Positions 1-64,000 of a DNA stretch of 64,000 nt are shown piece by piece. Position 1 is the stretch's first letter. Each line of letters begins with the position of its first letter. The notes below the pieces were generated by a model. That model had not been told where the DNA came from and ran no database searches. It saw nothing but the letters and a program-made list of their open reading frames with translations. Origin of the DNA: Pandoraea sputorum (lineage in GTDB: Bacteria; Pseudomonadota; Gammaproteobacteria; Burkholderiales; Burkholderiaceae). A program made the translations under genes and the position numbers. Location: NCBI RefSeq assembly GCF_000814845.2, contig NZ_CP010431.2:1-64000 (forward strand), in the 5' to 3' direction.

Positions 1-1545
1 ATGAACGACTTCTGGCAACACTGCGCGACCCGTCTCGAACAAGAGCTCACGCCTCAGCAGTTCCGTACCTGGATCAAACCGCTGGCACCGCTCGATTTCG
101 ACGAACAGGCGCGCACGCTCAAGATTGGCGCACCCAACCGCTTCAAGCTGGATTGGGTGAAGAGCCAATTCTCCGGGCGTATCCAGAGCATGGCGTCGGA
201 CTATTGGAATGCCCCGATCGAGGTGACGTTCGTCCTCGATCCGAAGGCCGGTTTGCGGGTGCCCTCTTCCACGACGGTGACTCCGCCGCCTGCACCGAGT
301 GCTGCGCCCGCCCCTGTGCCGACGACCGTCGCGCGCGCCAATCCGACGGCTGCTGCTGCCCACACGGCATTGGCAGGCGCAAATGGCAACCATGCGGCGG
401 ATGCCGCTGCGCTCGACGGCGAACGTCCCGATCTGGAAGCGAGCGAAGCCGAAGCCGTGCGTCGCAACTGGCGCGTCACGCCGCAGGAGCCCGCACAAGT
501 CGGCGAAGTCGAGTCGATCTACGAGCGCTCGAAGCTCAATCCGGTGTTGACCTTCGACAACTTCGTGACGGGTAAGTCGAACCAGCTCGCCCGTGCCGCC
601 GCCATTCAAGTGGCGAACAACCCGGGGACTTCGTATAACCCGCTGTTCCTGTACGGTGGCGTCGGTCTGGGTAAGACCCACTTGATCCACGCCATCGGCA
701 ACCAGTTGCTGGCCGAGAAACAGAACCCGCGCATTCGTTACATCCACGCCGAGCAGTACGTATCCGACGTGGTGAAGGCGTATCAGCGCAAGGCATTTGA
801 CGAATTCAAGCGCTATTACCATTCGCTCGATCTGCTACTGATCGACGATATTCAGTTCTTCTCCGGCAAGAGCCGTACGCAGGAAGAATTCTTCTATGCG
901 TTCGAGGCGCTGATCGCGAATCGTGCGCAGGTGATTATCACGAGCGACACGTATCCGAAGGAGATCACCGGCATCGACGACCGGCTGATTTCGCGCTTCG
1001 ACTCGGGACTGACGGTGGCCATCGAGCCGCCCGAACTCGAAATGCGCGTTGCGATCCTGATCAAGAAGGCGCAGGCCGAAGGCGTGGGATTGTCGGAGGA
1101 CGTGGCGTTCTTCGTCGGTAAGCACCTGCGCTCGAACGTCCGTGAACTGGAAGGCGCGCTGCGCAAGATTCTGGCGTACTCGAAGTTCCACGGCCGTGAG
1201 ATCACGATCGAGCTGACGAAGGAAGCGCTGAAGGATCTGTTGACGGTTCAGAATCGTCAGATTTCCGTCGAGAACATTCAGAAGACAGTCGCCGATTTTT
1301 ACAACATCAAGGTCGCCGACATGTATTCGAAAAAGCGGCCTGCCAATATTGCACGGCCGCGGCAGATTGCCATGTATCTGGCGAAGGAACTGACGCAGAA
1401 GAGCTTGCCGGAAATCGGCGAACTGTTCGGTGGCCGCGACCATACAACGGTGCTGCACGCGGTACGCAAGATTGCGGAAGAACGAGGCAAGGATGCGCAG
1501 CTCAATCACGAGTTGCACGTGCTGGAGCAGACGCTCAAGGGGTAA
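1..1545 (+). CDS. dnaA: chromosomal replication initiator DnaA
   Basis: DnaA (514 aa) binds DnaA boxes at oriC and melts the origin with ATP. Seen: N-terminal domain I (about residues 1-90), a long Pro/Ala-rich linker (about 90-165), the AAA+ domain with Walker [10 protein letters not shown] near residue 219 and Walker [11 protein letters not shown] near 278, and the C-terminal DNA-binding signature [13 protein letters not shown] near 480. Length fits beta-proteobacterial DnaA, longer than the E. coli protein because of the linker. The window opens exactly on its ATG, so the upstream ribosome-binding site and most of the origin lie outside. dnaN and gyrB follow on the same strand, the usual order. 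Confidence 0.98.
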
Positions 1546-1590
1546 CAGCCAGCGAAGGCGCAGGGGGACGGGCGGGGTTGCCTGCATCCC

Positions 1591-1599
1591 TGTGGATAA
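1591..1599 (-). promoter_or_regulatory. DnaA box in dnaA-dnaN intergenic region
   Basis: TGTGGATAA is an exact reverse complement of the consensus DnaA box TTATCCACA. It is the only perfect copy I see in the 240-bp gap between dnaA and dnaN. A weaker TCGTCCACA lies near 1673. It could contribute to origin function or to autoregulation; a single box is not proof that oriC is here. Confidence 0.6.
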
Positions 1600-1785
1600 G
1601 CTGGGTGCGGTTTGGGGGGAACGGGTGTTTTCGGGCACAATAGCGGATCGGCGCACAATGCGTCCCCGGTTCGTCCACAGCGTTTTCCGCCCTGTTATCC
1701 CATCTGCAAGTGATTGATTGATAAGGGAATCTTCGGGTTTTCAGCAGAAACTGGCACCCGTTAACAGTTACTACGAAGGATAAAT

Positions 1786-2892
1786 ATGCAATTGGTCAAA
1801 ACTCAACGAGACAATCTGCTGCGGCCGCTGCAAATTGTGAGTGGCATCGTCGAGCGTCGCCATACGTTGCCGATTCTGGCCAATTTGCTGATTCGCAAGC
1901 ACGGACAGGACATTTCCTTCCTGTCGACCGACCTTGAGTTGCAGATCACCACGACCGCTGACTGCGGTGCCGGCGCCGACGATGTGGCGACGACCGTGGC
2001 CGCACGCAAGCTGCTCGACATCCTGCGCAACATGCCGGACGCCGAAGTGGCGCTCTCGCTGTCGGACAAGCGTCTGACGGTGCAGGCGGGCAAGAGCCGT
2101 TTCCAGTTGCAGACGCTGGCGGCAGAAGATTTCCCGACGGTGGCCGAAGCCAACGACTACGCCGCGAGCTTCGCGCTTCCGCAGCGTGCGTTCCGCCAAC
2201 TGCTGGGCATGGTGCACTTCGCGATGGCGCAGCAGGACATCCGTTACTACCTGAACGGCATGCTGCTGGTGGTCGAGGGCGAGAAGATCGAAGCGGTCGC
2301 GACGGACGGTCACCGTCTGGCGTACTGCAATACGACGATTGCCGGTGAGAAGTTTGCGCGTCAGGAAGTGATCATCCCGCGCAAGACGATTCTCGAGTTG
2401 CAGCGTCTGCTCGAAGACATCGACGATCCGGTGCAGATCGACGTGGCGCCGAGCCAGGTCAAGTTCCGTTTCGCGAACGTCGAGCTGGTGTCGAAGCTGG
2501 TCGAGGGCAAGTTCCCCGACTTCAATCGTGTGATCCCGAAGGGTTACAACAAGAGCTTCGTGATCAGCCGTGAAGAGCTGCATCGTTCGCTGCAACGTGC
2601 GGCGATCGTTACGTCGGACAAGTTCAAGGGTGTGCGTTTCCTGGTGAGCGAAAACCAGTTGAAGATCAGCGCGAACAACACCGAAAACGAAGAAGCGCAG
2701 GAAGAAATCGAGATCGATTACACGGGCGGGTCGGTGGACATCGGCTTTAACGTGACGTATCTGCTCGACGTGCTGTCAAACCTGAAGGTCGAGCAAGTGA
2801 AGGTGAGCCTTGGCGATGCCAATTCGAGCGCACTGATCACCCTGCCGGACAACGACGAATTCAAATACGTCGTCATGCCGATGCGCATCTGA
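1786..2892 (+). CDS. dnaN: DNA polymerase III beta sliding clamp
   Basis: The beta clamp (368 aa; E. coli 366) forms the ring that tethers DNA polymerase III to DNA. The protein is collinear with the family from MQLVKTQRDNLLRPLQ at the start to the C-terminal YVVMPMRI, which ends the clamp in many proteobacteria and lies beside the client-binding pocket. The ATG is preceded by GAAGGATAAAT, a good ribosome-binding site. It lies 240 bp after dnaA and has a hairpin terminator before gyrB. Confidence 0.98.
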   Translation: MQLVKTQRDNLLRPLQIVSGIVERRHTLPILANLLIRKHGQDISFLSTDLELQITTTADCGAGADDVATTVAARKLLDILRNMPDAEVALSLSDKRLTVQAGKSRFQLQTLAAEDFPTVAEANDYAASFALPQRAFRQLLGMVHFAMAQQDIRYYLNGMLLVVEGEKIEAVATDGHRLAYCNTTIAGEKFARQEVIIPRKTILELQRLLEDIDDPVQIDVAPSQVKFRFANVELVSKLVEGKFPDFNRVIPKGYNKSFVISREELHRSLQRAAIVTSDKFKGVRFLVSENQLKISANNTENEEAQEEIEIDYTGGSVDIGFNVTYLLDVLSNLKVEQVKVSLGDANSSALITLPDNDEFKYVVMPMRI

Positions 2893-2929
2893 GCGGATAT
2901 TCCGCCATACGCGCCGTCACACATGCGCG

Positions 2930-2949
2930 AAGGGGCCGAGCGCCCCTTT
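2930..2949 (+). terminator. hairpin terminator after dnaN
   Basis: AAGGGGC (2930-2936) pairs with GCCCCTT (2942-2948) around a 5-nt loop and is followed by a short T-rich stretch. It lies 38 bp after the dnaN stop. The T-tract is weak, so read-through into gyrB is possible. Confidence 0.6.
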
Positions 2950-3051
2950 GGCGTTTCTAGAGAATTATCCTTTTGCGGGATAAGCGGCCTTCGGAGCGCC
3001 AAAAGCGTGCGGGGGGCGGCAGGTCATGAAGCAGTAATTCGTCAGCAATGA

Positions 3052-5550
<2,499 letters not shown>

Positions 5551-5588
5551 TGGTTGTTGTAGATAGCCGCATAACCTAAGAATCAGGG

Positions 5589-5620
5589 ACCCATAAGTTG
5601 AGAAATTTATGGGTCTTTTT
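5589..5620 (+). terminator. rho-independent terminator after gyrB
   Basis: ACCCATAA (5589-5596) pairs with TTATGGGT (5607-5614) around a 10-nt loop, followed by CTTTTTTATT. It closes the dnaA-dnaN-gyrB block and marks the left edge of the accessory segment. Confidence 0.9.
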
Positions 5621-5893
5621 TATTGATGGCTTAGATTTATTGGTGATTCATCGTCAGGCCGCCGCCCTTTAACGAATCTCCACTAGCACCGGCACAATTT
5701 TGCTTCACCACATACCGATGTGAACGCCCAGGGACCGCTGGGTGTGTTCCATTCCGCGCAGGTAAGCCAGATTGTGCAAGTGCTGGAAGACATTCGACAT
5801 CGAGCCGTTGCTTAGTAGCGTTGTTGCAGCTGCGCAAACGTTGCGTCATGGAGCATATGCCGGCCTTGGGACGAACACCGAAATGTATGCTTG
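5621..5893. other. gap between gyrB terminator and accessory cassette
   Basis: No convincing gene. A plus-strand reading frame ending at the TAG at 5813-5815 gives an orphan tail (about 5720-5812, containing GPLGVFHSAQVSQIVQVLED) that looks protein-like, but it has no start. I do not recognise it. It may be a relic left by insertion of the cassette to its right. Confidence 0.3.
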
Positions 5894-6559
5894 TCAGATA
5901 CCCAAATTAAGCTGCATGGGTGCTGGCGACGCGGCCCTTCGCCATAGCCACGCATCGAATTCCCGCCGCGGCACCGCGAGTAGGTCCGCTGCGCAGCAAA
6001 ACGACCTTCGCAAAAACTGGTAGTCGTCGTTCTCCACGCCGACCTTCTTCGCGAACGTGCGCACATGGCGGTCGACTGCGATGGAGTCGATTCCGACGAG
6101 GCAAGCCATATAATCGACTGTTTTGGGACCAACGCCATTGATGCCTTGAATGGCGTGGCAAAACTCCTCGCACGCCAGGCGTGCCCGAAGGTCATCGGCT
6201 CGGTCAACGTCCCACTGCGCGAGATAGTGGACTAATGCCTCGAACCGTGTCACTTTCTCGTGATGGCGCCAGTTCAGGAATACTCCAGTCCTGTGCTCCT
6301 TAACCAATGTCACCAACGAAGACACTGAATCCATCTCGGGATAGGTTCGCAGAATGGCCAATACACGCGGACGAACAACAGTCGTGTAATTGAGCCCGGC
6401 TTGGAGCACTGAGTCTGCAAGTACTGCCCCGACATGCTCGCATGTGGCACGCGGGACTTTCTGCTCGCGAAGTGCACCCTCATCCTTGGCATAGTCAGCG
6501 ATACGACGCGCTGCAAGCAGAATGTCGATGGCGGAGCTCTTCGTTCCAGCCGGTCTCAT
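5894..6559 (-). CDS. OGG-like helix-hairpin-helix DNA glycosylase
   Basis: 221 aa if started at the ATG at 6559, which overlaps the QueC-like stop as ATGA. The centre carries an HhH-GPD core: INGVGPKTVDY followed by IAVDRHVRTFAKK. Aligned by eye with OGG1, the Lys of GVGPK matches the catalytic lysine of bifunctional glycosylase/lyases and the Asp of VDRHV matches the conserved catalytic aspartate. The N-terminal part is alpha-helical and lacks obvious sequence kinship to housekeeping MutY or Nth; there is no Fe-S cysteine cluster. Last gene of a four-gene coupled unit. An OGG-like gene beside a QueC-like gene is also the arrangement of type IV CBASS ancillary genes. The substrate (DNA lesion, modified base or nucleoside) is unknown. 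Confidence 0.75.
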   Translation of the reverse strand: MRPAGTKSSAIDILLAARRIADYAKDEGALREQKVPRATCEHVGAVLADSVLQAGLNYTTVVRPRVLAILRTYPEMDSVSSLVTLVKEHRTGVFLNWRHHEKVTRFEALVHYLAQWDVDRADDLRARLACEEFCHAIQGINGVGPKTVDYMACLVGIDSIAVDRHVRTFAKKVGVENDDYQFLRRSFCCAADLLAVPRREFDAWLWRRAASPAPMQLNLGI

Positions 6560-7176
6560 ACCAGTCCCGCGTCTTTGAGTGCATTGAGCCGCTCGACGCA
6601 ATTGGGGCACGCACCGCACGGGAACTGTCCGGAGGCCTGGCAAGAATACGTTCGTCCGATTGGCACACCCAGTTGGAGCGCCGCACGGGCCACGTCTGCC
6701 TTCGACGAGTAGCGGAACGGAGAATGGAACCGCACTGAACCAATGCTCGATGTAAGTCCGTCGAGGCTGTTCATAAATGCAGTAGTGCAGTCAATTTCTT
6801 TGGCATGGTTGCTATTGATAAAGCCGGTGTACACGTCCAGGATGCCGATGGTTTGCGCCCGAGCCGCAGCTGCTGCGAAGAAGAGCATGGTCCGGTATGG
6901 AATGTATAGGTCATCGTCTTTGATTTCCTCATTCCACAAGTCGGCCTCGCGTATCAAGCGCGACTGCGACCCCCTGAACAGGTCTGATATGTCATTCCTT
7001 TCCGGTCTGCGCATACTTGCAGGCAATACCTCGTTGACGCGATTCCACTCAACTTCTGCGCAATGCTGCCCGTAGTCGAAGAACATGGGTACGACGTCAA
7101 CCCGCTCCGACGCGAGTTGGTATGCAACTGTAGTTGAGTCGAGTCCGCCAGAGGCCAGAAGAAGAACTTCTTTCAT
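6556..7176 (-). CDS. QueC-like 7-deazaguanine (preQ0 synthase family) enzyme
   Basis: 206 aa. QueC converts 7-carboxy-7-deazaguanine to preQ0 using ATP and ammonia. Seen: the PP-loop SGGLDSTT at residues 9-16, FDYGQ near 34, the family segment YIPYRTMLFF in the middle, and the C-terminal zinc motif CQASGQFPCGACPNC. It is shorter than housekeeping QueC (about 225-245 aa) and its middle is divergent. No queD, queE or folE lies nearby, so a role in queuosine synthesis is unlikely; QueC relatives in defence loci (type IV CBASS Cap9, QatC) are the better comparison. Coupled by ATGA overlaps to the genes on both sides. Confidence 0.85.
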   Translation of the reverse strand: MKEVLLLASGGLDSTTVAYQLASERVDVVPMFFDYGQHCAEVEWNRVNEVLPASMRRPERNDISDLFRGSQSRLIREADLWNEEIKDDDLYIPYRTMLFFAAAAARAQTIGILDVYTGFINSNHAKEIDCTTAFMNSLDGLTSSIGSVRFHSPFRYSSKADVARAALQLGVPIGRTYSCQASGQFPCGACPNCVERLNALKDAGLV

Positions 7177-8504
7177 GGCAATTCGGCCCTCAATTTGGCC
7201 AGCACGTCGAAGACGCCGTTAAGACAAGTATCAAGGTCCGCAGAGTATACAGAACTCCCGACAACGACCATGGTGTTGTTGTTCTCGTTTCTTGGGTCAA
7301 ATGTGATGACCGGTTTTCCCAGTGCGATGGCCATACCTAATTCTACGAGCGCGCCGGGGTCCTTCCCAAGCGGTACAGCGAAGACTGCAGCGCTGTCGCG
7401 CAATAGCTGACAATCCTTGTGATATGTGCGATGCAAGTCAGCCCGACTGGCTGGCGGCGCGAGCTCCCCGTTCTCCTGGACCGGGCGTCGAACCAGGAAG
7501 TTGTGGTACTCCAGACTCTCGACAGCGCGCTCAAGCTCCGGCTTATAAACATAGGAGAAATCCGGTGCGGCAACATAGATGGGAAACCGCTGACGGTCAT
7601 GCCATGGCAGGAATGTACCGCCCAATCCGCACAGCATGTCGACCGTCAACCTCAAGGTCCGTTGTACGTCCCGCTTGAAGTCATCCGGATACGTAGTCTG
7701 GGAGTAGCATGTCGCGGCCTGGCACCCACGCCATGCTGCTTCAAGCCAGCCCCTGCTTGAGAAACCGACCATAACGGCCGAATAGACGTCACCCACTCCG
7801 ACCGAATTCACCGTGCTTCCCAATGACGCCGGAATCTCGTCGACACTGTTGGTCTTGAAATGAAAAAGTCTGCTCCCGCCGCGATTCTCCTTCAGGAGGA
7901 AGACTTCCGGCAATAGTGTCTTAACTTCAGCAAGCAAATCGTCGACCCTCTCTTTTCCGGTTGCTGCAAAGAGTGGCGACGAGGTCGAGATGACTATTGC
8001 GTCTGTACGTCCGCGGAAAGCTTGGAGCGAAGACAGGTCTTCGACGTCATATGCGATGTCAAGCGTGAATTTTGCGTCGGGCGAAAATTCTCCTATCAAT
8101 TCTGTGACGTCAAACTTGCCCGGGAAGATAACTACCTTTCCGTAGTTCTCTAGGTTTGGAGAATGCTCGCGCAGCTCCACTCGCTTGCTTTCGCGCAGCA
8201 AATCCTCGTAGCCCTGGTGAGAGACTTCTGTCGGGTCGCCGATGACGATGACGTTGGGTGACCCGACGACGTCACCGAGCCAGATGAACTCTTTGCAACC
8301 ATGTGCCGAGAGGTAACGGCGCGCCTCGTCTGCGAGGTACTGCGGACAAAAGGCCGCAACTGAGTACTCCAGTCCGGACGCCCAGAGACCTCTTGCCGCG
8401 TGGACGACGCCGCCTAACCGAAGTTTACAGGGGACGTCCTTGCGGGCAAGAGTGAAGTCGATAACAACTTCCCCAACAATCAATACCGCGTCAGTGTGGA
8501 CCAT
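7173..8504 (-). CDS. PfkB-type kinase fused to nucleoside 2-deoxyribosyltransferase
   Basis: 443 aa from the ATG at 8504, placed two bases after the stop of the preceding small gene. Residues about 1-285 resemble PfkB/ribokinase kinases: the early Gly-Gly motif (LGGVVHAARG) and the catalytic loop NSVGVGDVYSAV, where the usual GAGD is GVGD with the aspartate kept. Residues about 300-443 resemble nucleoside 2-deoxyribosyltransferases: IYVAAPDFS, then CQLLRDSAAVFAVPLG, DPGALVELGMAIALGKPV with the expected catalytic Glu, and an Asn-rich ending. The two halves would handle a nucleoside sugar and its base. I infer that it makes, frees or recycles a (deaza)purine used by the neighbouring QueC-like protein. 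No such fused enzyme is familiar to me. Confidence 0.75.
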   Translation of the reverse strand: MVHTDAVLIVGEVVIDFTLARKDVPCKLRLGGVVHAARGLWASGLEYSVAAFCPQYLADEARRYLSAHGCKEFIWLGDVVGSPNVIVIGDPTEVSHQGYEDLLRESKRVELREHSPNLENYGKVVIFPGKFDVTELIGEFSPDAKFTLDIAYDVEDLSSLQAFRGRTDAIVISTSSPLFAATGKERVDDLLAEVKTLLPEVFLLKENRGGSRLFHFKTNSVDEIPASLGSTVNSVGVGDVYSAVMVGFSSRGWLEAAWRGCQAATCYSQTTYPDDFKRDVQRTLRLTVDMLCGLGGTFLPWHDRQRFPIYVAAPDFSYVYKPELERAVESLEYHNFLVRRPVQENGELAPPASRADLHRTYHKDCQLLRDSAAVFAVPLGKDPGALVELGMAIALGKPVITFDPRNENNNTMVVVGSSVYSADLDTCLNGVFDVLAKLRAELP

Positions 8505-8506
8505 GA

Positions 8507-8890
8507 TTATTGTGGGACGAAATCGCCTTCGATTGACGGCATCGGTGCAAGCGCTGAAGACTTGACGATTCCGATGTAGGTGGCTCCCTCCGCGAGGCAA
8601 CCAGCAAGGTAGTTGAATGACGTGGGAAGCGCGCCAACCTTAAGGCCGTTTGCATCAATCGCGAAAACGCGTCCTGCGACAATGATGCCGAGCTGCGTTC
8701 CAGGAGCGGGAACTGCTTTATGTGTCCCGTAGTAGTCGCATTGAGCTACCTCTTCCAATACACATGAGAACGCCTGCTTGCATCGGTCAACGCCGCTTGC
8801 CCCACCGCCGGCGCCTGCCCCTTTGCTCGCATTTTCTGGTTGCTTCGAACCGGAATAATCCGAAAAACTGCCTGAACCTGTGCTTCCCAT
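8507..8890 (-). CDS. small protein with Met-Gly-Ser-Thr-Gly N-terminus
   Basis: 127 aa, first gene of the coupled unit. The N-terminus MGSTGSGSFSDYSGS is a flexible Gly/Ser tail, followed by a Lys/Gly/Ala linker. A compact domain (about residues 35-125) contains three cysteines and the segments LGIIVAGRVFAIDANGLKVG and LPTSFNYLAGCL. After removal of Met the mature N-terminus would be glycine. I recall published work in which QueC-family enzymes of defence loci conjugate a 7-deazaguanine to a partner's N-terminal glycine; this protein is placed and built like such a partner. The ATG at 8890 follows AGGAG about 12 nt upstream. No enzyme motif seen. Confidence 0.75.
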   Translation of the reverse strand: MGSTGSGSFSDYSGSKQPENASKGAGAGGGASGVDRCKQAFSCVLEEVAQCDYYGTHKAVPAPGTQLGIIVAGRVFAIDANGLKVGALPTSFNYLAGCLAEGATYIGIVKSSALAPMPSIEGDFVPQ

Positions 8891-9195
8891 AATGTTTCCG
8901 TCTCCTGGTTAATGCAGTTCCTGCTTGCAACGATGCGCTGCGCAGGCAAGTTTAGTCGCACGACAAAAGAGTTGGCCGTTCCATTCGAGAAATACATGTG
9001 CGTTCAAGCGCTGACATTCCTCAGTGAACTGCTGGCCGCGAATTAACTACTTTATCTGGAAGAATTTTTGCCCTTTGTGATAGACGATATTCTCGTAGGT
9101 CAAAGTCGAAATTGCGATACAAGTTGGCCAGTGCCATGGTGACTTCCGAATTCCGAGGGAAAGTCGACGCCAGGCGATTCAGACTGAAGCTACGT
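8891..9195. other. 305-bp spacer inside the cassette
   Basis: No gene seen on either strand. It separates the GHKL nuclease from the coupled four-gene unit, so it may carry a minus-strand promoter for the latter. I could not pick out a convincing -35/-10 pair. Confidence 0.35.
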
Positions 9196-11259
9196 TCAAA
9201 GCATCGGTATTTGCAGCTTTTCAAAAAACGCGCGATTTCGCTTTTTAGCGTCGTCCAGCATCTTGTCATACGAGAGAATTTCGATGTAGCAATTCAGCTG
9301 AGTGTGGAACTTAAAATACCCTGCGCCGTCCGGCGTGACCATGAAGTCTCGGGTAAGTGCTATGTCTCGTATCTTGGGAGTCAGGGTGCACACGATGTAC
9401 GCATAAAACGGCGTCGTTTCCGCAACTTCTATGGTTCTGCCTTCTTCCGTTTTGGCTTTGCCGTCACGAAGTTTTCGAGCGTAGCGTATAACCTGCTCGA
9501 CGGGGTCTTCCTCCGTTGATGGGTATTCGTTGCGCTCGGGGCGTTTGAACTCAACGATTACGGCAGAGTTGAAGCTGCGCTTCGCCTCAGCAAACACTTT
9601 CGCGGAATTGAAAACGACGATGTCAGGTTCGTCTTTTTCGTCAGAATTGACTACTTTGAGCCGACTAATCGGCAGGTCGGACCCAAGGTACCAGTGGTAC
9701 GCTAGGCGTTCGTCGATGACCCAAAGATTCTGCCGGTCGAAGTCAACGTCATCGGAGCTTGCACGCATCGGAAAGATGATGCTGTGAACAGCTTCTTCCT
9801 TCACGTAGCGTCCGTCGTCCTGCGTTTCGAGAGCTTTGTCGAGAAGCTCGAGGATGGTCCTACGATGCACCACATATCTGGCCAGAGCCGCCTGGCCAAG
9901 CTCGTTCTCCTCACGAAGGAATTGCTCGCGCAGTTGCTTGTACGCTTCATTATTCCGGTGACCATCGAGCGGCAGACTCTCAATCTGCCGCGCCTGCTCT
10001 CTGTGGGCGAGTTCAATATCCTTCTGGACTTTATACAGCTCAATGTCCAACTGGTCGTCGGATACATTTGGGGAGATGCGGTCAATGTACTGGCCATACC
10101 TTTCGCCAAGCATGAAGCGGTACTGCGGGGCCTTGTTGGCGACCAGCGTTTCGATGTTTCGTCGCTTCTCTTCACGCAACGTGTTCATGTACGGGGCCGC
10201 CGCGCTCTTCACGACGTCCGTCACTGCCGTGTCGAGCTGTGGTCGACTCAGCTCATCATCGAGTTCGAGCTCGTCTTCGCCGGATAGAACCAACTGCGTA
10301 CGAGATGAATCAACACGCGAATCGAGGTATTGCCCGAACACATACGTCTTGAAAACAAACGACTTACCCGTGTCATCGACGAATCTTGTTTTGAAGTCAG
10401 GAACACGTGAACCTACGCCCCAGGAGACGACCTCCCGCTTGTTGGCGCAGTAGGAGACGGTGTGCCGCCGATTCAAACTGGAGTCAAAGCGAACAATGAC
10501 CGCGTTCAGCGTGTGGTTGCCGACCGTGAATTTATGTGCGGTTGTACGGGTGTCGGCCTCGGCGCGGAAGTACTCGTTCAGATTGATTGGTTCGTGCTCG
10601 TCATCGTGAATCCACACCGCTGGGCATCCGGGGCTTAGAAAGTAAATGACAAGGTGGTCAATAATTTTCTGCGCCAGAGTATCGAGCGATTTCGGAAAAT
10701 GCTTCTGATATTCCGACCTAATGTTGAGCAGCTTTACCGTCGTCTTTACTTCGCTGGCTTCGCTAAGGTCGAGCGTTTCGTTCTCGACACCTTCCTCTGA
10801 TTTCCGAAACTCGAAACTGCGACGATAGCGTTCGTCGCCCTGGTTGTAAACGCTCTCAATCGTCGCCTTCTCAAACACCTTGAGCCACGTGAAGCGCCCG
10901 ACGCCCTTGTTCCCCTTTGCTGCTTTGCGGGTCGAATCGGAGACGAAAAATGCCTTTGCGTTAATGTCGGAAAACCCGCCACCGTTATCCACGATGGTGA
11001 CATCGCGAATTGCGCCCAGGTAGTCGTCGCCACTGTCGATTAAGCGACCCTGCCTGTCGTCTCGGTGGAAATAGACATCAATGCGTCCGTCTTTGCGTGC
11101 TGACTCGTCAATTGACTCCAGAGAGTTGACGATGCATTCAAAGACCGGGATGTACGGCTGCGTAATGGGAAGGGCAAGGTTTTCCACTCGCCCTGCAATA
11201 TCAACGTGCATAGAATTCCCCGTGTCTGGCGTCTTATGTTTTTTCGACTTGAGCAGCAT
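9196..11259 (-). CDS. GHKL ATPase with C-terminal PD-(D/E)xK-like nuclease domain
   Basis: 687 aa. The N-terminal third is a Bergerat-fold (Hsp90/MutL/GyrB) ATPase: N-box VFECIVNSLESID near residue 40, the nucleotide motif VDNGGGF near 90, and the lid GNKGVGRFTWLK near 115. A helical, charged middle follows. The C-terminal region has EPDIVVFNSA and, about 20 residues later, VIVEFKRP, matching the D...ExK core of restriction-type nucleases. GHKL proteins of this layout occur in anti-phage loci, and I infer a sensor or effector role. The ATG at 11259 was kept because a charged leader precedes the conserved MHVDIAGRVENLALP; a start at 11211 is the alternative. Same strand as, and upstream of, the QueC-like unit. 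Confidence 0.75.
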   Translation of the reverse strand: MLLKSKKHKTPDTGNSMHVDIAGRVENLALPITQPYIPVFECIVNSLESIDESARKDGRIDVYFHRDDRQGRLIDSGDDYLGAIRDVTIVDNGGGFSDINAKAFFVSDSTRKAAKGNKGVGRFTWLKVFEKATIESVYNQGDERYRRSFEFRKSEEGVENETLDLSEASEVKTTVKLLNIRSEYQKHFPKSLDTLAQKIIDHLVIYFLSPGCPAVWIHDDEHEPINLNEYFRAEADTRTTAHKFTVGNHTLNAVIVRFDSSLNRRHTVSYCANKREVVSWGVGSRVPDFKTRFVDDTGKSFVFKTYVFGQYLDSRVDSSRTQLVLSGEDELELDDELSRPQLDTAVTDVVKSAAAPYMNTLREEKRRNIETLVANKAPQYRFMLGERYGQYIDRISPNVSDDQLDIELYKVQKDIELAHREQARQIESLPLDGHRNNEAYKQLREQFLREENELGQAALARYVVHRRTILELLDKALETQDDGRYVKEEAVHSIIFPMRASSDDVDFDRQNLWVIDERLAYHWYLGSDLPISRLKVVNSDEKDEPDIVVFNSAKVFAEAKRSFNSAVIVEFKRPERNEYPSTEEDPVEQVIRYARKLRDGKAKTEEGRTIEVAETTPFYAYIVCTLTPKIRDIALTRDFMVTPDGAGYFKFHTQLNCYIEILSYDKMLDDAKKRNRAFFEKLQIPML

Positions 11260-12313
11260 TGGTGTTCATTTTCATGAGGCGAGGCACTCTCGCCAACGGT
11301 TCACCATGCGGTCAATAAGATACCTTACAAATCGTCATTTTGGTAAGCTCATTCGAGCCGTCTAATGGCAATGAGAGGTATTTTCTGCTATTTCAAATGT
11401 AAAGTTAATCAACGTGAAGATAATAGACAATGCTGGTCGCGTTACCATGATTTTCGGAAACCTGTATATCAACATTTGAGCGAGCGGCAAACGAGCAGCC
11501 AAGAGCTCAATTTTCCCCGTAGCGTTGATTGCCAGAGAAATTCACCTGAGATTTGGCGGGACTACTGGGGAATCTCGGAAATTACCCACGTGCCTTGAAA
11601 ATTCTTCCCGTATTGACTACGGTAAAGCGGTGACAGCGCAATGCTGGCATGCAGATTGCAGAGACAGCCTATGTACGAAGTTGCGACCCGCCCACGCGGT
11701 CGAGCCCCTATTTATGAGAGGGTGCGACGAAGGTGCGGGCGATGGAACAGGCCATATTCTGGATGACTTGGGGGTAGTTTTGCGGCGCAAGGCAAAGCGT
11801 CGTGCTTCTGCCATCGCCGTTTCGAGGAACGCCAGTCTGCTTTGCCCGAAGCGCCGACGGGCAGCCAGGGGCTACGAAGGGGAATCGGGCCACGACGCCA
11901 GTTTTCACTCAGTCAGTCGCGGCCACAAGCTAGGCACGCTGCATTACCCTGATTCGTCCGCTTGCAACGAAATGGCCGGTGTTCGTACCCGCCATGTCGC
12001 GCACCGCAACGCTGACTTCCGACACCTTGTAACGCTGACGTTACAAGGATGTAACGCGAAAAAAATTTTCACCGAGAAAATCCCTTCGCAGCTAATCATT
12101 TTTTACGATTTTGGGCGTAACGTCGGCGAAGGCGCATCTATTTTTTGCGAAAATACTTTCAGTAAGCTGCGCGGTTCATAGTTCGATTGACCGCCTGATG
12201 CTTGACAGCAACCGCACTTCATTTTCGTACGTGCCCACTTTCACAGGGTGGTCTACACGCGTCACAACGCGCTCCCTGGGCAACGCGCTACGGCGCAATG
12301 CCGGAGGTGCGCT
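11260..12313. other. 1-kb AT-rich stretch without a convincing gene
   Basis: The stretch is markedly more AT-rich than the core genome, especially 11340-11540 and 12050-12180. An open frame from 11525 to 12181 exists on the plus strand, but its product is compositionally odd and matches nothing I know. The stretch holds a perfect 10-bp inverted repeat at 12025-12048 plus a third copy of TGTAACG at 12050. It probably carries the upstream regions of the GHKL gene (minus) and the TnsA-like gene (plus), and perhaps decayed insertion debris. Confidence 0.4.
12025..12048. repeat. perfect inverted repeat CCTTGTAACG / CGTTACAAGG
   Basis: Ten-base arms at 12025-12034 and 12039-12048 are separated by CTGA, and the heptamer TGTAACG recurs at 12050-12056. 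There is no T-tract, so it is not a terminator. It may be a binding site for a regulator or a transposition protein of the accessory segment, but nothing here proves which. Confidence 0.6.
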
Positions 12314-13087
12314 ATGAGTCCAACGCCAGCATCCTACGGCCGGCGCGGCCGTCTGAACTCGGCCAACACCGGCATCCGTCACAACGCTTCAACGTACGGC
12401 GAGGCCAAGCTCGGCACCTATTGCGAGAAGGGGGATGGCCATCTCATCGTCGAATCCGAAGCTGAACGATTTGTCGCGCATCTTCTTGCCATTGACCCAC
12501 GCGTCAGGGCCTTTCAGCCGCAGCCGTTTTGCGTCGATTTGATTGACCAGCGCCTGCTGCTCACGCGGCAGGCTGTGCGCGAAGCATGGCACAGGCATCG
12601 CGACGTGCCAGGGCCAAAGTTCTACACAACCGATTTCAGCATTGACTGGCAAGACGGTTTGCACGATGCCGTTGAGGTCAAGGTCGAGGGATTTGAGGGC
12701 GACGACGTGTACTGGGCCAAGGTCGCCCGGGCCCGTTCGATTCTGGCTGCCAATGGTTACCCACTGCGCACAGTCGTCCTTCCTGCGAGCGAGGCCCATC
12801 CTGTACGGATGAATTCGAGGATGCTCAAACAGGCGACCCACCAGACTCGTGCGTACCTGACCGACGAACTTGTTGAGCGCGTCACACGTCGCTGCGAACC
12901 AGGCCCCGTCCTGTTGCACGTGTTGTGTTCGGACCTTGCGCTTTTGCCAGGTCTGATTCCCGTCTTGTTAGTGGCTGGTGTGCTCAGCGCGGACCTCGCT
13001 CGTAACCGCATCTGCGGCACGCTCGAGTTGTCCCTAGCGTATGGCGACCTCGACCACCTCTGCCTGCTGGAGGGCGTCGAAAAGTGA
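12314..13087 (+). CDS. TnsA-like transposon endonuclease, solitary
   Basis: 257 aa from the ATG at 12314, which has an excellent GGAGGTGCGCT ahead of it. The N-terminal domain matches TnsA-type restriction-like nucleases: VESEAERFVAHLLAIDP (catalytic Glu), then KFYTTDFSIDW (Asp) and AVEVKVEG (E-x-K type ending). TnsA cuts 5-prime transposon ends together with TnsB in Tn7-like elements. The C-terminal half resembles the TnsA C-terminal region only loosely. No tnsB, tnsC, tnsD or tniQ gene lies in the window. It is either a remnant of the element that delivered the neighbouring cassette or a domesticated nuclease belonging to the island. A 68-bp hairpin follows directly. Confidence 0.65.
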   Translation: MSPTPASYGRRGRLNSANTGIRHNASTYGEAKLGTYCEKGDGHLIVESEAERFVAHLLAIDPRVRAFQPQPFCVDLIDQRLLLTRQAVREAWHRHRDVPGPKFYTTDFSIDWQDGLHDAVEVKVEGFEGDDVYWAKVARARSILAANGYPLRTVVLPASEAHPVRMNSRMLKQATHQTRAYLTDELVERVTRRCEPGPVLLHVLCSDLALLPGLIPVLLVAGVLSADLARNRICGTLELSLAYGDLDHLCLLEGVEK

Positions 13088-13098
13088 CGGAAATCGGT

Positions 13099-13166
13099 CC
13101 GGAAATGAACCGGCCCCCAAGGGTTGGATTCACGTCCAACGCTTGGGGGCCAGTTCAAATCTCCGG
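13099..13166. repeat. long near-perfect hairpin after the TnsA-like gene
   Basis: GGCCCCCAAGGGTTGGA (13112-13128) pairs with TCCAACGCTTGGGGGCC (13135-13151) with one mismatch and a 6-nt loop. TGAAC/GTTCA and CCGGA/TCCGG extend the symmetry outward to 13099 and 13166. It sits between convergent genes but lacks a T-tract on either strand. It may be a bidirectional terminator or the end of the accessory segment. Confidence 0.65.
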
Positions 13167-13199
13167 ACGCTCTGAATTGCCAGCGCGCACTCGCAGTGT

Positions 13200-14579
13200 T
13201 CACATGGAAATCGGAATCCTTCCGAGTGCCACGGCACAGCCGAGTAACACGACAGAGAATCCCCAGACGGTAAGCAGTGAATAGCGGATGTGCCGACCCA
13301 TCTCGAGGTTTGCCAACCCGAGAGCTAGCCAAAGGGCGGGCGAGAACGGGCTGATGAAGGTGCCGACGATGTTGCCGATTGTCATCGCATAGAGGGTTGC
13401 CGAAGGTGACACACCGAAGCTCGATACCACTTCCTGAACGACGGGTAACAAGCCGAAGTAATACGCGTCCGTGCTCAACACCAACTCCATCGGCGCACCG
13501 AAGAATCCCAGTACAAGGTGCAGATGGGGCGTCAGCGCGGTCGGCAGGACTTGCGTCAGATCGCCGGCCATCGATTTGAGCATGCCGCTACCGTCCATAA
13601 TGCCCAGAAAGGCACCGGCAGCCATGATGATCGAACTCATCACCAGCGCATTAGGGGCATGCATCTTGATACGCTCGATCTGGTCGCGCGCGTTCGGGAA
13701 ATTGATGGAGAGCGCCACGGCGAGACCGATCATGAAGACGTAGGTGGACGGCAGCGCGCCTGTGACAAGTCCCGCCAATACCATGACGAAGATCGCACCA
13801 TTGAGCCACATCAGTCTTCGATGCCCGAACCCGTTGCACACAACGACGTCATCGACGGAGCATTTCTGACTGCTCGATTCACCAGCCCCGGCGTCTATCG
13901 ACCGCCAGTCGTCAATTCGCTCATCGCCCTCTTCCGACAACGACACACCAGAGGCGCTTAACGCACGTGCCCGCTTTGCCTCCCTAAGGCCAAGCAGCAC
14001 CGCCAGCATGACCAGCAACACCACGCCGATCCCCTGAATCGCGATCAATGGCCGCCAAAGCTCCGTCGCCTCGATACCGGATACGACCGCGGCCCGACCG
14101 AGCGGGCCCGCCCACGGCGTCATGTTGAAAATTCCCGCACCAAGTGTGAGCAGCATGAGCATCAGGTACGGACTCATGTTCAATCGCCGATACAGCGGTA
14201 GCAGTGCCGGAATCGTGAGAAGGAACGTCGTAGCGCCCGCGCCGTCGAGATGCGCGACCATGCCGAGCAACGCCGTCCCGACCGTGACTGCGATCACGTT
14301 GCCGCGCGTCGCCACCAACATTGCGCGCAATAGTGGACGAAACAGCCCCGCATCCTGCACGACGCCGAAGAAGACAATGGCGAACATGAACATCGCCGCC
14401 ACCGGCATGACCTTGAGCAAACCCGAACTGAAGAACGCGCCGATCTGATCGACGCCGAATCCGGCAAGTGCGGCACCGATCAGAGGCACCAAGGTAAGGC
14501 CGACGATGGGATTACTTCTGCGCGTGAGCAACAACCCAACTACGACAACGATGATTGCAACACCGACTGCTGTAAGCAA
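13200..14579 (-). CDS. CitMHS-family citrate/proton symporter
   Basis: 459 aa integral membrane protein with about twelve hydrophobic segments and a polar central loop (about residues 205-255), the layout of CitM/CitH metal-citrate:proton symporters. Conserved segments include AHLDGAGATTFLLTIPALLPLY and NMTPWAGPLGRAA in the first half and FGAPMELVLSTDAYYFGLLPV and GTFISPFSPALWLALGL in the second. The start is TTG at 14579, set by AGGAG six bases upstream; no ATG fits. It lies downstream of the formamidase genes but behind their terminator, so it is probably a separate unit. The exact tricarboxylate and metal cannot be read from the sequence. Confidence 0.88.
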   Translation of the reverse strand: MLTAVGVAIIVVVVGLLLTRRSNPIVGLTLVPLIGAALAGFGVDQIGAFFSSGLLKVMPVAAMFMFAIVFFGVVQDAGLFRPLLRAMLVATRGNVIAVTVGTALLGMVAHLDGAGATTFLLTIPALLPLYRRLNMSPYLMLMLLTLGAGIFNMTPWAGPLGRAAVVSGIEATELWRPLIAIQGIGVVLLVMLAVLLGLREAKRARALSASGVSLSEEGDERIDDWRSIDAGAGESSSQKCSVDDVVVCNGFGHRRLMWLNGAIFVMVLAGLVTGALPSTYVFMIGLAVALSINFPNARDQIERIKMHAPNALVMSSIIMAAGAFLGIMDGSGMLKSMAGDLTQVLPTALTPHLHLVLGFFGAPMELVLSTDAYYFGLLPVVQEVVSSFGVSPSATLYAMTIGNIVGTFISPFSPALWLALGLANLEMGRHIRYSLLTVWGFSVVLLGCAVALGRIPISM

Positions 14580-14823
14580 ATCCGTCTCCTGTTATGAACG
14601 GTGTGGATGTGGAGCGGTGTCAGGACGTGAGCCGTTGTTTGTATCGGATCGTGACGCGTGAGGCGCCGTGTCGGAACCCTGACAGGCATTAGGCGGGAAG
14701 ATGTCGGACGTTCAGCAGTCTATCGTCTGAAGCAACGGCGATTTCGGGGAATAATCCCAAATGTTGCCGCATCGACGGGATGAGGCGATTTTCCAAAGCG
14801 AGATGGCGTGGATTGTGATGCAA
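14580..14823. other. intergenic gap upstream of the CitMHS gene
   Basis: Should hold the promoter of the CitMHS gene. I see no convincing gene; a minus-strand open frame (14689-14886) is short, runs through the terminator hairpin and is not recognisable. Confidence 0.4.
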
Positions 14824-14859
14824 ACAAAAAGCCCCTCGAATCTTGCGACCCGAGGGGCT
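14824..14859 (-). terminator. rho-independent terminator of the formamidase operon
   Basis: On the minus strand AGCCCCTCG pairs with CGAGGGGCT (14830-14838 and 14851-14859) around a 12-nt loop and runs into TTTTTG. It lies just after the fmdB-like stop. Confidence 0.88.
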
Positions 14860-14892
14860 ATCACCTGTCAAACCAGCACCAAACAAGAAGTG

Positions 14893-15231
14893 CTAATGAC
14901 TGATCATCCACGGCCTGCCTGCGGGACGTTTAAACCCTTCTGAGGCCGCTGTCCCTGCGAGAGCAACCTTCCCTCCCGAGCAGCAGCTACATCCCGCCCG
15001 ATGCCTCAGCGTCGACGCATCTCCGGATTGCCGTGGTGCATTCGCAGCGCGTTCATTCGTCGCATGCGCGGAACGGCTTGCATTCCCCATCAACGCCAAC
15101 GCTGGCGCGGATATAACTCTCGACCCTTCCCCTCCACACTCAGGGCAATGACACGGGTCATCACGATCTGCAATCCGTCGCATCACCGCAAACGTCCCGC
15201 AGCGCCCACATTCGAAGTCGTATATCGGCAT
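14893..15231 (-). CDS. FmdB-family zinc-ribbon protein
   Basis: 112 aa from the ATG at 15231 (MPIYDFECGRCG), preferred over an ATG five codons earlier because the family begins MPxYxFxC. The N-terminal zinc ribbon has the CGRCG and CPECGGEG cysteine pairs; the C-terminal half is low-complexity and ends with a further RAGCSCCSGG cluster. FmdB proteins accompany formamidase/acetamidase genes and are thought to regulate them. It lies 25 bp downstream of the formamidase gene and shares its terminator, consistent with one operon. Confidence 0.85.
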   Translation of the reverse strand: MPIYDFECGRCGTFAVMRRIADRDDPCHCPECGGEGSRVISAPALALMGNASRSAHATNERAANAPRQSGDASTLRHRAGCSCCSGGKVALAGTAASEGFKRPAGRPWMISH

Positions 15232-15256
15232 TGCTATCTCCGTCACGTTCGGCGCT

Positions 15257-16495
15257 TCAGGACTTCGCCAAATCTGGCGAACACGGCATTTCGACGCCGC
15301 CCTTCACATGCTTCGCCGGGCCATCGGCGTTCGGGCGGATATCGAAGTCGAAGATCTGCGTAGGCAGCCAGAGCGTTGCGCAGGCATTCGGAATATCGAC
15401 GACACCACTGATATGCCCCTGCACCGGCGCGCATCCCAGAATCGAATAGGCCTGCGCACCCGAATAGCCGAACTTCTTCAGATACTCGATGGCGTTCAGA
15501 CACGCCTGGCGATAGGCGACCGTTACATCCAGATAGTGCTGCCCCCCGTGTTCGTCGACCGAGATGCCTTCAAAGATCAGGTAGTCGTTGTACGTCGGTG
15601 TGATCGGACTCGGTTGGAACACCGGATTGCGAATGCCGTACTTCTCCATTCCGCCCTTGATCACGTTCACGCGCATGTGCACCCAGCCAGCCATTTCAAT
15701 CGCGCCGCAGAACGTGATCTCTCCATCGCCCTGACTGAAGTGAAGGTCGCCAACAGACAGCCCAGCGCCATCCACATAAACCGGGAAGAAAATCTTCGAA
15801 CCGCGTGACAAATCTTTGATGTCGCAGTTACCGCCATGCTCGCGCGGGGGGACTGTTCGCGCACCGGACGCCGCCGCCTTCTCCCTGGCAGCCCCCGACA
15901 ATTTCCCCATATGCGCGGTCGCCGCAAACGGCGGATTCGCGAGCGGCGGCACTCGCTGCGGTTCCTTCGCGATCAAACCGGTTTCACGCGCATTCCACGT
16001 TTCAAGCAACTTCGGATCCGGCAAACAACCGATCAGTCCGGGATGAATCAGCCCCGCGAAATTCACGCCCGGAATGTGGCGCGAACTCGTGTACAGGCCG
16101 TGAAAATCCCAGATCGATTTCTGCGCGTGCGGAAAGTGATCCGTCAGAAATCCCCCACCGTTCGTCTTCGAGAAGAAGCCGTTGAATCCCCACTGACTAT
16201 CCGCTTTCGCGCCGATGTCCAACAGATCCACCACAAGCAGGTCGCCCGGCGCCGCGCCCTTCACACCGACAGGACCTGACAAGAAATGGACGATGGAAAG
16301 ATCGATGTCGCGAACGTCGTCCGCGCTGTCATTGTTCTTGATGAAGCCGCCGGTCCAGTCGTAGGTTTCGAGAATGAAGTCGTCGCCGGGTTTGACCCAG
16401 CAAGCCATCGGAATGTCCGGATGCCAACGGTTGTGGACTTGTTCGTTTTCGTAGGCGGATTGGTTCAGGTCGACCTTGATGAGAGTTTCTGCCAT
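15257..16495 (-). CDS. fmdA: formamidase (FmdA/AmdA family)
   Basis: 412 aa. Hydrolyses formamide to formate and ammonia; cytosolic. The start MAETLIKVDLNQ at 16495 is preceded by AGGAG at good spacing; a longer frame to 16531 has no support. Family landmarks include NRWHPDIPMACWVKPGDDFILETYDWTGG, HFLSGPVGVKGAAPGDLLVVDLLDIG, PPREHGGNCDIKDLSRGSK and GDLHFSQGDGEITFCGAIEM, so the core is intact. Length fits the roughly 410-aa formamidase clade. It is followed by fmdB and faces gdhA across a divergent promoter region; both genes concern ammonia metabolism. Confidence 0.93.
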   Translation of the reverse strand: MAETLIKVDLNQSAYENEQVHNRWHPDIPMACWVKPGDDFILETYDWTGGFIKNNDSADDVRDIDLSIVHFLSGPVGVKGAAPGDLLVVDLLDIGAKADSQWGFNGFFSKTNGGGFLTDHFPHAQKSIWDFHGLYTSSRHIPGVNFAGLIHPGLIGCLPDPKLLETWNARETGLIAKEPQRVPPLANPPFAATAHMGKLSGAAREKAAASGARTVPPREHGGNCDIKDLSRGSKIFFPVYVDGAGLSVGDLHFSQGDGEITFCGAIEMAGWVHMRVNVIKGGMEKYGIRNPVFQPSPITPTYNDYLIFEGISVDEHGGQHYLDVTVAYRQACLNAIEYLKKFGYSGAQAYSILGCAPVQGHISGVVDIPNACATLWLPTQIFDFDIRPNADGPAKHVKGGVEMPCSPDLAKS

Positions 16496-16825
16496 TGCGC
16501 TCGCTCCTGGTAATGGGCCAGTGGGGGACACCAGCGATCAAACAGACGCCCGATGGCGCCGGATTCACACAGAGAGGTATTCGAGAACTGCGGACATCAA
16601 CAACACAACCAAAGCACTGATGCGACGAAGGGACGTGAAGCATCGATGTATGGAGGCAAATAGGTAAATCGCCGTCAGGCAGCACAATTACTTTGCACTA
16701 CGTCAAATCACAGCACAAACCACCGTATTTCCCCTGATATTTTTGTTTTCCGATCATATCGCGATCCTAATTGGTGCAAAATACTTTCTCTGCACAAGAA
16801 TAAGCACCATCGATGGGCATCCGAG
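16496..16825. other. divergent promoter region fmdA / gdhA
   Basis: 330 bp without a gene, AT-rich from 16680 to 16800. TGCAC/GTGCA elements recur around 16690-16800, for example GGTGCAAAATAC near 16773, and may be regulator contacts. I could not fix a promoter with confidence. Confidence 0.4.
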
Positions 16826-18169
16826 ATGAAATATCAATCACTTGACGATTTTCTGCGCACTACCGCTGAGCGCAACCCCGGCCAACCGGAATTCCTGCAA
16901 GCTGTCACGGAGGTGATGGAGAGCCTCTGGCCGTTCATATCGCAACATCCCAAATACGCCGAACACGGTCTGCTGGACCGTCTGGTCGAGCCGGAGCGCA
17001 CCGTCATGTTCCGCGTCTCGTGGGTCGACGATCACGGCGACGTGCAGGTCAATCGCGGTTATCGCATCCAGCACAGTTCCGCCATCGGCCCCTACAAGGG
17101 CGGCCTGCGGTTTCACCCGTCCGTCAATCTCTCGATCCTGAAGTTCCTCGCCTTCGAGCAGACTTTCAAGAACGCCCTCACCACGCTGCCGATGGGCGGT
17201 GGTAAAGGTGGCTCCGATTTCGATCCGAAGGGCAAGAGCCCCGGTGAAGTCATGCGCTTCTGTCAGGCGTTCGTCACCGAACTCTTCCGTCATGTCGGCA
17301 GCGATACCGATGTGCCTGCGGGCGACATTGGCGTCGGTGGTCGCGAAGTCGGGTTCATGGCGGGCATGATGAAGAAGCTCTCGAACCGCGCCGATTGTGT
17401 TTTCACTGGCAAGGGGTTGTCCTTCGGTGGCTCGCTGATTCGCCCCGAAGCGACTGGCTACGGCACTGTGTACTTCGCAGAAGAAATGCTCAAGCAGACG
17501 GGGCGCAGCTTCGAGGGCTTGCGCGTGAGCGTCTCCGGGTCGGGCAACGTCGCACAGTACGCCGTGGAGAAGGCGATGGCGCTCGGCGCGAAGGTCGTCA
17601 CCGTGTCGGATTCGAGTGGCACGGTCGTGGATGAAGACGGCTTCACGAGCGAGAAGCTCGCCGAACTGATGGACGTCAAGAACCATCACTACGGACGCGT
17701 GAGCGACTACGCCAAACGCACCGGCAGCAAGTTCCTCGCGGGGGAGCGCCCGTGGCACATTCCGGTCGACGTCGCGCTGCCCTGCGCCACGCAGAACGAA
17801 CTCAACGCCGATGACGCCGAAACGCTCATCGGAAACGGCGTGATCTGCGTCGCGGAAGGCGCCAACATGCCGTCGACGAACGAGGCCGCGAAGCGCTTCG
17901 AGAGCAAGGGGATTCTGTACGCGCCGGGCAAAGCCAGCAATGCCGGTGGTGTCGCGACGTCAGGGCTGGAGATGAGCCAGAACGCCATGCGCATCTCGTG
18001 GCCGCGCGAGGAAGTCGATGCGCGTCTTCACGACATCATGCGAAGCATCCACGAGGTTTGCCTGCATCACGGCCGTCGTGCCGATGGCTCGGTGAGCTAC
18101 GTCAACGGTGCCAACGTCGCTGGCTTCGTAAAGGTTGCCGATGCCATGTTGGCGCAAGGCGTGATCTGA
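16826..18169 (+). CDS. gdhA: NADP-specific glutamate dehydrogenase
   Basis: 447 aa, the length of hexameric bacterial GdhA (E. coli 447). Makes glutamate from 2-oxoglutarate and ammonia with NADPH. Seen: the substrate site GPYKGGLRFHPSVN near residue 90 and LPMGGGKGGSDFDPKGK near 120 with the catalytic lysine region; the nucleotide fold VSGSGNVAQYA near 240; then LPCATQNELN and EGANMPST. The serine at VSDSSG after the beta strand, instead of an acidic residue, agrees with NADP use. A strong terminator follows. Confidence 0.95.
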   Translation: MKYQSLDDFLRTTAERNPGQPEFLQAVTEVMESLWPFISQHPKYAEHGLLDRLVEPERTVMFRVSWVDDHGDVQVNRGYRIQHSSAIGPYKGGLRFHPSVNLSILKFLAFEQTFKNALTTLPMGGGKGGSDFDPKGKSPGEVMRFCQAFVTELFRHVGSDTDVPAGDIGVGGREVGFMAGMMKKLSNRADCVFTGKGLSFGGSLIRPEATGYGTVYFAEEMLKQTGRSFEGLRVSVSGSGNVAQYAVEKAMALGAKVVTVSDSSGTVVDEDGFTSEKLAELMDVKNHHYGRVSDYAKRTGSKFLAGERPWHIPVDVALPCATQNELNADDAETLIGNGVICVAEGANMPSTNEAAKRFESKGILYAPGKASNAGGVATSGLEMSQNAMRISWPREEVDARLHDIMRSIHEVCLHHGRRADGSVSYVNGANVAGFVKVADAMLAQGVI

Positions 18170-18190
18170 TCGGGGCGGTATTTCGCGACC

Positions 18191-18222
18191 AAAAGCGCTG
18201 CCCCAAATGGCAGCGCTTTTTC
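18191..18222 (+). terminator. rho-independent terminator after gdhA
   Basis: AAAAGCGCTGCC (18191-18202) pairs exactly with GGCAGCGCTTTT (18209-18220) around CCAAAT and is followed by T residues. Confidence 0.92.
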
Positions 18223-18239
18223 CTTCGGAGGGATGTGGC

Positions 18240-18584
18240 GCAACAAACGCGACATTCCCTGATGTTGTAGAACACGACCGCGGCGCCTGGGATCGCCAGT
18301 CGGCGAAACAATGCGAATGGTCGCGTCCCGTAAGTGCCGACGTTATGGGCACTGCGCGCAAAGACGATTAGCTGTGCCTCGCGTCCGGAGGCGGTCAGCA
18401 AGCCCCGGTGCTGAGCGCGGCGGGCGCGCTCGTCTTCGGTCTCAGCCTCAGCGAGCAGATCGCCGGACAACTGGAAGCGGGGTTTGTATTGAAAGGCTTT
18501 CCGGAAGACGAGCAACCGAATCCGCGTTTTGTCATCGCGCGGTTTATGCCGACATTCATCGCGACCTACGTCATGACGCTCTGA
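18240..18584 (+). pseudogene. class I SAM methyltransferase remnant with internal deletions
   Basis: One frame reads VVEHDRGAWDRQSAKQCEW...ARKDD, a TAG at 18369, then LCLASGGGQQAPVLSAAGA joined directly to LVFGLSLSEQIAGQLEAGF and on to IARFMPTFIATYVM and a TGA at 18582. The pieces match, in order, the N-terminus, the glycine-rich SAM loop and the C-terminus of a roughly 240-aa methyltransferase family known in proteobacteria. The stretch before LCLASGG and most of the catalytic domain are missing. No start codon remains in frame. It lies between the gdhA terminator and a convergent regulator gene. Confidence 0.7.
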
Positions 18585-18603
18585 CATCGCTTCGCCCGCA
18601 ACA

Positions 18604-19437
18604 TCACCCCAGCACCGGTATCCAGATCTCCAGCGTTCCCGTGCCGGTGACAGGGTCGAAATCGGCGCTGTAGCGCTCGAAGTCGGGCGCGTCGGCGGCT
18701 TGCAGTCCCGACTGTGGCAGCCACTGATGCCAGATCGTGTAGACGGTCTTGTGAATCGTCGAAATGTGCGCCTTGTGTTCGAACACGGCGAAGCGTACCG
18801 CCGGAATCTCCACACAGCGGAACGACGCGGGCAAGCGATCACGGCGCGTCACTTCCACTCCGGCGATGTATTCAAATCCACCGTCGCCATCGGGGTTGCA
18901 GCACACGCCATACGTCACATCGCTCACCTGATCCGGCACGTGACCGATATGAGGACCGAAGGCTTGCCAAAGTGCGGGAATGCCCTCGTTGGTGGCGAAC
19001 GTAAAACGGTCGCTCATGCCCGCAATCAGCAAGGGAGCAGGTGTCTCAAAGCGCGGCGGGGCAAGGGGGACGAACTCGATCTCTTTCATACGAAGGGGCT
19101 CCACGAGTTTCAAGCCATCGAGGTGACGACGCGCGCGCAACTGCTCGGGCGTGATGCCGAAAGCGTCGGAGAACGCGCGTGTGAACGCCTCGTGAGAGCC
19201 ATAACCTGCATCCAACGCCACACCGAGAATCTCCGGCGCACCGTCGACCAGCGCGTACGCTGCGCGCGTCAGACGACGGGCGCGCACATATCGCATCACT
19301 GGCCATCCGGTGGTGACGGAGAACAGACGTGAGAGCGAGAAGCGAGTCATCTCGCTTGCGTCGGCGACGTGATCGAGCGTGAGCGCGTCACCCAACCGGA
19401 CTTCGATAAACCAGAGTGCTTTGGCAACCGGATGCAT
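18604..19437 (-). CDS. AraC-family regulator with GyrI-like effector domain
   Basis: 277 aa. An N-terminal AraC-type double helix-turn-helix (about residues 8-105) includes LDHVADASEMTRFSLSRLF and GVALDAGYGSHEAFTRAFSDAFGITPEQLR. A C-terminal GyrI/SOUL-like ligand domain (about 120-277) includes FAVFEHKAHISTIHKTVYTIWHQWLP and ends LEIWIPVLG. This is the Rob/BmrR-like layout in which small hydrophobic ligands modulate transcription. The target is unknown; the only close neighbours are the methyltransferase remnant (convergent) and the sigma54 activator (same strand). Confidence 0.9.
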   Translation of the reverse strand: MHPVAKALWFIEVRLGDALTLDHVADASEMTRFSLSRLFSVTTGWPVMRYVRARRLTRAAYALVDGAPEILGVALDAGYGSHEAFTRAFSDAFGITPEQLRARRHLDGLKLVEPLRMKEIEFVPLAPPRFETPAPLLIAGMSDRFTFATNEGIPALWQAFGPHIGHVPDQVSDVTYGVCCNPDGDGGFEYIAGVEVTRRDRLPASFRCVEIPAVRFAVFEHKAHISTIHKTVYTIWHQWLPQSGLQAADAPDFERYSADFDPVTGTGTLEIWIPVLG

Positions 19438-19513
19438 GGCATTTCCGAGAACGTGTCGGCATGACTATAGGGCAACGCTGACACGCCGATTTGATCGTTC
19501 TTGCGTGCCAAGC

Positions 19514-21505
19514 TCATTCGCCGGATTTCATCAATCGCCAGAACGTCGTGCGACCGATGCCCAGCGCGCGGGCGGCGGCGGCGCGGTTGCCGCCAGCGGC
19601 TTGCAGGGCGGCAAGTGCGGCGTCGCGCGTGACGGCCTCACGTGCGGTGACGTCCGGCGATGTCGACGCCAGCAATTGCTTATCGCCTCCGCGCTTCTGC
19701 GTGCCGAGTCGCGCCAACTCCGGAAACACCTCGTGAAGCGTCTGCGCATGACGCGCGACGTCGGTATCGAGATAGATGGCCGCGCGGGCCAACAGATTCT
19801 CCAGTTCGCGCACGTTGCCCGGCCAGTCATAGCGATCGAACAGCGGTGCGAGCACGTCGAGAATGGGTTTCGATGCCCGGGCGTCCAACCCGTAATGCGC
19901 AGCGTTTCGCGCGAGCAATGTCTGCGCGAGCAGACGAATGTCGTCGCGACGCTCTCGCAGCGCTGGCAGCGTCACTTGCAGAAGATTCAGACGGAAGTAG
20001 AGATCGGCACGGAAACGTCCCTCGGCGACCAGCGCGTTGAGATCGCGATGCGTGGCGGCGATCACGCGCACGTCTACCGGCACCGGACGCCCCGACCCCA
20101 GCCGCATCACCTCGCGCTCCTGCAACACGCGCAGCAGGCGGCTTTGCATCGCCGCTGGCATCTCGCCAATCTCGTCGAGAAAGATGGTCCCCGTGTGCGC
20201 GATCTCGAACAGCCCGGCCTTGCCGCCGCGGCGCGCCCCCGTGAACGCCCCCTCGTCGTGCCCGAACAACTCGCTCTCGATCAGCCCCTCCGGCAACGCC
20301 GCACAGTTGAAGGCGACGAACGGATTGCCGCGTCGCGCGCTCGCGTTATGAATGCCCTGCGCCACCAGTTCCTTGCCGGTACCGCTCTCGCCCGTTAGCA
20401 GCACCGTCGCGTCGTGCGCGGCCCCCGCGCGGGCGAGCCGTCGCACCTTCTCGATCTGCGGCGAGTCGCCGACCAGTTCGGCAAGCTCATGCTTCGCCAC
20501 GAGATGCTTCGGGCGCTGCGTCGTGCGAAGCGACCGGTCGATGCGCTGCGCCATCTGTGCGTCCTGCACGGTGACCACTGCCCCCGAGCGCATGCCGTGC
20601 TCGTAGATCGGCACGCAACTCGTGATGAACGTACGCCCGTCGATATGCGCCAGCCGCTCCTCGACGGCGACGCCATCGTCCGACAATTCGCGCAGCAACG
20701 GTCCAAGCTTGCGAGTGAGTTCGAACTGGCGCGCGCCGTGCGTGGCAACCCGCTCGGCGTCGATACCCAGCAGCGTGAACATCGCCGGATTCACCGCTTC
20801 GAGCTGACCGTTGTCGTCGAACGCCGCGACGCCGTCGCGCATGTGCGCCACGATGGTGTTCAGACGCATGCGTTTCGATTCTTTCTCGCGGCTCACGCGG
20901 GCGAGTTCCACCGAGCGCTCGAAGGCTTCTTCCACCGCGCCGAGCGAATAGAGGAAGACGTGCTCGAGCCCGGCCTCCTGCGCAAAGTCGCACGCCATAC
21001 CGGGGCCGATGATGACCTTGCAGCCCTGCGCGGCCAGCGTGTCGACGGCGTCTTGCACCTCGTCGACGGAGCGATACGCACGCTGACGGATCTGGATCTT
21101 GAGCAACTGCCCGAGGTCATCCAGTTCGCGCGAGACGGTTTCGTGCAGCACGAGGCCGAGCGGCTGGTCGGGCCAGGTCGTCGTCGCACGCGTGATGGCG
21201 CTGAGCACGTCGAAGCCGTTGACCTTGACTGTCACGACCGGCACCGAAAGGTTCTCGCGCAGATACGCGCCGTTCGACCCGGCAGCGAGCACCACGTCGA
21301 CCGCGCCCGACTCGACATACGACTGCAACGCCGTGACCGCTGCGCCATAGCCTTCACGTACGGAGTAAAAGCGTGCGCGGTCGGTGTAACGCGGGGCGAC
21401 CGTCTCGCAAAGCGTCTGCAAGCGGCTGATGCTCACGAGCGCGATGCCCGGGCGACGGGAGCGCGGATCGAGCGGCGCGGGCGCGCCGGAATGGCTGGGG
21501 GGCAT
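19514..21505 (-). CDS. PrpR-type sigma54-dependent activator
   Basis: 663 aa from the ATG at 21505, preceded by GGAG; a longer frame to 21625 would run over the operator palindrome. Domains: N-terminal PrpR-type sensor (about 15-200), a PAS domain (about 215-310), the sigma54 AAA+ domain with Walker A GESGTGKE, the GAFTGA loop and Walker B TIFLDEIGEMP, and a C-terminal Fis-type HTH ending ARALGIGRTTFWRLMKSGE. Propionate regulators of this layout sense 2-methylcitrate. Here the divergent target is not a full prp operon but one lyase gene and a permease, and a textbook sigma54 promoter stands before them, so I infer control of that pair by an unknown acid. Confidence 0.92.
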   Translation of the reverse strand: MPPSHSGAPAPLDPRSRRPGIALVSISRLQTLCETVAPRYTDRARFYSVREGYGAAVTALQSYVESGAVDVVLAAGSNGAYLRENLSVPVVTVKVNGFDVLSAITRATTTWPDQPLGLVLHETVSRELDDLGQLLKIQIRQRAYRSVDEVQDAVDTLAAQGCKVIIGPGMACDFAQEAGLEHVFLYSLGAVEEAFERSVELARVSREKESKRMRLNTIVAHMRDGVAAFDDNGQLEAVNPAMFTLLGIDAERVATHGARQFELTRKLGPLLRELSDDGVAVEERLAHIDGRTFITSCVPIYEHGMRSGAVVTVQDAQMAQRIDRSLRTTQRPKHLVAKHELAELVGDSPQIEKVRRLARAGAAHDATVLLTGESGTGKELVAQGIHNASARRGNPFVAFNCAALPEGLIESELFGHDEGAFTGARRGGKAGLFEIAHTGTIFLDEIGEMPAAMQSRLLRVLQEREVMRLGSGRPVPVDVRVIAATHRDLNALVAEGRFRADLYFRLNLLQVTLPALRERRDDIRLLAQTLLARNAAHYGLDARASKPILDVLAPLFDRYDWPGNVRELENLLARAAIYLDTDVARHAQTLHEVFPELARLGTQKRGGDKQLLASTSPDVTAREAVTRDAALAALQAAGGNRAAAARALGIGRTTFWRLMKSGE

Positions 21506-21538
21506 GACGTTATCTCCGAACTGCTCTGACGGCTTGCT

Positions 21539-21571
21539 GGAACGTTTCACTAGCGTTTCATGAAACGTTCC
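21539..21571. promoter_or_regulatory. activator-binding inverted repeat GGAACGTTTCA / TGAAACGTTCC
   Basis: Perfect 11-bp arms at 21539-21549 and 21561-21571 are separated by 11 bp that contain a further CGTTTCA half, so CGTTTCATGAAACG is also a palindrome. It lies about 105-140 bp upstream of the -24/-12 promoter, the usual place for an enhancer-type site, and just ahead of the activator's own start, so it may also serve autoregulation. Confidence 0.75.
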
Positions 21572-21675
21572 AAATTCTGTTCGCCGATTTTGCCACATCC
21601 GAAAAAAGCGGACTGCCCAGCGCAAGTCGCTGATTCGATGGCGGAATTTTCGGCATTCTCAAGTGACGTCACGTC

Positions 21676-21690
21676 TGGCACGCAGATTGC
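21676..21690 (+). promoter_or_regulatory. sigma54 (-24/-12) promoter
   Basis: TGGCACGCAGATTGC matches the RpoN consensus TGGCAC-N5-TTGC exactly, with GG and GC ten bases apart. It lies 45 bp before the lyase start and is paired with a sigma54 activator gene on the other side. Confidence 0.88.
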
Positions 21691-21735
21691 GAACCGTCTC
21701 TCCATTTACCGATAACTCACACGGAGACCGTCATC

Positions 21736-22617
21736 ATGACTACCGCGACTGCACAACGCCGCGCCGAATTCCGCCATAAAGTCGAGGCCCGTCAGGGGTT
21801 GCTCGTGCCCGGCGCTTTCAATGCCCTCTCGGCACGCGTCATCGAAGACGCCGGTTTCGAGGCGCTTTATCTGACTGGCGCGGGCGTCACCAACATGTCG
21901 CTCGGACTGCCCGATCTGGCATTCGTCGGACTGTCCGAGATGGCCGAACACACGGCGCGCGTGCGCGACGCCGTGTCGCTGCCGATCATCGTCGACGCCG
22001 ACACCGGCTTCGGCAACGCGCTGAACGTGCGTCACACGGTGCGCGTGCTGGAGCGCAGCGGCGCGGACGCCATCCAGTTCGAAGATCAGGTGCTGCCCAA
22101 GAAGTGCGGTCATTTCAACGGCAAGGCCGTGATCTCCGCCGACGAGATGGTGGGTAAGCTCCGCGCCGCCGTCGATGCCCGCGAAGACGGCAACCTGCAA
22201 ATCATCGCGCGCACCGATGCGGCCGCTGTCGAAGGCATCGAAGCGGCCATCGAGCGCGGCCGTCGTTTCATCGAAGCCGGTGCCGACATCCTCTTCATCG
22301 AAGCGACGGAGACGCTGGCCGACATCGAACGTCTGCCCGCCCTGTTCGACCGTCCGCAACTGATCAACATCGTCATCGGCGGAAAGACGCCGACGCAGTC
22401 ACAGCCGCGTCTGGCCGAACTGGGCTACGGCATCGTGCTGTATGCGAACGCCGCGCTGCAAAGCGCCGTGCTCGGTATGCAGAAGGCGCTTGGCACGCTG
22501 CGCGACAGCGGACGTCTGGACGAAGACCCGTCGCTGGTGGTGCCGTTTGCGGAGCGTCAGCGTCTGGTGAACAAGCCGTTCTACGACGCCCTCGACAAAA
22601 AGTACGCCGCCGACTGA
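21736..22617 (+). CDS. PEP mutase/isocitrate lyase-family enzyme
   Basis: 293 aa. Members cleave or form C-C or P-C bonds next to a 2-oxo acid (methylisocitrate lyase, dimethylmalate lyase, oxaloacetate decarboxylase). Seen: VPGAFNALSARVIEDAGFEALYLTGAG, metal-binding DADTGFG near residue 87, the active-site loop LPKKCGHFNGK near 121 with the catalytic Cys, and IARTDA. KKCGHFNGK instead of the KRCGH of PrpB, and the absence of prpC and acnM, argue against the standard methylcitrate cycle. Expressed from the sigma54 promoter, with an MHS permease after it, it probably belongs to uptake and cleavage of a substituted dicarboxylate. Confidence 0.85.
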   Translation: MTTATAQRRAEFRHKVEARQGLLVPGAFNALSARVIEDAGFEALYLTGAGVTNMSLGLPDLAFVGLSEMAEHTARVRDAVSLPIIVDADTGFGNALNVRHTVRVLERSGADAIQFEDQVLPKKCGHFNGKAVISADEMVGKLRAAVDAREDGNLQIIARTDAAAVEGIEAAIERGRRFIEAGADILFIEATETLADIERLPALFDRPQLINIVIGGKTPTQSQPRLAELGYGIVLYANAALQSAVLGMQKALGTLRDSGRLDEDPSLVVPFAERQRLVNKPFYDALDKKYAAD

Positions 22618-22755
22618 CCGGCACCGCTTTCGACATTCGCAAGAGGGTGACGTGCCGCGTCGGTTACGTCACCCGTATTCCTCAAGTCGCACCGCATTGC
22701 CGCAATTTCGCATCACTGCAAGACGGCATCAAACAAAAAGTATCGGAGACAGATT

Positions 22756-24084
22756 GTGACGCCCCCCTCGGATTCCCTCGCCGCACGTCAACCGCATTCC
22801 CACAACGTTTCCACCGCCACCACTCGCGCCCCCGTCAAAATCGGCTCCATCGTCGGCGGCCTCGCGGGCAACCTCATCGAGTGGTACGACTTTCTCGCGT
22901 ACAGCATCTTCTCGATCTACTTTGCCAAGGCGTTTTTCCCGGGCGATAACCCGACCGTCCAGCTGATGAACACGGCGGCCATTGCGGCAGTCGGTTATGT
23001 GGCGCGTCCGCTGGGCAGCTGGCTTATCGGACTGTACGCCGACCGTCGCGGCCGTAAGGCGGCTCTCACGGGCTCGGTGCTGGCGATGAGCGTCGGCTCG
23101 ATGATGATCGCGCTCACACCCGGCTACGCGACCATTGGCATCTTCGCGCCCATCGTGCTGATCGCGGCGCGCTTGCTGCAAGGCTTGTCGATGGGCGGCG
23201 AGTACGGCACCAGCGCGACGTATCTGAGCGAAGTCGCGCCGGAGAACCGCAAGGGCTTCTTCCTCGGCTTCCTGCAAGTGAGCGTGGTGGCGGGGCAACT
23301 CGTCGCACTGGGGCTCATGCTGGTGATGCAGCGCTGGTTGCTGACGGCCGAGCAGATCGAACACTGGGGGTGGCGTATCCCGTTCGTGCTGGGCGGTGTG
23401 CTGGCCCTGTTCGCGCTGTACATGCGTCGCAACGTGACGGAGAGCGAGGCGTTCGTCGATAGTGCGAAGAAGCGCGAGACGTCGATTGCACGCGAGGTGT
23501 TCGCGCACTGGCCGCAGATTCTGCTGGCCATCGGCATCACGATTGGCGGCACGGTCGCGTTCTACACGTTCACCGTCTATATGCAGAAGTTTCTGGTGAA
23601 TTCGGTCGGGCTGTCGAAAGAATCGTCGACGTTCGTCTTCACGCTCGCGTTGCTGCTGTACATGCCGCTGCAACCGCTGTTCGGGCTGCTGTCGGACGTG
23701 ATCGGGCGTCGCAAGGTGCTGATGATCTTCGGTGTGAGCACCACGCTCTTCTCCGTGCCGCTCTTCACGGCACTCGCCCACACGAAAGACCCGCTGGTGG
23801 CGTTTGCGCTGTCGTTCGCCGGTCTTGTCATGCTCTCAGGTTTTACGTCGGTGCACATGCTGGCGAAAACCGAACTGTTCCCACCGCGCATTCGCGCGCT
23901 CGCCGTGGGCTTCCCGTACGCGCTGACGACAGCGATTCTCGGCGGCACGACGGAGTTTGTCGCGCTGCGTTTCAAGGCGAGCGGCCACGAGTCGTATTTC
24001 TATTGGTACGTGACGATCTGCGCGGCGATTTCGCTCGTTGTGTATCTGAAGATGCCGGAGACGCGAGGACGCAAGTTCGACTGA
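22756..24084 (+). CDS. MHS-family (MFS) organic acid/proton symporter
   Basis: 442 aa with twelve predicted membrane segments. Family motifs: GNLIEWYDFLAYSIFSIYFAK at the first helix, ARPLGSWLIGLYADRRGRKAAL at the loop between helices 2 and 3, and LLQGLSMGGEYGTSATYLSEVAP. These mark the metabolite:H+ symporters (alpha-ketoglutarate, citrate, proline/betaine). The start is GTG at 22756 with GGAG seven bases upstream. It lies 138 bp after the lyase and is most likely co-transcribed with it, supplying the substrate. The substrate cannot be named from sequence. Confidence 0.88.
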   Translation: MTPPSDSLAARQPHSHNVSTATTRAPVKIGSIVGGLAGNLIEWYDFLAYSIFSIYFAKAFFPGDNPTVQLMNTAAIAAVGYVARPLGSWLIGLYADRRGRKAALTGSVLAMSVGSMMIALTPGYATIGIFAPIVLIAARLLQGLSMGGEYGTSATYLSEVAPENRKGFFLGFLQVSVVAGQLVALGLMLVMQRWLLTAEQIEHWGWRIPFVLGGVLALFALYMRRNVTESEAFVDSAKKRETSIAREVFAHWPQILLAIGITIGGTVAFYTFTVYMQKFLVNSVGLSKESSTFVFTLALLLYMPLQPLFGLLSDVIGRRKVLMIFGVSTTLFSVPLFTALAHTKDPLVAFALSFAGLVMLSGFTSVHMLAKTELFPPRIRALAVGFPYALTTAILGGTTEFVALRFKASGHESYFYWYVTICAAISLVVYLKMPETRGRKFD

Positions 24085-24311
24085 GCCCAGGCAACACGCC
24101 TGACGCGATCCGGCACGCATGGGCGAGGGGCGGTGCGATCCCCCTCCTCGCGCCGAAGCTTCCGAAGCTTCCGAATTGCGCGCTTTCCCGCGCGCTTTGA
24201 TGGGCATATTCCCGGCTTCCGCCGGATTCGCGAAATCCCGTGACGGATCCGTAAAGTGCGTTGGCCCGCGCGTGGCATCGTGGGCCGACTATCGCTGAGG
24301 AGTTTTCGCCC

Positions 24312-24848
24312 ATGATGCTGTCGCCGATTCCTGACCTTAGTCTCGTACTGCCGTCCGATGCGGAGGAATGGTGCCGCGGGAGCCTGACGCCAGATGTGGC
24401 GTGCGATCTCGAAGGTGCGTTCAATGTCCCTGGACCATCGTGGTCACTGCCGTTTCCCATCGTGCCGCCTGACACCGACACGGCGTTTCGCTTTCAGACC
24501 GATTTTCTGGGACTGGGCGATGATGCGTACAACGACATCATCACGCAATGGATCTGTGCCGTGCAGCGCGGGAGCGGCACGCCCGCCTGGCGCGCGTTCG
24601 TCGCCCGATGGCAAAAGTGGATGCCGGGCGGGCATGGCCGCTACACGCTGTTCGGGTTTCTGATGCAGAAGTTCGGCAGGATCGACATGCGCCTTCGCCC
24701 CGCCGCGCTCGAATGCTTTTTGACGGATGGCCCTGACGGGCGTGCGGCGGTGCAACGTCACTGGCACCGGGTCGGTCTGGGGAAGTTCTCGCGCGAGCAC
24801 TGGCCGCTGGTGCAACGGCTGCTGCGCCGGGCTGGCATGCTGCGGTGA
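24312..24848 (+). CDS. hypothetical protein
   Basis: 178 aa from the ATG at 24312, which has GAGGAG twelve bases upstream; a longer frame from 24261 has none. I do not recognise a family. The protein is soluble and Trp/Arg-rich, with segments such as DDAYNDIITQWICAVQ and HWPLVQRLLRRAGML. No signal peptide or membrane segment. Codon use matches the core genome, which supports a real gene. It lies between the MHS permease and tRNA-Leu. Confidence 0.6.
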   Translation: MMLSPIPDLSLVLPSDAEEWCRGSLTPDVACDLEGAFNVPGPSWSLPFPIVPPDTDTAFRFQTDFLGLGDDAYNDIITQWICAVQRGSGTPAWRAFVARWQKWMPGGHGRYTLFGFLMQKFGRIDMRLRPAALECFLTDGPDGRAAVQRHWHRVGLGKFSREHWPLVQRLLRRAGMLR

Positions 24849-24890
24849 CTGGCGACGGGGAACGCGTTGAATAAGCGCGACACAGAAAAC

Positions 24891-24924
24891 GAAAAAGGCA
24901 GAAGACCTTTCGATCTTCTGCCTT
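24891..24924 (-). terminator. terminator of the tRNA-Leu transcript
   Basis: AAGGCAGAAGA (24895-24905) pairs exactly with TCTTCTGCCTT (24914-24924). Read on the minus strand it is followed by a T-run (complement of the A-run 24892-24896), just after the tRNA 3-prime end. Confidence 0.88.
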
Positions 24925-24933
24925 CTTAAACCT

Positions 24934-25018
24934 TGGTGCCGACGGCGAGACTCGAACTCGCACAGCTTTCGCCACTACCCCCTCAAGATAGCGTGTCTAC
25001 CAATTTCACCACGTCGGC
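24934..25018 (-). tRNA. tRNA-Leu (anticodon GAG)
   Basis: 85 nt with encoded CCA. Acceptor GCCGACG pairs with CGTCGGC; the D-arm has AATTGGTAGACA; the anticodon stem CTATC/GGTAG encloses loop TTGAGGG, giving anticodon GAG; a long variable arm is present as expected for a class II tRNA; the T-arm has GTTCGAGTC. Reads CUC/CUU leucine codons. Confidence 0.95.
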
Positions 25019-25153
25019 TTTGTCCTGCAAGGGAGCGCGATTGTAACGGGAAAATTGGATTTTGTGAATGCTTCGCGCGCCGCACAACCGTCTTGCGCGC
25101 GCGACGCGCTCACTATCGACACACCAACTTGACGGATATACGTGCGGTATATC

Positions 25154-27040
25154 TCAGGCCGCCAGCCGTTGCGACCCGCCGACCACCGCCAGCGCCGGCG
25201 TGTGGGCACCGCCAAAGCCGTGCGAATCCGCAGAGTGTCCTTCGCGCAGACGGAAGCGGGCCACCGTCTCTGCCAGCATGCGCGCCTGCTCGCTGAGCAT
25301 GGCCGACGCGGCCGCCGACTCTTCCACCAGCGCGGCGTTCTGCTGCGTCGCCTGATCCATCTCCGACACCGACCGATCGATCTGACTGATGCCCGCGCTT
25401 TGCTCGGTCATCGCGCTGTGAATCTCGCTCACCAGACGCTGGACGCGCGTGATGCCGTCGACGATCTCATGCATCGTCGTGCCGGCCGCCTGCACGCGTT
25501 CTGTGCCGCTCTTCACGTTCTGAACGGACGTCTCGATCAGGCCCTTGATTTCCTGTGCAGCGGCGGCGCTGCGTTGCGCCAGCGTACGCACTTCTCCGGC
25601 GACCACTGCAAAGCCGCGGCCCTGCTCGCCCGCGCGCGCCGCTTCCACGGCGGCGTTGAGCGCGAGGATGTTCGTCTGGAAGGCAATGCCGTCGATCACG
25701 CTGATGATTTCCGTAATTCGCTCCGACGACTGCGTAATGGCGGCCATCGTGCCCACGGCGTCGGTGACGACCTGGCCCCCGCGTGCGGCGGCGGCGCTCG
25801 CGTCGTTGGCCAGACGCGTCGCATGCTCGGCGGTGTCGGCCGTCTGCTTGACGCTCGACGTCAGCTCTGTGAGCGCGGACGACGTCTCCTGCAACGACCC
25901 GGCCGATGCCTCGGTGCGCTGCGACAGATCGCGGTTGCCCATTTCGATCTCGCTTGTCGCCGACGTCATCGACGACACGCCGGTGCGCACGTCGAGCATG
26001 ACCGAGCTGATCTTGTCGACGAAGGCATTGAAGGACTTCGAGATTTGCGCGACTTCGTCGTGACCGGTCACATCCAGACGCTGGGTCATGTCACCGTCGC
26101 CCGAGCCGATGGTGTCCATCGCGTCGCGCACGATCGACAGGCGCTTGAAGGCGCGCGACGTGAAGATCGAGGCGATGAGCAAGGCAACGAGCGTGAGGAC
26201 CACCAGCGTGACGATGGTGGCCGTGAGCACGTGCGTGAGACCCGACGTGGCTTCCGCGCGGTCGAGCGCGACCACCAGATACCAGTCCGTGCCGGGAATG
26301 CGTTTGGCCTTGAGCAGCTTGAGCGCGCCGGACAGTTCCATCGAGACCGGTGCGGCGCCGTCGGCCGCCATACCGGGCAGAGCGTCGGCGGTGAGCGCGG
26401 CGGAAACGTCGGTCGACGGCTTGAGCGAGTACTTGCTGTCCGGGTGAGCGATCACCTGCCCGTCGCTGGCGACGACCAGCGCGAGGCTCGACGGCGTGGG
26501 GTGAACGGCCTTGATGATGTCCTGCACGCCGGTGAGCGCCACCGCACCGCTGATCGCACCGGTCGTCTGACCGTCACGCACGAGCGGCGCGGTGAAGGCT
26601 ACGTAAGGAATGCCCGTCGACGAATCGCCGTACGGCTTGGTGACGGTCAGCTTACCGGCCGCGACCGCGCTCTTGTACCAGGGGCGGGCCGTCGGATCGT
26701 AGTCCGCCGGGGTGGGCGCGGTGGAGAAGAACGTCTTGTCCGACCAGCCGATGCTGGTGATCGGGAAGTCGTTGGTCTTGCCCATGAGCTTCACGAGGCC
26801 GGTCGGATCGCCCTTTTCCACCACTTGCGAGGTGGCGACGACCGCCTGCGCCTTGTCGGCCGCCCAGCGCTCGACGGTACCTGCGTTGCCGTTAGCCACG
26901 GCCGAGAGCGTGTGCTCGATGCTCGACATCATGCTGTCGCGCACGATCACGTAGGTCGTAACGCCTGAGAGGATCAGCGCGCCCACGACCGTCAGACAGG
27001 TGATGAGCAGAATCCGGGTTCGCAACGAAGTGACTTTCAT
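25154..27040 (-). CDS. methyl-accepting chemotaxis protein
   Basis: 628 aa chemoreceptor. A first membrane segment (about residues 8-30) and a second (about 280-303) enclose a large periplasmic Cache-type ligand domain containing [23 protein letters not shown], typical of dCache amino- or organic-acid sensors. HAMP follows, then the cytoplasmic signalling domain with the invariant hairpin tip [26 protein letters not shown]. It ends without an NWETF-type CheR-docking pentapeptide. A sigma28-like promoter lies upstream, linking it to the flagellar regulon. Confidence 0.95.
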
Positions 27041-27161
27041 GGGCTTTCATCGATAGGCCCGTAAGCGAGCCGTGGATTGGGGGCGGCCGCTCGGGCAATT
27101 GGGGGTGCCGTTGCAGCGAAACAGTGAATCTGCTACTTCCATTACGTCCTTGCTCTCTGCG

Positions 27162-27189
27162 CTTACGGCTCAACGGCGCAATAACTTTA
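27162..27189 (-). promoter_or_regulatory. probable sigma28 (FliA) promoter for the chemoreceptor
   Basis: On the minus strand TAAAG (27185-27189), a 15-bp spacer, then GCCGTAAG (27162-27169) agrees with the FliA consensus TAAAG-N15-GCCGATAA. It lies about 120 bp before the chemoreceptor ATG. Confidence 0.6.
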
Positions 27190-27277
27190 ATGAGCAGGAA
27201 TCAACGCCCCTGTGCTGCCCTTCAACGCTGGGTCCGATGCCCTTCAACGGTGCCCTCTGCCGCTGGTTCGAGATTTC

Positions 27278-27751
<474 letters not shown>

Positions 27752-27821
27752 GACCGTCTCCCGTTTTGAAACGATAGACGGATGATGGCACAGGCGTTGC
27801 CCGAGGAGATTCGCTACCCGT

Positions 27822-27972
27822 CGAGACCCTTCCCCACGCGGTTGCGTTGAGAACATCCCAAGTGCCGTCCCGGTGATTCACGGTACCAAAGCTGGGGGTC
27901 GAAAAGCGCAAGTGCGCCGCGTTATCGGTGCCAATCTGGAACTCCGATTAACGGAATTTGAAGGAGTGGGTC
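27822..27972 (+). repeat. leader repeat, copy 1
   Basis: About 150 bp immediately before the first paralogue. It is shared with 29130-29281 and 30450-30594 at high identity by eye, with common blocks such as TCCCCAYGCGGTTGC, CCAAAGCTG and TATCGGTGCCAATCTGGAA, and an AAGGAGTG ribosome-binding site at its end. On the other strand it opens a small frame with consensus GTWD...ATAWG; in this copy that frame is degraded. Confidence 0.8.
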
Positions 27973-28884
27973 ATGGAATCGGTTTCAAATAACAACGTGG
28001 TGACAGGCGTCCCGCCGACTGTCGTGCAAGTCGAGTCGGAAGAGCGCAGACCAAGTGCCGGTGGACTGACGACCGACCTGAGTGCCGTGGCTCAGGCGCG
28101 TCCCGACCCGGCACCGTTGGGAGAGGGGCATGCCCCTGCCGTATTGCGTAGCAATGTCGCTGCGCGCGCGGCAAGCGGTACGGAATGGGCGGCGACGGTC
28201 GAAAAAGTGAAGCAGGAGGTATGGCAGGCCGTTCGCGATGGCGTGGCTGCCGGACACGACATGAATACGCCAGCTTCGTTTCTGGCGCTGGATGAAGAAG
28301 GAAAGAAGCAAGTTGTCCAGTTGACGGTCAACTGGGTGTTCACGCCGGTCAACGAGGAGACGGAAAATCGGTTCAACCGTTTTACCTCTAACGGAGATGT
28401 GAGGCTATACCTCAAGAGAACCGTGTCCAAGGAGGATCACGACAAGATTCTCAACGTGTTGGCGAAGATTCCCGGAAAGGCTCGACATTATGTCGAACTG
28501 CGGATGAAGAACTACGGGATGGTCGCGAAAATCTACAACAACATTGTCGATCAGGCCAAAGACGATATCTGGCAGGCGACGACTGATGGAATGACGTTCA
28601 ACAGAGCGGCCACCACGCCAGCTTCATTCTGGAAGCTGTCGGAGAATCAAAGGAAATCTGTTGTTCAGGACGCTGTCGGCAAGCTACCGGGCATCAGCGG
28701 AATACAAGTTGAACCCCGTCTCAAGTCCCTCGATGGCAACCCGGATTTTCAGAGCTATATGAAGGGAACGTTAACCCCCTGGAATTACAACTACATGATG
28801 GACAAGTTCAAGTTTCATGAACACTACGATACCCGGATGCGCATCAAGGAAATCGTCGATCGCCTGGACATGGTTAGCGGGTGA
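27973..28884 (+). CDS. tandem paralogue 1, uncharacterised two-repeat protein
   Basis: 303 aa from the ATG at 27973 behind AAGGAG. No signal peptide or membrane segment. A variable, Pro/Ala-rich N-terminus (about 1-65) precedes two copies of an about 85-residue helical module. The first (about 75-160) has VWQAVRDGV, TPASFLALDEEGKKQVVQLT and WVFTPVN...RFNRFTSN...YLKRTVS. The second (about 190-290) has DIWQATTDGM, TPASFWKLSE and YMKGTLT. I know no named family. Two relatives follow in tandem, each with the same leader, so the locus expands by duplication. More AT-rich than flanking genes. Confidence 0.7.
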   Translation: MESVSNNNVVTGVPPTVVQVESEERRPSAGGLTTDLSAVAQARPDPAPLGEGHAPAVLRSNVAARAASGTEWAATVEKVKQEVWQAVRDGVAAGHDMNTPASFLALDEEGKKQVVQLTVNWVFTPVNEETENRFNRFTSNGDVRLYLKRTVSKEDHDKILNVLAKIPGKARHYVELRMKNYGMVAKIYNNIVDQAKDDIWQATTDGMTFNRAATTPASFWKLSENQRKSVVQDAVGKLPGISGIQVEPRLKSLDGNPDFQSYMKGTLTPWNYNYMMDKFKFHEHYDTRMRIKEIVDRLDMVSG

Positions 28885-29006
28885 CGCTATCGGATGCGGG
28901 AACCATCCACATGAACTTCCCCGACAATCTGATCCATCGCCTCGATATCCCGGCGGATGTGCGGGGGCAGGTCAAGGTCACGTTTGAAGCCATCGACGAC
29001 TGTTGA
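28881..29006 (+). CDS. possible 41-aa coupled ORF
   Basis: A GTG start overlaps the stop of paralogue 1 (GTGA). The product reads plausibly as folded protein (MNFPDNLIHRLDIPADV, QVKVTFEAIDDC), more like the C-terminal end of a larger protein than random sequence. It may be a fragment carried along in a duplication. It overlaps the minus-strand frame at 28887-29219 and only one of the two is likely to be used. Confidence 0.35.
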   Translation: MTLSDAGTIHMNFPDNLIHRLDIPADVRGQVKVTFEAIDDC

Positions 29007-29219
29007 CTGCGCGCTTACGTGGGTTTCGCATACAGCCAATAAATCGGAAAAACCGAGGGTCGTCGCCTGACAGCCCTCGGCGAGTTCGTCATCTTGCGTT
29101 GAGAAAAGCACGCAACGATCTTCGTCCATCGAGACCATTCCCCATGCGGTTGCATCGCGAACGTCCCAAGTGCGGACCCGTTGATTCACGGTTCCAAAGC
29201 TGGGGGTCGGAAAGCGCAA
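28887..29219 (-). CDS. possible divergent small ORF with ABC-ATPase-like tail, copy 2
   Basis: 110 aa from a TTG 62 bp away from, and divergent to, the paralogue 2 start. It begins RFPTPSFGTVNQ, continues RTWDVRDATAWGMV and then DRCVLFSTQDDELAEGCQAT, which matches the H-loop end of the nearby ABC ATPase (DHCVMFSTHDDELAEGCRAT). The beginning is shared with 30359-30538. It may be a real small gene or a relic of ABC-gene duplication. Confidence 0.3.
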   Translation of the reverse strand: MRFPTPSFGTVNQRVRTWDVRDATAWGMVSMDEDRCVLFSTQDDELAEGCQATTLGFSDLLAVCETHVSAQSTVVDGFKRDLDLPPHIRRDIEAMDQIVGEVHVDGSRIR

Positions 29220-29281
29220 GTGCGCCGCGCTATCGGTGCCAATCTGGAAGTCCGATCAATGGAATTTGAAGGAGTGTGAAC
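29130..29281 (+). repeat. leader repeat, copy 2
   Basis: Second copy of the leader, ending in AAGGAGTG before paralogue 2. Unlike copy 1 it is joined on its left (29073-29127) to sequence that, on the minus strand, encodes the tail of an ABC ATPase. Confidence 0.8.
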
Positions 29282-30298
29282 ATGGATTCGATTTCAAACG
29301 TTAACGTGACGGCACCCGCCATATCAACCGTCGTACCCGAGGCGGACCGAGGGGACGATACCGTCCAATTGAGTCGCGACCTGAATGCCGCAGTTCAGGC
29401 ACCTACCGACTCGTCGTTACCGATGTCAAAGTCTACGTTTGTCTCTTCAAGCACCACTATCGAGACACGTTCGGCAGGTCGGGTGGATAGGGAGGCGAAG
29501 ATCGAAAATGCGAAGCAAGAAATGTGGCAAGTGATTCGTGAGTGTGTGGCCGCAGAACGCACCATGATCATGCCGTACTCGCTTATTGAACTGGATGAAG
29601 CGGGGCGAAAGCAGGTCACTAAGATGACCGTCGAGTGGGCGTTAACTCCGGTCAATAGCGATACGGGAAAGTGGTTCGATTGCCTGACAAAAAATGAAAT
29701 GATCAGGGAGTATCTAAAGGACACGGTTTCAGAGGAAATGGAAAAAGAGGTACGCAAAATCCCGGAATTGATAAACGTCCTCGGTGGGATTTACTACTAC
29801 GACATGCTTCGAGGGAATTCGAACCGAAGCGCGACGACAGGCTCGGTGCCGAATTTCACACCGGAAAAAACGATTCCTCCCGACCCTACAAAATCCGGCG
29901 AGCTGCCCGCAGACGCGACATCACGTACGAATGTCGCATTGCATTCGGCAACTGGTGTGGGCAATGAGGTGCGGGAGGAAAGCGCCAAACAGGAGATGTG
30001 GATAATGGTTCGTGATGGTGTGAAGCATCATCACGACATGATCATGCCAGCTTCGTTCATGTTACTGGATGAAGATGGAAGGAAGAGGGTCGCCAAGCTA
30101 ACGGTTCAGTGGGTCTTCACGCCGGTCGATGCGAATACCGAGAAATGGTTTAATCGCTTTACGGGAAATAAGACTATCCAGCCGTATTTGAAGAGTACCG
30201 TGACAAAGAGTACCAGGGCTGAGGCCGATAAAATAAGATACCTGAAGGACGTCGTTGAAAGAATTCATCAATATGGAATGTTGATTTGGAATTCCTGA
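29282..30298 (+). CDS. tandem paralogue 2, uncharacterised two-repeat protein
   Basis: 338 aa from the ATG at 29282; an in-frame GTG six bases earlier is less well placed to the AAGGAG. Layout as in paralogue 1: a variable N-terminus (about 1-75, Ser/Thr-rich), one module (ENAKQEMWQVIRECV, YSLIELDEAGRKQVTKMT, EWALTPVN, YLKDTVS), a linker, and a second module (ESAKQEMWIMVRDGV, PASFMLLDEDGRKRVAKLT, QWVFTPVD, WFNRFTGN, YLKSTVT). The second module is closest to the first module of paralogue 1, which suggests unequal exchange between copies. No signal peptide. A clean terminator follows. Confidence 0.7.
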   Translation: MDSISNVNVTAPAISTVVPEADRGDDTVQLSRDLNAAVQAPTDSSLPMSKSTFVSSSTTIETRSAGRVDREAKIENAKQEMWQVIRECVAAERTMIMPYSLIELDEAGRKQVTKMTVEWALTPVNSDTGKWFDCLTKNEMIREYLKDTVSEEMEKEVRKIPELINVLGGIYYYDMLRGNSNRSATTGSVPNFTPEKTIPPDPTKSGELPADATSRTNVALHSATGVGNEVREESAKQEMWIMVRDGVKHHHDMIMPASFMLLDEDGRKRVAKLTVQWVFTPVDANTEKWFNRFTGNKTIQPYLKSTVTKSTRAEADKIRYLKDVVERIHQYGMLIWNS

Positions 30299-30331
30299 TG
30301 GATGTGTGGGCGCGTTGACAAATTCGACATG

Positions 30332-30360
30332 AAGTTCGCCGGGATGCCGGCGAACTTTTT
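30332..30360 (+). terminator. rho-independent terminator after paralogue 2
   Basis: AAGTTCGCCGG (30332-30342) pairs exactly with CCGGCGAACTT (30347-30357) around GATG, then TTT. It lies 33 bp after the stop. Confidence 0.88.
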
Positions 30361-30538
30361 ATACGGAAGGGCATTTGTCAGTCCAGAAGTAACCCTCGGC
30401 GAGTTCGTCATCATTCGTCGAGAAAAGTACGCAACGGTCTTCACCCAGCACGACCATTCCCCATGCGGTTGCGTCGCGAATGTCCCAAGTGCCAGCCCAC
30501 TGATTCACGCTACCAAAGCTGCGTGTCGAAAAGCGCAA
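30359..30538 (-). CDS. possible divergent small ORF with ABC-ATPase-like tail, copy 3
   Basis: 59 aa from a TTG 56 bp away from, and divergent to, paralogue 3. It starts RFSTRSFGSVNQ, then GTWDIRDATAWGMVVLG and DRCVLFSTNDDELAEGY, parallel to 28887-29219. Comparison of the two copies shows both silent and replacement changes, so selection on the protein is unclear. Its 3-prime end runs into the terminator of paralogue 2. Confidence 0.3.
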   Translation of the reverse strand: MRFSTRSFGSVNQWAGTWDIRDATAWGMVVLGEDRCVLFSTNDDELAEGYFWTDKCPSV

Positions 30539-30594
30539 ATGCGCCGCGCTATCGGTGCCAATCTGGAACTCCCACCCATTAAAGGAGTTGAGTC
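30450..30594 (+). repeat. leader repeat, copy 3
   Basis: Third copy of the leader, ending in AAAGGAGTTGAGTC before paralogue 3; again joined on its left (30393-30446) to an ABC-ATPase-tail-like stretch in antisense. Confidence 0.8.
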
Positions 30595-31266
30595 ATGCCT
30601 CAGATTGAAAGCGGGAATACACATGCAGCGGATCTGGTTGAACTAATGCCGTCGCGGCCCTACACATCGGAATCCATTCGTCAGGACAAGCCGCCCCTGG
30701 CCGATGACCTGTGTCGTGTGTCTCACGGCGCGTGTCACTCGATTCTGCACCCGCAGCTCGGAAATGGAGACATTCAGCTATGCGTCACGACGCATGCCGT
30801 CGGGGCTCACCACCTTGCGGTATCGATAAAGACAAGTCGGCCAAGTCCGGGAACGATCGATACAGGCGAGCCGGATCAGAAAATCGATGACGTGAAAGAA
30901 GGCGAAGAGAGCGGTGACGTAACGGACGCCCATGAGGCCATCGAAAACGCAAAGACAGACTTACAGACGGCGATTCGTAATAGGTATCACCACGACAACA
31001 AGACCGAGTTGCCGGGATCGTTTTCAAAGTTGAGCGAAGCCGGGAAGAAAGAGGTAATTACGTTTGCCGTTGATTGGGCACTGTCGGACTCCAGTGAAAT
31101 GACGCCCAAATGGTTTGCCTCAACGCTCGGCCTTGCTGCGGATGAGGGGCTCGTCAAATATCTGGACCAGACCGTCTCTCAGACTACGTATGACAAGCTG
31201 GACGATCTCGTCGAAAACGCATTCGTGAAATCCGTCATCGATGCGTTCGGTATGCGGATCAAATAA
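30595..31266 (+). CDS. tandem paralogue 3, uncharacterised one-repeat protein
   Basis: 223 aa. The N-terminal half (about 1-105) is unrelated to the other paralogues. It is followed by an acidic linker (DQKIDDVKEGEESGDVTD) and one module (ENAKTDLQTAIRNRY, LPGSFSKLSEAGKKEVITFAVDWAL, PKWFAS, YLDQTVS). The ATG at 30595 follows AAAGGAG. Common module plus changing N-termini suggests that the module is the shared anchoring or delivery part and the N-termini vary in function; this is inference. No signal peptide seen. Confidence 0.65.
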   Translation: MPQIESGNTHAADLVELMPSRPYTSESIRQDKPPLADDLCRVSHGACHSILHPQLGNGDIQLCVTTHAVGAHHLAVSIKTSRPSPGTIDTGEPDQKIDDVKEGEESGDVTDAHEAIENAKTDLQTAIRNRYHHDNKTELPGSFSKLSEAGKKEVITFAVDWALSDSSEMTPKWFASTLGLAADEGLVKYLDQTVSQTTYDKLDDLVENAFVKSVIDAFGMRIK

Positions 31267-31282
31267 TTCGAAATGCATTCCG

Positions 31283-31313
31283 GGTTCGCCGTGTGCTTAC
31301 GTCGGCGAACCTT
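31283..31313 (+). terminator. hairpin after paralogue 3
   Basis: GGTTCGCCG (31283-31291) pairs with CGGCGAACC (31303-31311) and is followed by TTCTC. The stem is related to the paralogue 2 terminator but the T-tract is poor. Confidence 0.5.
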
Positions 31314-31365
31314 CTCGTGCGTCGAGAGCGACGATGCGTCTTGCCGGAAAACGGCCTTGCACGGC

Positions 31366-32013
31366 CTATCGCGAGAATGCTGCGGGAAATTCGAGGGGCG
31401 TCGCCCGACATCCCTCGGCCAGTTCGTCGTCATGCGTCGAGAACATAACGCAGTGATCCTTGCCAAGCGCAGAAAACAAATCAATCAGCACGGCGCGCGA
31501 AGGACCGTCGAGGCCGCCGGTGGGTTCGTCTGCGAGGATAACGCGCGGTGCACCGAACAACACCGCCGTCAGATAAAACTTGCGACGGGTGCCCGTCGAC
31601 ATCTGCTCGAAACGCTTCTCCATATGGGGCGTCAGGCTGAAGCGCTCGGCGAGATCGAGGACGTTTGCGCTCACCGTCACCTGACGTTGTGTCGCGCGTT
31701 GCTCAAGGAAACCACGGCCCGTTTGCATGGGTTCCGTCATGCAATCGAACGGTACGACCGCCAGCGCGGCCTTTGCCGCGCCGGGGGCGCTCTGCATGGA
31801 ATGCCCGTCGATCCATACCTTGCCCCCTCCCGCATCGACGGTGCCTGCGAGCATGCCGAGCAGCGTGGTCTTGCCGCCGCCGCCTTCATCGCGTAGCGCG
31901 AAGCAACCGGGGCCGGTGTTGAAACGCAGGTTCTCGAAAAGCGTGAAATCGTCGAAACGTCGAGTGAGTCCTTCGAAGCGAAGCAGTGACTCGTGAGGCA
32001 TGACTTCGCTCAT
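31366..32013 (-). CDS. ABC transporter ATP-binding protein, unusual Walker A
   Basis: 215 aa from the ATG at 32013, overlapping the rcnR stop as ATGA. ABC features: Walker A region DEGGGGKTTLL (the first Gly of GxxxxGK is Asp here), a signature-like MSTGTRRK, Walker B VILADEPTGGLD and H-loop FSTHDDE. The signature variant is common in export-type ATPases. No permease gene lies next to it, so its partner is elsewhere or lost. Stretches resembling its C-terminal end occur in antisense at 29073-29127 and 30393-30446. Co-transcription with rcnR suggests metal-linked expression, but no function is proven. Confidence 0.75.
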   Translation of the reverse strand: MSEVMPHESLLRFEGLTRRFDDFTLFENLRFNTGPGCFALRDEGGGGKTTLLGMLAGTVDAGGGKVWIDGHSMQSAPGAAKAALAVVPFDCMTEPMQTGRGFLEQRATQRQVTVSANVLDLAERFSLTPHMEKRFEQMSTGTRRKFYLTAVLFGAPRVILADEPTGGLDGPSRAVLIDLFSALGKDHCVMFSTHDDELAEGCRATPLEFPAAFSR

Positions 32014-32279
32014 TTCAGATAAGCCTTGATGACGTGAAGTAAGGGGGCCAGTTCGGCTTCGCGGTGAGCCTGATCCGGTTCGTGGATGACGTGATCGACG
32101 AGATGGCCCTCGATGACAGCGCCCATCAGCCCATTGATGGCACCGCGGATCGCTGCGATCTGCTGGAGGATCTCGACGCAGTCCCCCTCTTCGCTCAACT
32201 GCCGCTCCAACGCCTGCGTCTGCCCTTGAATGCGACGCACCCGTGCCAATAGCTTGTTCTTGTCCCGAATCGTATGCAC
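32010..32279 (-). CDS. rcnR: nickel/cobalt-responsive repressor RcnR
   Basis: 89 aa, CsoR/RcnR/FrmR family four-helix repressor that releases DNA on binding Ni(II) or Co(II). It begins MHTIRDKNKLLARVRRIQGQ and contains the conserved Cys (GDCVEILQQIAAIRGAINGLM) and GHLVDHVIH. The N-terminal His, the Cys and the helix-2 His residues fit the RcnR ligand set better than FrmR. It is divergent from rcnA across a G-rich operator, which supports the assignment. Confidence 0.88.
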   Translation of the reverse strand: MHTIRDKNKLLARVRRIQGQTQALERQLSEEGDCVEILQQIAAIRGAINGLMGAVIEGHLVDHVIHEPDQAHREAELAPLLHVIKAYLK

Positions 32280-32333
32280 GGCTCGTCGCGCCCCTGTTCA
32301 TGAAAATCGAATGAAAAAATCCTAACACAAATA

Positions 32334-32348
32334 TACTGGTGGGGAGTA
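32334..32348. promoter_or_regulatory. RcnR operator
   Basis: TACTGGTGGGGAGTA fits the RcnR site type: TACT and AGTA arms around a G-tract. It lies between the divergent rcnR and rcnA starts, in an AT-rich promoter stretch. Confidence 0.75.
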
Positions 32349-32387
32349 TATTGCGGAGCATCGCACAACCCAAACGAGTCTCCTGAA

Positions 32388-33224
32388 ATGGCCGATTTCC
32401 CGACCCTTCTCCAGCAAGGCAGCGCCTGGCTGTTCATTCCGAGCGCAATACTGCTCGGTGCATTGCACGGTTTGGAGCCTGGCCATTCCAAGACGATGAT
32501 GGCGGCGTTCATCGTTGCGGTTCGCGGCACCGTCGGACAGGCGGTGTTGCTCGGTCTTTCGGCAACGGTGTCGCACACGGCGGTGGTCTGGCTCGTCGCC
32601 ATGGCAGGCATGTACTTCGGGCGTAACTGGAACCCCGAAGCGTCCGAGCCGTACTTCGAAGTGGTGTCGGGCGTTCTGATTCTTATGGTGGCGGGATGGA
32701 TGCTATGGCGTACGTGGCGCGACAGTCATCGTGAGCATACGCACCATCATGCCGACCATGACCATGACCATGACCATGACCATGACCATGACCATCGGCA
32801 TGCTCAACCGCAGGTATTGAGCGCCATCGGCGACGGCTATCAGGATGCCCACGAGCGCGCGCACGCCCGCGACATCGAGAAGCGCTTCGCCGGACGCGAA
32901 GTCACGACTGGCCAGATCGTCATGTTCGGTCTGACGGGCGGTCTTGTGCCCTGCCCCGCCTCGATCACCGTGCTGCTGCTGTGCCTGCAACTCAAGCGCT
33001 TCGCACTCGGTGCGGGATTGGTGCTGTGCTTCAGCATCGGACTGGCGATGACGATGGTAGCGTCCGGTGCACTGGCCGCGCTCAGCGTGCGGCATGTGTC
33101 GCGTCGCTGGACCGGGTTTGGTGAGTTCGCGCGTAAAGCGCCGTACTTCTCCGGCGCGTTGATCGTACTCGTCGGCATGTACGTCATCTATCGGGGCGCT
33201 TCGCACATTCTTCTGTACGCCTGA
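32388..33224 (+). CDS. rcnA: nickel/cobalt efflux protein RcnA
   Basis: 278 aa inner-membrane exporter of Ni(II)/Co(II). The first helix pair contains the family signature HGLEPGHSKTMMAAF (about residues 27-41). A cytoplasmic or periplasmic His/Asp-rich loop (about 112-135) carries seven Asp-His pairs and should bind metal. The second half has TGGLVPCPASITVLLL and further helices. Length matches E. coli RcnA (274). Regulated by the divergent rcnR through the operator at 32334. Confidence 0.93.
   Translation: MADFPTLLQQGSAWLFIPSAILLGALHGLEPGHSKTMMAAFIVAVRGTVGQAVLLGLSATVSHTAVVWLVAMAGMYFGRNWNPEASEPYFEVVSGVLILMVAGWMLWRTWRDSHREHTHHHADHDHDHDHDHDHDHRHAQPQVLSAIGDGYQDAHERAHARDIEKRFAGREVTTGQIVMFGLTGGLVPCPASITVLLLCLQLKRFALGAGLVLCFSIGLAMTMVASGALAALSVRHVSRRWTGFGEFARKAPYFSGALIVLVGMYVIYRGASHILLYA
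32754..32795 (+). repeat. hexanucleotide tandem repeat encoding (Asp-His)7
   Basis: Seven exact copies of GACCAT within rcnA. The repeat keeps the frame, so slippage would only change the length of the metal-binding loop. Confidence 0.95.
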
Positions 33225-33349
33225 ATCGCACCACCCGCCCACCGGTATCCGTGCAGACGGCGCACAAATGCTGTGCGCGTTACCGTCTGGTTCGCAGCGA
33301 TGCATCCCCCTAGACTGGGCACCTCATCAATCACCACCGAGGTTTACCC

Positions 33350-34057
33350 ATGACTCACCTTCTGCTCCGCACCCTGAAGCTCGCGACGATCGGACTGTCG
33401 CTCTCGATGGCGGCTGCCGCCGTCACTGCAGGCGAATCGAAAAACGCGCCTGCACCGACGATCCGCGCCATGCTCGGCGCGACGCCCGTCGATCATCTCG
33501 ATCCGAAGCGCACGGCCCTGATCGTGATCGATTTCCAGAACGAGTACTTCACCGGTCGCATGCCGATCCCGGATCGCGCGCAGGCACTGGCCAATACGAA
33601 GAAGCTGATCGATATGGCCGACCGTGCCGGTATCGAGGTCTATCAGATTCAGCACGTGGCCCCGGCTGGCTCCGCCGTCTTTGCGCTCGGCGGCAAGACC
33701 GTCGAGTTCGCGCCCGGCGCCGAACCGCGTGCGCGCGACACTGTTCTGCAGAAGACGACCGTGAGCGTGTTCGCGAGCACCGATCTCGACAAACGCCTCA
33801 AGGCGAAGGGCATCGATACGGTGGTGATTGCAGGCCTGATGACGCATGCCTGCGTTGCCGGTGCCGCCCGTGACGCCGCGCCGTTGGGCTATCGTGTCGT
33901 GGTAGCATCGGATGCGTCTGCGACCCGTGACATCCAGCGCGTCGACGGTTCCCGCGTCACGAGCGCCGCGCTCCATCGCGCCGCTCTCGCAGAGATCGAA
34001 GACACCTTCGGCGATGTGCTGACGACGGCCCAGATCCTGAAGCTGCCGCAGCGCTGA
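33350..34057 (+). CDS. exported isochorismatase-family hydrolase
   Basis: 235 aa. The N-terminus (positive start, hydrophobic stretch, then AAAAVTAGES) is a Sec signal peptide, so it should act in the periplasm. The cysteine-hydrolase triad is visible: Asp in ALIVIDFQNEYF (about residue 61), Lys in VLQKTTVSVF and Cys in VVIAGLMTHACV. Such enzymes split amides such as nicotinamide or N-carbamoyl compounds, or isochorismate; the substrate here is open. The following LysR gene on the same strand (47-bp gap) may regulate it. Confidence 0.88.
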   Translation: MTHLLLRTLKLATIGLSLSMAAAAVTAGESKNAPAPTIRAMLGATPVDHLDPKRTALIVIDFQNEYFTGRMPIPDRAQALANTKKLIDMADRAGIEVYQIQHVAPAGSAVFALGGKTVEFAPGAEPRARDTVLQKTTVSVFASTDLDKRLKAKGIDTVVIAGLMTHACVAGAARDAAPLGYRVVVASDASATRDIQRVDGSRVTSAALHRAALAEIEDTFGDVLTTAQILKLPQR

Positions 34058-34103
34058 AATTCGCCTCACGGCGCTCGCTTACGTCACGCCGCACACAGAC
34101 GAT

Positions 34104-35009
34104 ATGGACCACTTGCTCGCAATGCGCATTTTTCATGCCCTCGTCGAAGCCCGGAGTTTTTCAGGGGCTGGCGACGCGCTGGGAATGTCGCATTCGAGCG
34201 TCTCGCGTCAGTTGAAGCAAACGGAGGCGACGCTGGGCGTGGCGCTGGTCAATCGCAGCACGCGCCATTTCGCCCTGACCAATGCCGGTGAGCGTTATCA
34301 CCGGCATTGTGTCGACATCCTCGCGCGTATCGACGCCATGACAGAGTCCATGACGGACGAACGCGAACATCCGGTGGGGCCGTTGCGGGTGACCGTGCCG
34401 CTGGCCGTCGGCACGCTCGAATTGCCCGCGTGGTTACCCGCATTCCGCCTGCAATATCCCGACATCGATCTGACACTGTCGTGCAGCGATCAATATGTCG
34501 ATCTTCTGGCCGAAGGATTCGATGCCGCTCTGCGTATCAGCAGCGCGCCGCTCGCAGACAGCAGCCTCATGGCGAAGCTGCTCACCGTGTCGGAAACGGT
34601 GCTCGTCGCGTCTCCGACCTACCTCTCACACTACGGCCTGCCGCGTACGCCCGACGATCTCGTCACCCATCGGTGCCTGCGTTTCGGCGGCGCCAAGGGC
34701 CCGGGTGCACCGGGTGAGTGGATCGTCTCCGGCCCGGACCAACAGGCCCATCACGTGGCGCTCCATACCGGCTTCACGACCGACGCCATCACCGCCCTCT
34801 TCTCAGCCTCACTCGCCGGTGCCGGTATCGCCGGGTTCACCGAGCGCACCGTGCGCGCGGAACTGGCGCGTGGCACGCTGGTGCGTGTCTTGCCGCAGTA
34901 CTCGCTCGGCCGCAGTCACTATTACGCGCTTTACCCGCAAACCCGGCACGTCAATCCGAAAGTGCGTGGGTTCGTCGACTTCATGGCAGAACACTATCGC
35001 GCGACGTAA
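34104..35009 (+). CDS. LysR-family transcriptional regulator
   Basis: 301 aa. N-terminal winged HTH (MRIFHALVEARSFSGAGDALGMSHSSVSRQLKQTEATLG), a linker helix and the periplasmic-binding-protein-like effector domain (from about residue 90: GPLRVTVPLAVGTLELPAWLPAF). It belongs to the CrgA/AphB-like subgroup by its start and the NPKVRGFVDFMAEHY ending. Same strand as the isochorismatase-like gene, unlike the usual divergent arrangement; the target is not evident. Confidence 0.92.
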   Translation: MDHLLAMRIFHALVEARSFSGAGDALGMSHSSVSRQLKQTEATLGVALVNRSTRHFALTNAGERYHRHCVDILARIDAMTESMTDEREHPVGPLRVTVPLAVGTLELPAWLPAFRLQYPDIDLTLSCSDQYVDLLAEGFDAALRISSAPLADSSLMAKLLTVSETVLVASPTYLSHYGLPRTPDDLVTHRCLRFGGAKGPGAPGEWIVSGPDQQAHHVALHTGFTTDAITALFSASLAGAGIAGFTERTVRAELARGTLVRVLPQYSLGRSHYYALYPQTRHVNPKVRGFVDFMAEHYRAT

Positions 35010-35141
35010 TTGATTACCGGATCGATTGTCAGATCGGTGGTCGGACGTCAGCTCGCATGTCATGTAAGAATCACCGCATTGGTCGGTCAATCCGTCGGCA
35101 TGCCTGTCAGCCCATGTGACACCGATTCTCGAGGCGATTCC

Positions 35142-36005
35142 ATGATCGATCCAAAAGACATTGCACCTGAAAGCTCGGCCGCGCGCGTCGCGTTGTGGCG
35201 GGCGCTGCATCTCGACGTCGACGCCGAACCGCATGTGCTTGTCGACGACGTCGGACGCCGCCTGCTCGCTCCCCCGGACGACTGGCGCGAGCGCGGCGAC
35301 ATGCATCCGACATTCACACGACCGTTTCGCGCGTCCATCGTCGCGCGGGCACGGTACATCGAAGATCTCGTCATCGCGGAAATGAAGCGCGGTGTGCGGC
35401 AGTACGTCATTCTCGGCGCGGGGCTGGACAGCTTTGCGCAACGTCATCCCGAACTCGCCGGATCGCTCTCGATCTTCGAAGTCGACAAACCGGGACCGCA
35501 GCGCTGGAAACACGACCGTCTCGTGGCACTGGGTTACGGCGTGCAGGACTGGCTGCATTTCGTCCCCGTGGATTTCGAGGCAGGGGATTCGTGGCGCGAC
35601 GCGTTGATTCAGCATGGCTTCGACGCGAGCCGGCCTGCCGTGATCGTCTCGACGGGCGTGAGCATGTATCTGACGCGTGAAGCCAACGGGGCGACGCTGC
35701 GTGAGGTGGCGTCGTTCGCGGGCGACGGATCGACGCTGGCGATGACGTTTCTGTTGCCGCTTGAAATGGCGGATCCGGAGGTGCGTCCCGGGTTGGAGAT
35801 GGCCGAGAAAGGAGCGCGCGCAAGCGGCACGCCGTTCATCAGCTTCTTCACGCCGGACGACATGATGGCGTTCGCTCGCGAGAACGGTTTTGCCGACGCG
35901 CAACACGTGTCTGCCACCGCGCTAACGGCACGTTACTTCGTCAATCGCACTGACGGCCTGCATCCCCCGGCGAACGCCGAGGAGCTGCTGATCGCCACGA
36001 CATAG
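35142..36005 (+). CDS. class I SAM methyltransferase (TIGR00027/leucine carboxyl methyltransferase-like)
   Basis: 287 aa from the ATG at 35142, preceded by GAGG; the frame is open upstream to 35010 but without a start signal. Landmarks: RASIVARARYIEDLV, QYVILGAGLDSFAQRHPEL (SAM loop), IFEVDKPGPQRWKHDRL and VSTGVSMYLTREA. This is the family of putative O-methyltransferases common in actinomycetes and burkholderias. The substrate is unknown. Confidence 0.88.
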   Translation: MIDPKDIAPESSAARVALWRALHLDVDAEPHVLVDDVGRRLLAPPDDWRERGDMHPTFTRPFRASIVARARYIEDLVIAEMKRGVRQYVILGAGLDSFAQRHPELAGSLSIFEVDKPGPQRWKHDRLVALGYGVQDWLHFVPVDFEAGDSWRDALIQHGFDASRPAVIVSTGVSMYLTREANGATLREVASFAGDGSTLAMTFLLPLEMADPEVRPGLEMAEKGARASGTPFISFFTPDDMMAFARENGFADAQHVSATALTARYFVNRTDGLHPPANAEELLIATT

Positions 36006-36123
36006 TGCGACGTTTGAGCCGTTGCTTCGGTGTCCTGTACTGCGAAACATGCGTGATCGCGATATGCTGCCCCGGCGGTGAGGTTTACCGCGCATATTCA
36101 GAAAAGTCCTCTGGAGGGACCGC

Positions 36124-36696
36124 ATGACGCTGACCGAACTTCTCATCCCTACATTCCTGCACATGCTGCGCGGCCAGTCCGCATGGCTCGACAAGGCGGC
36201 CGCTTACGAGAGAGCGAACGGTAAGGACGCCGATGCGTTGATGACGCTGCGCCTCGCACCGGACATGTACCCGCTCGCCGCGCAGGCGCGCTTCGCGAGC
36301 TACCTGTCGATGGAGCCAGTGCATCGCCTGCGTGGCGAAGCCATTCCGGAAGCCACGAAGGAGATCCAACGCGAAGGCTGGAACAGCGCGCAGCGTCCCG
36401 GCACCTTCGCCGAGGCCAAAGCGCACCTTGCGACCGCCATCACGTTTCTCGAAGCGCTGCCAGGCAATGCGCTTGACGCGGGTGAATATATCGATATCGC
36501 GCTGGAGTTGCCCAACGGCGTGGTGTTCGACATGACCGGCGAGCAATACGCGCGAGACTGGGCGCTCGCGCAGTTCTACTTCCACACCAATACGGCCTAC
36601 AGCATCCTGCGTCAGCACGGCGTGGAACTCGGCAAGGGCGAGTACGTGGCGCATGCGCTTGCGTACCTGCGTCCGGGCACGCTGCCCAAGGGTTGA
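36124..36696 (+). CDS. DUF1993 family protein
   Basis: 190 aa. It matches the DUF1993 pattern: LLIPTFLHMLRGQSAWLDKAAAY at the start, MYPLAAQARFASYLS, then FYFHTNTAYSILRQHGVELGK near the end. Helical bundle of the DinB-like type without a known reaction. ATG at 36124 follows CTGGAGGGACC. A strong terminator follows at 36718. Confidence 0.88.
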   Translation: MTLTELLIPTFLHMLRGQSAWLDKAAAYERANGKDADALMTLRLAPDMYPLAAQARFASYLSMEPVHRLRGEAIPEATKEIQREGWNSAQRPGTFAEAKAHLATAITFLEALPGNALDAGEYIDIALELPNGVVFDMTGEQYARDWALAQFYFHTNTAYSILRQHGVELGKGEYVAHALAYLRPGTLPKG

Positions 36697-36717
36697 GCGA
36701 TCGCTGACGGAACGGAC

Positions 36718-36743
36718 GAAGGGCGGAAGCTTCTCCGCCCTTC
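36718..36743 (+). terminator. rho-independent terminator after the DUF1993 gene
   Basis: GAAGGGCGGA and TCCGCCCTTC (36718-36727 and 36734-36743) form a perfect stem around AGCTTC. It lies between convergent genes and could serve both. Confidence 0.82.
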
Positions 36744-36803
36744 TTGCCTCCCGCTACTGACTTCCTGCTTCTCGCAATACTCAAAACGCTCAACGCCGCA
36801 CGT

Positions 36804-38162
36804 TCAGCGCACCTGCCTGAACGCCAGACGCAGATCGTGAGTCAGCGCGTCCGGTTGTTCCCACGCAGCGAAGTGTCCACCCTTGGCCGGACGGCTGTAA
36901 TAGATCAGGTTGGGGAACGCCTTTTTTGCCCAACTCTCCGGCGCTTGATACAACTCGTCCGGGAAGGCGCTGACGGCAACCGGGATCTTGATGCCCTTCG
37001 GCGCGAAGAACGCCAATTTGTTCTCCCAGTACAGCCGTGCCGACGATACCGCCGTATTCGTGAGCCAGTACAGCGTGATGTTGTCGAGCACGTCGTCGCG
37101 CGTCAGACCTTCCTGCTTACCGTCGAACACGCGCGCAATGAGTTCGTAGCTGCGCGCATCGTGGTCCAGCATCCACGCTGCCAGACCGATCGGCGAATCC
37201 TCGATGCCGTACAACGTCTGCGGACGTGCCGTCATCTCCTGCGCATAGGCGAGGCCGTGCGAGTAGAAGAAATCGAGTTGTTCGTAGGCACGCTTCTCAT
37301 CCGCCGACAAATTGGCCGGTGGCGGTTTGTGGGCGTCGAGCGAGCGTTGGATCTCGTCGGGCACGGCGCCAGGCATGTTCGTGTGAATCGCCAGGAGTCC
37401 CGGCGGCGCTTGCACGGCCATCTGTTCGGTCACGGCATCGCCCCAGTCGCCACCCTGCGCAACGTAATGCGGGTACCCGAGCCTGCGCATCAACTCCGCC
37501 CATGCACGGGCAATGTGCGCCGGATCCCAGCCCAGTTCGTTGGGCTTGCCCGAGAAGCCGTAGCCCGGCAGCGAAGGAATCACGACGTCGAACGCGTCGT
37601 CGGCGCTGCCGCCGTGTGCCGTCGGATTCGTGAGCGGATCGATTAGCTTCAACTGCTCGACGACCGAGCCGGGCCAGCCGTGCGTCACGATGATGGGTAA
37701 CGCGTTCTTGTTCTTTGAGCGTACGTGGATGAAATGGATGTCCACGCCATCGATGTTCGTCACGAACTGCGGCAACGCATTCAGCTTCGACTCCACGCGA
37801 CGCCAGTCGTAGTCGTTCGCCCAGTACTGCGCCAGCTTCTTCATCGTCTCCAGCTGCACGCCCTGCGTGCCGTCGTTCACCAGTTCGCGGCTCGGCCATT
37901 TGGTGGCGGCGATGCGCTGACGCAGGTCCTTCAACGACTGCTCCGAAGCATGGAACTGGAACGGACGGATGGACGTGTCTACCGCTTGTGTCGAAGCACT
38001 TGCCGACGGCGTTGCCTGCGTCGCTTGAATCGGTTGCGCCGCATTGGCCCATGCGGGTATGGACAGACCGATGGAAGCGAGCGCGGCCGTTACCGCCAGC
38101 ATGCGTATGGAATGCATCGAACGCGCAGGGCCGGCGCGACGGGGGAGTTTTGCTGAATGCAT
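36804..38162 (-). CDS. exported epoxide hydrolase (EHN plus alpha/beta-hydrolase)
   Basis: 452 aa. The hydrophobic stretch MLAVTAALASIGLSIPAWANA is a signal peptide; starts at 38162 or 38117 are both possible and neither has a strong ribosome-binding site. An EHN domain (about 65-175) contains FQFHASEQSLKDLRQRI and WANDYDWRRVESKLNALPQF. The alpha/beta-hydrolase part has the oxyanion segment HGWPGS, nucleophile Asp in QGGDWGDAV and catalytic His in KGGHFAAWE. These are microsomal-type epoxide hydrolases that add water to epoxides, here probably in the periplasm. Confidence 0.88.
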   Translation of the reverse strand: MHSAKLPRRAGPARSMHSIRMLAVTAALASIGLSIPAWANAAQPIQATQATPSASASTQAVDTSIRPFQFHASEQSLKDLRQRIAATKWPSRELVNDGTQGVQLETMKKLAQYWANDYDWRRVESKLNALPQFVTNIDGVDIHFIHVRSKNKNALPIIVTHGWPGSVVEQLKLIDPLTNPTAHGGSADDAFDVVIPSLPGYGFSGKPNELGWDPAHIARAWAELMRRLGYPHYVAQGGDWGDAVTEQMAVQAPPGLLAIHTNMPGAVPDEIQRSLDAHKPPPANLSADEKRAYEQLDFFYSHGLAYAQEMTARPQTLYGIEDSPIGLAAWMLDHDARSYELIARVFDGKQEGLTRDDVLDNITLYWLTNTAVSSARLYWENKLAFFAPKGIKIPVAVSAFPDELYQAPESWAKKAFPNLIYYSRPAKGGHFAAWEQPDALTHDLRLAFRQVR

Positions 38163-38189
38163 TTTCTGTGTCTCGGGGGGAAAGAGGCG

Positions 38190-38600
38190 TCAGACGAGAT
38201 TGAGCTCGACGTCGATGTTGTTGCGCGTGGCCTTCGAATACGGGCAGGTCTGGTGGGCGGCGTCGATGAGCGACAGGGCGACGTCGCGCTCAAGTCCCGG
38301 CAGGCTGACGTTCAGGCGCGCCTTCAGGAAGTAAGCGCCATCTTCATTGGCGAGATCGACTTCTGCGTCGACGGCTGTGCCGACCGGCAGTTGAATCTTC
38401 AGCTTGCCAGCGGCGAGTCCCATCGCGCCGATGAAGCAGGCGGACCAGCCAGCGGCGAAAAGTTGCTCGGGGTTCGTGCCGGGACCGCTCGAACCGGGCG
38501 AGGACAGCTGGACGTCGAGCTTGCCGTCGGCGCTGCGGGCCGAACCGTCGCGACCGCCGGTGGTATGGGTCTTGCCGGTGTAGAGGATCTTGCTAGCCAT
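38190..38600 (-). CDS. ohr: organic hydroperoxide resistance protein Ohr
   Basis: 136 aa thiol peroxidase that reduces organic hydroperoxides. Both reactive cysteines are present: QLFAAGWSACFIGA (about residue 59) and AHQTCPYSKATR (about 123), with the conserved Arg/Glu region before them. Length fits the family (about 140). The ATG at 38600 follows AAAGGAAAAC. It is divergent from the OhrR-type gene with two palindromic operators between. Confidence 0.95.
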   Translation of the reverse strand: MASKILYTGKTHTTGGRDGSARSADGKLDVQLSSPGSSGPGTNPEQLFAAGWSACFIGAMGLAAGKLKIQLPVGTAVDAEVDLANEDGAYFLKARLNVSLPGLERDVALSLIDAAHQTCPYSKATRNNIDVELNLV

Positions 38601-38655
38601 GATGTTTTCCTTTCGATTTGGGTTGAGATTGCCTGTGAATTGTCTTTGAGTCGTG

Positions 38656-38670
38656 TCCGATTGAATCGGA
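38656..38670. promoter_or_regulatory. OhrR operator, site 1
   Basis: TCCGATTGAATCGGA is a perfect palindrome with 7-bp arms, followed by TGCGATG. It lies 56 bp from the ohr start. Confidence 0.85.
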
Positions 38671-38712
38671 TGCGATGAATAATGCGACAGGCGAAATCAA
38701 AAGTCAACATCT

Positions 38713-38727
38713 TCCGATTAAATCGGA
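38713..38727. promoter_or_regulatory. OhrR operator, site 2
   Basis: TCCGATTAAATCGGA has the same 7-bp arms as site 1 and the same TGCGATG flank, 57 bp further on, close to the regulator start at 38778. One site probably serves each divergent promoter. Confidence 0.85.
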
Positions 38728-38777
38728 TGCGATGTATATTGTGACGAAATCGAACGAACCGACGAGAACTGAACATC

Positions 38778-39236
38778 ATGAGCAAATCGAAGCCCACCGA
38801 AACCTCGCTGCCACACCTTAGCGACTTCATGTGTTTCGCGGTGTACTCGGCCAATCTGGCCTATGGGCGTGCCTACAAGTCCATTCTTGAAGAGCTGGGT
38901 GTGACCTACACCCAATGGATTGCGATCGTGGCGCTCTGGGAGGAAGACAATGTTTCCGTCAAACGTCTGGGCGAGAAGCTGTTCCTGGAGTCGAATACGC
39001 TCACGCCCATCCTGAAGAAGCTCGAGGAACTCGGCTATCTGCGTCGTCAGCGCGATCCCGCCGACGAGCGGCAGGTCATCGTCAGCCTGACCGAAGAAGG
39101 GAAGCAACTGCGCAAGAAGGGGGCGCAGCGCGATCTGATTGCGGCGACCGGTCTCGATGCCGAGGAATTCGACCGCACGCAAAAGACCGTCGCGAAAATG
39201 CGCGACAGTCTGCTCAAACACGCTAACGGCGATTGA
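38778..39236 (+). CDS. ohrR: MarR-family organic peroxide sensor OhrR
   Basis: 152 aa winged-HTH repressor. The reactive N-terminal cysteine of OhrR is present in the segment SDFMCFAVYSANLAYGRAYK (about residue 19), with the two Tyr residues that sense its oxidation. The wing and recognition helices read LGEKLFLESNTLTPILKKLEELGYLRRQRDPADERQ. Peroxide oxidation should release it from the palindromes upstream and induce ohr and itself. Confidence 0.92.
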   Translation: MSKSKPTETSLPHLSDFMCFAVYSANLAYGRAYKSILEELGVTYTQWIAIVALWEEDNVSVKRLGEKLFLESNTLTPILKKLEELGYLRRQRDPADERQVIVSLTEEGKQLRKKGAQRDLIAATGLDAEEFDRTQKTVAKMRDSLLKHANGD

Positions 39237-39284
39237 CCGGCCGACCGACCGACGGGGCGTAGCCGGCCACGCATCGCCTGTGCA

Positions 39285-40163
39285 TCACTCGCCGATCAAA
39301 AACGGCGGCCCGAAGCGCGTCGCGATGTGTTCCGTCGACTCGAACAACTCGCGCAGCACCTGACTCGTGCATGTGGGCTGCACGTAGAGATAGAACGCGA
39401 CGTCGGGCAGACGCGGCAGCCCGTCGGCCTCCGAGAGCACGCGCATGTTGGCGTCGAGCAACTCGGTGGTGCGGGCCGTCACGCCAAGGCCCGCGCTGAT
39501 CGCAGCCTTGATGCCGGTGAGCGTCGGTGAGATGAAGCTCGTGCGCCACGCAATGCCCGCCGCATTCAGCCGCTCGATCGACAGACGTCGGAACAGACTC
39601 AGCTCGTCTGCCATCACGAGCGGCACGGGGGCCGACGAGTTGAAGATGAAGTCGTCGGCGCAGATCCACACCATCGGTGACGTGCGCAACTTGATGCCGG
39701 GAAAGCCTTCGTCGTAGCGCGTCGAGATCGCGAGATCAAGTTCGTTGTCGCGCAGTGCGTCCATCAGATGCGGGCTGCGTCCGACGATGATTTCCAACTG
39801 TAATTCCGCCGAGAGTTTCGACAGCCGTCGCAGCATGCTCGGCAGAATCGACTCCGCCACATCGTGCGGCGAGCCGATGCGCAGTTTCTCCGCCGGTCCG
39901 CGCGTTTGCATGACCTGCACCGCCTGATCGTTGAGCGCCAGAATCTTGTTGGCATACGCGACGAGACGCACGCCGTCGGTCGTCATCGTCTTCTGCCGCC
40001 CCTGCTTTTCGAACAGCGGGCAACCCATTTCCTGCTCAAGCCGCTGCATCTGCTGCGTGATGGCCGATTGCGTGCGACCCACGCGTGTGGCGGCCGCCGC
40101 AAACGTCTCATGCTGCGCAATTGCGACGAAAGTCCGCAGCAGATCGATATCGAGATTTCGCAT
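39285..40163 (-). CDS. LysR-family regulator of the sulfur amino-acid locus
   Basis: 292 aa from the ATG at 40163 (MRNLDIDLLRTFVAIAQHETFAAAATRVGRTQSAITQQMQRLE is the HTH region); a longer frame to 40259 runs into the operator. The effector domain starts near residue 90. Divergent from the amino-acid ABC importer genes, so its likely job is to control uptake and breakdown of cysteine or cystine; the inducer is unknown. An inverted repeat lies 23 bp upstream. Confidence 0.9.
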   Translation of the reverse strand: MRNLDIDLLRTFVAIAQHETFAAAATRVGRTQSAITQQMQRLEQEMGCPLFEKQGRQKTMTTDGVRLVAYANKILALNDQAVQVMQTRGPAEKLRIGSPHDVAESILPSMLRRLSKLSAELQLEIIVGRSPHLMDALRDNELDLAISTRYDEGFPGIKLRTSPMVWICADDFIFNSSAPVPLVMADELSLFRRLSIERLNAAGIAWRTSFISPTLTGIKAAISAGLGVTARTTELLDANMRVLSEADGLPRLPDVAFYLYVQPTCTSQVLRELFESTEHIATRFGPPFLIGE

Positions 40164-40185
40164 GGTCGTCCGCCCGAATACTTCA

Positions 40186-40201
40186 GAAACGTTAATGTTT
40201 C
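40186..40201. promoter_or_regulatory. candidate LysR-type operator
   Basis: GAAACGTTAATGTTTC has 5-bp arms GAAAC/GTTTC around an AT-rich centre, between the LysR start and the importer. Sequence symmetry only; no further evidence. Confidence 0.45.
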
Positions 40202-40398
40202 CCGGATAAAAATTAAATTGTTCTGAGCAATTTTGGTGGATAACCTGCCTGACACTCAAGCAATATTTATGTGACCGGGGGTGGAAGCCGGCATTGATCG
40301 GTCCCCGCTAATCGATTCGCGTCATTTGCTTTCGCGCACACGACAATGAATCCGTCGAATCGATGTGCCTTCGGTCAAACCCAAGGAGACTCAGGATC

Positions 40399-41232
40399 AT
40401 GTGGCAACGACACCTTGCTGGCGCGCTGTTCGCAACACTCGCCATGACGGGCATCACGAACCTGGCACACGCCGACCAGTTGGCTGACATCAAGGCGCGC
40501 GGCACCCTCGTTTGCGGCACGCAAAACGCCAGCGAACCGTACGCGTTCCCCGATGCCGCCACGCGCAAGATCGTGGGCTTCGACGTCGACGTGTGCACCG
40601 CGCTTGCGAAAGGCCTCGGTGTGAAGCTCGAACACCGCGCTCTGTCGACCGACGCCCGTATCCCCGAACTCAAGACGCGCCGCGTCGACGTGCTCGCTGC
40701 CGCCGTTGCGTGGATGCCTGCGCGCGCCGCGCAGGTCGACTTCAGCGATCAGTACTTCGTCGCTCCGATTCGCGTGCTGGTGCGCGCCGACTCGCCGGTG
40801 CAGACGCTCGATCAGCTCTCGGGCAAGAAGATCGCCGCCTCGGAAGGCTCCAGCTCGGCGGCGGTGTCGGTGACGCGTCTGCCCGACTCGAATCTGCTGA
40901 CGTTCCACGACATCTCGTCGGCGTTCCTCGCACTGCAACAAGGCAAGGTCGAAGGACTGGTCGCCGGACAACTGATCCTCGCGCGCTTCGCCAATGAAGC
41001 CGCAGCCAAGGGGGGACAGCAATACCGTCTGCTGAACAAATCGGTGTTCGAAGAGCGCTGGGGCGTGGTGATGAACAAGGGCGAGCCGGCGCTGCGTGAA
41101 GCGGTGAACAAGATTCTGGTCGACTACGACAAGACGAACGGGTTGCAGGACAGCTTCGAGAAATGGCTCGGCAGCAAGTCCGTGTACAAGTTCACGCGCG
41201 ACTACAAGGTCGAGCCGATCAAGGTGCAGTGA
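40399..41232 (+). CDS. amino-acid ABC transporter, periplasmic binding protein
   Basis: 277 aa from the ATG at 40399 behind AAGGAG. Signal peptide ending LAHA, then the family-3 solute-binding fold: LADIKARGTLVCGTQNASEPYAF, IVGFDVDVCTALAKGLGVKLE, RIPELKTRRVDVLAAAVAWMPARAAQVDFSDQYF and an ending KWLGSKSVYKFTRDYKVEPIK. It belongs with polar amino-acid/cystine binding proteins. The four-gene importer and the sulfur-metabolism genes after it favour a sulfur amino acid as ligand. Confidence 0.9.
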   Translation: MWQRHLAGALFATLAMTGITNLAHADQLADIKARGTLVCGTQNASEPYAFPDAATRKIVGFDVDVCTALAKGLGVKLEHRALSTDARIPELKTRRVDVLAAAVAWMPARAAQVDFSDQYFVAPIRVLVRADSPVQTLDQLSGKKIAASEGSSSAAVSVTRLPDSNLLTFHDISSAFLALQQGKVEGLVAGQLILARFANEAAAKGGQQYRLLNKSVFEERWGVVMNKGEPALREAVNKILVDYDKTNGLQDSFEKWLGSKSVYKFTRDYKVEPIKVQ

Positions 41233-41247
41233 ACGAGACGTCGCACA

Positions 41248-41940
41248 ATGTTCGATCTCTCGTTTCTGCTCGAAGACGGTTACCTGAAGCTGTTCCGCGA
41301 CGGCGTACTCACCACGCTCAAGCTGTTCGTGGTCTCGGGAATGCTGGCCATCGTAGTGGGTATTGTGCTCACCACGCTGCGCGCCCTGCCGGTGAAGCTC
41401 TTCAAGGGCTTCGTGATCGTGGTGGTGGAATATCACCGCAACGTGCCGGTGCTGGTGCAGATTCTCGTCTGGTATTTCGGCGTACCGCAATTGCTGCCGG
41501 AAGGTCTGCGCGACTGGATCAACGCGGGCAACACCGAGTTCTTCTTTGCGACGGTCGCGCTGGCGCTCAACGCCGGTGCGTTCATCTCGGAAGACCTGCG
41601 CTCGGGCCTGCGTGCGATTCCGCATACGCAGCAGGAAGCCGCATGGTCCATCGGTCTCACGTACTTGCAGTCGTTTCGCTACGTGATCCTGCCGCAAGGC
41701 ATTCGCGTGGCGCTGCCTGCGTTGCTCAACCAGTCGTTGCTGCTGTTCAAGAACAGCTCGCTCGCCATGGCGATCGGCGTGCATGAGTTGTTGTATCGCA
41801 CGCGTCAGATCGACAACCTGACGTTCCGTACCTTCGACGTGTTTCTGGTGGCCACGATTCTGTATCTGATCGGCACGCTCGCGCTCATGGCGCTCTCCGA
41901 GCACTTCGCCAAGCGCCGCACGGCGCCCTCGGGAGTCTGA
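41248..41940 (+). CDS. amino-acid ABC transporter permease 1
   Basis: 230 aa, HisM/GlnP type. Five or so membrane segments, with the EAA loop EDLRSGLRAIPHTQQEAAWSIGLTYLQSFRYVILPQGIRVALP contacting the ATPase. Begins 16 bp after the binding-protein stop and ends two bases before permease 2, indicating one operon. Confidence 0.92.
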   Translation: MFDLSFLLEDGYLKLFRDGVLTTLKLFVVSGMLAIVVGIVLTTLRALPVKLFKGFVIVVVEYHRNVPVLVQILVWYFGVPQLLPEGLRDWINAGNTEFFFATVALALNAGAFISEDLRSGLRAIPHTQQEAAWSIGLTYLQSFRYVILPQGIRVALPALLNQSLLLFKNSSLAMAIGVHELLYRTRQIDNLTFRTFDVFLVATILYLIGTLALMALSEHFAKRRTAPSGV

Positions 41941-41942
41941 CG

Positions 41943-42635
41943 ATGTTCGAGATTCTTCATGACTATCTCGCACTGTTCCTCGTCGGCAGCTGGCCCAACG
42001 GACCGCTGGGCGGTGTGGCGATCACGCTGATTCTGTCGGCGCTGGGTTTGGTGATTTCGTTTCCCATTTCGGTGCTGATCGGTCTGGCGCAGGTCTCGCC
42101 GTGGCGCTGGATGCGACGCCTCGCCGGTATCTGGACACGCTTCGTGCGCGGCATTCCGTTGCTGATGATCATCTTCTGGGCGTACTTCGCGGTGCCGTTG
42201 CTAGTGGGCGCAGAGGTCTCCGCGTTCACCACCGCCGTGTGCGCGATCATCGTCTACGAAAGCGCCTTCCTGTCGCAGATCGTACGCGCGGGTCTCGAAG
42301 GGCTGCCGCGCGGGCAGATGGAAGCGGCGCGCTCGAACGGTCTGTCGTGGCTGCAAAGCATGCGTTACGTGCAACTGCCGCAGGCGCTCGCGAACATGCT
42401 GCCGTCCATCGTCAACCAGTTCGTATCGATCATCAAGGCGACGTCGCTCGCTTACGTGATCGGCGTGCCGGAACTGACGTACTCGGCGGCGCAGGTCAAT
42501 ACGATCACGCTCACCAAGCCGCTGCAAACGTTCCTCGTGCTCGCAGCGTTCTATTTTGTGTTGTGTTTCGCCATTTCCCGATTCGCAGGCTGGCTGGAGC
42601 GACGTATCGCCCGCCAGCGCGCGGGGCTGGCGTAA
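41943..42635 (+). CDS. amino-acid ABC transporter permease 2
   Basis: 230 aa, the second half of the permease pair. The EAA loop is AGLEGLPRGQMEAARSNGLSWLQSMRYVQLPQALANMLP. Starts two bases after the permease 1 stop, consistent with translational coupling and equal production. Confidence 0.92.
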   Translation: MFEILHDYLALFLVGSWPNGPLGGVAITLILSALGLVISFPISVLIGLAQVSPWRWMRRLAGIWTRFVRGIPLLMIIFWAYFAVPLLVGAEVSAFTTAVCAIIVYESAFLSQIVRAGLEGLPRGQMEAARSNGLSWLQSMRYVQLPQALANMLPSIVNQFVSIIKATSLAYVIGVPELTYSAAQVNTITLTKPLQTFLVLAAFYFVLCFAISRFAGWLERRIARQRAGLA

Positions 42636-42674
42636 GCGCAGGGTTCAAGACGGTTTAAGAAGGAGAGCGCGATC

Positions 42675-43448
42675 ATGACCATGCTCGCATTCGAAAAAGT
42701 CGACAAGTTCTACGGCGATCATCATGTGCTCAAGGGCATCGACGCCACCATCGGACGCGGCGAAGTTGTCGTCGTATGCGGCCCGTCCGGCTCGGGCAAG
42801 TCGACGCTGATTCGCACGGTGACACGACTCGAAGCCATTCAGAAGGGACGCATTCTCTTCGAAGGCAAGGACGTCAATGCCCGCGACATGAAGATCAATC
42901 AGTTGCGCGCACGCATTGGCTTCGTCTTCCAGAGTTTCAACCTGTTTCAGAACCTGTCGGTGCGACAGAACCTGATTCTGGGGCCGACGAAGGTGCTCGG
43001 CATGTCGCGCGACGAAGCGGTCGCGCAGGCCGAAGCGCTGCTCACGAAAGTGGGCCTCGCCCACAAGATCGACGCGATGCCCGCAAACCTCTCGGGCGGC
43101 CAGCAACAGCGTGTGGCCATTGCACGGGCGCTGGCGATGAAGCCGCCGCTCATGCTGTTCGACGAACCGACGAGCGCCCTCGACCCGGAGATGGTCCAGG
43201 AAGTGCTGCAAGTCATGCGCTCGCTCGCGGACGAAGGCCTCACGATGATGATCGTCACGCACGAAATGGGATTCGCGCGCGATGTGTCGAGCCGCGTGTG
43301 GTTCATGGATCAGGGCCAGTTGCTCGAAGACGCAGCGCCCTCGGAGTTCTTCAGTCAGCCGAAGCACGCGCGCGCGCAGCGATTCCTGCAAGACGTGCTG
43401 CGCCCGTCGCCGATGATCAGCGTGCCGCGCGATGCGGTGCCTGCGTGA
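42675..43448 (+). CDS. amino-acid ABC transporter ATP-binding protein
   Basis: 257 aa, GlnQ/HisP type. Walker [10 protein letters not shown] (about residue 36), Q-loop FVFQSFNLF, signature [15 protein letters not shown], Walker [12 protein letters not shown] and H-loop VTHEMGFA are all intact. The ATG at 42675 follows AGAAGGAGAG. It completes the importer. Confidence 0.95.
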
Positions 43449-43554
43449 TTTCGTCCGCACTCGCGTGAGCCGAACACACCGAACACACAGAACACACGAA
43501 AGCGCCTCACCCGCGCACCTCACATAACAAAGCACTACGGAGAAGACTCTCATC

Positions 43555-44151
43555 ATGTCCACGACTCAACTTCCCGAACAACGTCAGGCCGCTGTGAGCG
43601 ACGCCATTGCTGCCATGAAGGCCGCGCTGGCCCCGGCGGGCGAGACGCGTCCCGCACTGGCCGAGGTGCTCGAACAGGTCAAGGCGCTTGCCGCGCGCAC
43701 CGCGCTCTGGAGCGAAGCCGACTTCCCGCCGCCGACCGATGGCGAGCTGCAAGCGCGCTATCTGATTCATGAAGATGCCGACAAGACCTACGCCCTGTAC
43801 CTGAACGTCATGCGTCCGGGCAAGAAGATCACGCCGCATAACCACACGACATGGGCGTGCATCGCGGCGGTCGACGGCGTGGAATACAACTACGTCTATC
43901 GCCGTACGGACGACGGCAAGACGCCCGGCGTCGGCACGCTCGAAGTGAGCGACACGGTCGTGGTCGACCCGGGCCACGGCATTGCGCTGGCGTCGGACGA
44001 CATTCACGCGGTCGAGATTCAGGGCGACGCGCCGATCCGCCATCTGCACATGTACGGCCGTGCGCTGGAGACGCTGACCGAGCGCATCACGTTCGATCTC
44101 GCCAAAGGCACTTACCAGGTGATGGACATCGGCGTGAAGACGCGCCGCTGA
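43555..44151 (+). CDS. cysteine dioxygenase-like cupin
   Basis: 198 aa. The cupin core has the metal-ligand pair in [23 protein letters not shown] (HxH, about residue 97-99) and a third His in IRHLHMYG (about 162). Cysteine dioxygenases oxidise cysteine to cysteine sulfinate with Fe(II) and O2; relatives use 3-mercaptopropionate or other thiols. It follows the importer in the same direction, so the imported thiol is the natural substrate. ATG at 43555 follows CGGAGAAG. Confidence 0.8.
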
Positions 44152-44387
44152 TTCCCTGACTTCCTGACGCAACACTGACCGTCGGCGCGCCTATCGCCGA
44201 CGGCAAGCGACAAGACTCACCGACGGCGCGACTCCGTTCGCGTCACCCGAAGCACACCGCCCATGCCATTGGCACGGGCGGTGCGGGCCTGCTCATGCCT
44301 ACGTTTTGGCGTGCATTGACATGCTTAGACGCGCGCTGACATGCGGCAGGCGAAATTGATTAACGACCTAACGTTACGACACCGGCT

Positions 44388-45989
44388 ATGACTTCGTTCA
44401 CTCCTCATTTTGTGTCGCCTGCCCTGCTCAAGGAATGGCTGCACGACGGCACCGAGATCGCCGTGTTCGACGTGCGCGAGCACGGGCAGTACGGCGAGGC
44501 GCATCTCTTCTACGGCGTGACGCTGCCCTACAGCCGTCTCGAACTCGACATCGTGCGTCTGGCGCCGCGTCGCGACGCGCGCATCGTCGTCTACGATACC
44601 GACCAGAGCGTGGCGGTGCTGGCGGCGCAGCGACTCGATGCGCTGGGTTATTCGGATGTGTACGTGCTGGAGGGCGGCACGCAAGCGTGGCAAGCGGCGG
44701 GCTTTACGCTGTTCGCCGGGGTCAACGTGCCGTCGAAGACGTTTGGCGAACTCGTCGAGATGGCGTACCACACGCCGCGTGTGACGGCGCGCGAGCTGGC
44801 GGCGATGCGTGAGCGGGGCGACAACGTAGTGATTCTCGACGGACGTCCCGTCAACGAATATCTGAAGATGACGATCCCCTCGTCCATCTGCTGCCCGAAC
44901 GGCGAACTGGGTTATCGCATTCGCGATCTGGTGCCGGACACGACCACGCCCATCGTCGTGAATTGCGCGGGGCGTACGCGCAGCATCATCGGTGCGCAGA
45001 CACTCATCAACCTCGGCATTCCCAATCCGGTCATGGCGCTGGAGAACGGCACGCAGGGCTGGTATCTGGAAGACCTGCCGCTCGAGCATGGCAGTACGCG
45101 TCGTTACCCCGACGCCGTGTCGCCCGCCAGCGTCACGCAAATGCGTGAGGCCAGCGGTGCGCTCGCCGAACGCTTCGCCGTGCCGGAAGTCGACGCGTCG
45201 ACGTTTGCGCAATGGGCGACCGATACGTCGCGCACGCTGTTCCTGTGCGACGTGCGTACCCCCGAGGAGTACGCCGCTGGCACGCTGCCGGGGGCGCAGC
45301 ATACGCCGGGCGGGCAATTGATTCAGGCGACGGATCAATACGTGGGCGTGCGTCACGCGCGCGTGGTGCTGTTCGATAGCGACGGCGTGCGTGCGCCCAT
45401 CGTCGCGAGCTGGTTGCGTCAGCTGGGTCACGATGCCTACGTGTTGCGCGACGGTCTCGCCAGCGGCGCATCGCTGGCAGTGCCGACGCCGGGTGTTGAG
45501 ACGACGCTACCGGAGATCGATGCCGCGACGCTGAAGACGGCACTGGCCGAAGGCAGCGTGACGGTGGTCGACGTGCGTCCGAGCATGAGCTTCCGCCGTG
45601 AGCACGCGACGGGCGCGCAATGGGCGATTCGTCCGCGTCTGCCGAAGCTGCCCGCGTCGGGCGATGTCGTGCTGATCGCCGACGAGCGCGGTGTGGCCGA
45701 GTTGTTCGCGGCGGATTGGCGTCGTGAGCACGCGCAGGATGCGCGCACGTTCTCGTTGCTTGCCGGAGGTTTCAAGGCATGGGCGGCCGCCGGATTGCCT
45801 GTCGAAGCGACGCCGGACTCGCCGCCGGACGCCGATTGCATCGACTATCTGTTCTTCGTGCATGACCGTCACGATGGCAACAAAGCGGCCGCGCGACAGT
45901 ATCTGGCATGGGAAACCGGCCTGCTCGCGCAACTGGACGAGCATGAGCGCGGTGCATTCCGTATTGGTGACGCCGCCGTCGCGAAGTAA
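44388..45989 (+). CDS. four-domain rhodanese-like sulfurtransferase
   Basis: 533 aa made of four rhodanese domains (about 1-110, 125-235, 260-370, 375-490), recognised by repeated phrases such as AVFDVREHGQYGEAHL, VILDGRPVNEYLKM, FLCDVRTPEEYAAGTLPGA and TVVDVRPSMSFRREHATGA. Only the second has an active-site loop with cysteine (VVNCAGRTRSIIG). The others have VYDTDQSV, LFDSDGVR and IADERGV at that place and should be structural or regulatory. It could move persulfide sulfur released by the lyase encoded next. No signal peptide; cytosolic. Confidence 0.9.
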   Translation: MTSFTPHFVSPALLKEWLHDGTEIAVFDVREHGQYGEAHLFYGVTLPYSRLELDIVRLAPRRDARIVVYDTDQSVAVLAAQRLDALGYSDVYVLEGGTQAWQAAGFTLFAGVNVPSKTFGELVEMAYHTPRVTARELAAMRERGDNVVILDGRPVNEYLKMTIPSSICCPNGELGYRIRDLVPDTTTPIVVNCAGRTRSIIGAQTLINLGIPNPVMALENGTQGWYLEDLPLEHGSTRRYPDAVSPASVTQMREASGALAERFAVPEVDASTFAQWATDTSRTLFLCDVRTPEEYAAGTLPGAQHTPGGQLIQATDQYVGVRHARVVLFDSDGVRAPIVASWLRQLGHDAYVLRDGLASGASLAVPTPGVETTLPEIDAATLKTALAEGSVTVVDVRPSMSFRREHATGAQWAIRPRLPKLPASGDVVLIADERGVAELFAADWRREHAQDARTFSLLAGGFKAWAAAGLPVEATPDSPPDADCIDYLFFVHDRHDGNKAAARQYLAWETGLLAQLDEHERGAFRIGDAAVAK

Positions 45990-46082
45990 GCTGTGACTAT
46001 TGGCGCGCATGTGACCGTCCCGGTCCTGCGCGCCACTGCTGCCTGACCTGAACCGTCCGAACCGTTCTCTCTACGCCAGACC

Positions 46083-47336
46083 ATGTCCCGACAATCCCCC
46101 CCGCCTTCTTCACCTTCTGCATCCACGCCTCTCGCCGAACACGATGCGCCGCATCATGGCCGCTCGGTTCGCGTTGCAACGCGCCTCGTCAAAGGCGGTA
46201 CGGATACTGCCGTCATTGGTGGTCGTGCGGTTAACCCGCCTGTGGTGCGTGCGTCCACGGTGTTGTTCGAATCGATGGATGACATGAACGATGCACGTCG
46301 TCGTCGTGGCACCGAGCGCATGTTCACGTACGGCGCACGCGGCAACCCGACGGGTTTCGCGCTCGAAGATGTCGTCGCCGGGCTGGAAGGCGGATATCGT
46401 GCGCGACTGTTCCCGACGGGGCTGGCGGCGATCACGATGGTGTTTCTCGCTTACGTGCGTCCTGGCGATCACGTGTTGATTGCGGATTGCGTGTATCAGC
46501 CGCTGCGTCATTTCGTCGAGACGTTCCTCAAGCCGTGGGGTGTGCACGTCACGTTTTTCCGCGCGGATGGCAGCGACGCCGCCGAGCATATGACGGCGCG
46601 CACGAAGATGATCTACGTGGAAGCCCCTGGCTCGCTCGTCTACGAGATGTGCGACATCCCGGCGCTGGCCGATCTGGCGCATCGACATGGGGCATTGCTT
46701 GTTGCGGACAACACCTGGGGATCGGGCGTGCAATGCCGTCCGCTGATGCTCGGGGCGGACATTTCGGTGATGGCGGCGACGAAGTACCTGAGCGGCCATT
46801 CCGACGTGATGATGGGCACCGTCACCACGACGCAGGAAGTCTGGCAGACGCTCTCGACGATGGCCGACGCGCAAGGCGTGGCCGTGAGTCCCGACGATGC
46901 CTATCTGGTGTTGCGCGGCACGCGCACGCTGGCGGCGCGTCTGGCGATGCATGAGCGCAATGCGCTGGAGGTGGCGCATTGGCTGGAGGGGTTGCCCGAT
47001 GTGGCGCGCGTGTTCTGTCTGGCGCTGCCGACGGACCCGGGGCACGCGTTGTGGCGTCGGGATTGTCTGGGCACGAACGGGCTGGTGTCGTTCGAGTTCG
47101 CCAACGCGACGCCCGTGCAGGCGGACCGCTTCGTCGATTCGCTGAAGCTGTTCGGCATCGGTGCGTCGTGGGGCGGGTTCGAGAGTCTGGCGACGGTATC
47201 GAACGTGGTCGGCACACGCACTTGCGAAGACTGGTCGCATGCCGGGCTCATCGTCCGTCTGCACATCGGTCTGGAGGATCCGCAGGATCTGATCGATGAT
47301 CTTGCTGCGGCGTTTGAGAAGGTATTTGGGAAGTGA
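46083..47336 (+). CDS. metC: cystathionine beta-lyase
   Basis: 417 aa PLP enzyme of the Cys/Met metabolism family. Seen: a leader to about residue 30, then THLVKGG-like RVATRLVKGGTDTAV, AVNPPVVRASTVLFES, YGARGNPTGFALED, the PLP-stacking and phosphate region (FPTGLAAITMVFLAYV), ADNTWGSGVQCRPL and the PLP lysine in ATKYLSGHSDVMMG. Such enzymes split cystathionine, and many also split cystine or cysteine to pyruvate, ammonia and (per)sulfide, which would feed the rhodanese. A hairpin follows between it and the convergent beta-lactamase gene. Confidence 0.9.
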   Translation: MSRQSPPPSSPSASTPLAEHDAPHHGRSVRVATRLVKGGTDTAVIGGRAVNPPVVRASTVLFESMDDMNDARRRRGTERMFTYGARGNPTGFALEDVVAGLEGGYRARLFPTGLAAITMVFLAYVRPGDHVLIADCVYQPLRHFVETFLKPWGVHVTFFRADGSDAAEHMTARTKMIYVEAPGSLVYEMCDIPALADLAHRHGALLVADNTWGSGVQCRPLMLGADISVMAATKYLSGHSDVMMGTVTTTQEVWQTLSTMADAQGVAVSPDDAYLVLRGTRTLAARLAMHERNALEVAHWLEGLPDVARVFCLALPTDPGHALWRRDCLGTNGLVSFEFANATPVQADRFVDSLKLFGIGASWGGFESLATVSNVVGTRTCEDWSHAGLIVRLHIGLEDPQDLIDDLAAAFEKVFGK

Positions 47337-47341
47337 TGTAC

Positions 47342-47372
47342 GGGTCGCGCGCAGTGGGGTGGCGCGCGACCC
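47342..47372. terminator. hairpin between convergent metC and beta-lactamase genes
   Basis: GGGTCGCGCGC (47342-47352) pairs exactly with GCGCGCGACCC (47362-47372) around a 9-nt loop. It is very stable but the T-tracts on both sides are poor. Confidence 0.6.
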
Positions 47373-47386
47373 AACTTAGCTTGCGA

Positions 47387-48613
47387 CTACTTCGCAGGTG
47401 CTGTCGGTGCCGGACGGCTGCCGTCGAGCGTCGTCAGAATCCGATGCGCGGCGCGCAGCCGCTCTTCCATCGGGTAATTCTTGTTGGCGAGTAGCACGAT
47501 CGCCATCTGCTTAGACGGGACGAAGGCCACATATGTGCCGAACCCGCTCGTCGATCCCGTTTTGTTGACCCACGATACCGGCGCCGGTGCCATCGGCGGC
47601 GTGAGTTCGCGCGCGGGGGTCGATTCCATCGACATCCGCGTGGAGTTGCCCTCGATCAGCGTTTCGACCGTGACGGGATACGGATACTGTTCCCACGCGA
47701 GGTCTTGCGTCATCGGCGCATCGAAGAAGTAGCTGGTGCGCGTCGCGTAGATCGCGTGACGCAGACGCCGGTCATGAACTGCCTCGCCGAGGTTGGCGTT
47801 GACGAAGCGCAACAAGTCGGAGGCGGTCGTCTTCACGCCGTACGCTTCCTGCTCGAACACACCGGGCGAGACGCGAATCGGTTTGCCGTTCTTATATCCC
47901 CACGCGTAATTTGCCTGCTGATCTTCCGGCACCTTGATGAAGGTGTGCTTCAGATCGAGTGGCTTGAAGACGTGATCCGACATGAGCGTGGCGAAATCGC
48001 CGTGCATGGCGCGAGCGGTAATCCAGCCGAGCGCGCCGATGCTGATGTTCGAGTACGTGCGCGCGGTGCCGGTCGGCTTGGCGGGCTTCCACGCTTTGAG
48101 GTACTGCGTCATCTCGTCGATGTTGGTGACGTTGTCCGGCACCTGTTGCGGCATGCCACCTGTGGTGTGCGTGCCGAGATTCAGCAGTTTGACGTCGCCG
48201 AACGGTGTGCCCGCGAATTCGGGGGCGCGACGACTGACCTTGTCGGTTAGGGAGAGTGCGCCAGCGGCTTGCGCGTAGGTGGCGAGCGTGGCTGTGAACG
48301 TCTTGCTGACGGAGCCGATCTCGAACAGGGTGTCGTCGGTGACGGGCTTGTTGGTGGCCTTGTCGGCAACACCGTAATCGAAGACATAGGACTGGCCGTC
48401 GAAAACGATGCCGACGGCCATGCCGGGAATGTCCTGACGCGCCATCAGCGGCGCGATGGTCTTATCGACGAGCGATTTGATCTCGTCTTGCCGGGGATTC
48501 GTCTGAACTTGCGCGCCGGCCTCGGCGGCATAACTGCGCGCACTGAACGCCATCCAGCTAATTGCGGCGGTCGCCGCGAGGGCGGCAAACAGGGTGATTT
48601 GGGGTTTGGTCAT
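47387..48613 (-). CDS. class C beta-lactamase family serine hydrolase
   Basis: 408 aa. N-terminal signal peptide (hydrophobic stretch then SYAAEAG). AmpC motifs are present and ordered: SVSK with the nucleophile Ser (about residue 100), the Tyr motif TYSNISIGALG (YSN for the usual YAN) and KTGSTSGFG near 350. Length fits exported AmpC (about 380-400). No ampR lies divergent to it, so it is probably not induced by the AmpR route. Hydrolysis of cephalosporins is likely by family but not shown. Confidence 0.9.
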   Translation of the reverse strand: MTKPQITLFAALAATAAISWMAFSARSYAAEAGAQVQTNPRQDEIKSLVDKTIAPLMARQDIPGMAVGIVFDGQSYVFDYGVADKATNKPVTDDTLFEIGSVSKTFTATLATYAQAAGALSLTDKVSRRAPEFAGTPFGDVKLLNLGTHTTGGMPQQVPDNVTNIDEMTQYLKAWKPAKPTGTARTYSNISIGALGWITARAMHGDFATLMSDHVFKPLDLKHTFIKVPEDQQANYAWGYKNGKPIRVSPGVFEQEAYGVKTTASDLLRFVNANLGEAVHDRRLRHAIYATRTSYFFDAPMTQDLAWEQYPYPVTVETLIEGNSTRMSMESTPARELTPPMAPAPVSWVNKTGSTSGFGTYVAFVPSKQMAIVLLANKNYPMEERLRAAHRILTTLDGSRPAPTAPAK

Positions 48614-48809
48614 TGACGCTCATCTCCGTATGAGGGCTCACCGGGGCGTACATTCTGCATCGCCGTGAGCTGTGGACGAAGCGTAAACCCAAAGGGGCGC
48701 GGGTTTGGGGTGGTTGCATGTAACCGTTGTAACGGATGCAACTCAGAAGAAGTCGATCGAATGAAGCGCGCAATCGACATTGCGCGAAGCTTCTTGATCG
48801 GGACACCCA
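48614..48809. other. intergenic region upstream of the beta-lactamase gene
   Basis: Contains the beta-lactamase promoter region on the minus strand. I see no gene and no AmpR-type operator here. Confidence 0.35.
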
Positions 48810-49079
48810 ATGAAATACGAATTCGCATTGACGTACGACTTAGACCCAGCCGATTTGCATCTGGATGACCTTATCGATCGCCTATGCGATTCGGAATGCA
48901 CCGATGCAACATTGAGTGTCGGGGCCGGGGGGCGATGCACGCGATGGTTACGATGGAGAGCAACGCGGTCCGGGCGTGCCGCAAAGTCTCGAGACGAAAA
49001 AAAACCGCCCTCAAGGGGCGGTAACACGCTGAAATCAAACAGGGGGAGGGGGGAACTACTTTTCAGCGCGCGGGTATGA
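48810..49079 (+). pseudogene. truncated small ORF
   Basis: The first ~50 codons (MKYEFALTYDLDPADLHLDDLIDRLCDSECTD...) read like the acidic N-terminal domain of a small protein family I have seen in burkholderias but cannot name. After about 48950 the frame turns basic and runs through a terminator hairpin, so it is probably cut off by a frameshift or deletion. Function unknown. Confidence 0.35.
48997..49022 (-). terminator. rho-independent terminator of the NDH/DUF3331 transcript
   Basis: On the minus strand ACCGCCC pairs with GGGCGGT (49004-49010 and 49016-49022) around a 5-nt loop and runs into a stretch of eight T residues. It lies about 80 bp after the DUF3331 stop. Confidence 0.88.
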
Positions 49080-49102
49080 ATGGTGGAAGGTGAGGCGTGC
49101 GA

Positions 49103-49615
49103 TTACAGCGCCGGTTCGAGTTCGCGGTTCTCAGCCTCGCGCATGATGCGGATTGCTTCGGCGGAGATCATCGCATCGGCGTTGAGCGGCGGGATGTCGC
49201 CGAACAACGGGCGATAAACGAAATCGCCTACATCGATGGTCTCGTTCGTCAACGCGCATACGCCCGGATGGTGCGCCTTGCGGATGCGCCAGATCTGCGC
49301 GCCGTAGTTGCCGCCGGTGGCGTCGTTCCACGACACCGTGATCGTCAGCTCGCTGGAAATCTCCAGCACGCGCACGATAGGCGCACGTCGCGTGTACGGG
49401 ATCACCGGTCGGCAGACGACCGGCTCCGCGTCGAGCATGGCAACGGTGTGCTGCCACACGCCCTGATCACGCGATGCGCGTGACGAGCGCGATGCGCGCG
49501 ACGTAGGGGACGTGCGGGCCGTCGGCGCGGACACCGACGAAGGCGAGGACGCTGCGGTCCCAGAGGTGCGGCTGCTGCCGCTTCGGTTCGGGCAATTGGT
49601 TCGGTCGCTTCGCAT
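49103..49615 (-). CDS. DUF3331 family protein
   Basis: 170 aa from the ATG at 49615, two bases after the stop of the upstream oxidoreductase gene. The Ser/Arg-rich N-terminus (about 1-55) is probably disordered. The DUF3331 core follows: ITVSWNDATGGNYGAQIWR, GVCALTNETIDVGDFVYRPLFG and PPLNADAMISAEAI. The family is largely confined to Burkholderiaceae and has no known function. Tight coupling to an NDH-2-like gene is the only context clue. Confidence 0.8.
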   Translation of the reverse strand: MRSDRTNCPNRSGSSRTSGTAASSPSSVSAPTARTSPTSRASRSSRASRDQGVWQHTVAMLDAEPVVCRPVIPYTRRAPIVRVLEISSELTITVSWNDATGGNYGAQIWRIRKAHHPGVCALTNETIDVGDFVYRPLFGDIPPLNADAMISAEAIRIMREAENRELEPAL

Positions 49616-49617
49616 GT

Positions 49618-50919
49618 TCAGGCCAGCCGGATGCGCGGCCCGCGAAGGCCGCCGAGTTTTTCCGCGCCCAGCAACACCGTCGCGCGGGCGAACCCGTGCA
49701 ACGCGTGCTGATGACGCCGGTACAACATGGCGTGGCTCCACTGCGCAAAGCGTCCGCGCACGATGCCACCTTTGAAAAAGCCGAATCGCCCGAGGGCGCC
49801 AAACGCGTTGTAGCCAGACAGCGACAACGACGCGCCAGGGTCGCGATAAGCGAACGGCGGAATTGCGCGGCCTTCAAGCCACGCGCCCAGATGACGGCCC
49901 AGATGCGCCGCCTGTTGCGTTGCCACCTGTGCCGTCGGCGGCAATGCGTACTCGTCCTGCCCCACGCCCGACGAAGTGAACGACGCGCAATCGCCTAGCG
50001 CGAAAATGCGTTCGTCCTGCGACGTCTGCAACGTGGCGCGCACGACGACCTGATCCGCTGCATTGGTCGTCAGTCCGCCAATGCCGCGCAGACAATCCGG
50101 CGCTTTCACGCCTGCCGCCCACACCAGCAAGTCACCTGGAATGAGCTGGCCGTCGTCGCGGTAAAAGCCGTCGCGGTCGGCGCAAACGACGCGCGTATCC
50201 GTCAGCACACGAAAGCCGAGTTGTTCGAGTTGATCCTGTGTCGACGCGGAGACGTCGGGCGGAAACGCGCCGAGCAAACGCGGCCCGCGCTCGATCAGGG
50301 TGAGCTTCAGCCGCTCGCAAATCTGCGGATCGCCGTAACCGGCCGCCATCGCGAACGTGCGACTCAGTTCTGCCGCCAGCGCAACGCCTGTGGTGCCGCC
50401 ACCGGCGATCACGATGCGCAATGCATCGTCGTTCACGGCGCTGCGCAGCGATTCGCAATGCAATGCCGCGTTGAATGCAGTCGCCTGCGGCTGGCTGTCG
50501 ATGAAGTGGCAAACGTCACGCACACCGGGTAGCGAGGCGTCGTCGGCTTGCGAGCCCAGCGCGAGCACCAGCGCGTCGTAAGGCACACGACGCTCGCTGA
50601 GCAAACGCTTCCCGTCGTGACCTTCCATTTCCTCCAACACAATCTCCCGGCGCTCGCGGTCCAGACCGCTCATGCGTCCCGCCTGATACGTGAAACCGTT
50701 GCTGCACGCGTGCGAGAGATACGCCACCTGGCTGTGCGCGACGTCGCACGTCCCTGCCGCAACGGTGTGCAGCATCGGCTTCCAGAGATGGGTGGGATGA
50801 CTGTCGACGAGTGTCACGCGCGCAGCACCGGCACGGCCGAGCGTTCTGCCCAGACGAGTTGCCAGCATCAAGCCGGCGATACCGCCACCGACAATCACGA
50901 TTCGGTTTGCGCGAGACAT
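49618..50919 (-). CDS. type II NADH dehydrogenase-like FAD oxidoreductase
   Basis: 433 aa from the ATG at 50919 (MSRANRIVIVGGGIAGLM, the FAD-binding Rossmann motif). The second nucleotide motif is LRIVIAGGGTTGVALAAEL (about 170) and the FAD-closing motif is ERIFALGDCASF (about 305). The C-terminal region, including YNAFGALGRFGFFKGGIVRGRFAQWSHAMLYRRHQ, matches membrane-binding NDH-2 enzymes that pass electrons from NADH to quinone without pumping protons. No purine-rich ribosome-binding site precedes this ATG; an in-frame ATG at 50985 is the alternative. Divergent from a TetR gene. Confidence 0.88.
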   Translation of the reverse strand: MSRANRIVIVGGGIAGLMLATRLGRTLGRAGAARVTLVDSHPTHLWKPMLHTVAAGTCDVAHSQVAYLSHACSNGFTYQAGRMSGLDRERREIVLEEMEGHDGKRLLSERRVPYDALVLALGSQADDASLPGVRDVCHFIDSQPQATAFNAALHCESLRSAVNDDALRIVIAGGGTTGVALAAELSRTFAMAAGYGDPQICERLKLTLIERGPRLLGAFPPDVSASTQDQLEQLGFRVLTDTRVVCADRDGFYRDDGQLIPGDLLVWAAGVKAPDCLRGIGGLTTNAADQVVVRATLQTSQDERIFALGDCASFTSSGVGQDEYALPPTAQVATQQAAHLGRHLGAWLEGRAIPPFAYRDPGASLSLSGYNAFGALGRFGFFKGGIVRGRFAQWSHAMLYRRHQHALHGFARATVLLGAEKLGGLRGPRIRLA

Positions 50920-51076
50920 TTGGGGGGAAATGTCCAATTCAACAAGTGATGAATAAGCGCATAATAGCGAGCGTGTACCCGGCATGTCAAATAGGACGTG
51001 TCTGGGGAGGCAGGTACGTTCGGGTCGGGTAGACTTGGCGTATTGCTGTCGCGAAATCCGACCCACCCATCGCTCA

Positions 51077-51736
51077 ATGACTCCTGATAAAGCTCTCTCG
51101 CAAGCCGAACCGCCCCGCAAACGCACGCGTGGGCGTCCTACGTGCGACTGCACGCACGGTGCCGACGCGTTGCTCCTCAACGCCCGTCGCATCTTCGCGC
51201 AGCGAGGGTTCTATGCGAGCAGCGTGCGGCAAATTGCCGAAGCATCCGGGGTCGACGCTGCGTTGATTTCGCATCATTTCGGATCAAAAGAAGCGCTTTG
51301 GGTCGCTGTAGTCGATCAGATTGCAGGACTTACGCATGCGATGGTCGAAGAGACCCATGCCCTGCGCGACGCACCGGGCGACGCGTCCGAGCGCATCGAA
51401 AAGGCCGTGCGCGTCTTCGTAGAAGCGGTGTTCGATAACCCGGACGTCGGCATGTTCTTTTCGACGGCCGCGACCGAAGAAGGCGAGCGGCTCGACATTC
51501 TCACGCAGCGGCTCGTGCGCCCATATCGCGACGCGATGGTGCCACTCGTTGCCGACTGGCTCAAAGCGCAGAACCGTCCAGTCTCCGACGCCGACGTGAT
51601 GTTCTTCATGCTCACGTCCGCCATCAGCAAGACCGTTTCCTACCGTCACATGATGGGGCCGTTCCTGCCCCCGGAAGGCATGGCCGATCTCAAGCGCACG
51701 GTGCTCGATTGCGCGATGGCGCTGATCCGGCAGTGA
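51077..51736 (+). CDS. TetR-family transcriptional regulator
   Basis: 219 aa from the ATG at 51077; the frame is open upstream but crosses the divergent promoter region. A basic N-terminus leads to the TetR HTH: LLNARRIFAQRGFYASSVRQIAEASGVDAALISHHFGSKEALW. The C-terminal ligand domain is of the CerR/YbiH-like type. It probably controls itself and the divergent NDH-2/DUF3331 pair. Confidence 0.9.
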   Translation: MTPDKALSQAEPPRKRTRGRPTCDCTHGADALLLNARRIFAQRGFYASSVRQIAEASGVDAALISHHFGSKEALWVAVVDQIAGLTHAMVEETHALRDAPGDASERIEKAVRVFVEAVFDNPDVGMFFSTAATEEGERLDILTQRLVRPYRDAMVPLVADWLKAQNRPVSDADVMFFMLTSAISKTVSYRHMMGPFLPPEGMADLKRTVLDCAMALIRQ

Positions 51737-51846
51737 CGCAACGCTGAGAAGATGGACGTCCCAACGCGGGAAGTCCGCAAGCGTCGTATAAGATAGCGGC
51801 ACCCGGGCCGACTCCCGGCCCGCCTTTTTCTTTACGGTGCCCCCCT

Positions 51847-52200
51847 ATGTCGAACGAAATCAAGCGTCTGCACACCAACGCTCGCATGAGCCAGATCGTG
51901 ATCGCCAACGGCGTCGTGTATCTGGCCGGTCAGGTCCCCGACACCGCCAACGTGTCCGTCACGCAGCAAACTACCGAAATCCTCACGCGCATCGATTCGC
52001 TGCTCGCCGAAGCAGGCGTGAACAAGTCGCGTCTGCTGACCGCGAACATCTGGCTGTCGGACGCCAAGCACTTTGCCGAATTCAACGCCGTGTGGGACGC
52101 CTGGGTGCCCGAAGGTCACGCCCCGACGCGTGCCTGCGTGCAGTCGCCGCTCATGCGCGCTGGCCTGGAAGTTGAAATCGCCGTGACCGCACTGGCGTAA
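51847..52200 (+). CDS. RidA-family enamine/imine deaminase
   Basis: 117 aa, YjgF/YER057c/UK114 fold. Hydrolyses reactive enamine and imine intermediates. The conserved QVPDTANVSVTQQTTEILTRID, LLTANIWLSDAKHFAEFNAVWDAWV and APTRACVQSPLM with the substrate-binding Arg and the Glu of VEIAVTA are present. It lies 130 bp before a D-amino-acid dehydrogenase, whose imino-acid product it could clear. Confidence 0.9.
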   Translation: MSNEIKRLHTNARMSQIVIANGVVYLAGQVPDTANVSVTQQTTEILTRIDSLLAEAGVNKSRLLTANIWLSDAKHFAEFNAVWDAWVPEGHAPTRACVQSPLMRAGLEVEIAVTALA

Positions 52201-52330
52201 TTCCGCCGTTCGTCACCCGTCTGTGCGCGCGCCGCGTGCGGACGCCGGGCTCGTTCGCGCGTGATGTGAGGCGCATGAGCCCGCTCCCCCTCCTTCTCTG
52301 ATGGTCTGACCGCTCGTCGGACACCTGCTC

Positions 52331-53563
52331 ATGACGTACGACGCCCTAGTGCTCGGTGCCGGTATCGTTGGTGTTTCCGTGGCTGTGCATTTGCAGCGAC
52401 GCGGCATGTCGGTCGCGCTCATCGACCGCAAATCGCCCGGCAACGAAACCTCGTTCGGCAACGCCGGGCTGATTCAACGCGAAGGCGTCTATCCGTACGC
52501 GTTTCCGCGCGACCTCGGCACGCTGCTGCGCTACGCACGAAATCGTTCCACGGACGTGCGCTATCACCCGTCCGCCATGGGGACTGTCGGGCCCTTTCTC
52601 GCGCGCTACTGGTATCACTCGGAACCTGCCCGTCATGCGGCCATCGCACGCGACTACAGCACGCTGATTGCGCATTGCGTGACGGAGCATCGTGACCTGA
52701 TCGCGGTGTCTCGCGCCGGGGCGTTGTTGCGTGAAGGCGGTTGGGTGAAAGTGTTTCGCACAACGTCTGCGATGGACGCGGCACAACGTGACGCCGAGCG
52801 CTGGCGCAACGAATACGACGTGCCGTTCGAGCGTCTCGATGCTGCGCAATTGCGTGCGGACGAGCCATCGCTCACGCACGCGTTGGTGGGCGGGCTGCGT
52901 TATACGGCGTCCGATTCGGTGAGCGATCCGGGCGCGCTGGTCGCCGCCTATGCGCGTTACTTCGAATCGCTCGGCGGACGCATTTTTACCGGCGACGCGA
53001 CCACATTGCAGCCGCACTGGTCGGTGCAGACCGAAGTGGGCCGCATCGAAGGCCGTCGTGCAGTCATTGCGCTGGGGCCGTGGGCGGACAACGTGACCCG
53101 GGCGCTCGGCTACCGCTTCCCGCTCGCCGTCAAACGCGGCTATCACATGCACTACCGCGCGCAGCCGGACGCGAAGCTGAATCAACCAGTGCTCGATGCA
53201 GAGTACGGCTTCCTCATCACGCCGATGACGGGCGGTATTCGTCTGACGACGGGTGTCGAACTCGGCCTGCGCGACACGCCGCCCACGCCGGTGCAACTGG
53301 CGGCCGTCGAACCGCTGGCGCGCGAGACATTCCCGCTCGGCGAGCGTGTCGACCCGGTGCCGTGGCTCGGACGCCGTCCCTGCACACCGGACATGAAGCC
53401 GATCATCGGCCCCGCGCCGGGGCATCGCGATCTGTGGTTCGCGTTCGGTCACGCGCATCACGGCCTCACGCTCGGGCCAGTGACGGGACGCCTTGTCGCA
53501 GAACTGATGACGGGCGACTCGCCGGTGGTCGATCCCGCGCCGTTCAGGGCCGAACGCTTCTGA
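52331..53563 (+). CDS. FAD-dependent D-amino-acid dehydrogenase (DadA-like)
   Basis: 410 aa DAO-family flavoenzyme. FAD-binding motif LVLGAGIVGVSVAVHLQRRGMSVALIDRK at the start, the substrate/FAD loop ETSFGNAGLIQ, and a C-terminal MKPIIGPAPGHRDLWFAFGHAHHGLTLGPVTG as in DadA and glycine oxidase relatives. It oxidises D-amino acids to imino acids that hydrolyse to keto acids and ammonia. No alanine racemase lies beside it. Close pairing with ridA is functionally sensible. Confidence 0.88.
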   Translation: MTYDALVLGAGIVGVSVAVHLQRRGMSVALIDRKSPGNETSFGNAGLIQREGVYPYAFPRDLGTLLRYARNRSTDVRYHPSAMGTVGPFLARYWYHSEPARHAAIARDYSTLIAHCVTEHRDLIAVSRAGALLREGGWVKVFRTTSAMDAAQRDAERWRNEYDVPFERLDAAQLRADEPSLTHALVGGLRYTASDSVSDPGALVAAYARYFESLGGRIFTGDATTLQPHWSVQTEVGRIEGRRAVIALGPWADNVTRALGYRFPLAVKRGYHMHYRAQPDAKLNQPVLDAEYGFLITPMTGGIRLTTGVELGLRDTPPTPVQLAAVEPLARETFPLGERVDPVPWLGRRPCTPDMKPIIGPAPGHRDLWFAFGHAHHGLTLGPVTGRLVAELMTGDSPVVDPAPFRAERF

Positions 53564-55132
53564 TCACTGCGGCATCTCTTCCGGAGAGTCGACGCTGGGC
53601 GATGGCGTTGACTCGTTCGATTCGTCACCGCCGATCACGCTGATCTCGAACAACGGCTTGCCTGCGAGCGAACGCACCTCCGGGTCTTCCGGATAGGTCT
53701 TGAGCAGCGGGAGGATGACTGACCCGCCAATCACATTGCGACGGCTGTTATCCGCTGGCGATAACCCCCACACGTTCTGATACGTCATCGGCACGCTCAC
53801 GCCGTCTCGTTGCGCATTGCCCAGGTACAACATGATGTGACCGTTGATATGGATGAGCGTCATGAGCGGCCGACCGCGCTCGGCGAGCGTGCGCAGTCGC
53901 GTGTCGATGTCGGCGTTGCGCAGATCGGTACGCCGTCCGGCACGCAACTGATCGGACGAATGTCGCGGTAGCCACACGCCGAACGGCGCGAACAGACTGC
54001 GCGTCTCGGCCGAGCAATCGTTATAGAAGAGCGTGTTGCCCCAGCCGTACGGACGTCCGATCTGTTGCTTCATCACCTGCGCCATATGACGTGGCGTCAG
54101 CGTCCACGGCATCCGCACGAAGTCTGATGCGTCGAGCGCAGCCATGCGGACTTGCGCTTGTCGCTGTGCGTCGGCGATGGGGAACATCGCCATCTGACGT
54201 CCGTCTCGCGACTGCACCAGCGGCAACACCGTGCCGATGGGGGCGAACGTCCGGTAGAGGGTTGTGGAGGTGCCCGGTACCGTGTCGCTCAACGTTGCAT
54301 CGCCACGCACGATCGCACCGAGACTGCGCTGCGCGGCGTCGCGCCAGATGGCGACGAAGCGCGCGTCGACGGACGCCACCGTGCGCGCATCGATCCAGCC
54401 GATGAGGTCGGGTGAGTACACGAGCAACCACGCGCCGTCCTGACTGCGCGCGAGCGTGTAGACCGGCGTGCCGGGGCGCAGCGCGGAGTCCTGCAAGGCG
54501 TCGAACGGATAGCCTTCGCCTGCTTCGCGGAAATCGTAGAACGCGGGATCGTTCGTCGGCAGCAGGCGCACGAGCGCGTTGTCGACGGTGATGCCGCGTC
54601 GGCGCGGGTCGTACTGCCAACTGGCGTGATCGGTGTCGAGTTGCGCGAGTGCCATGTTGGACTCGATCGCGCGGATCCACGCCTGCGTATGCGGCTGGAA
54701 GTTCTCGCCGTAGGTCTTGCGAATCCCGGGGCGGCTATTGTCGAAACGGCTGACGCGGCGTGCCTGCGAATCGGCGAGTTGCGCAGCACCGCCCGCGTTC
54801 AGGAGCGATGTGGCAAGCCACGTGCCGTTCCACGGCGACGGATCGCGCGGTGCAGTGCCGAAGTAGCGGGCGCGGAATACGTCGAAGCGGCGGGTCTGTT
54901 CCTGTGCGGAAAGCAGTGGCTGATCGTAACCGGAGGCGTCGGGCCGGATCCAGTGATCGACGTCCTGATCGTAATGCTCGATGGGGAAGCGGCTGATGTT
55001 GTACCGCGCGGGGGGGGCCGCCGATGCCGTGCGCCCGGTCGCAGGCGACGATTCCGGTGCGGGAGTGCTGGCGCACGCCGCGAGCATGATGAGCGGCAGG
55101 ACGGCGGGCAGCCATGTGAAGCGGCGCCGCAT
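53564..55132 (-). CDS. NlpC/P60-type SH3-containing cell-wall lipoprotein
   Basis: 522 aa from the ATG at 55132. The lipobox LMLAACAS gives a lipidated Cys at about residue 20. SH3-like segments lie in the middle (PVYTLARSQDGAWLLVYSPDLIGWIDARTV, and a second around TVLPLVQSRDGRQMAMF). The C-terminal NlpC/P60 peptidase domain has the catalytic Cys in PYGWGNTLFYNDCSAETRSLFAPFG and His in LIHINGHIMLYLG. Such enzymes cut peptidoglycan stem peptides. A 9-bp tandem repeat abuts the start codon; its last unit supplies the AGGGA ribosome-binding site. Confidence 0.85.
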   Translation of the reverse strand: MRRRFTWLPAVLPLIMLAACASTPAPESSPATGRTASAAPPARYNISRFPIEHYDQDVDHWIRPDASGYDQPLLSAQEQTRRFDVFRARYFGTAPRDPSPWNGTWLATSLLNAGGAAQLADSQARRVSRFDNSRPGIRKTYGENFQPHTQAWIRAIESNMALAQLDTDHASWQYDPRRRGITVDNALVRLLPTNDPAFYDFREAGEGYPFDALQDSALRPGTPVYTLARSQDGAWLLVYSPDLIGWIDARTVASVDARFVAIWRDAAQRSLGAIVRGDATLSDTVPGTSTTLYRTFAPIGTVLPLVQSRDGRQMAMFPIADAQRQAQVRMAALDASDFVRMPWTLTPRHMAQVMKQQIGRPYGWGNTLFYNDCSAETRSLFAPFGVWLPRHSSDQLRAGRRTDLRNADIDTRLRTLAERGRPLMTLIHINGHIMLYLGNAQRDGVSVPMTYQNVWGLSPADNSRRNVIGGSVILPLLKTYPEDPEVRSLAGKPLFEISVIGGDESNESTPSPSVDSPEEMPQ

Positions 55133-55212
55133 ATGTCCCTTATGCCCCGTATGTGCCGTATGTCCCGTATGTCCCGTATGTCCCGTATGTCCCGTATGTC
55201 CCGCATGCCCCG
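55133..55212. repeat. 9-bp tandem repeat at the lipoprotein start
   Basis: Nine units of TATGTCCCG-type sequence (plus-strand reading), five of them identical (55159-55203), the outer ones with one or two changes. On the mRNA the unit is CGGGACATA and the unit next to the start is AGGGACATATG. The period is a multiple of three. Confidence 0.92.
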
Positions 55213-55426
55213 TCGAAAGGTCACGGCGCTGGCTGTCGGAAGAGACGCTGGTACGGAACGAGAGAGCGCGCTGCAAGGTGCTGCGCGCCGCGAGAATTGC
55301 GCCCATGTCGTGCAAAGGAAAGCTCGGATGCCGCCATGCTACTCCATCGCCGCGAGGCAACTCCCGAGACGGCTACGCGTTGGGAAAGTGGCTTGCGTGA
55401 CGCCTCGTCCCCAACGCGTCTATCCC

Positions 55427-57928
55427 TTACCAGCGGGCCGTCACGCTGCCGATCACCGTGCGGCCCGTGCCGTAGTAGCACTGCACGGTGGTGTTGCAGC
55501 CCGCCACGTAAGTGCGATCGAACAGGTTGGTCGCGTTCAGTTGCAGACGCCAGCGCCAGCCGATGTCGGCGTGCAGCGACGCATCGACGAGTGTCACGCT
55601 GGGCACCGAGAACGAGTTCACCGAGTCGCCCGCCGTCTGGCCGAGATAGCGGATACCGGCCCCCGCGCCGAGCTTGGCATCGCCCACATTGCCGAAGTTA
55701 TAGTCGGCCCACAGCGACGCCATGTTGCGCGGCACGCCATACGGACGCTTGCCCAGATCGGTGTTGTTGCTGCGGGTGACTTCCACGTCCTGATACGTGT
55801 AGCTCGCCACCATGTTGAGCTTCGACGTGAGGCTCACGCGCGCTTCGAGTTCCACGCCGCGCGAGCGCACCTCGCCCGTCTGAATCGTGTTGCGCGTGTT
55901 GGTCGGATCGGCGGTCGAGACGTTTTGCTGCGTCAGGTTGAACAGCGACGCTGTGAAGATGGCATCGGTGTTCAGCGGCTGGTACTTCACACCGATTTCG
56001 TATTGCTGACCTGTGGTCGGCTCAAGCGGCGTGCCCGCGAGGTTGGTCGAAAGCGTGGGCAGGAACGACGTCGAATAGCTGAAGTACGGCGACAGACCGA
56101 TGGCCGATTCGTACAGCAGGCCCGCGCGCCACGTGAACTTGTTCGGCGTTTGCTTGACCGACGACTTGTTGAGGTTGTTGTCGGTCGTCGACCACGTGAA
56201 GTCTTCGCGGCCGCCCAGCGTCAGATACCAGCGGTCCCAGCGCATCTGGTCCTGCAGGTACAGGCCGAGCTGCGTTTGCGTCTGGTCGGTGCTGGTCGTG
56301 GGGTTGGCGGGCAACACACCCTTCACGCCATAAACCGGCGCGTAGAGATCGAGCGACGGTGCGGAACCCGACCACACGCGGTTCAGGAAGCGCTGCGTCT
56401 GGAAGTCCACGCCGCCGACCATTTTGTGCGCGACGGGGCCGGTCGTCGTGTCGTACTGCACGTTGTTGTCGAGCTGCCAGCCGTTGAGGATCGGCGCGGC
56501 CTGATAGGCCGTGCGTTGCAATGTGCGTTGATCGGCCAGTAGCGCGGTGCCATAGATCGACTTGTAATCGAGATCCATGTGCGTGAAGCGCGCCGTCGAG
56601 CGGAATTGCAGCGCGTCGTTCACACGATGTTCGAATCGATAACCGGTGGCGACCTGCGTCTTGCGATAGCGGTCGAACGACGGATCGCCGGTGAGCAGAT
56701 CGCGGTCGATGCGTCCCCAGCGGGAGTCCTTCACCATGCCCAGCGCCGGGCCGTAGCTGACCGACGAGCCCATGTTGTCCTGCATGTAATTGACGAACCA
56801 CGTGAAGCTCGTCTGCGCGTTCGGACGCCACGTGAGCGACGGCTGAATCATCAGACGGTCATCGCTCACGTTGTCGGTCTGCGCGTTCGACATCCGGCCA
56901 AGGCCTGTGATGCGATAGAGCAACGTGCCGTCTTCGTTGGCCGGCCCCGTCATGTCCACACGCAGTTGACGACGGTCGAACGTGCCGTAGTCGACGCCGA
57001 TCTCGCGGTAGGCTTCCGCGCTCGGTGCCTTGCTCACCAGATTGACGAGACCGCCGAGGTTGCCTGCGCCATAGAGGATCGAGCTGGGTCCGCGCAGCAC
57101 TTCCACGCGCTCAAGTGTGTACGGATCGACGCGAACGGCGGCGTAGCTGCCCGGGCGATTCGCGATCTGTGGCACGCGCAGGCCGTCCCAGTAGACGTCG
57201 GCGTTGAAGCCGCGAATGTAGAACCAGTCGGCGCGGGTGTCGCTGCCGTACGGATCGGCGTTCACGCCTGCGGCGTACTTCAGCGCGTCCGTCACGGTCT
57301 GGACCGCCTGATCGTTCATCTGATCGCGCGGGATCACGCTGATCGATTGCGACGTCTGCATGATCGACGTATCCGACTTGGTCGCCGTATCGCTGCGCGT
57401 GGCCACATAGCCGAGCACAGGACCGCGTGCGACGTCGCGCTCGGCGCGGGCGGTCACGTTGGTCTGCGGCAGGGCGACGGCCGCACCGGTGGCTGTCGCG
57501 GCCGCAGCATTCGGGCCGGGCGCGACGATGTAGCCGCCGTTCGGCTGGCCCGTCGCCTGCAGGCCCGTGCCTTCGATCAGGATCGCGAGGGCGAGCGACG
57601 GCGTGTACGTGCCGGAGACGCCTGCCGTACGCTTGTCGGCGATCTGCGCGGCGTCGTACGAGATCATCAGGCCAGTCTGCTGCGCGAAAGCGACCAGCCC
57701 CTGTTGCAGCGAACCGGCGGGGATGTGCAGTGACTGCGCGGCGCGCGCAGCGGTGGCCGTTTGTGCTTGCGCGTCCGTCGTCGTGAGGACGGTCAGTGCA
57801 GACAGGGCGCTCAGGGAGCTCAGGGAGAACAGCGCCCCGGCGGCGAGGGTGACGGCGCGGTGTGCATGATGAGCGGGCGTGCGGGCACGTGCGGCACGCG
57901 AGAGCGTGTGGCTGACGTGAGAAGACAT
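55427..57928 (-). CDS. TonB-dependent siderophore receptor with STN domain
   Basis: 833 aa outer-membrane receptor from the ATG at 57928, behind GGAAAGGAAAC. Order: a signal peptide ending DAQAQ; an STN signalling domain (about 60-135, LHIPAGSLQQGLVAFAQQTGLMISYDAA); a plug domain (about 170-300, SQSISVIPRDQMNDQAVQTV and VEVLRGPSSILYGAGNLGGLVNLVSKAP); a 22-strand barrel ending in NLFDRTYVAG...VTARW with a terminal Trp. STN proteins signal through FecR and FecI, which are encoded just upstream. Family resemblance is to hydroxamate or pyoverdine-type receptors; the ligand is not readable. Confidence 0.94.
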   Translation of the reverse strand: MSSHVSHTLSRAARARTPAHHAHRAVTLAAGALFSLSSLSALSALTVLTTTDAQAQTATAARAAQSLHIPAGSLQQGLVAFAQQTGLMISYDAAQIADKRTAGVSGTYTPSLALAILIEGTGLQATGQPNGGYIVAPGPNAAAATATGAAVALPQTNVTARAERDVARGPVLGYVATRSDTATKSDTSIMQTSQSISVIPRDQMNDQAVQTVTDALKYAAGVNADPYGSDTRADWFYIRGFNADVYWDGLRVPQIANRPGSYAAVRVDPYTLERVEVLRGPSSILYGAGNLGGLVNLVSKAPSAEAYREIGVDYGTFDRRQLRVDMTGPANEDGTLLYRITGLGRMSNAQTDNVSDDRLMIQPSLTWRPNAQTSFTWFVNYMQDNMGSSVSYGPALGMVKDSRWGRIDRDLLTGDPSFDRYRKTQVATGYRFEHRVNDALQFRSTARFTHMDLDYKSIYGTALLADQRTLQRTAYQAAPILNGWQLDNNVQYDTTTGPVAHKMVGGVDFQTQRFLNRVWSGSAPSLDLYAPVYGVKGVLPANPTTSTDQTQTQLGLYLQDQMRWDRWYLTLGGREDFTWSTTDNNLNKSSVKQTPNKFTWRAGLLYESAIGLSPYFSYSTSFLPTLSTNLAGTPLEPTTGQQYEIGVKYQPLNTDAIFTASLFNLTQQNVSTADPTNTRNTIQTGEVRSRGVELEARVSLTSKLNMVASYTYQDVEVTRSNNTDLGKRPYGVPRNMASLWADYNFGNVGDAKLGAGAGIRYLGQTAGDSVNSFSVPSVTLVDASLHADIGWRWRLQLNATNLFDRTYVAGCNTTVQCYYGTGRTVIGSVTARW

Positions 57929-58053
57929 GACGGCGGTTTCCTTTCCTGGGAGCATCGAAACATCGAAATGGGCTTTCCTGTCTATGCCCCGCGAGATTCG
58001 AAAACCCCTCAGTCCGACGTCAAAAAATTTTCGGTGTGTTGCTAACGGCCGTT

Positions 58054-59157
58054 TTAGGTGTGCGTGCGGTCGCCGCCGATGGCGCGGCGCGTGGGCACTT
58101 CGGTGGGTGAACGGCCGGTGTTTGCGCTCGCGTTGTTGCCCGGTTGAACGCGCACGAACCAGCGGGTGTAGCGCTGGACGTCGACAGGCAAGGCCCGTGA
58201 CAGCATGTCGAGCACGCGGTCGGTGTCGTCGACCGGATAAATGCCCGACACCGGTAAGCGCGCGATTTCCGGCGCGCAGCCGAGATGCCCGCGGCGATAG
58301 CGACCCAGTTCCGCGAGGAACGCGCCGAGCGGCATGGCGTGCACGATGAGCATGCCTTGCGTCCACGCGGCGGCGGCATTGGCGACGCCAACATCGTCAA
58401 AGCGTGAGCGCAGGGCCGTGGCGTCGAAGGTGGCGCCCTGCCCGGCCGTGAGAACGACGGCGGCGCCGGTCGCGTTGGCCGGGACCACACGCACCGCGCC
58501 TTCCAGCACGGCCACGGCGGCACTTTCGTCGTGCTGACGGACGGCGAAACGTGTGCCGAGCGCCTGGAGACTGCCCTGCGCGGTATCGACGAAGAACGGG
58601 CGATGTCCGTGATCGGCGTCCGCACCGGTGGTGATGGCGATTTCCCCGCGCACGAGCCGCAGACGACGCAAGTCCTGCGAGAAGTGCATGTCGACGGCGG
58701 ATTCGGTGTTGAGCACGAGGACAGTGCCGTCGGCAAGCTGCACCGTGCGGCGCTCGCCCACGCCGGTGCTCAGATCGGCACGCCAGGCGCGCACGGTGTT
58801 CGAGTCGCCGGCCGACCAGACCGCGCCCGTCACACCCGCGACGGCGATGAGGCCGAGCACGCGGCGACGGCCCTGATTCGCGTTGGCACGCACGAGCGTG
58901 TTGTGTGCAACCAGCGCAGGAATCGTCCGAAGATGCGCGCCGAAGTCCACCAGACGTTGCCACGCGAGCGCGTGTCGTGCGTCGGCGTCATGCCAGCGTT
59001 GCCAGTCGGCTTGCATGGTGGCGTCCGCTTCGTCATTGGCCCCGACGGCTTGCAGGCGGACGAACCATTCGGTGGCCGCAAGCGTGACGGCTTCCGGTAA
59101 CGGCGTAGCGGTTGCGAAGCTGGCGGCGCTCTGGTCGGAGGGCATCGGACGGCTCAT
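58054..59157 (-). CDS. fecR: FecR-type transmembrane signal regulator
   Basis: 367 aa. Cytoplasmic DUF4880-like N-terminus (about 20-90, AATEWFVRLQ...WQRWHDADARHALAWQRL), a short membrane segment (about 98-115, RRVLGLIAVAGVTGAVWSA), and the periplasmic FecR domain (TVQLADGTVLVLNTESAV, LRRLRLVRGEIAITT, FFVDTAQGSLQALGTRFAVRQ). It receives the signal from the receptor's STN domain and controls the sigma factor. ATGA overlap with the sigma-factor gene shows translational coupling. Confidence 0.92.
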   Translation of the reverse strand: MSRPMPSDQSAASFATATPLPEAVTLAATEWFVRLQAVGANDEADATMQADWQRWHDADARHALAWQRLVDFGAHLRTIPALVAHNTLVRANANQGRRRVLGLIAVAGVTGAVWSAGDSNTVRAWRADLSTGVGERRTVQLADGTVLVLNTESAVDMHFSQDLRRLRLVRGEIAITTGADADHGHRPFFVDTAQGSLQALGTRFAVRQHDESAAVAVLEGAVRVVPANATGAAVVLTAGQGATFDATALRSRFDDVGVANAAAAWTQGMLIVHAMPLGAFLAELGRYRRGHLGCAPEIARLPVSGIYPVDDTDRVLDMLSRALPVDVQRYTRWFVRVQPGNNASANTGRSPTEVPTRRAIGGDRTHT

Positions 59158-59687
59158 GCGGCATCTCCGAAGCAGCAGGCGTGCAGGGCTTTGACGATAT
59201 GGCGTTGCACGGTGGCGATGGAGATGCCGACCGTCTCGGCGATGTCGCGCTGTGCGAGGCCGTCGAGTTGCGACATGAGGAAGACGCGGCGCACGACAGG
59301 CGGCAGGCCGTCGAGGCGACGATCGATGTCGATGAGTGTCTGGAGCAGGATGGCGCGGGTCTCGGGATCGGGCGCGACGGCTTCGGGCTGTGCGGCGAGC
59401 GCGTCGAGATAAGCGGCTTCGATCTTGCGATGGCGATGCAGATTGGCGACGAGCCCTTGCGCCACGACGGTGAGAAAGGCGCGGGGTTCTCGCGGGCAGA
59501 CGGGGGTGTCCTTGCTGAGCAGGCGCACGAAAGTGTCGTGCGCGAGGTCGGCGGCGTCGCCGTGATTGCCGAGTTTGCGATGCAGCCAGTTGCGTAGCCA
59601 GCCGTGATGATCGTAATAGAGCGAAGCCACGCCGGACGCGTCCGCGCGTGCGTGATCTTTGCGTCCCCCGTTGTCGTCACGCATCAT
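59154..59687 (-). CDS. fecI: FecI-type ECF sigma factor
   Basis: 177 aa. Sigma2 region (VASLYYDHHGWLRNWLHRKLGNHGDAADLAHDTFVRLL) and sigma4 region (LPPVVRRVFLMSQLDGLAQRDIAETVGISIATVQRHIVKAL) are both complete. It should direct transcription of the receptor gene on siderophore binding. A Fur box lies about 60 bp upstream, so iron starvation licences the whole operon. Confidence 0.93.
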   Translation of the reverse strand: MMRDDNGGRKDHARADASGVASLYYDHHGWLRNWLHRKLGNHGDAADLAHDTFVRLLSKDTPVCPREPRAFLTVVAQGLVANLHRHRKIEAAYLDALAAQPEAVAPDPETRAILLQTLIDIDRRLDGLPPVVRRVFLMSQLDGLAQRDIAETVGISIATVQRHIVKALHACCFGDAA

Positions 59688-59743
59688 GATGTTGGCTTGG
59701 TCGCCCGAACCGGCAACCGTCGCTGATCTAGCAGCTTTTGAGG

Positions 59744-59762
59744 TTAATGATAATCATTCGCA
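59744..59762 (-). promoter_or_regulatory. Fur box upstream of fecI
   Basis: The centre AATGATAATCATT (59746-59758) is a perfect 13-bp palindrome and matches the core of the Fur consensus; the flanks match partly. Confidence 0.85.
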
Positions 59763-59840
59763 TCATATCATGACCTATCGTGCGGTGACGGATGGAGGGG
59801 GCTGGATTAAGACCACCGCGAATGGGGGATTGGGTTGATG

Positions 59841-59856
59841 CTGTACAAACATACAG
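59841..59856. promoter_or_regulatory. LexA (SOS) box upstream of uvrA
   Basis: CTGTACAAACATACAG fits CTGT-N8-ACAG exactly. It lies 134 bp before the uvrA start, in the right place to repress it until DNA damage. Confidence 0.85.
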
Positions 59857-59989
59857 TACAATCGCAGCGTACCGGCGACGTCTGGATGCTGCCAGCGACT
59901 GTCGCATCGGCCTGATACAGTAGTTCCCCCGAGGCGCGTATGCGCTCTGTCGTTTTGTCGTTTTCGCACTGATACGGCTCTGATACCCA

Positions 59990-62900
59990 GTGGACAAGTC
60001 CTCCTCGAAACCCGACCCGTCGGCCAGCCACGCCATTCGTATTCGTGGCGCCCGCCAGCACAACCTCAAGAATCTCGACGTCGATATCCAGACCGGCGAG
60101 ATGACCGTCGTGACCGGTCCGTCCGGTTCCGGCAAGTCCAGTCTGGTCTTCGACACGCTGTTCGCCGAAGGCCAGCGTCGCTATGTCGAGACGTTCAGCG
60201 CTTACGCCCGCCAGTTCCTCGACCGCATGGACCGTCCGCAGGTCGACCATGTGGAAGGCGTGCCGCCCGCCATCGCCATCGATCAGACCAACCCCGTGCG
60301 CAGCTCGCGCTCGACGGTCGGTACGATGACCGAACTCAACGATCACCTCAAGCTCCTCTTCGCCCGCGCGGCGGCGCTGTTCGATCGCGAAACCGCCCAG
60401 CCGGTGCGTCACGACACGCCCGAGACGATCTACGCCGATCTCATGGCGCGCACCGCACAGAGCGATCCGCGTCTGGTCGTCACCTTCCCGGTCGAGTTGC
60501 CCGGTAGCGTCACCCCCGACGAAGTGGCGCAATGGCTCTCGGCGTCCGGCTACACACGCGTGCAGGCCGAGCGCGAAATCACGACCGCCGAAGGTACGCG
60601 CAAGGTGCTCGACGTTGTCGCCGATCGCTTCCGTCTTCAGAACACGGAGAAGGCGCGCGCGATGGAAGCCATCGAGTCGTCGCTCAAGCGCGGCCGTGCC
60701 CGGGTGAACGTCTATGTGCTGGCCGAAGAAGGTGAGCCGGACATCTGGCGCTATTCGCAAGACCTGCATTGCCCCGATAGCGATCTGCATTACGCCGATC
60801 CGCAACCCGCGCTCTTCTCGTTCAACTCTGCGTATGGCGCGTGCGAAGCGTGTCGCGGGTTCGGTCGCGTGATCGGCGTCGACCTCGGTCTGGTCATTCC
60901 CGACGAACGCAAAACGTTGCGCGGCGGTGCAGTCAAGACGATTCAGACGCCCGCGTGGAAAGAGATTCAGGAGGACCTGCTGGAGTACGCAGGCAAAGCG
61001 GGCATCCCGCGCGATACGCCCTGGTCGAAGCTCTCGCCCGAACATCGCGAATGGGTCATCGAAGGTGACCCCGACTGGCAAGGCGAATGGAACAAGCAGT
61101 GGTATGGCATTCGCCGCTTCTTCGGCTATCTGGAGTCGAAAGCGTACAAGATGCACATCCGCGTGCTGCTCTCGAAGTACCGCAGCTACACCACGTGCGA
61201 CACGTGTGGCGGTGCGCGTCTGAAGACCGAAGGTCTGCTGTGGCGACTCGGCTCGAAAGAGAATGCCGACGCCGTGCTGCCGCCCGCTCAGCGTTTCATG
61301 CCGCGTGGTGTGTCGTGGTCACGCGAGCAACTCGAAGCGCTGCCCGGTCTGACGATGCACGATCTGATGCTCATGCCGATCACGCGCGTGCGTCAGTTCT
61401 TCGATTCGCTGACGTTGCCGTCCAGCCTGCTCGATGACGCGCTGAAGCTGCTGCAAGAAGAAGTCGGCACACGTCTGAAGTATCTGTGCGACGTCGGCAT
61501 CGGCTACCTCACCCTCGACCGCCAGAGCCGCACGCTTTCCGGCGGCGAAGTGCAACGTATCAATCTGACGACGGCGCTCGGTACGTCGCTCGTGAACACG
61601 CTGTTCGTGCTCGACGAGCCGAGTATCGGTTTGCATCCGCGCGACATGGACCGCATCGTCGCCGCGATGCATCGGTTGCGCGATGCCGGTAACACGCTGG
61701 TCGTCGTGGAACACGATCCGGCCGTGATGCTGGCCGCCGACCGTGTCATCGACATGGGGCCAGGGCCGGGCGAGCGCGGCGGGCAGATTGTGTTCGACGG
61801 CACGCCGAAGGAAGTGCGTCAGGCCGACACGCTCACCGGCAGCTATCTCGGCGGCCGCAAGCATGTGGCGAACGCGTCGAACTGGCGCGCGCGTCCGGTG
61901 GACGAGGCGACGCCGCGTCTGACGCTGACAGGCGCTCGCGAGCACAACCTCAAGCATGTCGATGTCGACATTCCGCTGGGACGCCTCGTCTGCGTGACCG
62001 GCGTCTCCGGCTCCGGTAAGTCGACGCTGGTGCAGGACATTCTCAGCCCGGCGCTGGCGCGTCACTTCGGTGACCCGACCGAAGCGCCGGGTGCGCACGA
62101 CGAACTGATCGGTGCCGAGCAACTGTCGGGCGTCGTGTTCGTCGACCAGTCGCCTATCGGCAAGACAGCGCGCTCGAATCCGGCAAGTTACGTCGGCGCA
62201 TTCGACGAAATCCGCAAGCTGTTCGCCGCTGAGCCGGTTGCGCTGCAACGCGGTTATAACGCCAGCACGTTCAGCTTCAACTCCGGTAATGGCCGTTGCC
62301 CGACATGCGGCGGCTCGGGTTTCGAACACGTGGAGATGCAATTCCTGAGCGACGTGTATCTGCGTTGCCCGGATTGCGACGGCAAGCGCTACCGCGCCGA
62401 AGTGCTGGACGTGAAGATCCAGCGTGCTATCCCCGGCGAAGCGATGCGCGAACTGAGCGTGTCGGACGTGCTGGAACTGACCGTCAACGAGGCCGTGAAG
62501 CTGTTCTCGTCGGATCGTGACGTGCTGCGTGTGTTGCAGCCGATCGTGGACGTCGGTCTCGAATATGTGAAGCTCGGCCAGCCTGTGCCGACGCTCTCCG
62601 GTGGCGAAGCGCAACGTCTGAAGCTCGCCGGTTTCCTGGCAGAAGCAGCACAGAAGAAGACGGCGAGCGGACAGAAGGTCGCGCATCGTGGCCGTCTCTT
62701 CATCTTCGACGAACCGACGACCGGGCTGCACTTCGACGACATTGCGAAGCTCATGCGCGCGTTCGGCAAGTTGCTCGATGCAGGCAATTCGCTGCTCGTC
62801 ATCGAACACAATCTGGACGTGGTGCGTGCGGCCGACTGGATCATCGACCTCGGGCCGGAAGGCGGCGAAGGCGGTGGCGAAGTGTTGTGTGCGGGGACGC

Positions 62901-64000
62901 TTGCGCACGTCGTGGCGTGCGAAGGGTCGCATACCGGGCGCGCACTGGCCGAGTACGAACGTACGGTAGTCGCGCCCGCTCAGGCTGTGGCAGCGGGTAA
63001 GGAGTCGGATAAGGAGCCGGATAAGGCGTCGAGCGATGCCGGGATGCCGCTGCAAACGGCATTGCGTGCTGCGCGTGCACATCGTAAGCCTGCGGGTGGC
63101 GACGACATTCGCATCGTCAATGCGCGCGAGCACAACCTGAAGTCGCTCGACGTCGCGATTCCGCGTGGCAAGTTCAGCGTCATCACCGGTGTGTCGGGCT
63201 CGGGCAAATCGACGCTCGCGTTCGACATCCTGTTCAACGAAGGGCAGCGCCGTTACCTCGAATCGCTCAACGCGTATGCGCGGTCCATCGTGCAGCCCGC
63301 GGGGCGTCCCGAAGTGGATGCCGTGTACGGTATTCCGCCAACGGTGGCCATCGAGCAACGGTTGTCGCGGGGTGGACGCAAGAGTACCGTCGCGACGACC
63401 ACGGAAGTCTGGCACTTCCTGCGTCTGCTGTACGTGAAGCTCGGCATTCAGCATTGCATCCACGACGGCGCGCCGGTGACGGCACAAAGCCCCGACTCCA
63501 TCGTTGCGCAACTCATGCGCGACCGTCGCGGACAGCACGTAGGGCTGCTCGCACCGCTCGTCGTCGGACGTAAGGGGATTTACACCGATCTGGCGAAATG
63601 GGCCAAGGCACGCGGTCATTCGCATCTGCGTGTCGACGGCGTTTTCCTGCCGGTCGATCCGTGGCCGAAGCTCGACCGCTTCCGCGAACACACCATCGAG
63701 TTGCCGGTCGGCGATGTCGTGGTGACGCCCGAGAACGAAGGCTTGCTGCGCACATTGCTCGCGGCGGCGCTGGAGCTGGGCAAGGGCGTGATGCATCTGC
63801 TCGCCCCGCTCGACGGGCTGGGCGACACGATGACCGACGAGCAACCGGGCGAAGGCGTGGGCGAGATCGAGGTGTTCTCGGTCAAGCGGGCGTGTCCGGT
63901 TTGCGGCACGAGCTACCCGGATCTCGATCCGCGCATGTTCTCGTTCAACAGCAAGCACGGCTGGTGCACGACGTGCGTCGGTACGGGGCTCGCACTCACG
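59990..64000 (+). CDS. uvrA: tandem (double) excinuclease ABC subunit UvrA, 3-prime truncated by the window
   Basis: Open for 1337 codons from the GTG at 59990 to the window edge without a stop. Residues about 1-985 are a complete UvrA: Walker [10 protein letters not shown] (about 43), zinc-finger cysteines (CEACRGFG), LSGGEVQR (about 513), a second Walker A GVSGSGKST (about 670), the C-terminal zinc finger CPTCGGSGF...RCPDCDGKRY (about 770) and LSGGEAQRLK (about 868). A polar linker follows (about 988-1030, rich in Lys, Asp, Ala). Then a second UvrA begins: REHNLKSLDV and Walker A GVSGSGKST (about 1066). All motifs stay in one frame. UvrA dimers recognise bulky DNA lesions for UvrBC; this copy is a covalent tandem. 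A LexA box lies upstream. Confidence 0.93.
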   Translation, partial: MDKSSSKPDPSASHAIRIRGARQHNLKNLDVDIQTGEMTVVTGPSGSGKSSLVFDTLFAEGQRRYVETFSAYARQFLDRMDRPQVDHVEGVPPAIAIDQTNPVRSSRSTVGTMTELNDHLKLLFARAAALFDRETAQPVRHDTPETIYADLMARTAQSDPRLVVTFPVELPGSVTPDEVAQWLSASGYTRVQAEREITTAEGTRKVLDVVADRFRLQNTEKARAMEAIESSLKRGRARVNVYVLAEEGEPDIWRYSQDLHCPDSDLHYADPQPALFSFNSAYGACEACRGFGRVIGVDLGLVIPDERKTLRGGAVKTIQTPAWKEIQEDLLEYAGKAGIPRDTPWSKLSPEHREWVIEGDPDWQGEWNKQWYGIRRFFGYLESKAYKMHIRVLLSKYRSYTTCDTCGGARLKTEGLLWRLGSKENADAVLPPAQRFMPRGVSWSREQLEALPGLTMHDLMLMPITRVRQFFDSLTLPSSLLDDALKLLQEEVGTRLKYLCDVGIGYLTLDRQSRTLSGGEVQRINLTTALGTSLVNTLFVLDEPSIGLHPRDMDRIVAAMHRLRDAGNTLVVVEHDPAVMLAADRVIDMGPGPGERGGQIVFDGTPKEVRQADTLTGSYLGGRKHVANASNWRARPVDEATPRLTLTGAREHNLKHVDVDIPLGRLVCVTGVSGSGKSTLVQDILSPALARHFGDPTEAPGAHDELIGAEQLSGVVFVDQSPIGKTARSNPASYVGAFDEIRKLFAAEPVALQRGYNASTFSFNSGNGRCPTCGGSGFEHVEMQFLSDVYLRCPDCDGKRYRAEVLDVKIQRAIPGEAMRELSVSDVLELTVNEAVKLFSSDRDVLRVLQPIVDVGLEYVKLGQPVPTLSGGEAQRLKLAGFLAEAAQKKTASGQKVAHRGRLFIFDEPTTGLHFDDIAKLMRAFGKLLDAGNSLLVIEHNLDVVRAADWIIDLGPEGGEGGGEVLCAGTLAHVVACEGSHTGRALAEYERTVVAPAQAVAAGKESDKEPDKASSDAGMPLQTALRAARAHRKPAGGDDIRIVNAREHNLKSLDVAIPRGKFSVITGVSGSGKSTLAFDILFNEGQRRYLESLNAYARSIVQPAGRPEVDAVYGIPPTVAIEQRLSRGGRKSTVATTTEVWHFLRLLYVKLGIQHCIHDGAPVTAQSPDSIVAQLMRDRRGQHVGLLAPLVVGRKGIYTDLAKWAKARGHSHLRVDGVFLPVDPWPKLDRFREHTIELPVGDVVVTPENEGLLRTLLAAALELGKGVMHLLAPLDGLGDTMTDEQPGEGVGEIEVFSVKRACPVCGTSYPDLDPRMFSFNSKHGWCTTCVGTGLALT

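Follow-up and report, generated by a model that had tools for sequence, protein, structure and literature searches.

A window of 64,000 nucleotides of Pandoraea sputorum DNA carries a conserved four-gene operon, probably a mobile anti-phage module, whose best reading is a third QueC-dependent system for the N-terminal modification of a protein. The four genes encode a small protein, a fusion of PfkB and NDT domains, a QueC-like ligase and an OGG-like HhH protein. Gene content and order, conservation, predicted folds, catalytic motifs, the variable insertion and the defence-rich neighbourhoods were computed here, and it is from these that we infer the modification, its chemistry, the DNA target and the role in defence. 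That the operon serves defence is very likely, and that the small protein undergoes QueC-dependent modification at its N-terminus is likely; that both hold together we consider reasonably probable, and a step in which NDT and PfkB act on a protein-borne base is a tentative proposal that may well be wrong. An earlier note on this DNA had suggested a deazaguanine-type, QueC-based defence module; the genes it listed are real and as it described them, and with neighbours strongly enriched in defence families this suggestion is now the best reading.

Organization and spread of the operon

All four genes lie on the minus strand. The gene for the small tailed protein (127 aa, 8507–8890), the likely substrate of the QueC-like enzyme, begins with an ATG and has a good ribosome-binding site, read from the sequence as the likely element AGGAG at 8902–8906. 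It is followed by the genes for the PfkB-NDT fusion (443 aa, 7173–8504), the QueC-like ligase (206 aa, 6556–7176) and the OGG-like HhH protein (221 aa, 5894–6559). Of 59 genome loci 54 are complete, and every one of these has the order small-NDT-QueC-OGG on one strand, as have all eight complete loci among 10 viral ones and 5/5 others. These counts are not independent, since some contigs recur between the separate scans and the genome loci include near-duplicates. One of the loci is that of Cupriavidus necator pENH92 (L007), with the four genes at 11612–14593.

The operon is spread patchily across unrelated microbes. Three of 200 genomes in a family sample and two of 398 in a phylum sample were positive, the source genome being included each time, and the other positive genome of the phylum sample is a distant match (29%) leading to the sister operons described below. 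The operon is present on viral contigs too, which makes a phage-borne role possible and counts against the explanation preferred here; viral loci with a QueC of at least 50% identity had the small and NDT genes in 15 of 15 cases, among the best 80 of 280 matches in the viral QueC scan. A search of phage records with PfkB-NDT gave no match, and a sister PfkB-NDT query matched these records through the NDT domain only, in four Enterococcus phage records. Promoter and terminator scans stayed at chance level. The sole names given by NCBIfam were QueC, under its cut-off, and a weak TnsA-like match, and a search of the literature, chiefly open-access journal papers, found no description of this four-gene system.

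The earlier note had also placed a fifth gene in the unit, encoding a GHKL-type ATPase (9196–11259, minus strand), and had cast this GHKL-nuclease as sensor/effector. The gene does adjoin the operon on the same strand, within the same variable stretch after gyrB. It is separated by a 305-bp gap, however, and a relative was found at only one of 74 loci (L026, E 5e-15; some flanks are short), so we regard it as a neighbour outside a conserved unit of four genes. The distributions within the genus differ as well: GHKL relatives occur in three of 20 other genomes, no PfkB-NDT gene was found in other genomes of the genus within the 200-genome family sample, and the three genomes with GHKL relatives gave no PfkB-NDT match where searched. 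A five-gene system with the GHKL-nuclease as sensor/effector is thus extremely improbable. As one pattern that would speak against its own proposal, the earlier note had named the four small genes always occurring without the GHKL gene and with ordinary queuosine genes; the first half of this nearly describes the loci collected here, and the second half was not seen.

The tailed protein and its partner enzymes

The role of the small protein was missed previously. It is likely the QueC substrate, in which an MG-S/T N-terminus is joined to a HIRAN-like domain. The N-terminus reads MGS[ST] in 114 of the best 120 of 280 homologues, and the tip, with the consensus MGS[ST]GSGxF[ST]DY, is the best-conserved segment of the protein even though it is predicted to be disordered, with a mean pLDDT of 49 over residues 1–10 of the predicted structure. 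In the window the tip corresponds to codons 1–12 (MGSTGSGSFSDY, 8855–8890, minus strand), a conserved segment of low confidence in which Gly2 is the proposed modification site. The mean top-residue fraction is 0.86 in the tip, 0.38 in residues 13–28, 0.80 in residues 29–37 and 0.63 in residues 38–127, and conservation of the MG[ST] tip is therefore above that of the folded domain.

Outside the tip the protein is predicted to adopt a HIRAN fold, with the HIRAN-like domain spanning residues 38–127 (8510–8779, minus strand). The Pfam HIRAN model PF08797 matched 0 of 56 small-protein members, and a haloarchaeal sister protein reached E 0.011, under the model cut-off. HIRAN domains bind DNA 3' ends, as is known from HLTF. 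Unlike the HIRAN domains of HLTF, Rad5 and HamB (Hachiman), the domain here stands alone, in a chain that has a conserved tip at its N-terminus and lacks a helicase. Kinship with an S-layer protein, raised by a lone weak PDB sequence match (E 0.045), was given no credit.

The QueC-like ligase matches PF06508 (E 4e-31) and has the catalytic and zinc residues. It scores 94.2 bits against the QueC equivalog, below the cut-off of 150.3, and has EIDC in place of the YPDC of canonical QueC (preQ0 synthase), which rules out an ordinary queuosine duplicate. In sequence searches it is closer to solved canonical QueC structures (E 1e-11 and 2e-9) than to Cap9 (9nto, E 1.8e-8), which weighs against the reading favoured here. 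The base-reading Asp of QueC and Cap9 is retained in all 14 of the system QueC proteins aligned; Glu127 sits where Cap9 has its base-stacking aromatic residue, so the base may differ from that of Cap9. In PfkB-NDT both folds and the GxGD and DxGxxxExG motifs are present. The OGG-like protein was recognized by the PADLOC OGG model (E 1.9e-6), and its Lys146 and Asp163 are invariant in all seven sequences aligned.

These enzymes might be taken to serve the modification of bases in DNA or tRNA, with QueC, NDT and the kinase making a deazaguanine deoxynucleotide for DNA and the OGG-like protein acting as eraser. 7-Deazaguanines do occur in phage DNA, and NDT plus PfkB could in principle build a modified deoxynucleoside monophosphate. 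Such a role is distinctly unlikely, however: no transglycosylase or polymerase was seen in the operon, the QueC-like protein is missing the YPDC aromatic residue, and both the conserved tip of the small protein and the tailed TIR sister protein described below would be left unexplained.

Published work shows that Cap9, a QueC homologue, modifies the MGGS N-terminus of CD-NTases in type IV CBASS and that the MGTS tip is indispensable in QatB (PMC13279940; PMC11996544); the MGTS N-terminus in Qat is probably modified by a QueC-family enzyme as well. Within the literature covered, protein deazaguanylation is shown for type IV CBASS only and proposed for Qat. The operon resembles type IV CBASS in its QueC-family enzyme with the base-reading Asp, its OGG-like protein and the disordered MG-S/T tip on the partner, and the CD-NTase of a type IV CBASS locus that we retrieved bears MGGSGGGFF. 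It differs in having a HIRAN-like partner in place of the CD-NTase and PfkB-NDT with no TGT; neither a CD-NTase nor a TGT-like Cap10 was found among the operon proteins with Pfam and PADLOC. With QatABCD it shares a QueC-family enzyme and a tailed partner, whose fold here is HIRAN-like rather than helical. QatC has N- and C-terminal extensions and Thr/Thr replacing Tyr/Asp (PMC13279940), whereas the QueC-like protein has no extensions in its 206 residues and has Glu127/Asp129, with Asp where QatC has Thr. The QatA KAP ATPase and the QatD TatD nuclease had no Pfam match in the operon and adjoining ORFs scanned. Like QueC Cluster 4, the operon has PfkB-NDT adjoining a short QueC, and a tailed small protein that we found in Cluster 4-type loci is profile-related to that of the window. 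The zinc signatures differ, being CQ(x)6C here and CH(x)5C there: CH(x)5CxxCxGCxK is absent from the window protein (CQ(x)6CxxCxxC) and present in eight of nine aligned sister QueC proteins (L079–L086, L087 being without it). Missing parts and signatures thus rule out membership in type IV CBASS, Qat and Cluster 4.

Sister operons and a proposed mechanism

Two groups of sister operons were distinguished. In the first, tailed HIRAN-like proteins accompany a QueC with the Cluster 4 signature. In the second, from Rhizobiaceae, the partner is exchanged for an MGGG-tailed ThsB-type TIR protein, which occurs with a TIR-TGT fusion. The NDT motif is lost in all three TIR-TGT operons (L088, L089 and L122; the TGT was confirmed by Pfam scan in two of the three) and intact in the 12 other PfkB-NDT proteins aligned; no TGT stood out in a non-exhaustive look at the operons of these 12. 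The idea of the earlier note that the NDT-kinase replaces the TGT gains comparative support from this pattern. In nine bacterial sister proteins Met is followed by Ser or Thr instead of Gly, which makes a strict Gly rule harder to uphold.

Cluster 4 with its PfkB-NDT neighbour has been read as purine salvage by Libby et al. (PMC13329287), in an account that names no small protein in the sections consulted. Extended to this operon, such salvage would have the QueC-like, NDT and PfkB enzymes recycle purine or deazapurine bases and nucleosides, and NDT and PfkB are indeed folds of the salvage type. It would not lead one to expect the strict linkage to tailed HIRAN-like and OGG-like proteins, nor the defence neighbourhoods, the variable insertion and the tailed TIR sister protein, and we consider it very unlikely. 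Some sister operons have TIR genes inside or alongside them, and TIR proteins often signal with nucleotides; NDT and PfkB might accordingly make or degrade a nucleotide signal sensed by the small protein, with a tip not meant for QueC chemistry. This too is unlikely, as it leaves unexplained the strict linkage to QueC, which extends to the 15 viral loci noted above.

In the QueC-dependent modification that we favour, loss of Met1 from the small protein would expose Gly2 of GS[ST]GSG. The QueC-like enzyme would use ATP to activate a carboxylate-bearing base of the guanine type and, in the manner of Cap9 acting on the CD-NTase of type IV CBASS, would join this base to the amine of Gly2. The most likely base is 7-carboxy-7-deazaguanine, which could come from the queuosine pathway of the host itself (QueD, a gene of the precursor pathway, is present in 4/4 genomes checked). 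NDT would then add or swap a (deoxy)ribosyl group on the protein-borne base for PfkB to phosphorylate, so that PfkB-NDT would stand where type IV CBASS has its TGT (Cap10). Through its HIRAN-like domain the tagged protein would reach DNA ends or forks, and there the tag and the OGG-like protein would act on invading DNA. A more speculative and unlikely extension is that the protein is itself made into a nucleotide: the deazaguanine base that QueC fixes on Gly2 of the HIRAN protein would be mounted on deoxyribose or exchanged into DNA by NDT (by TGT in the sisters), PfkB would phosphorylate it and HIRAN would seat it at a DNA end. The resulting conjugate of the protein with a nucleotide or with DNA would block the replication of phages or put a mark on foreign DNA, and the OGG-like protein would serve as partner or eraser. 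If so, one tag-and-mount chemistry would be shared by interchangeable tailed partners, namely the CD-NTase, QatB, the HIRAN protein and the ThsB-type TIR protein.

The comparison points to a general rule in which a Gly- or Ser-tailed partner goes together with a QueC ligase and with an enzyme that handles the base, either TGT or NDT, and Cluster 4, published as purine salvage, would be re-read as probably part of this defence family. With its very small and easily recognised substrate, a mobile module of this third kind would make a simple system for tests, and the fate of the base after conjugation becomes directly testable.

Defence neighbourhoods and the variable stretch

Among the first 25 PADLOC families given for each batch of neighbours, Septu, R-M, Abi and dGTPase genes are frequent around the operon, and they are not so in the control set. 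PADLOC reported 372 and 206 families in the two neighbour batches against 10 in the control, these being counts of models rather than genes and the control being taxonomically narrower. The neighbour set comprised 310 ORFs, or 298 after removal of 12 from the near-duplicate loci L022 and L061, of which 247 were scanned (48 of 57 loci); 122 of the 146 control ORFs were scanned (17 of 20 regions).

Genome comparison places the operon in a variable region (5625–14971); the relative G512 lacks this stretch and carries 130 bp at the position. A repeat search revealed no clear insertion ends, and a transporter gene at 13203–14579 proved unusable as a right flank, being found in no other genome of the genus. 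A second relative, G585, is without 5555–13086 and has 1.5 kb of its own in that place.

Gene layout and extent of the conserved unit

Between gyrB and a transporter gene the window carries five ORFs, all on the minus strand, the most upstream of which is a GHKL-like gene (11259–9196). A gap of 305 bp separates it from the small-protein gene (8890–8507), which has an AGGAG site and is followed after 2 bp by PfkB-NDT (8504–7173), and the QueC-like (7176–6556) and OGG-like (6559–5894) genes are each joined to the preceding gene by an ATGA junction. The same-strand arrangement near gyrB and the three junctions are as the earlier note described them. The host genome separately encodes a canonical QueC (C1:180503); a gene of the QueD family lies at 181894.

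A genome scan with the PfkB-NDT alignment, covering 84,980 species with one genome each, resulted in 59 loci, and 10 loci from viral contigs and five more from plasmids and further genomes were also used. All four genes following the GHKL-like gene were found in 54 of the 59 genome loci, 8 of the 10 viral loci and all five others, and in complete loci from every source they lie on one strand in the order small protein, NDT, QueC, OGG. The five genome loci short of the full set are L033 and L052, which run out at a contig end, and L060, L067 and L068, which contain partial PfkB-NDT matches and look like remnants; both incomplete viral loci run into contig ends. Hosts of the genome loci include Burkholderiales, Enterobacterales, Rhizobiales and Rhodobacterales, plus five loci in Bacteroidota, with 34–73% identity. 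A GHKL relative was found in one of the 74 loci, some of which have short flanks. The conserved unit is four genes, and the five-gene cassette including GHKL that had been proposed was not borne out.

Other anchors agree with the four-gene unit, on viral contigs that overlap among the PfkB-NDT, QueC and small-protein scans. Among the best 80 of 280 QueC matches in viral contigs (79 loci kept), the 15 loci with QueC identity of at least 50% all contain the small and NDT genes and 13 contain OGG, the contigs of the other two ending there, and none of the 64 loci with QueC identity of 34% or less contains the small, NDT or OGG gene. With the small protein as anchor, NDT was found in 13 of 14 viral loci, and the fourteenth stops at a contig end. 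In one locus (L008) the tailed small gene, at 11621–12001, is missing from the annotation table.

Sister operons and the tailed small protein

A PfkB-NDT match at 29% (L079) was the entry point to plasmid-borne sister operons in Pseudomonas, Citrobacter, Synechocystis, Roseivivax, Methylocystis, Agrobacterium, Moraxella, Rhizobium and haloarchaea. QueC of eight of the nine aligned sister operons (L079–L086, not L087) contains CH(x)5CxxCxGCxK, the signature of QueC Cluster 4 (PMC13329287). PfkB-NDT is reported there from about 89% of the gene neighbourhoods of Cluster 4 and interpreted as purine salvage, and no small protein is named beside it in the sections consulted. A tailed gene lies immediately before PfkB-NDT in all 11 such operons examined (L079–L087, L120 and L121), and is unannotated in L083 (7630–8001) and L085 (7609–8004). 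The sister small-protein family matches that of the operon by profile comparison (Prob 94.8, E 5e-8, 105 columns). The tailed proteins begin with MSGS, MSGG, MSSG or MTGT in the nine bacterial cases and with MGGG in the two haloarchaeal ones. The latter (L087, 6916–8004; L120, 6369–7004) precede PfkB-NDT and QueC and are read as having two copies of the C-terminal domain; the L087 protein gave a HIRAN match with E 0.011.

According to two accounts (PMC11996544, PMC13279940), the CD-NTase of type IV CBASS has a deazaguanine attached to its N-terminal Gly by Cap9, and the MGTS tip of QatB is essential and probably treated as the CD-NTase N-terminus is. The operon likewise pairs a QueC-like enzyme with an MG[ST]-tipped floppy tail, here with another base-handling enzyme and a third partner fold. 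Because this pair matches CBASS and Qat, we place the operon as the third such system, in which N-terminal protein modification would depend on QueC, with a probable role against phage. Inferred in this reading are the modification and its base, the roles of NDT, PfkB and OGG, DNA-end binding and defence. That the bacterial sister proteins have Ser or Thr after Met argues against a strict Gly rule.

In L080, L081 and L082 (around 9786–11973) a nitroreductase-like gene follows the sister operon (Pfam run on L080), and the opposite strand downstream carries OGG and a DNA adenine methylase. Near the L083 sister operon lies a VUT-family gene annotated as queuosine salvage (10501–11040).

NDT and TGT in Rhizobiaceae operons

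Three Rhizobiaceae operons (L088, 7995–12389; L089, 7995–12357; L122, 6953–11364) share the gene order PfkB protein, TIR protein of about 467 aa, OGG, QueC and a 155-aa protein beginning MGGG[GS]. Two of the three were scanned; the 155-aa protein contains a ThsB_TIR domain (E 7e-23 and 9e-26), and the 467-aa protein combines TIR with a weak TGT match (E 0.0014 and 6e-5). In a CBASS locus, a protein encoded between QueC and the CD-NTase aligns at E 2e-15 with the TGT part of one scanned protein, although this CBASS protein gave no match of its own in a Pfam search. The NDT motif DxGxxxExG is lost in all three operons with the TIR-TGT protein, and each of the 12 further PfkB-NDT proteins in the alignment keeps it, so NDT and TGT seem to be alternatives in this small sample of three loci, two of them close, with TGT matched in the two scanned. 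The earlier suggestion of an NDT-kinase in place of TGT gains support to that extent.

A Pseudanabaena plasmid locus (L119, 6941–9439) looks like type IV CBASS: it encodes QueC, a protein at the place of Cap10 and a CD-NTase beginning MGGSGGGFF.

Variable insertion and defence neighbourhood

The stretch carrying the operon is a variable insertion. One relative (G585; gyrB protein identity 100%, rounded) lacks window positions 5555–13086 and has 1.5 kb of its own in place, and in another (G512) 130 bp join the gyrB end (5624) to the sequence at 14972. Synteny with G585 resumes at a 23-nt inverted repeat (13106–13157; 91% complementary, 6-nt loop). An ORF on the variable stretch (12251–13087, plus strand) has a weak TnsA-like endonuclease match, below cut-off in both Pfam (E 0.0042) and NCBIfam (E 0.0061). 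The transporter-like gene (13203–14579, minus strand) had no match among the 20 other genomes of the genus searched.

Up to three ORFs on each side of 57 genome loci were collected as neighbours, and 247 of these 298 (48 loci) went through a PADLOC scan with an E-value limit of 1e-10. The two neighbour batches matched 372 and 206 families, against 10 for a control of 122 ORFs taken from regions chosen at random; these totals are not gene counts, as many models match one gene, and the control is taxonomically narrower, but the contrast is still large. Among the first 25 families of each neighbour batch are Septu PtuA/PtuB, R-M of types I and III, AbiEii, Old and dGTPase (9 proteins). The 10 families of the control contain no Septu, R-M, AbiEii, Old or dGTPase, and mad3, mad2 and AriA are common to both sets. 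Plasmid relatives adjoin genes for an anti-phage dGTPase, a restriction endonuclease and TIR proteins.
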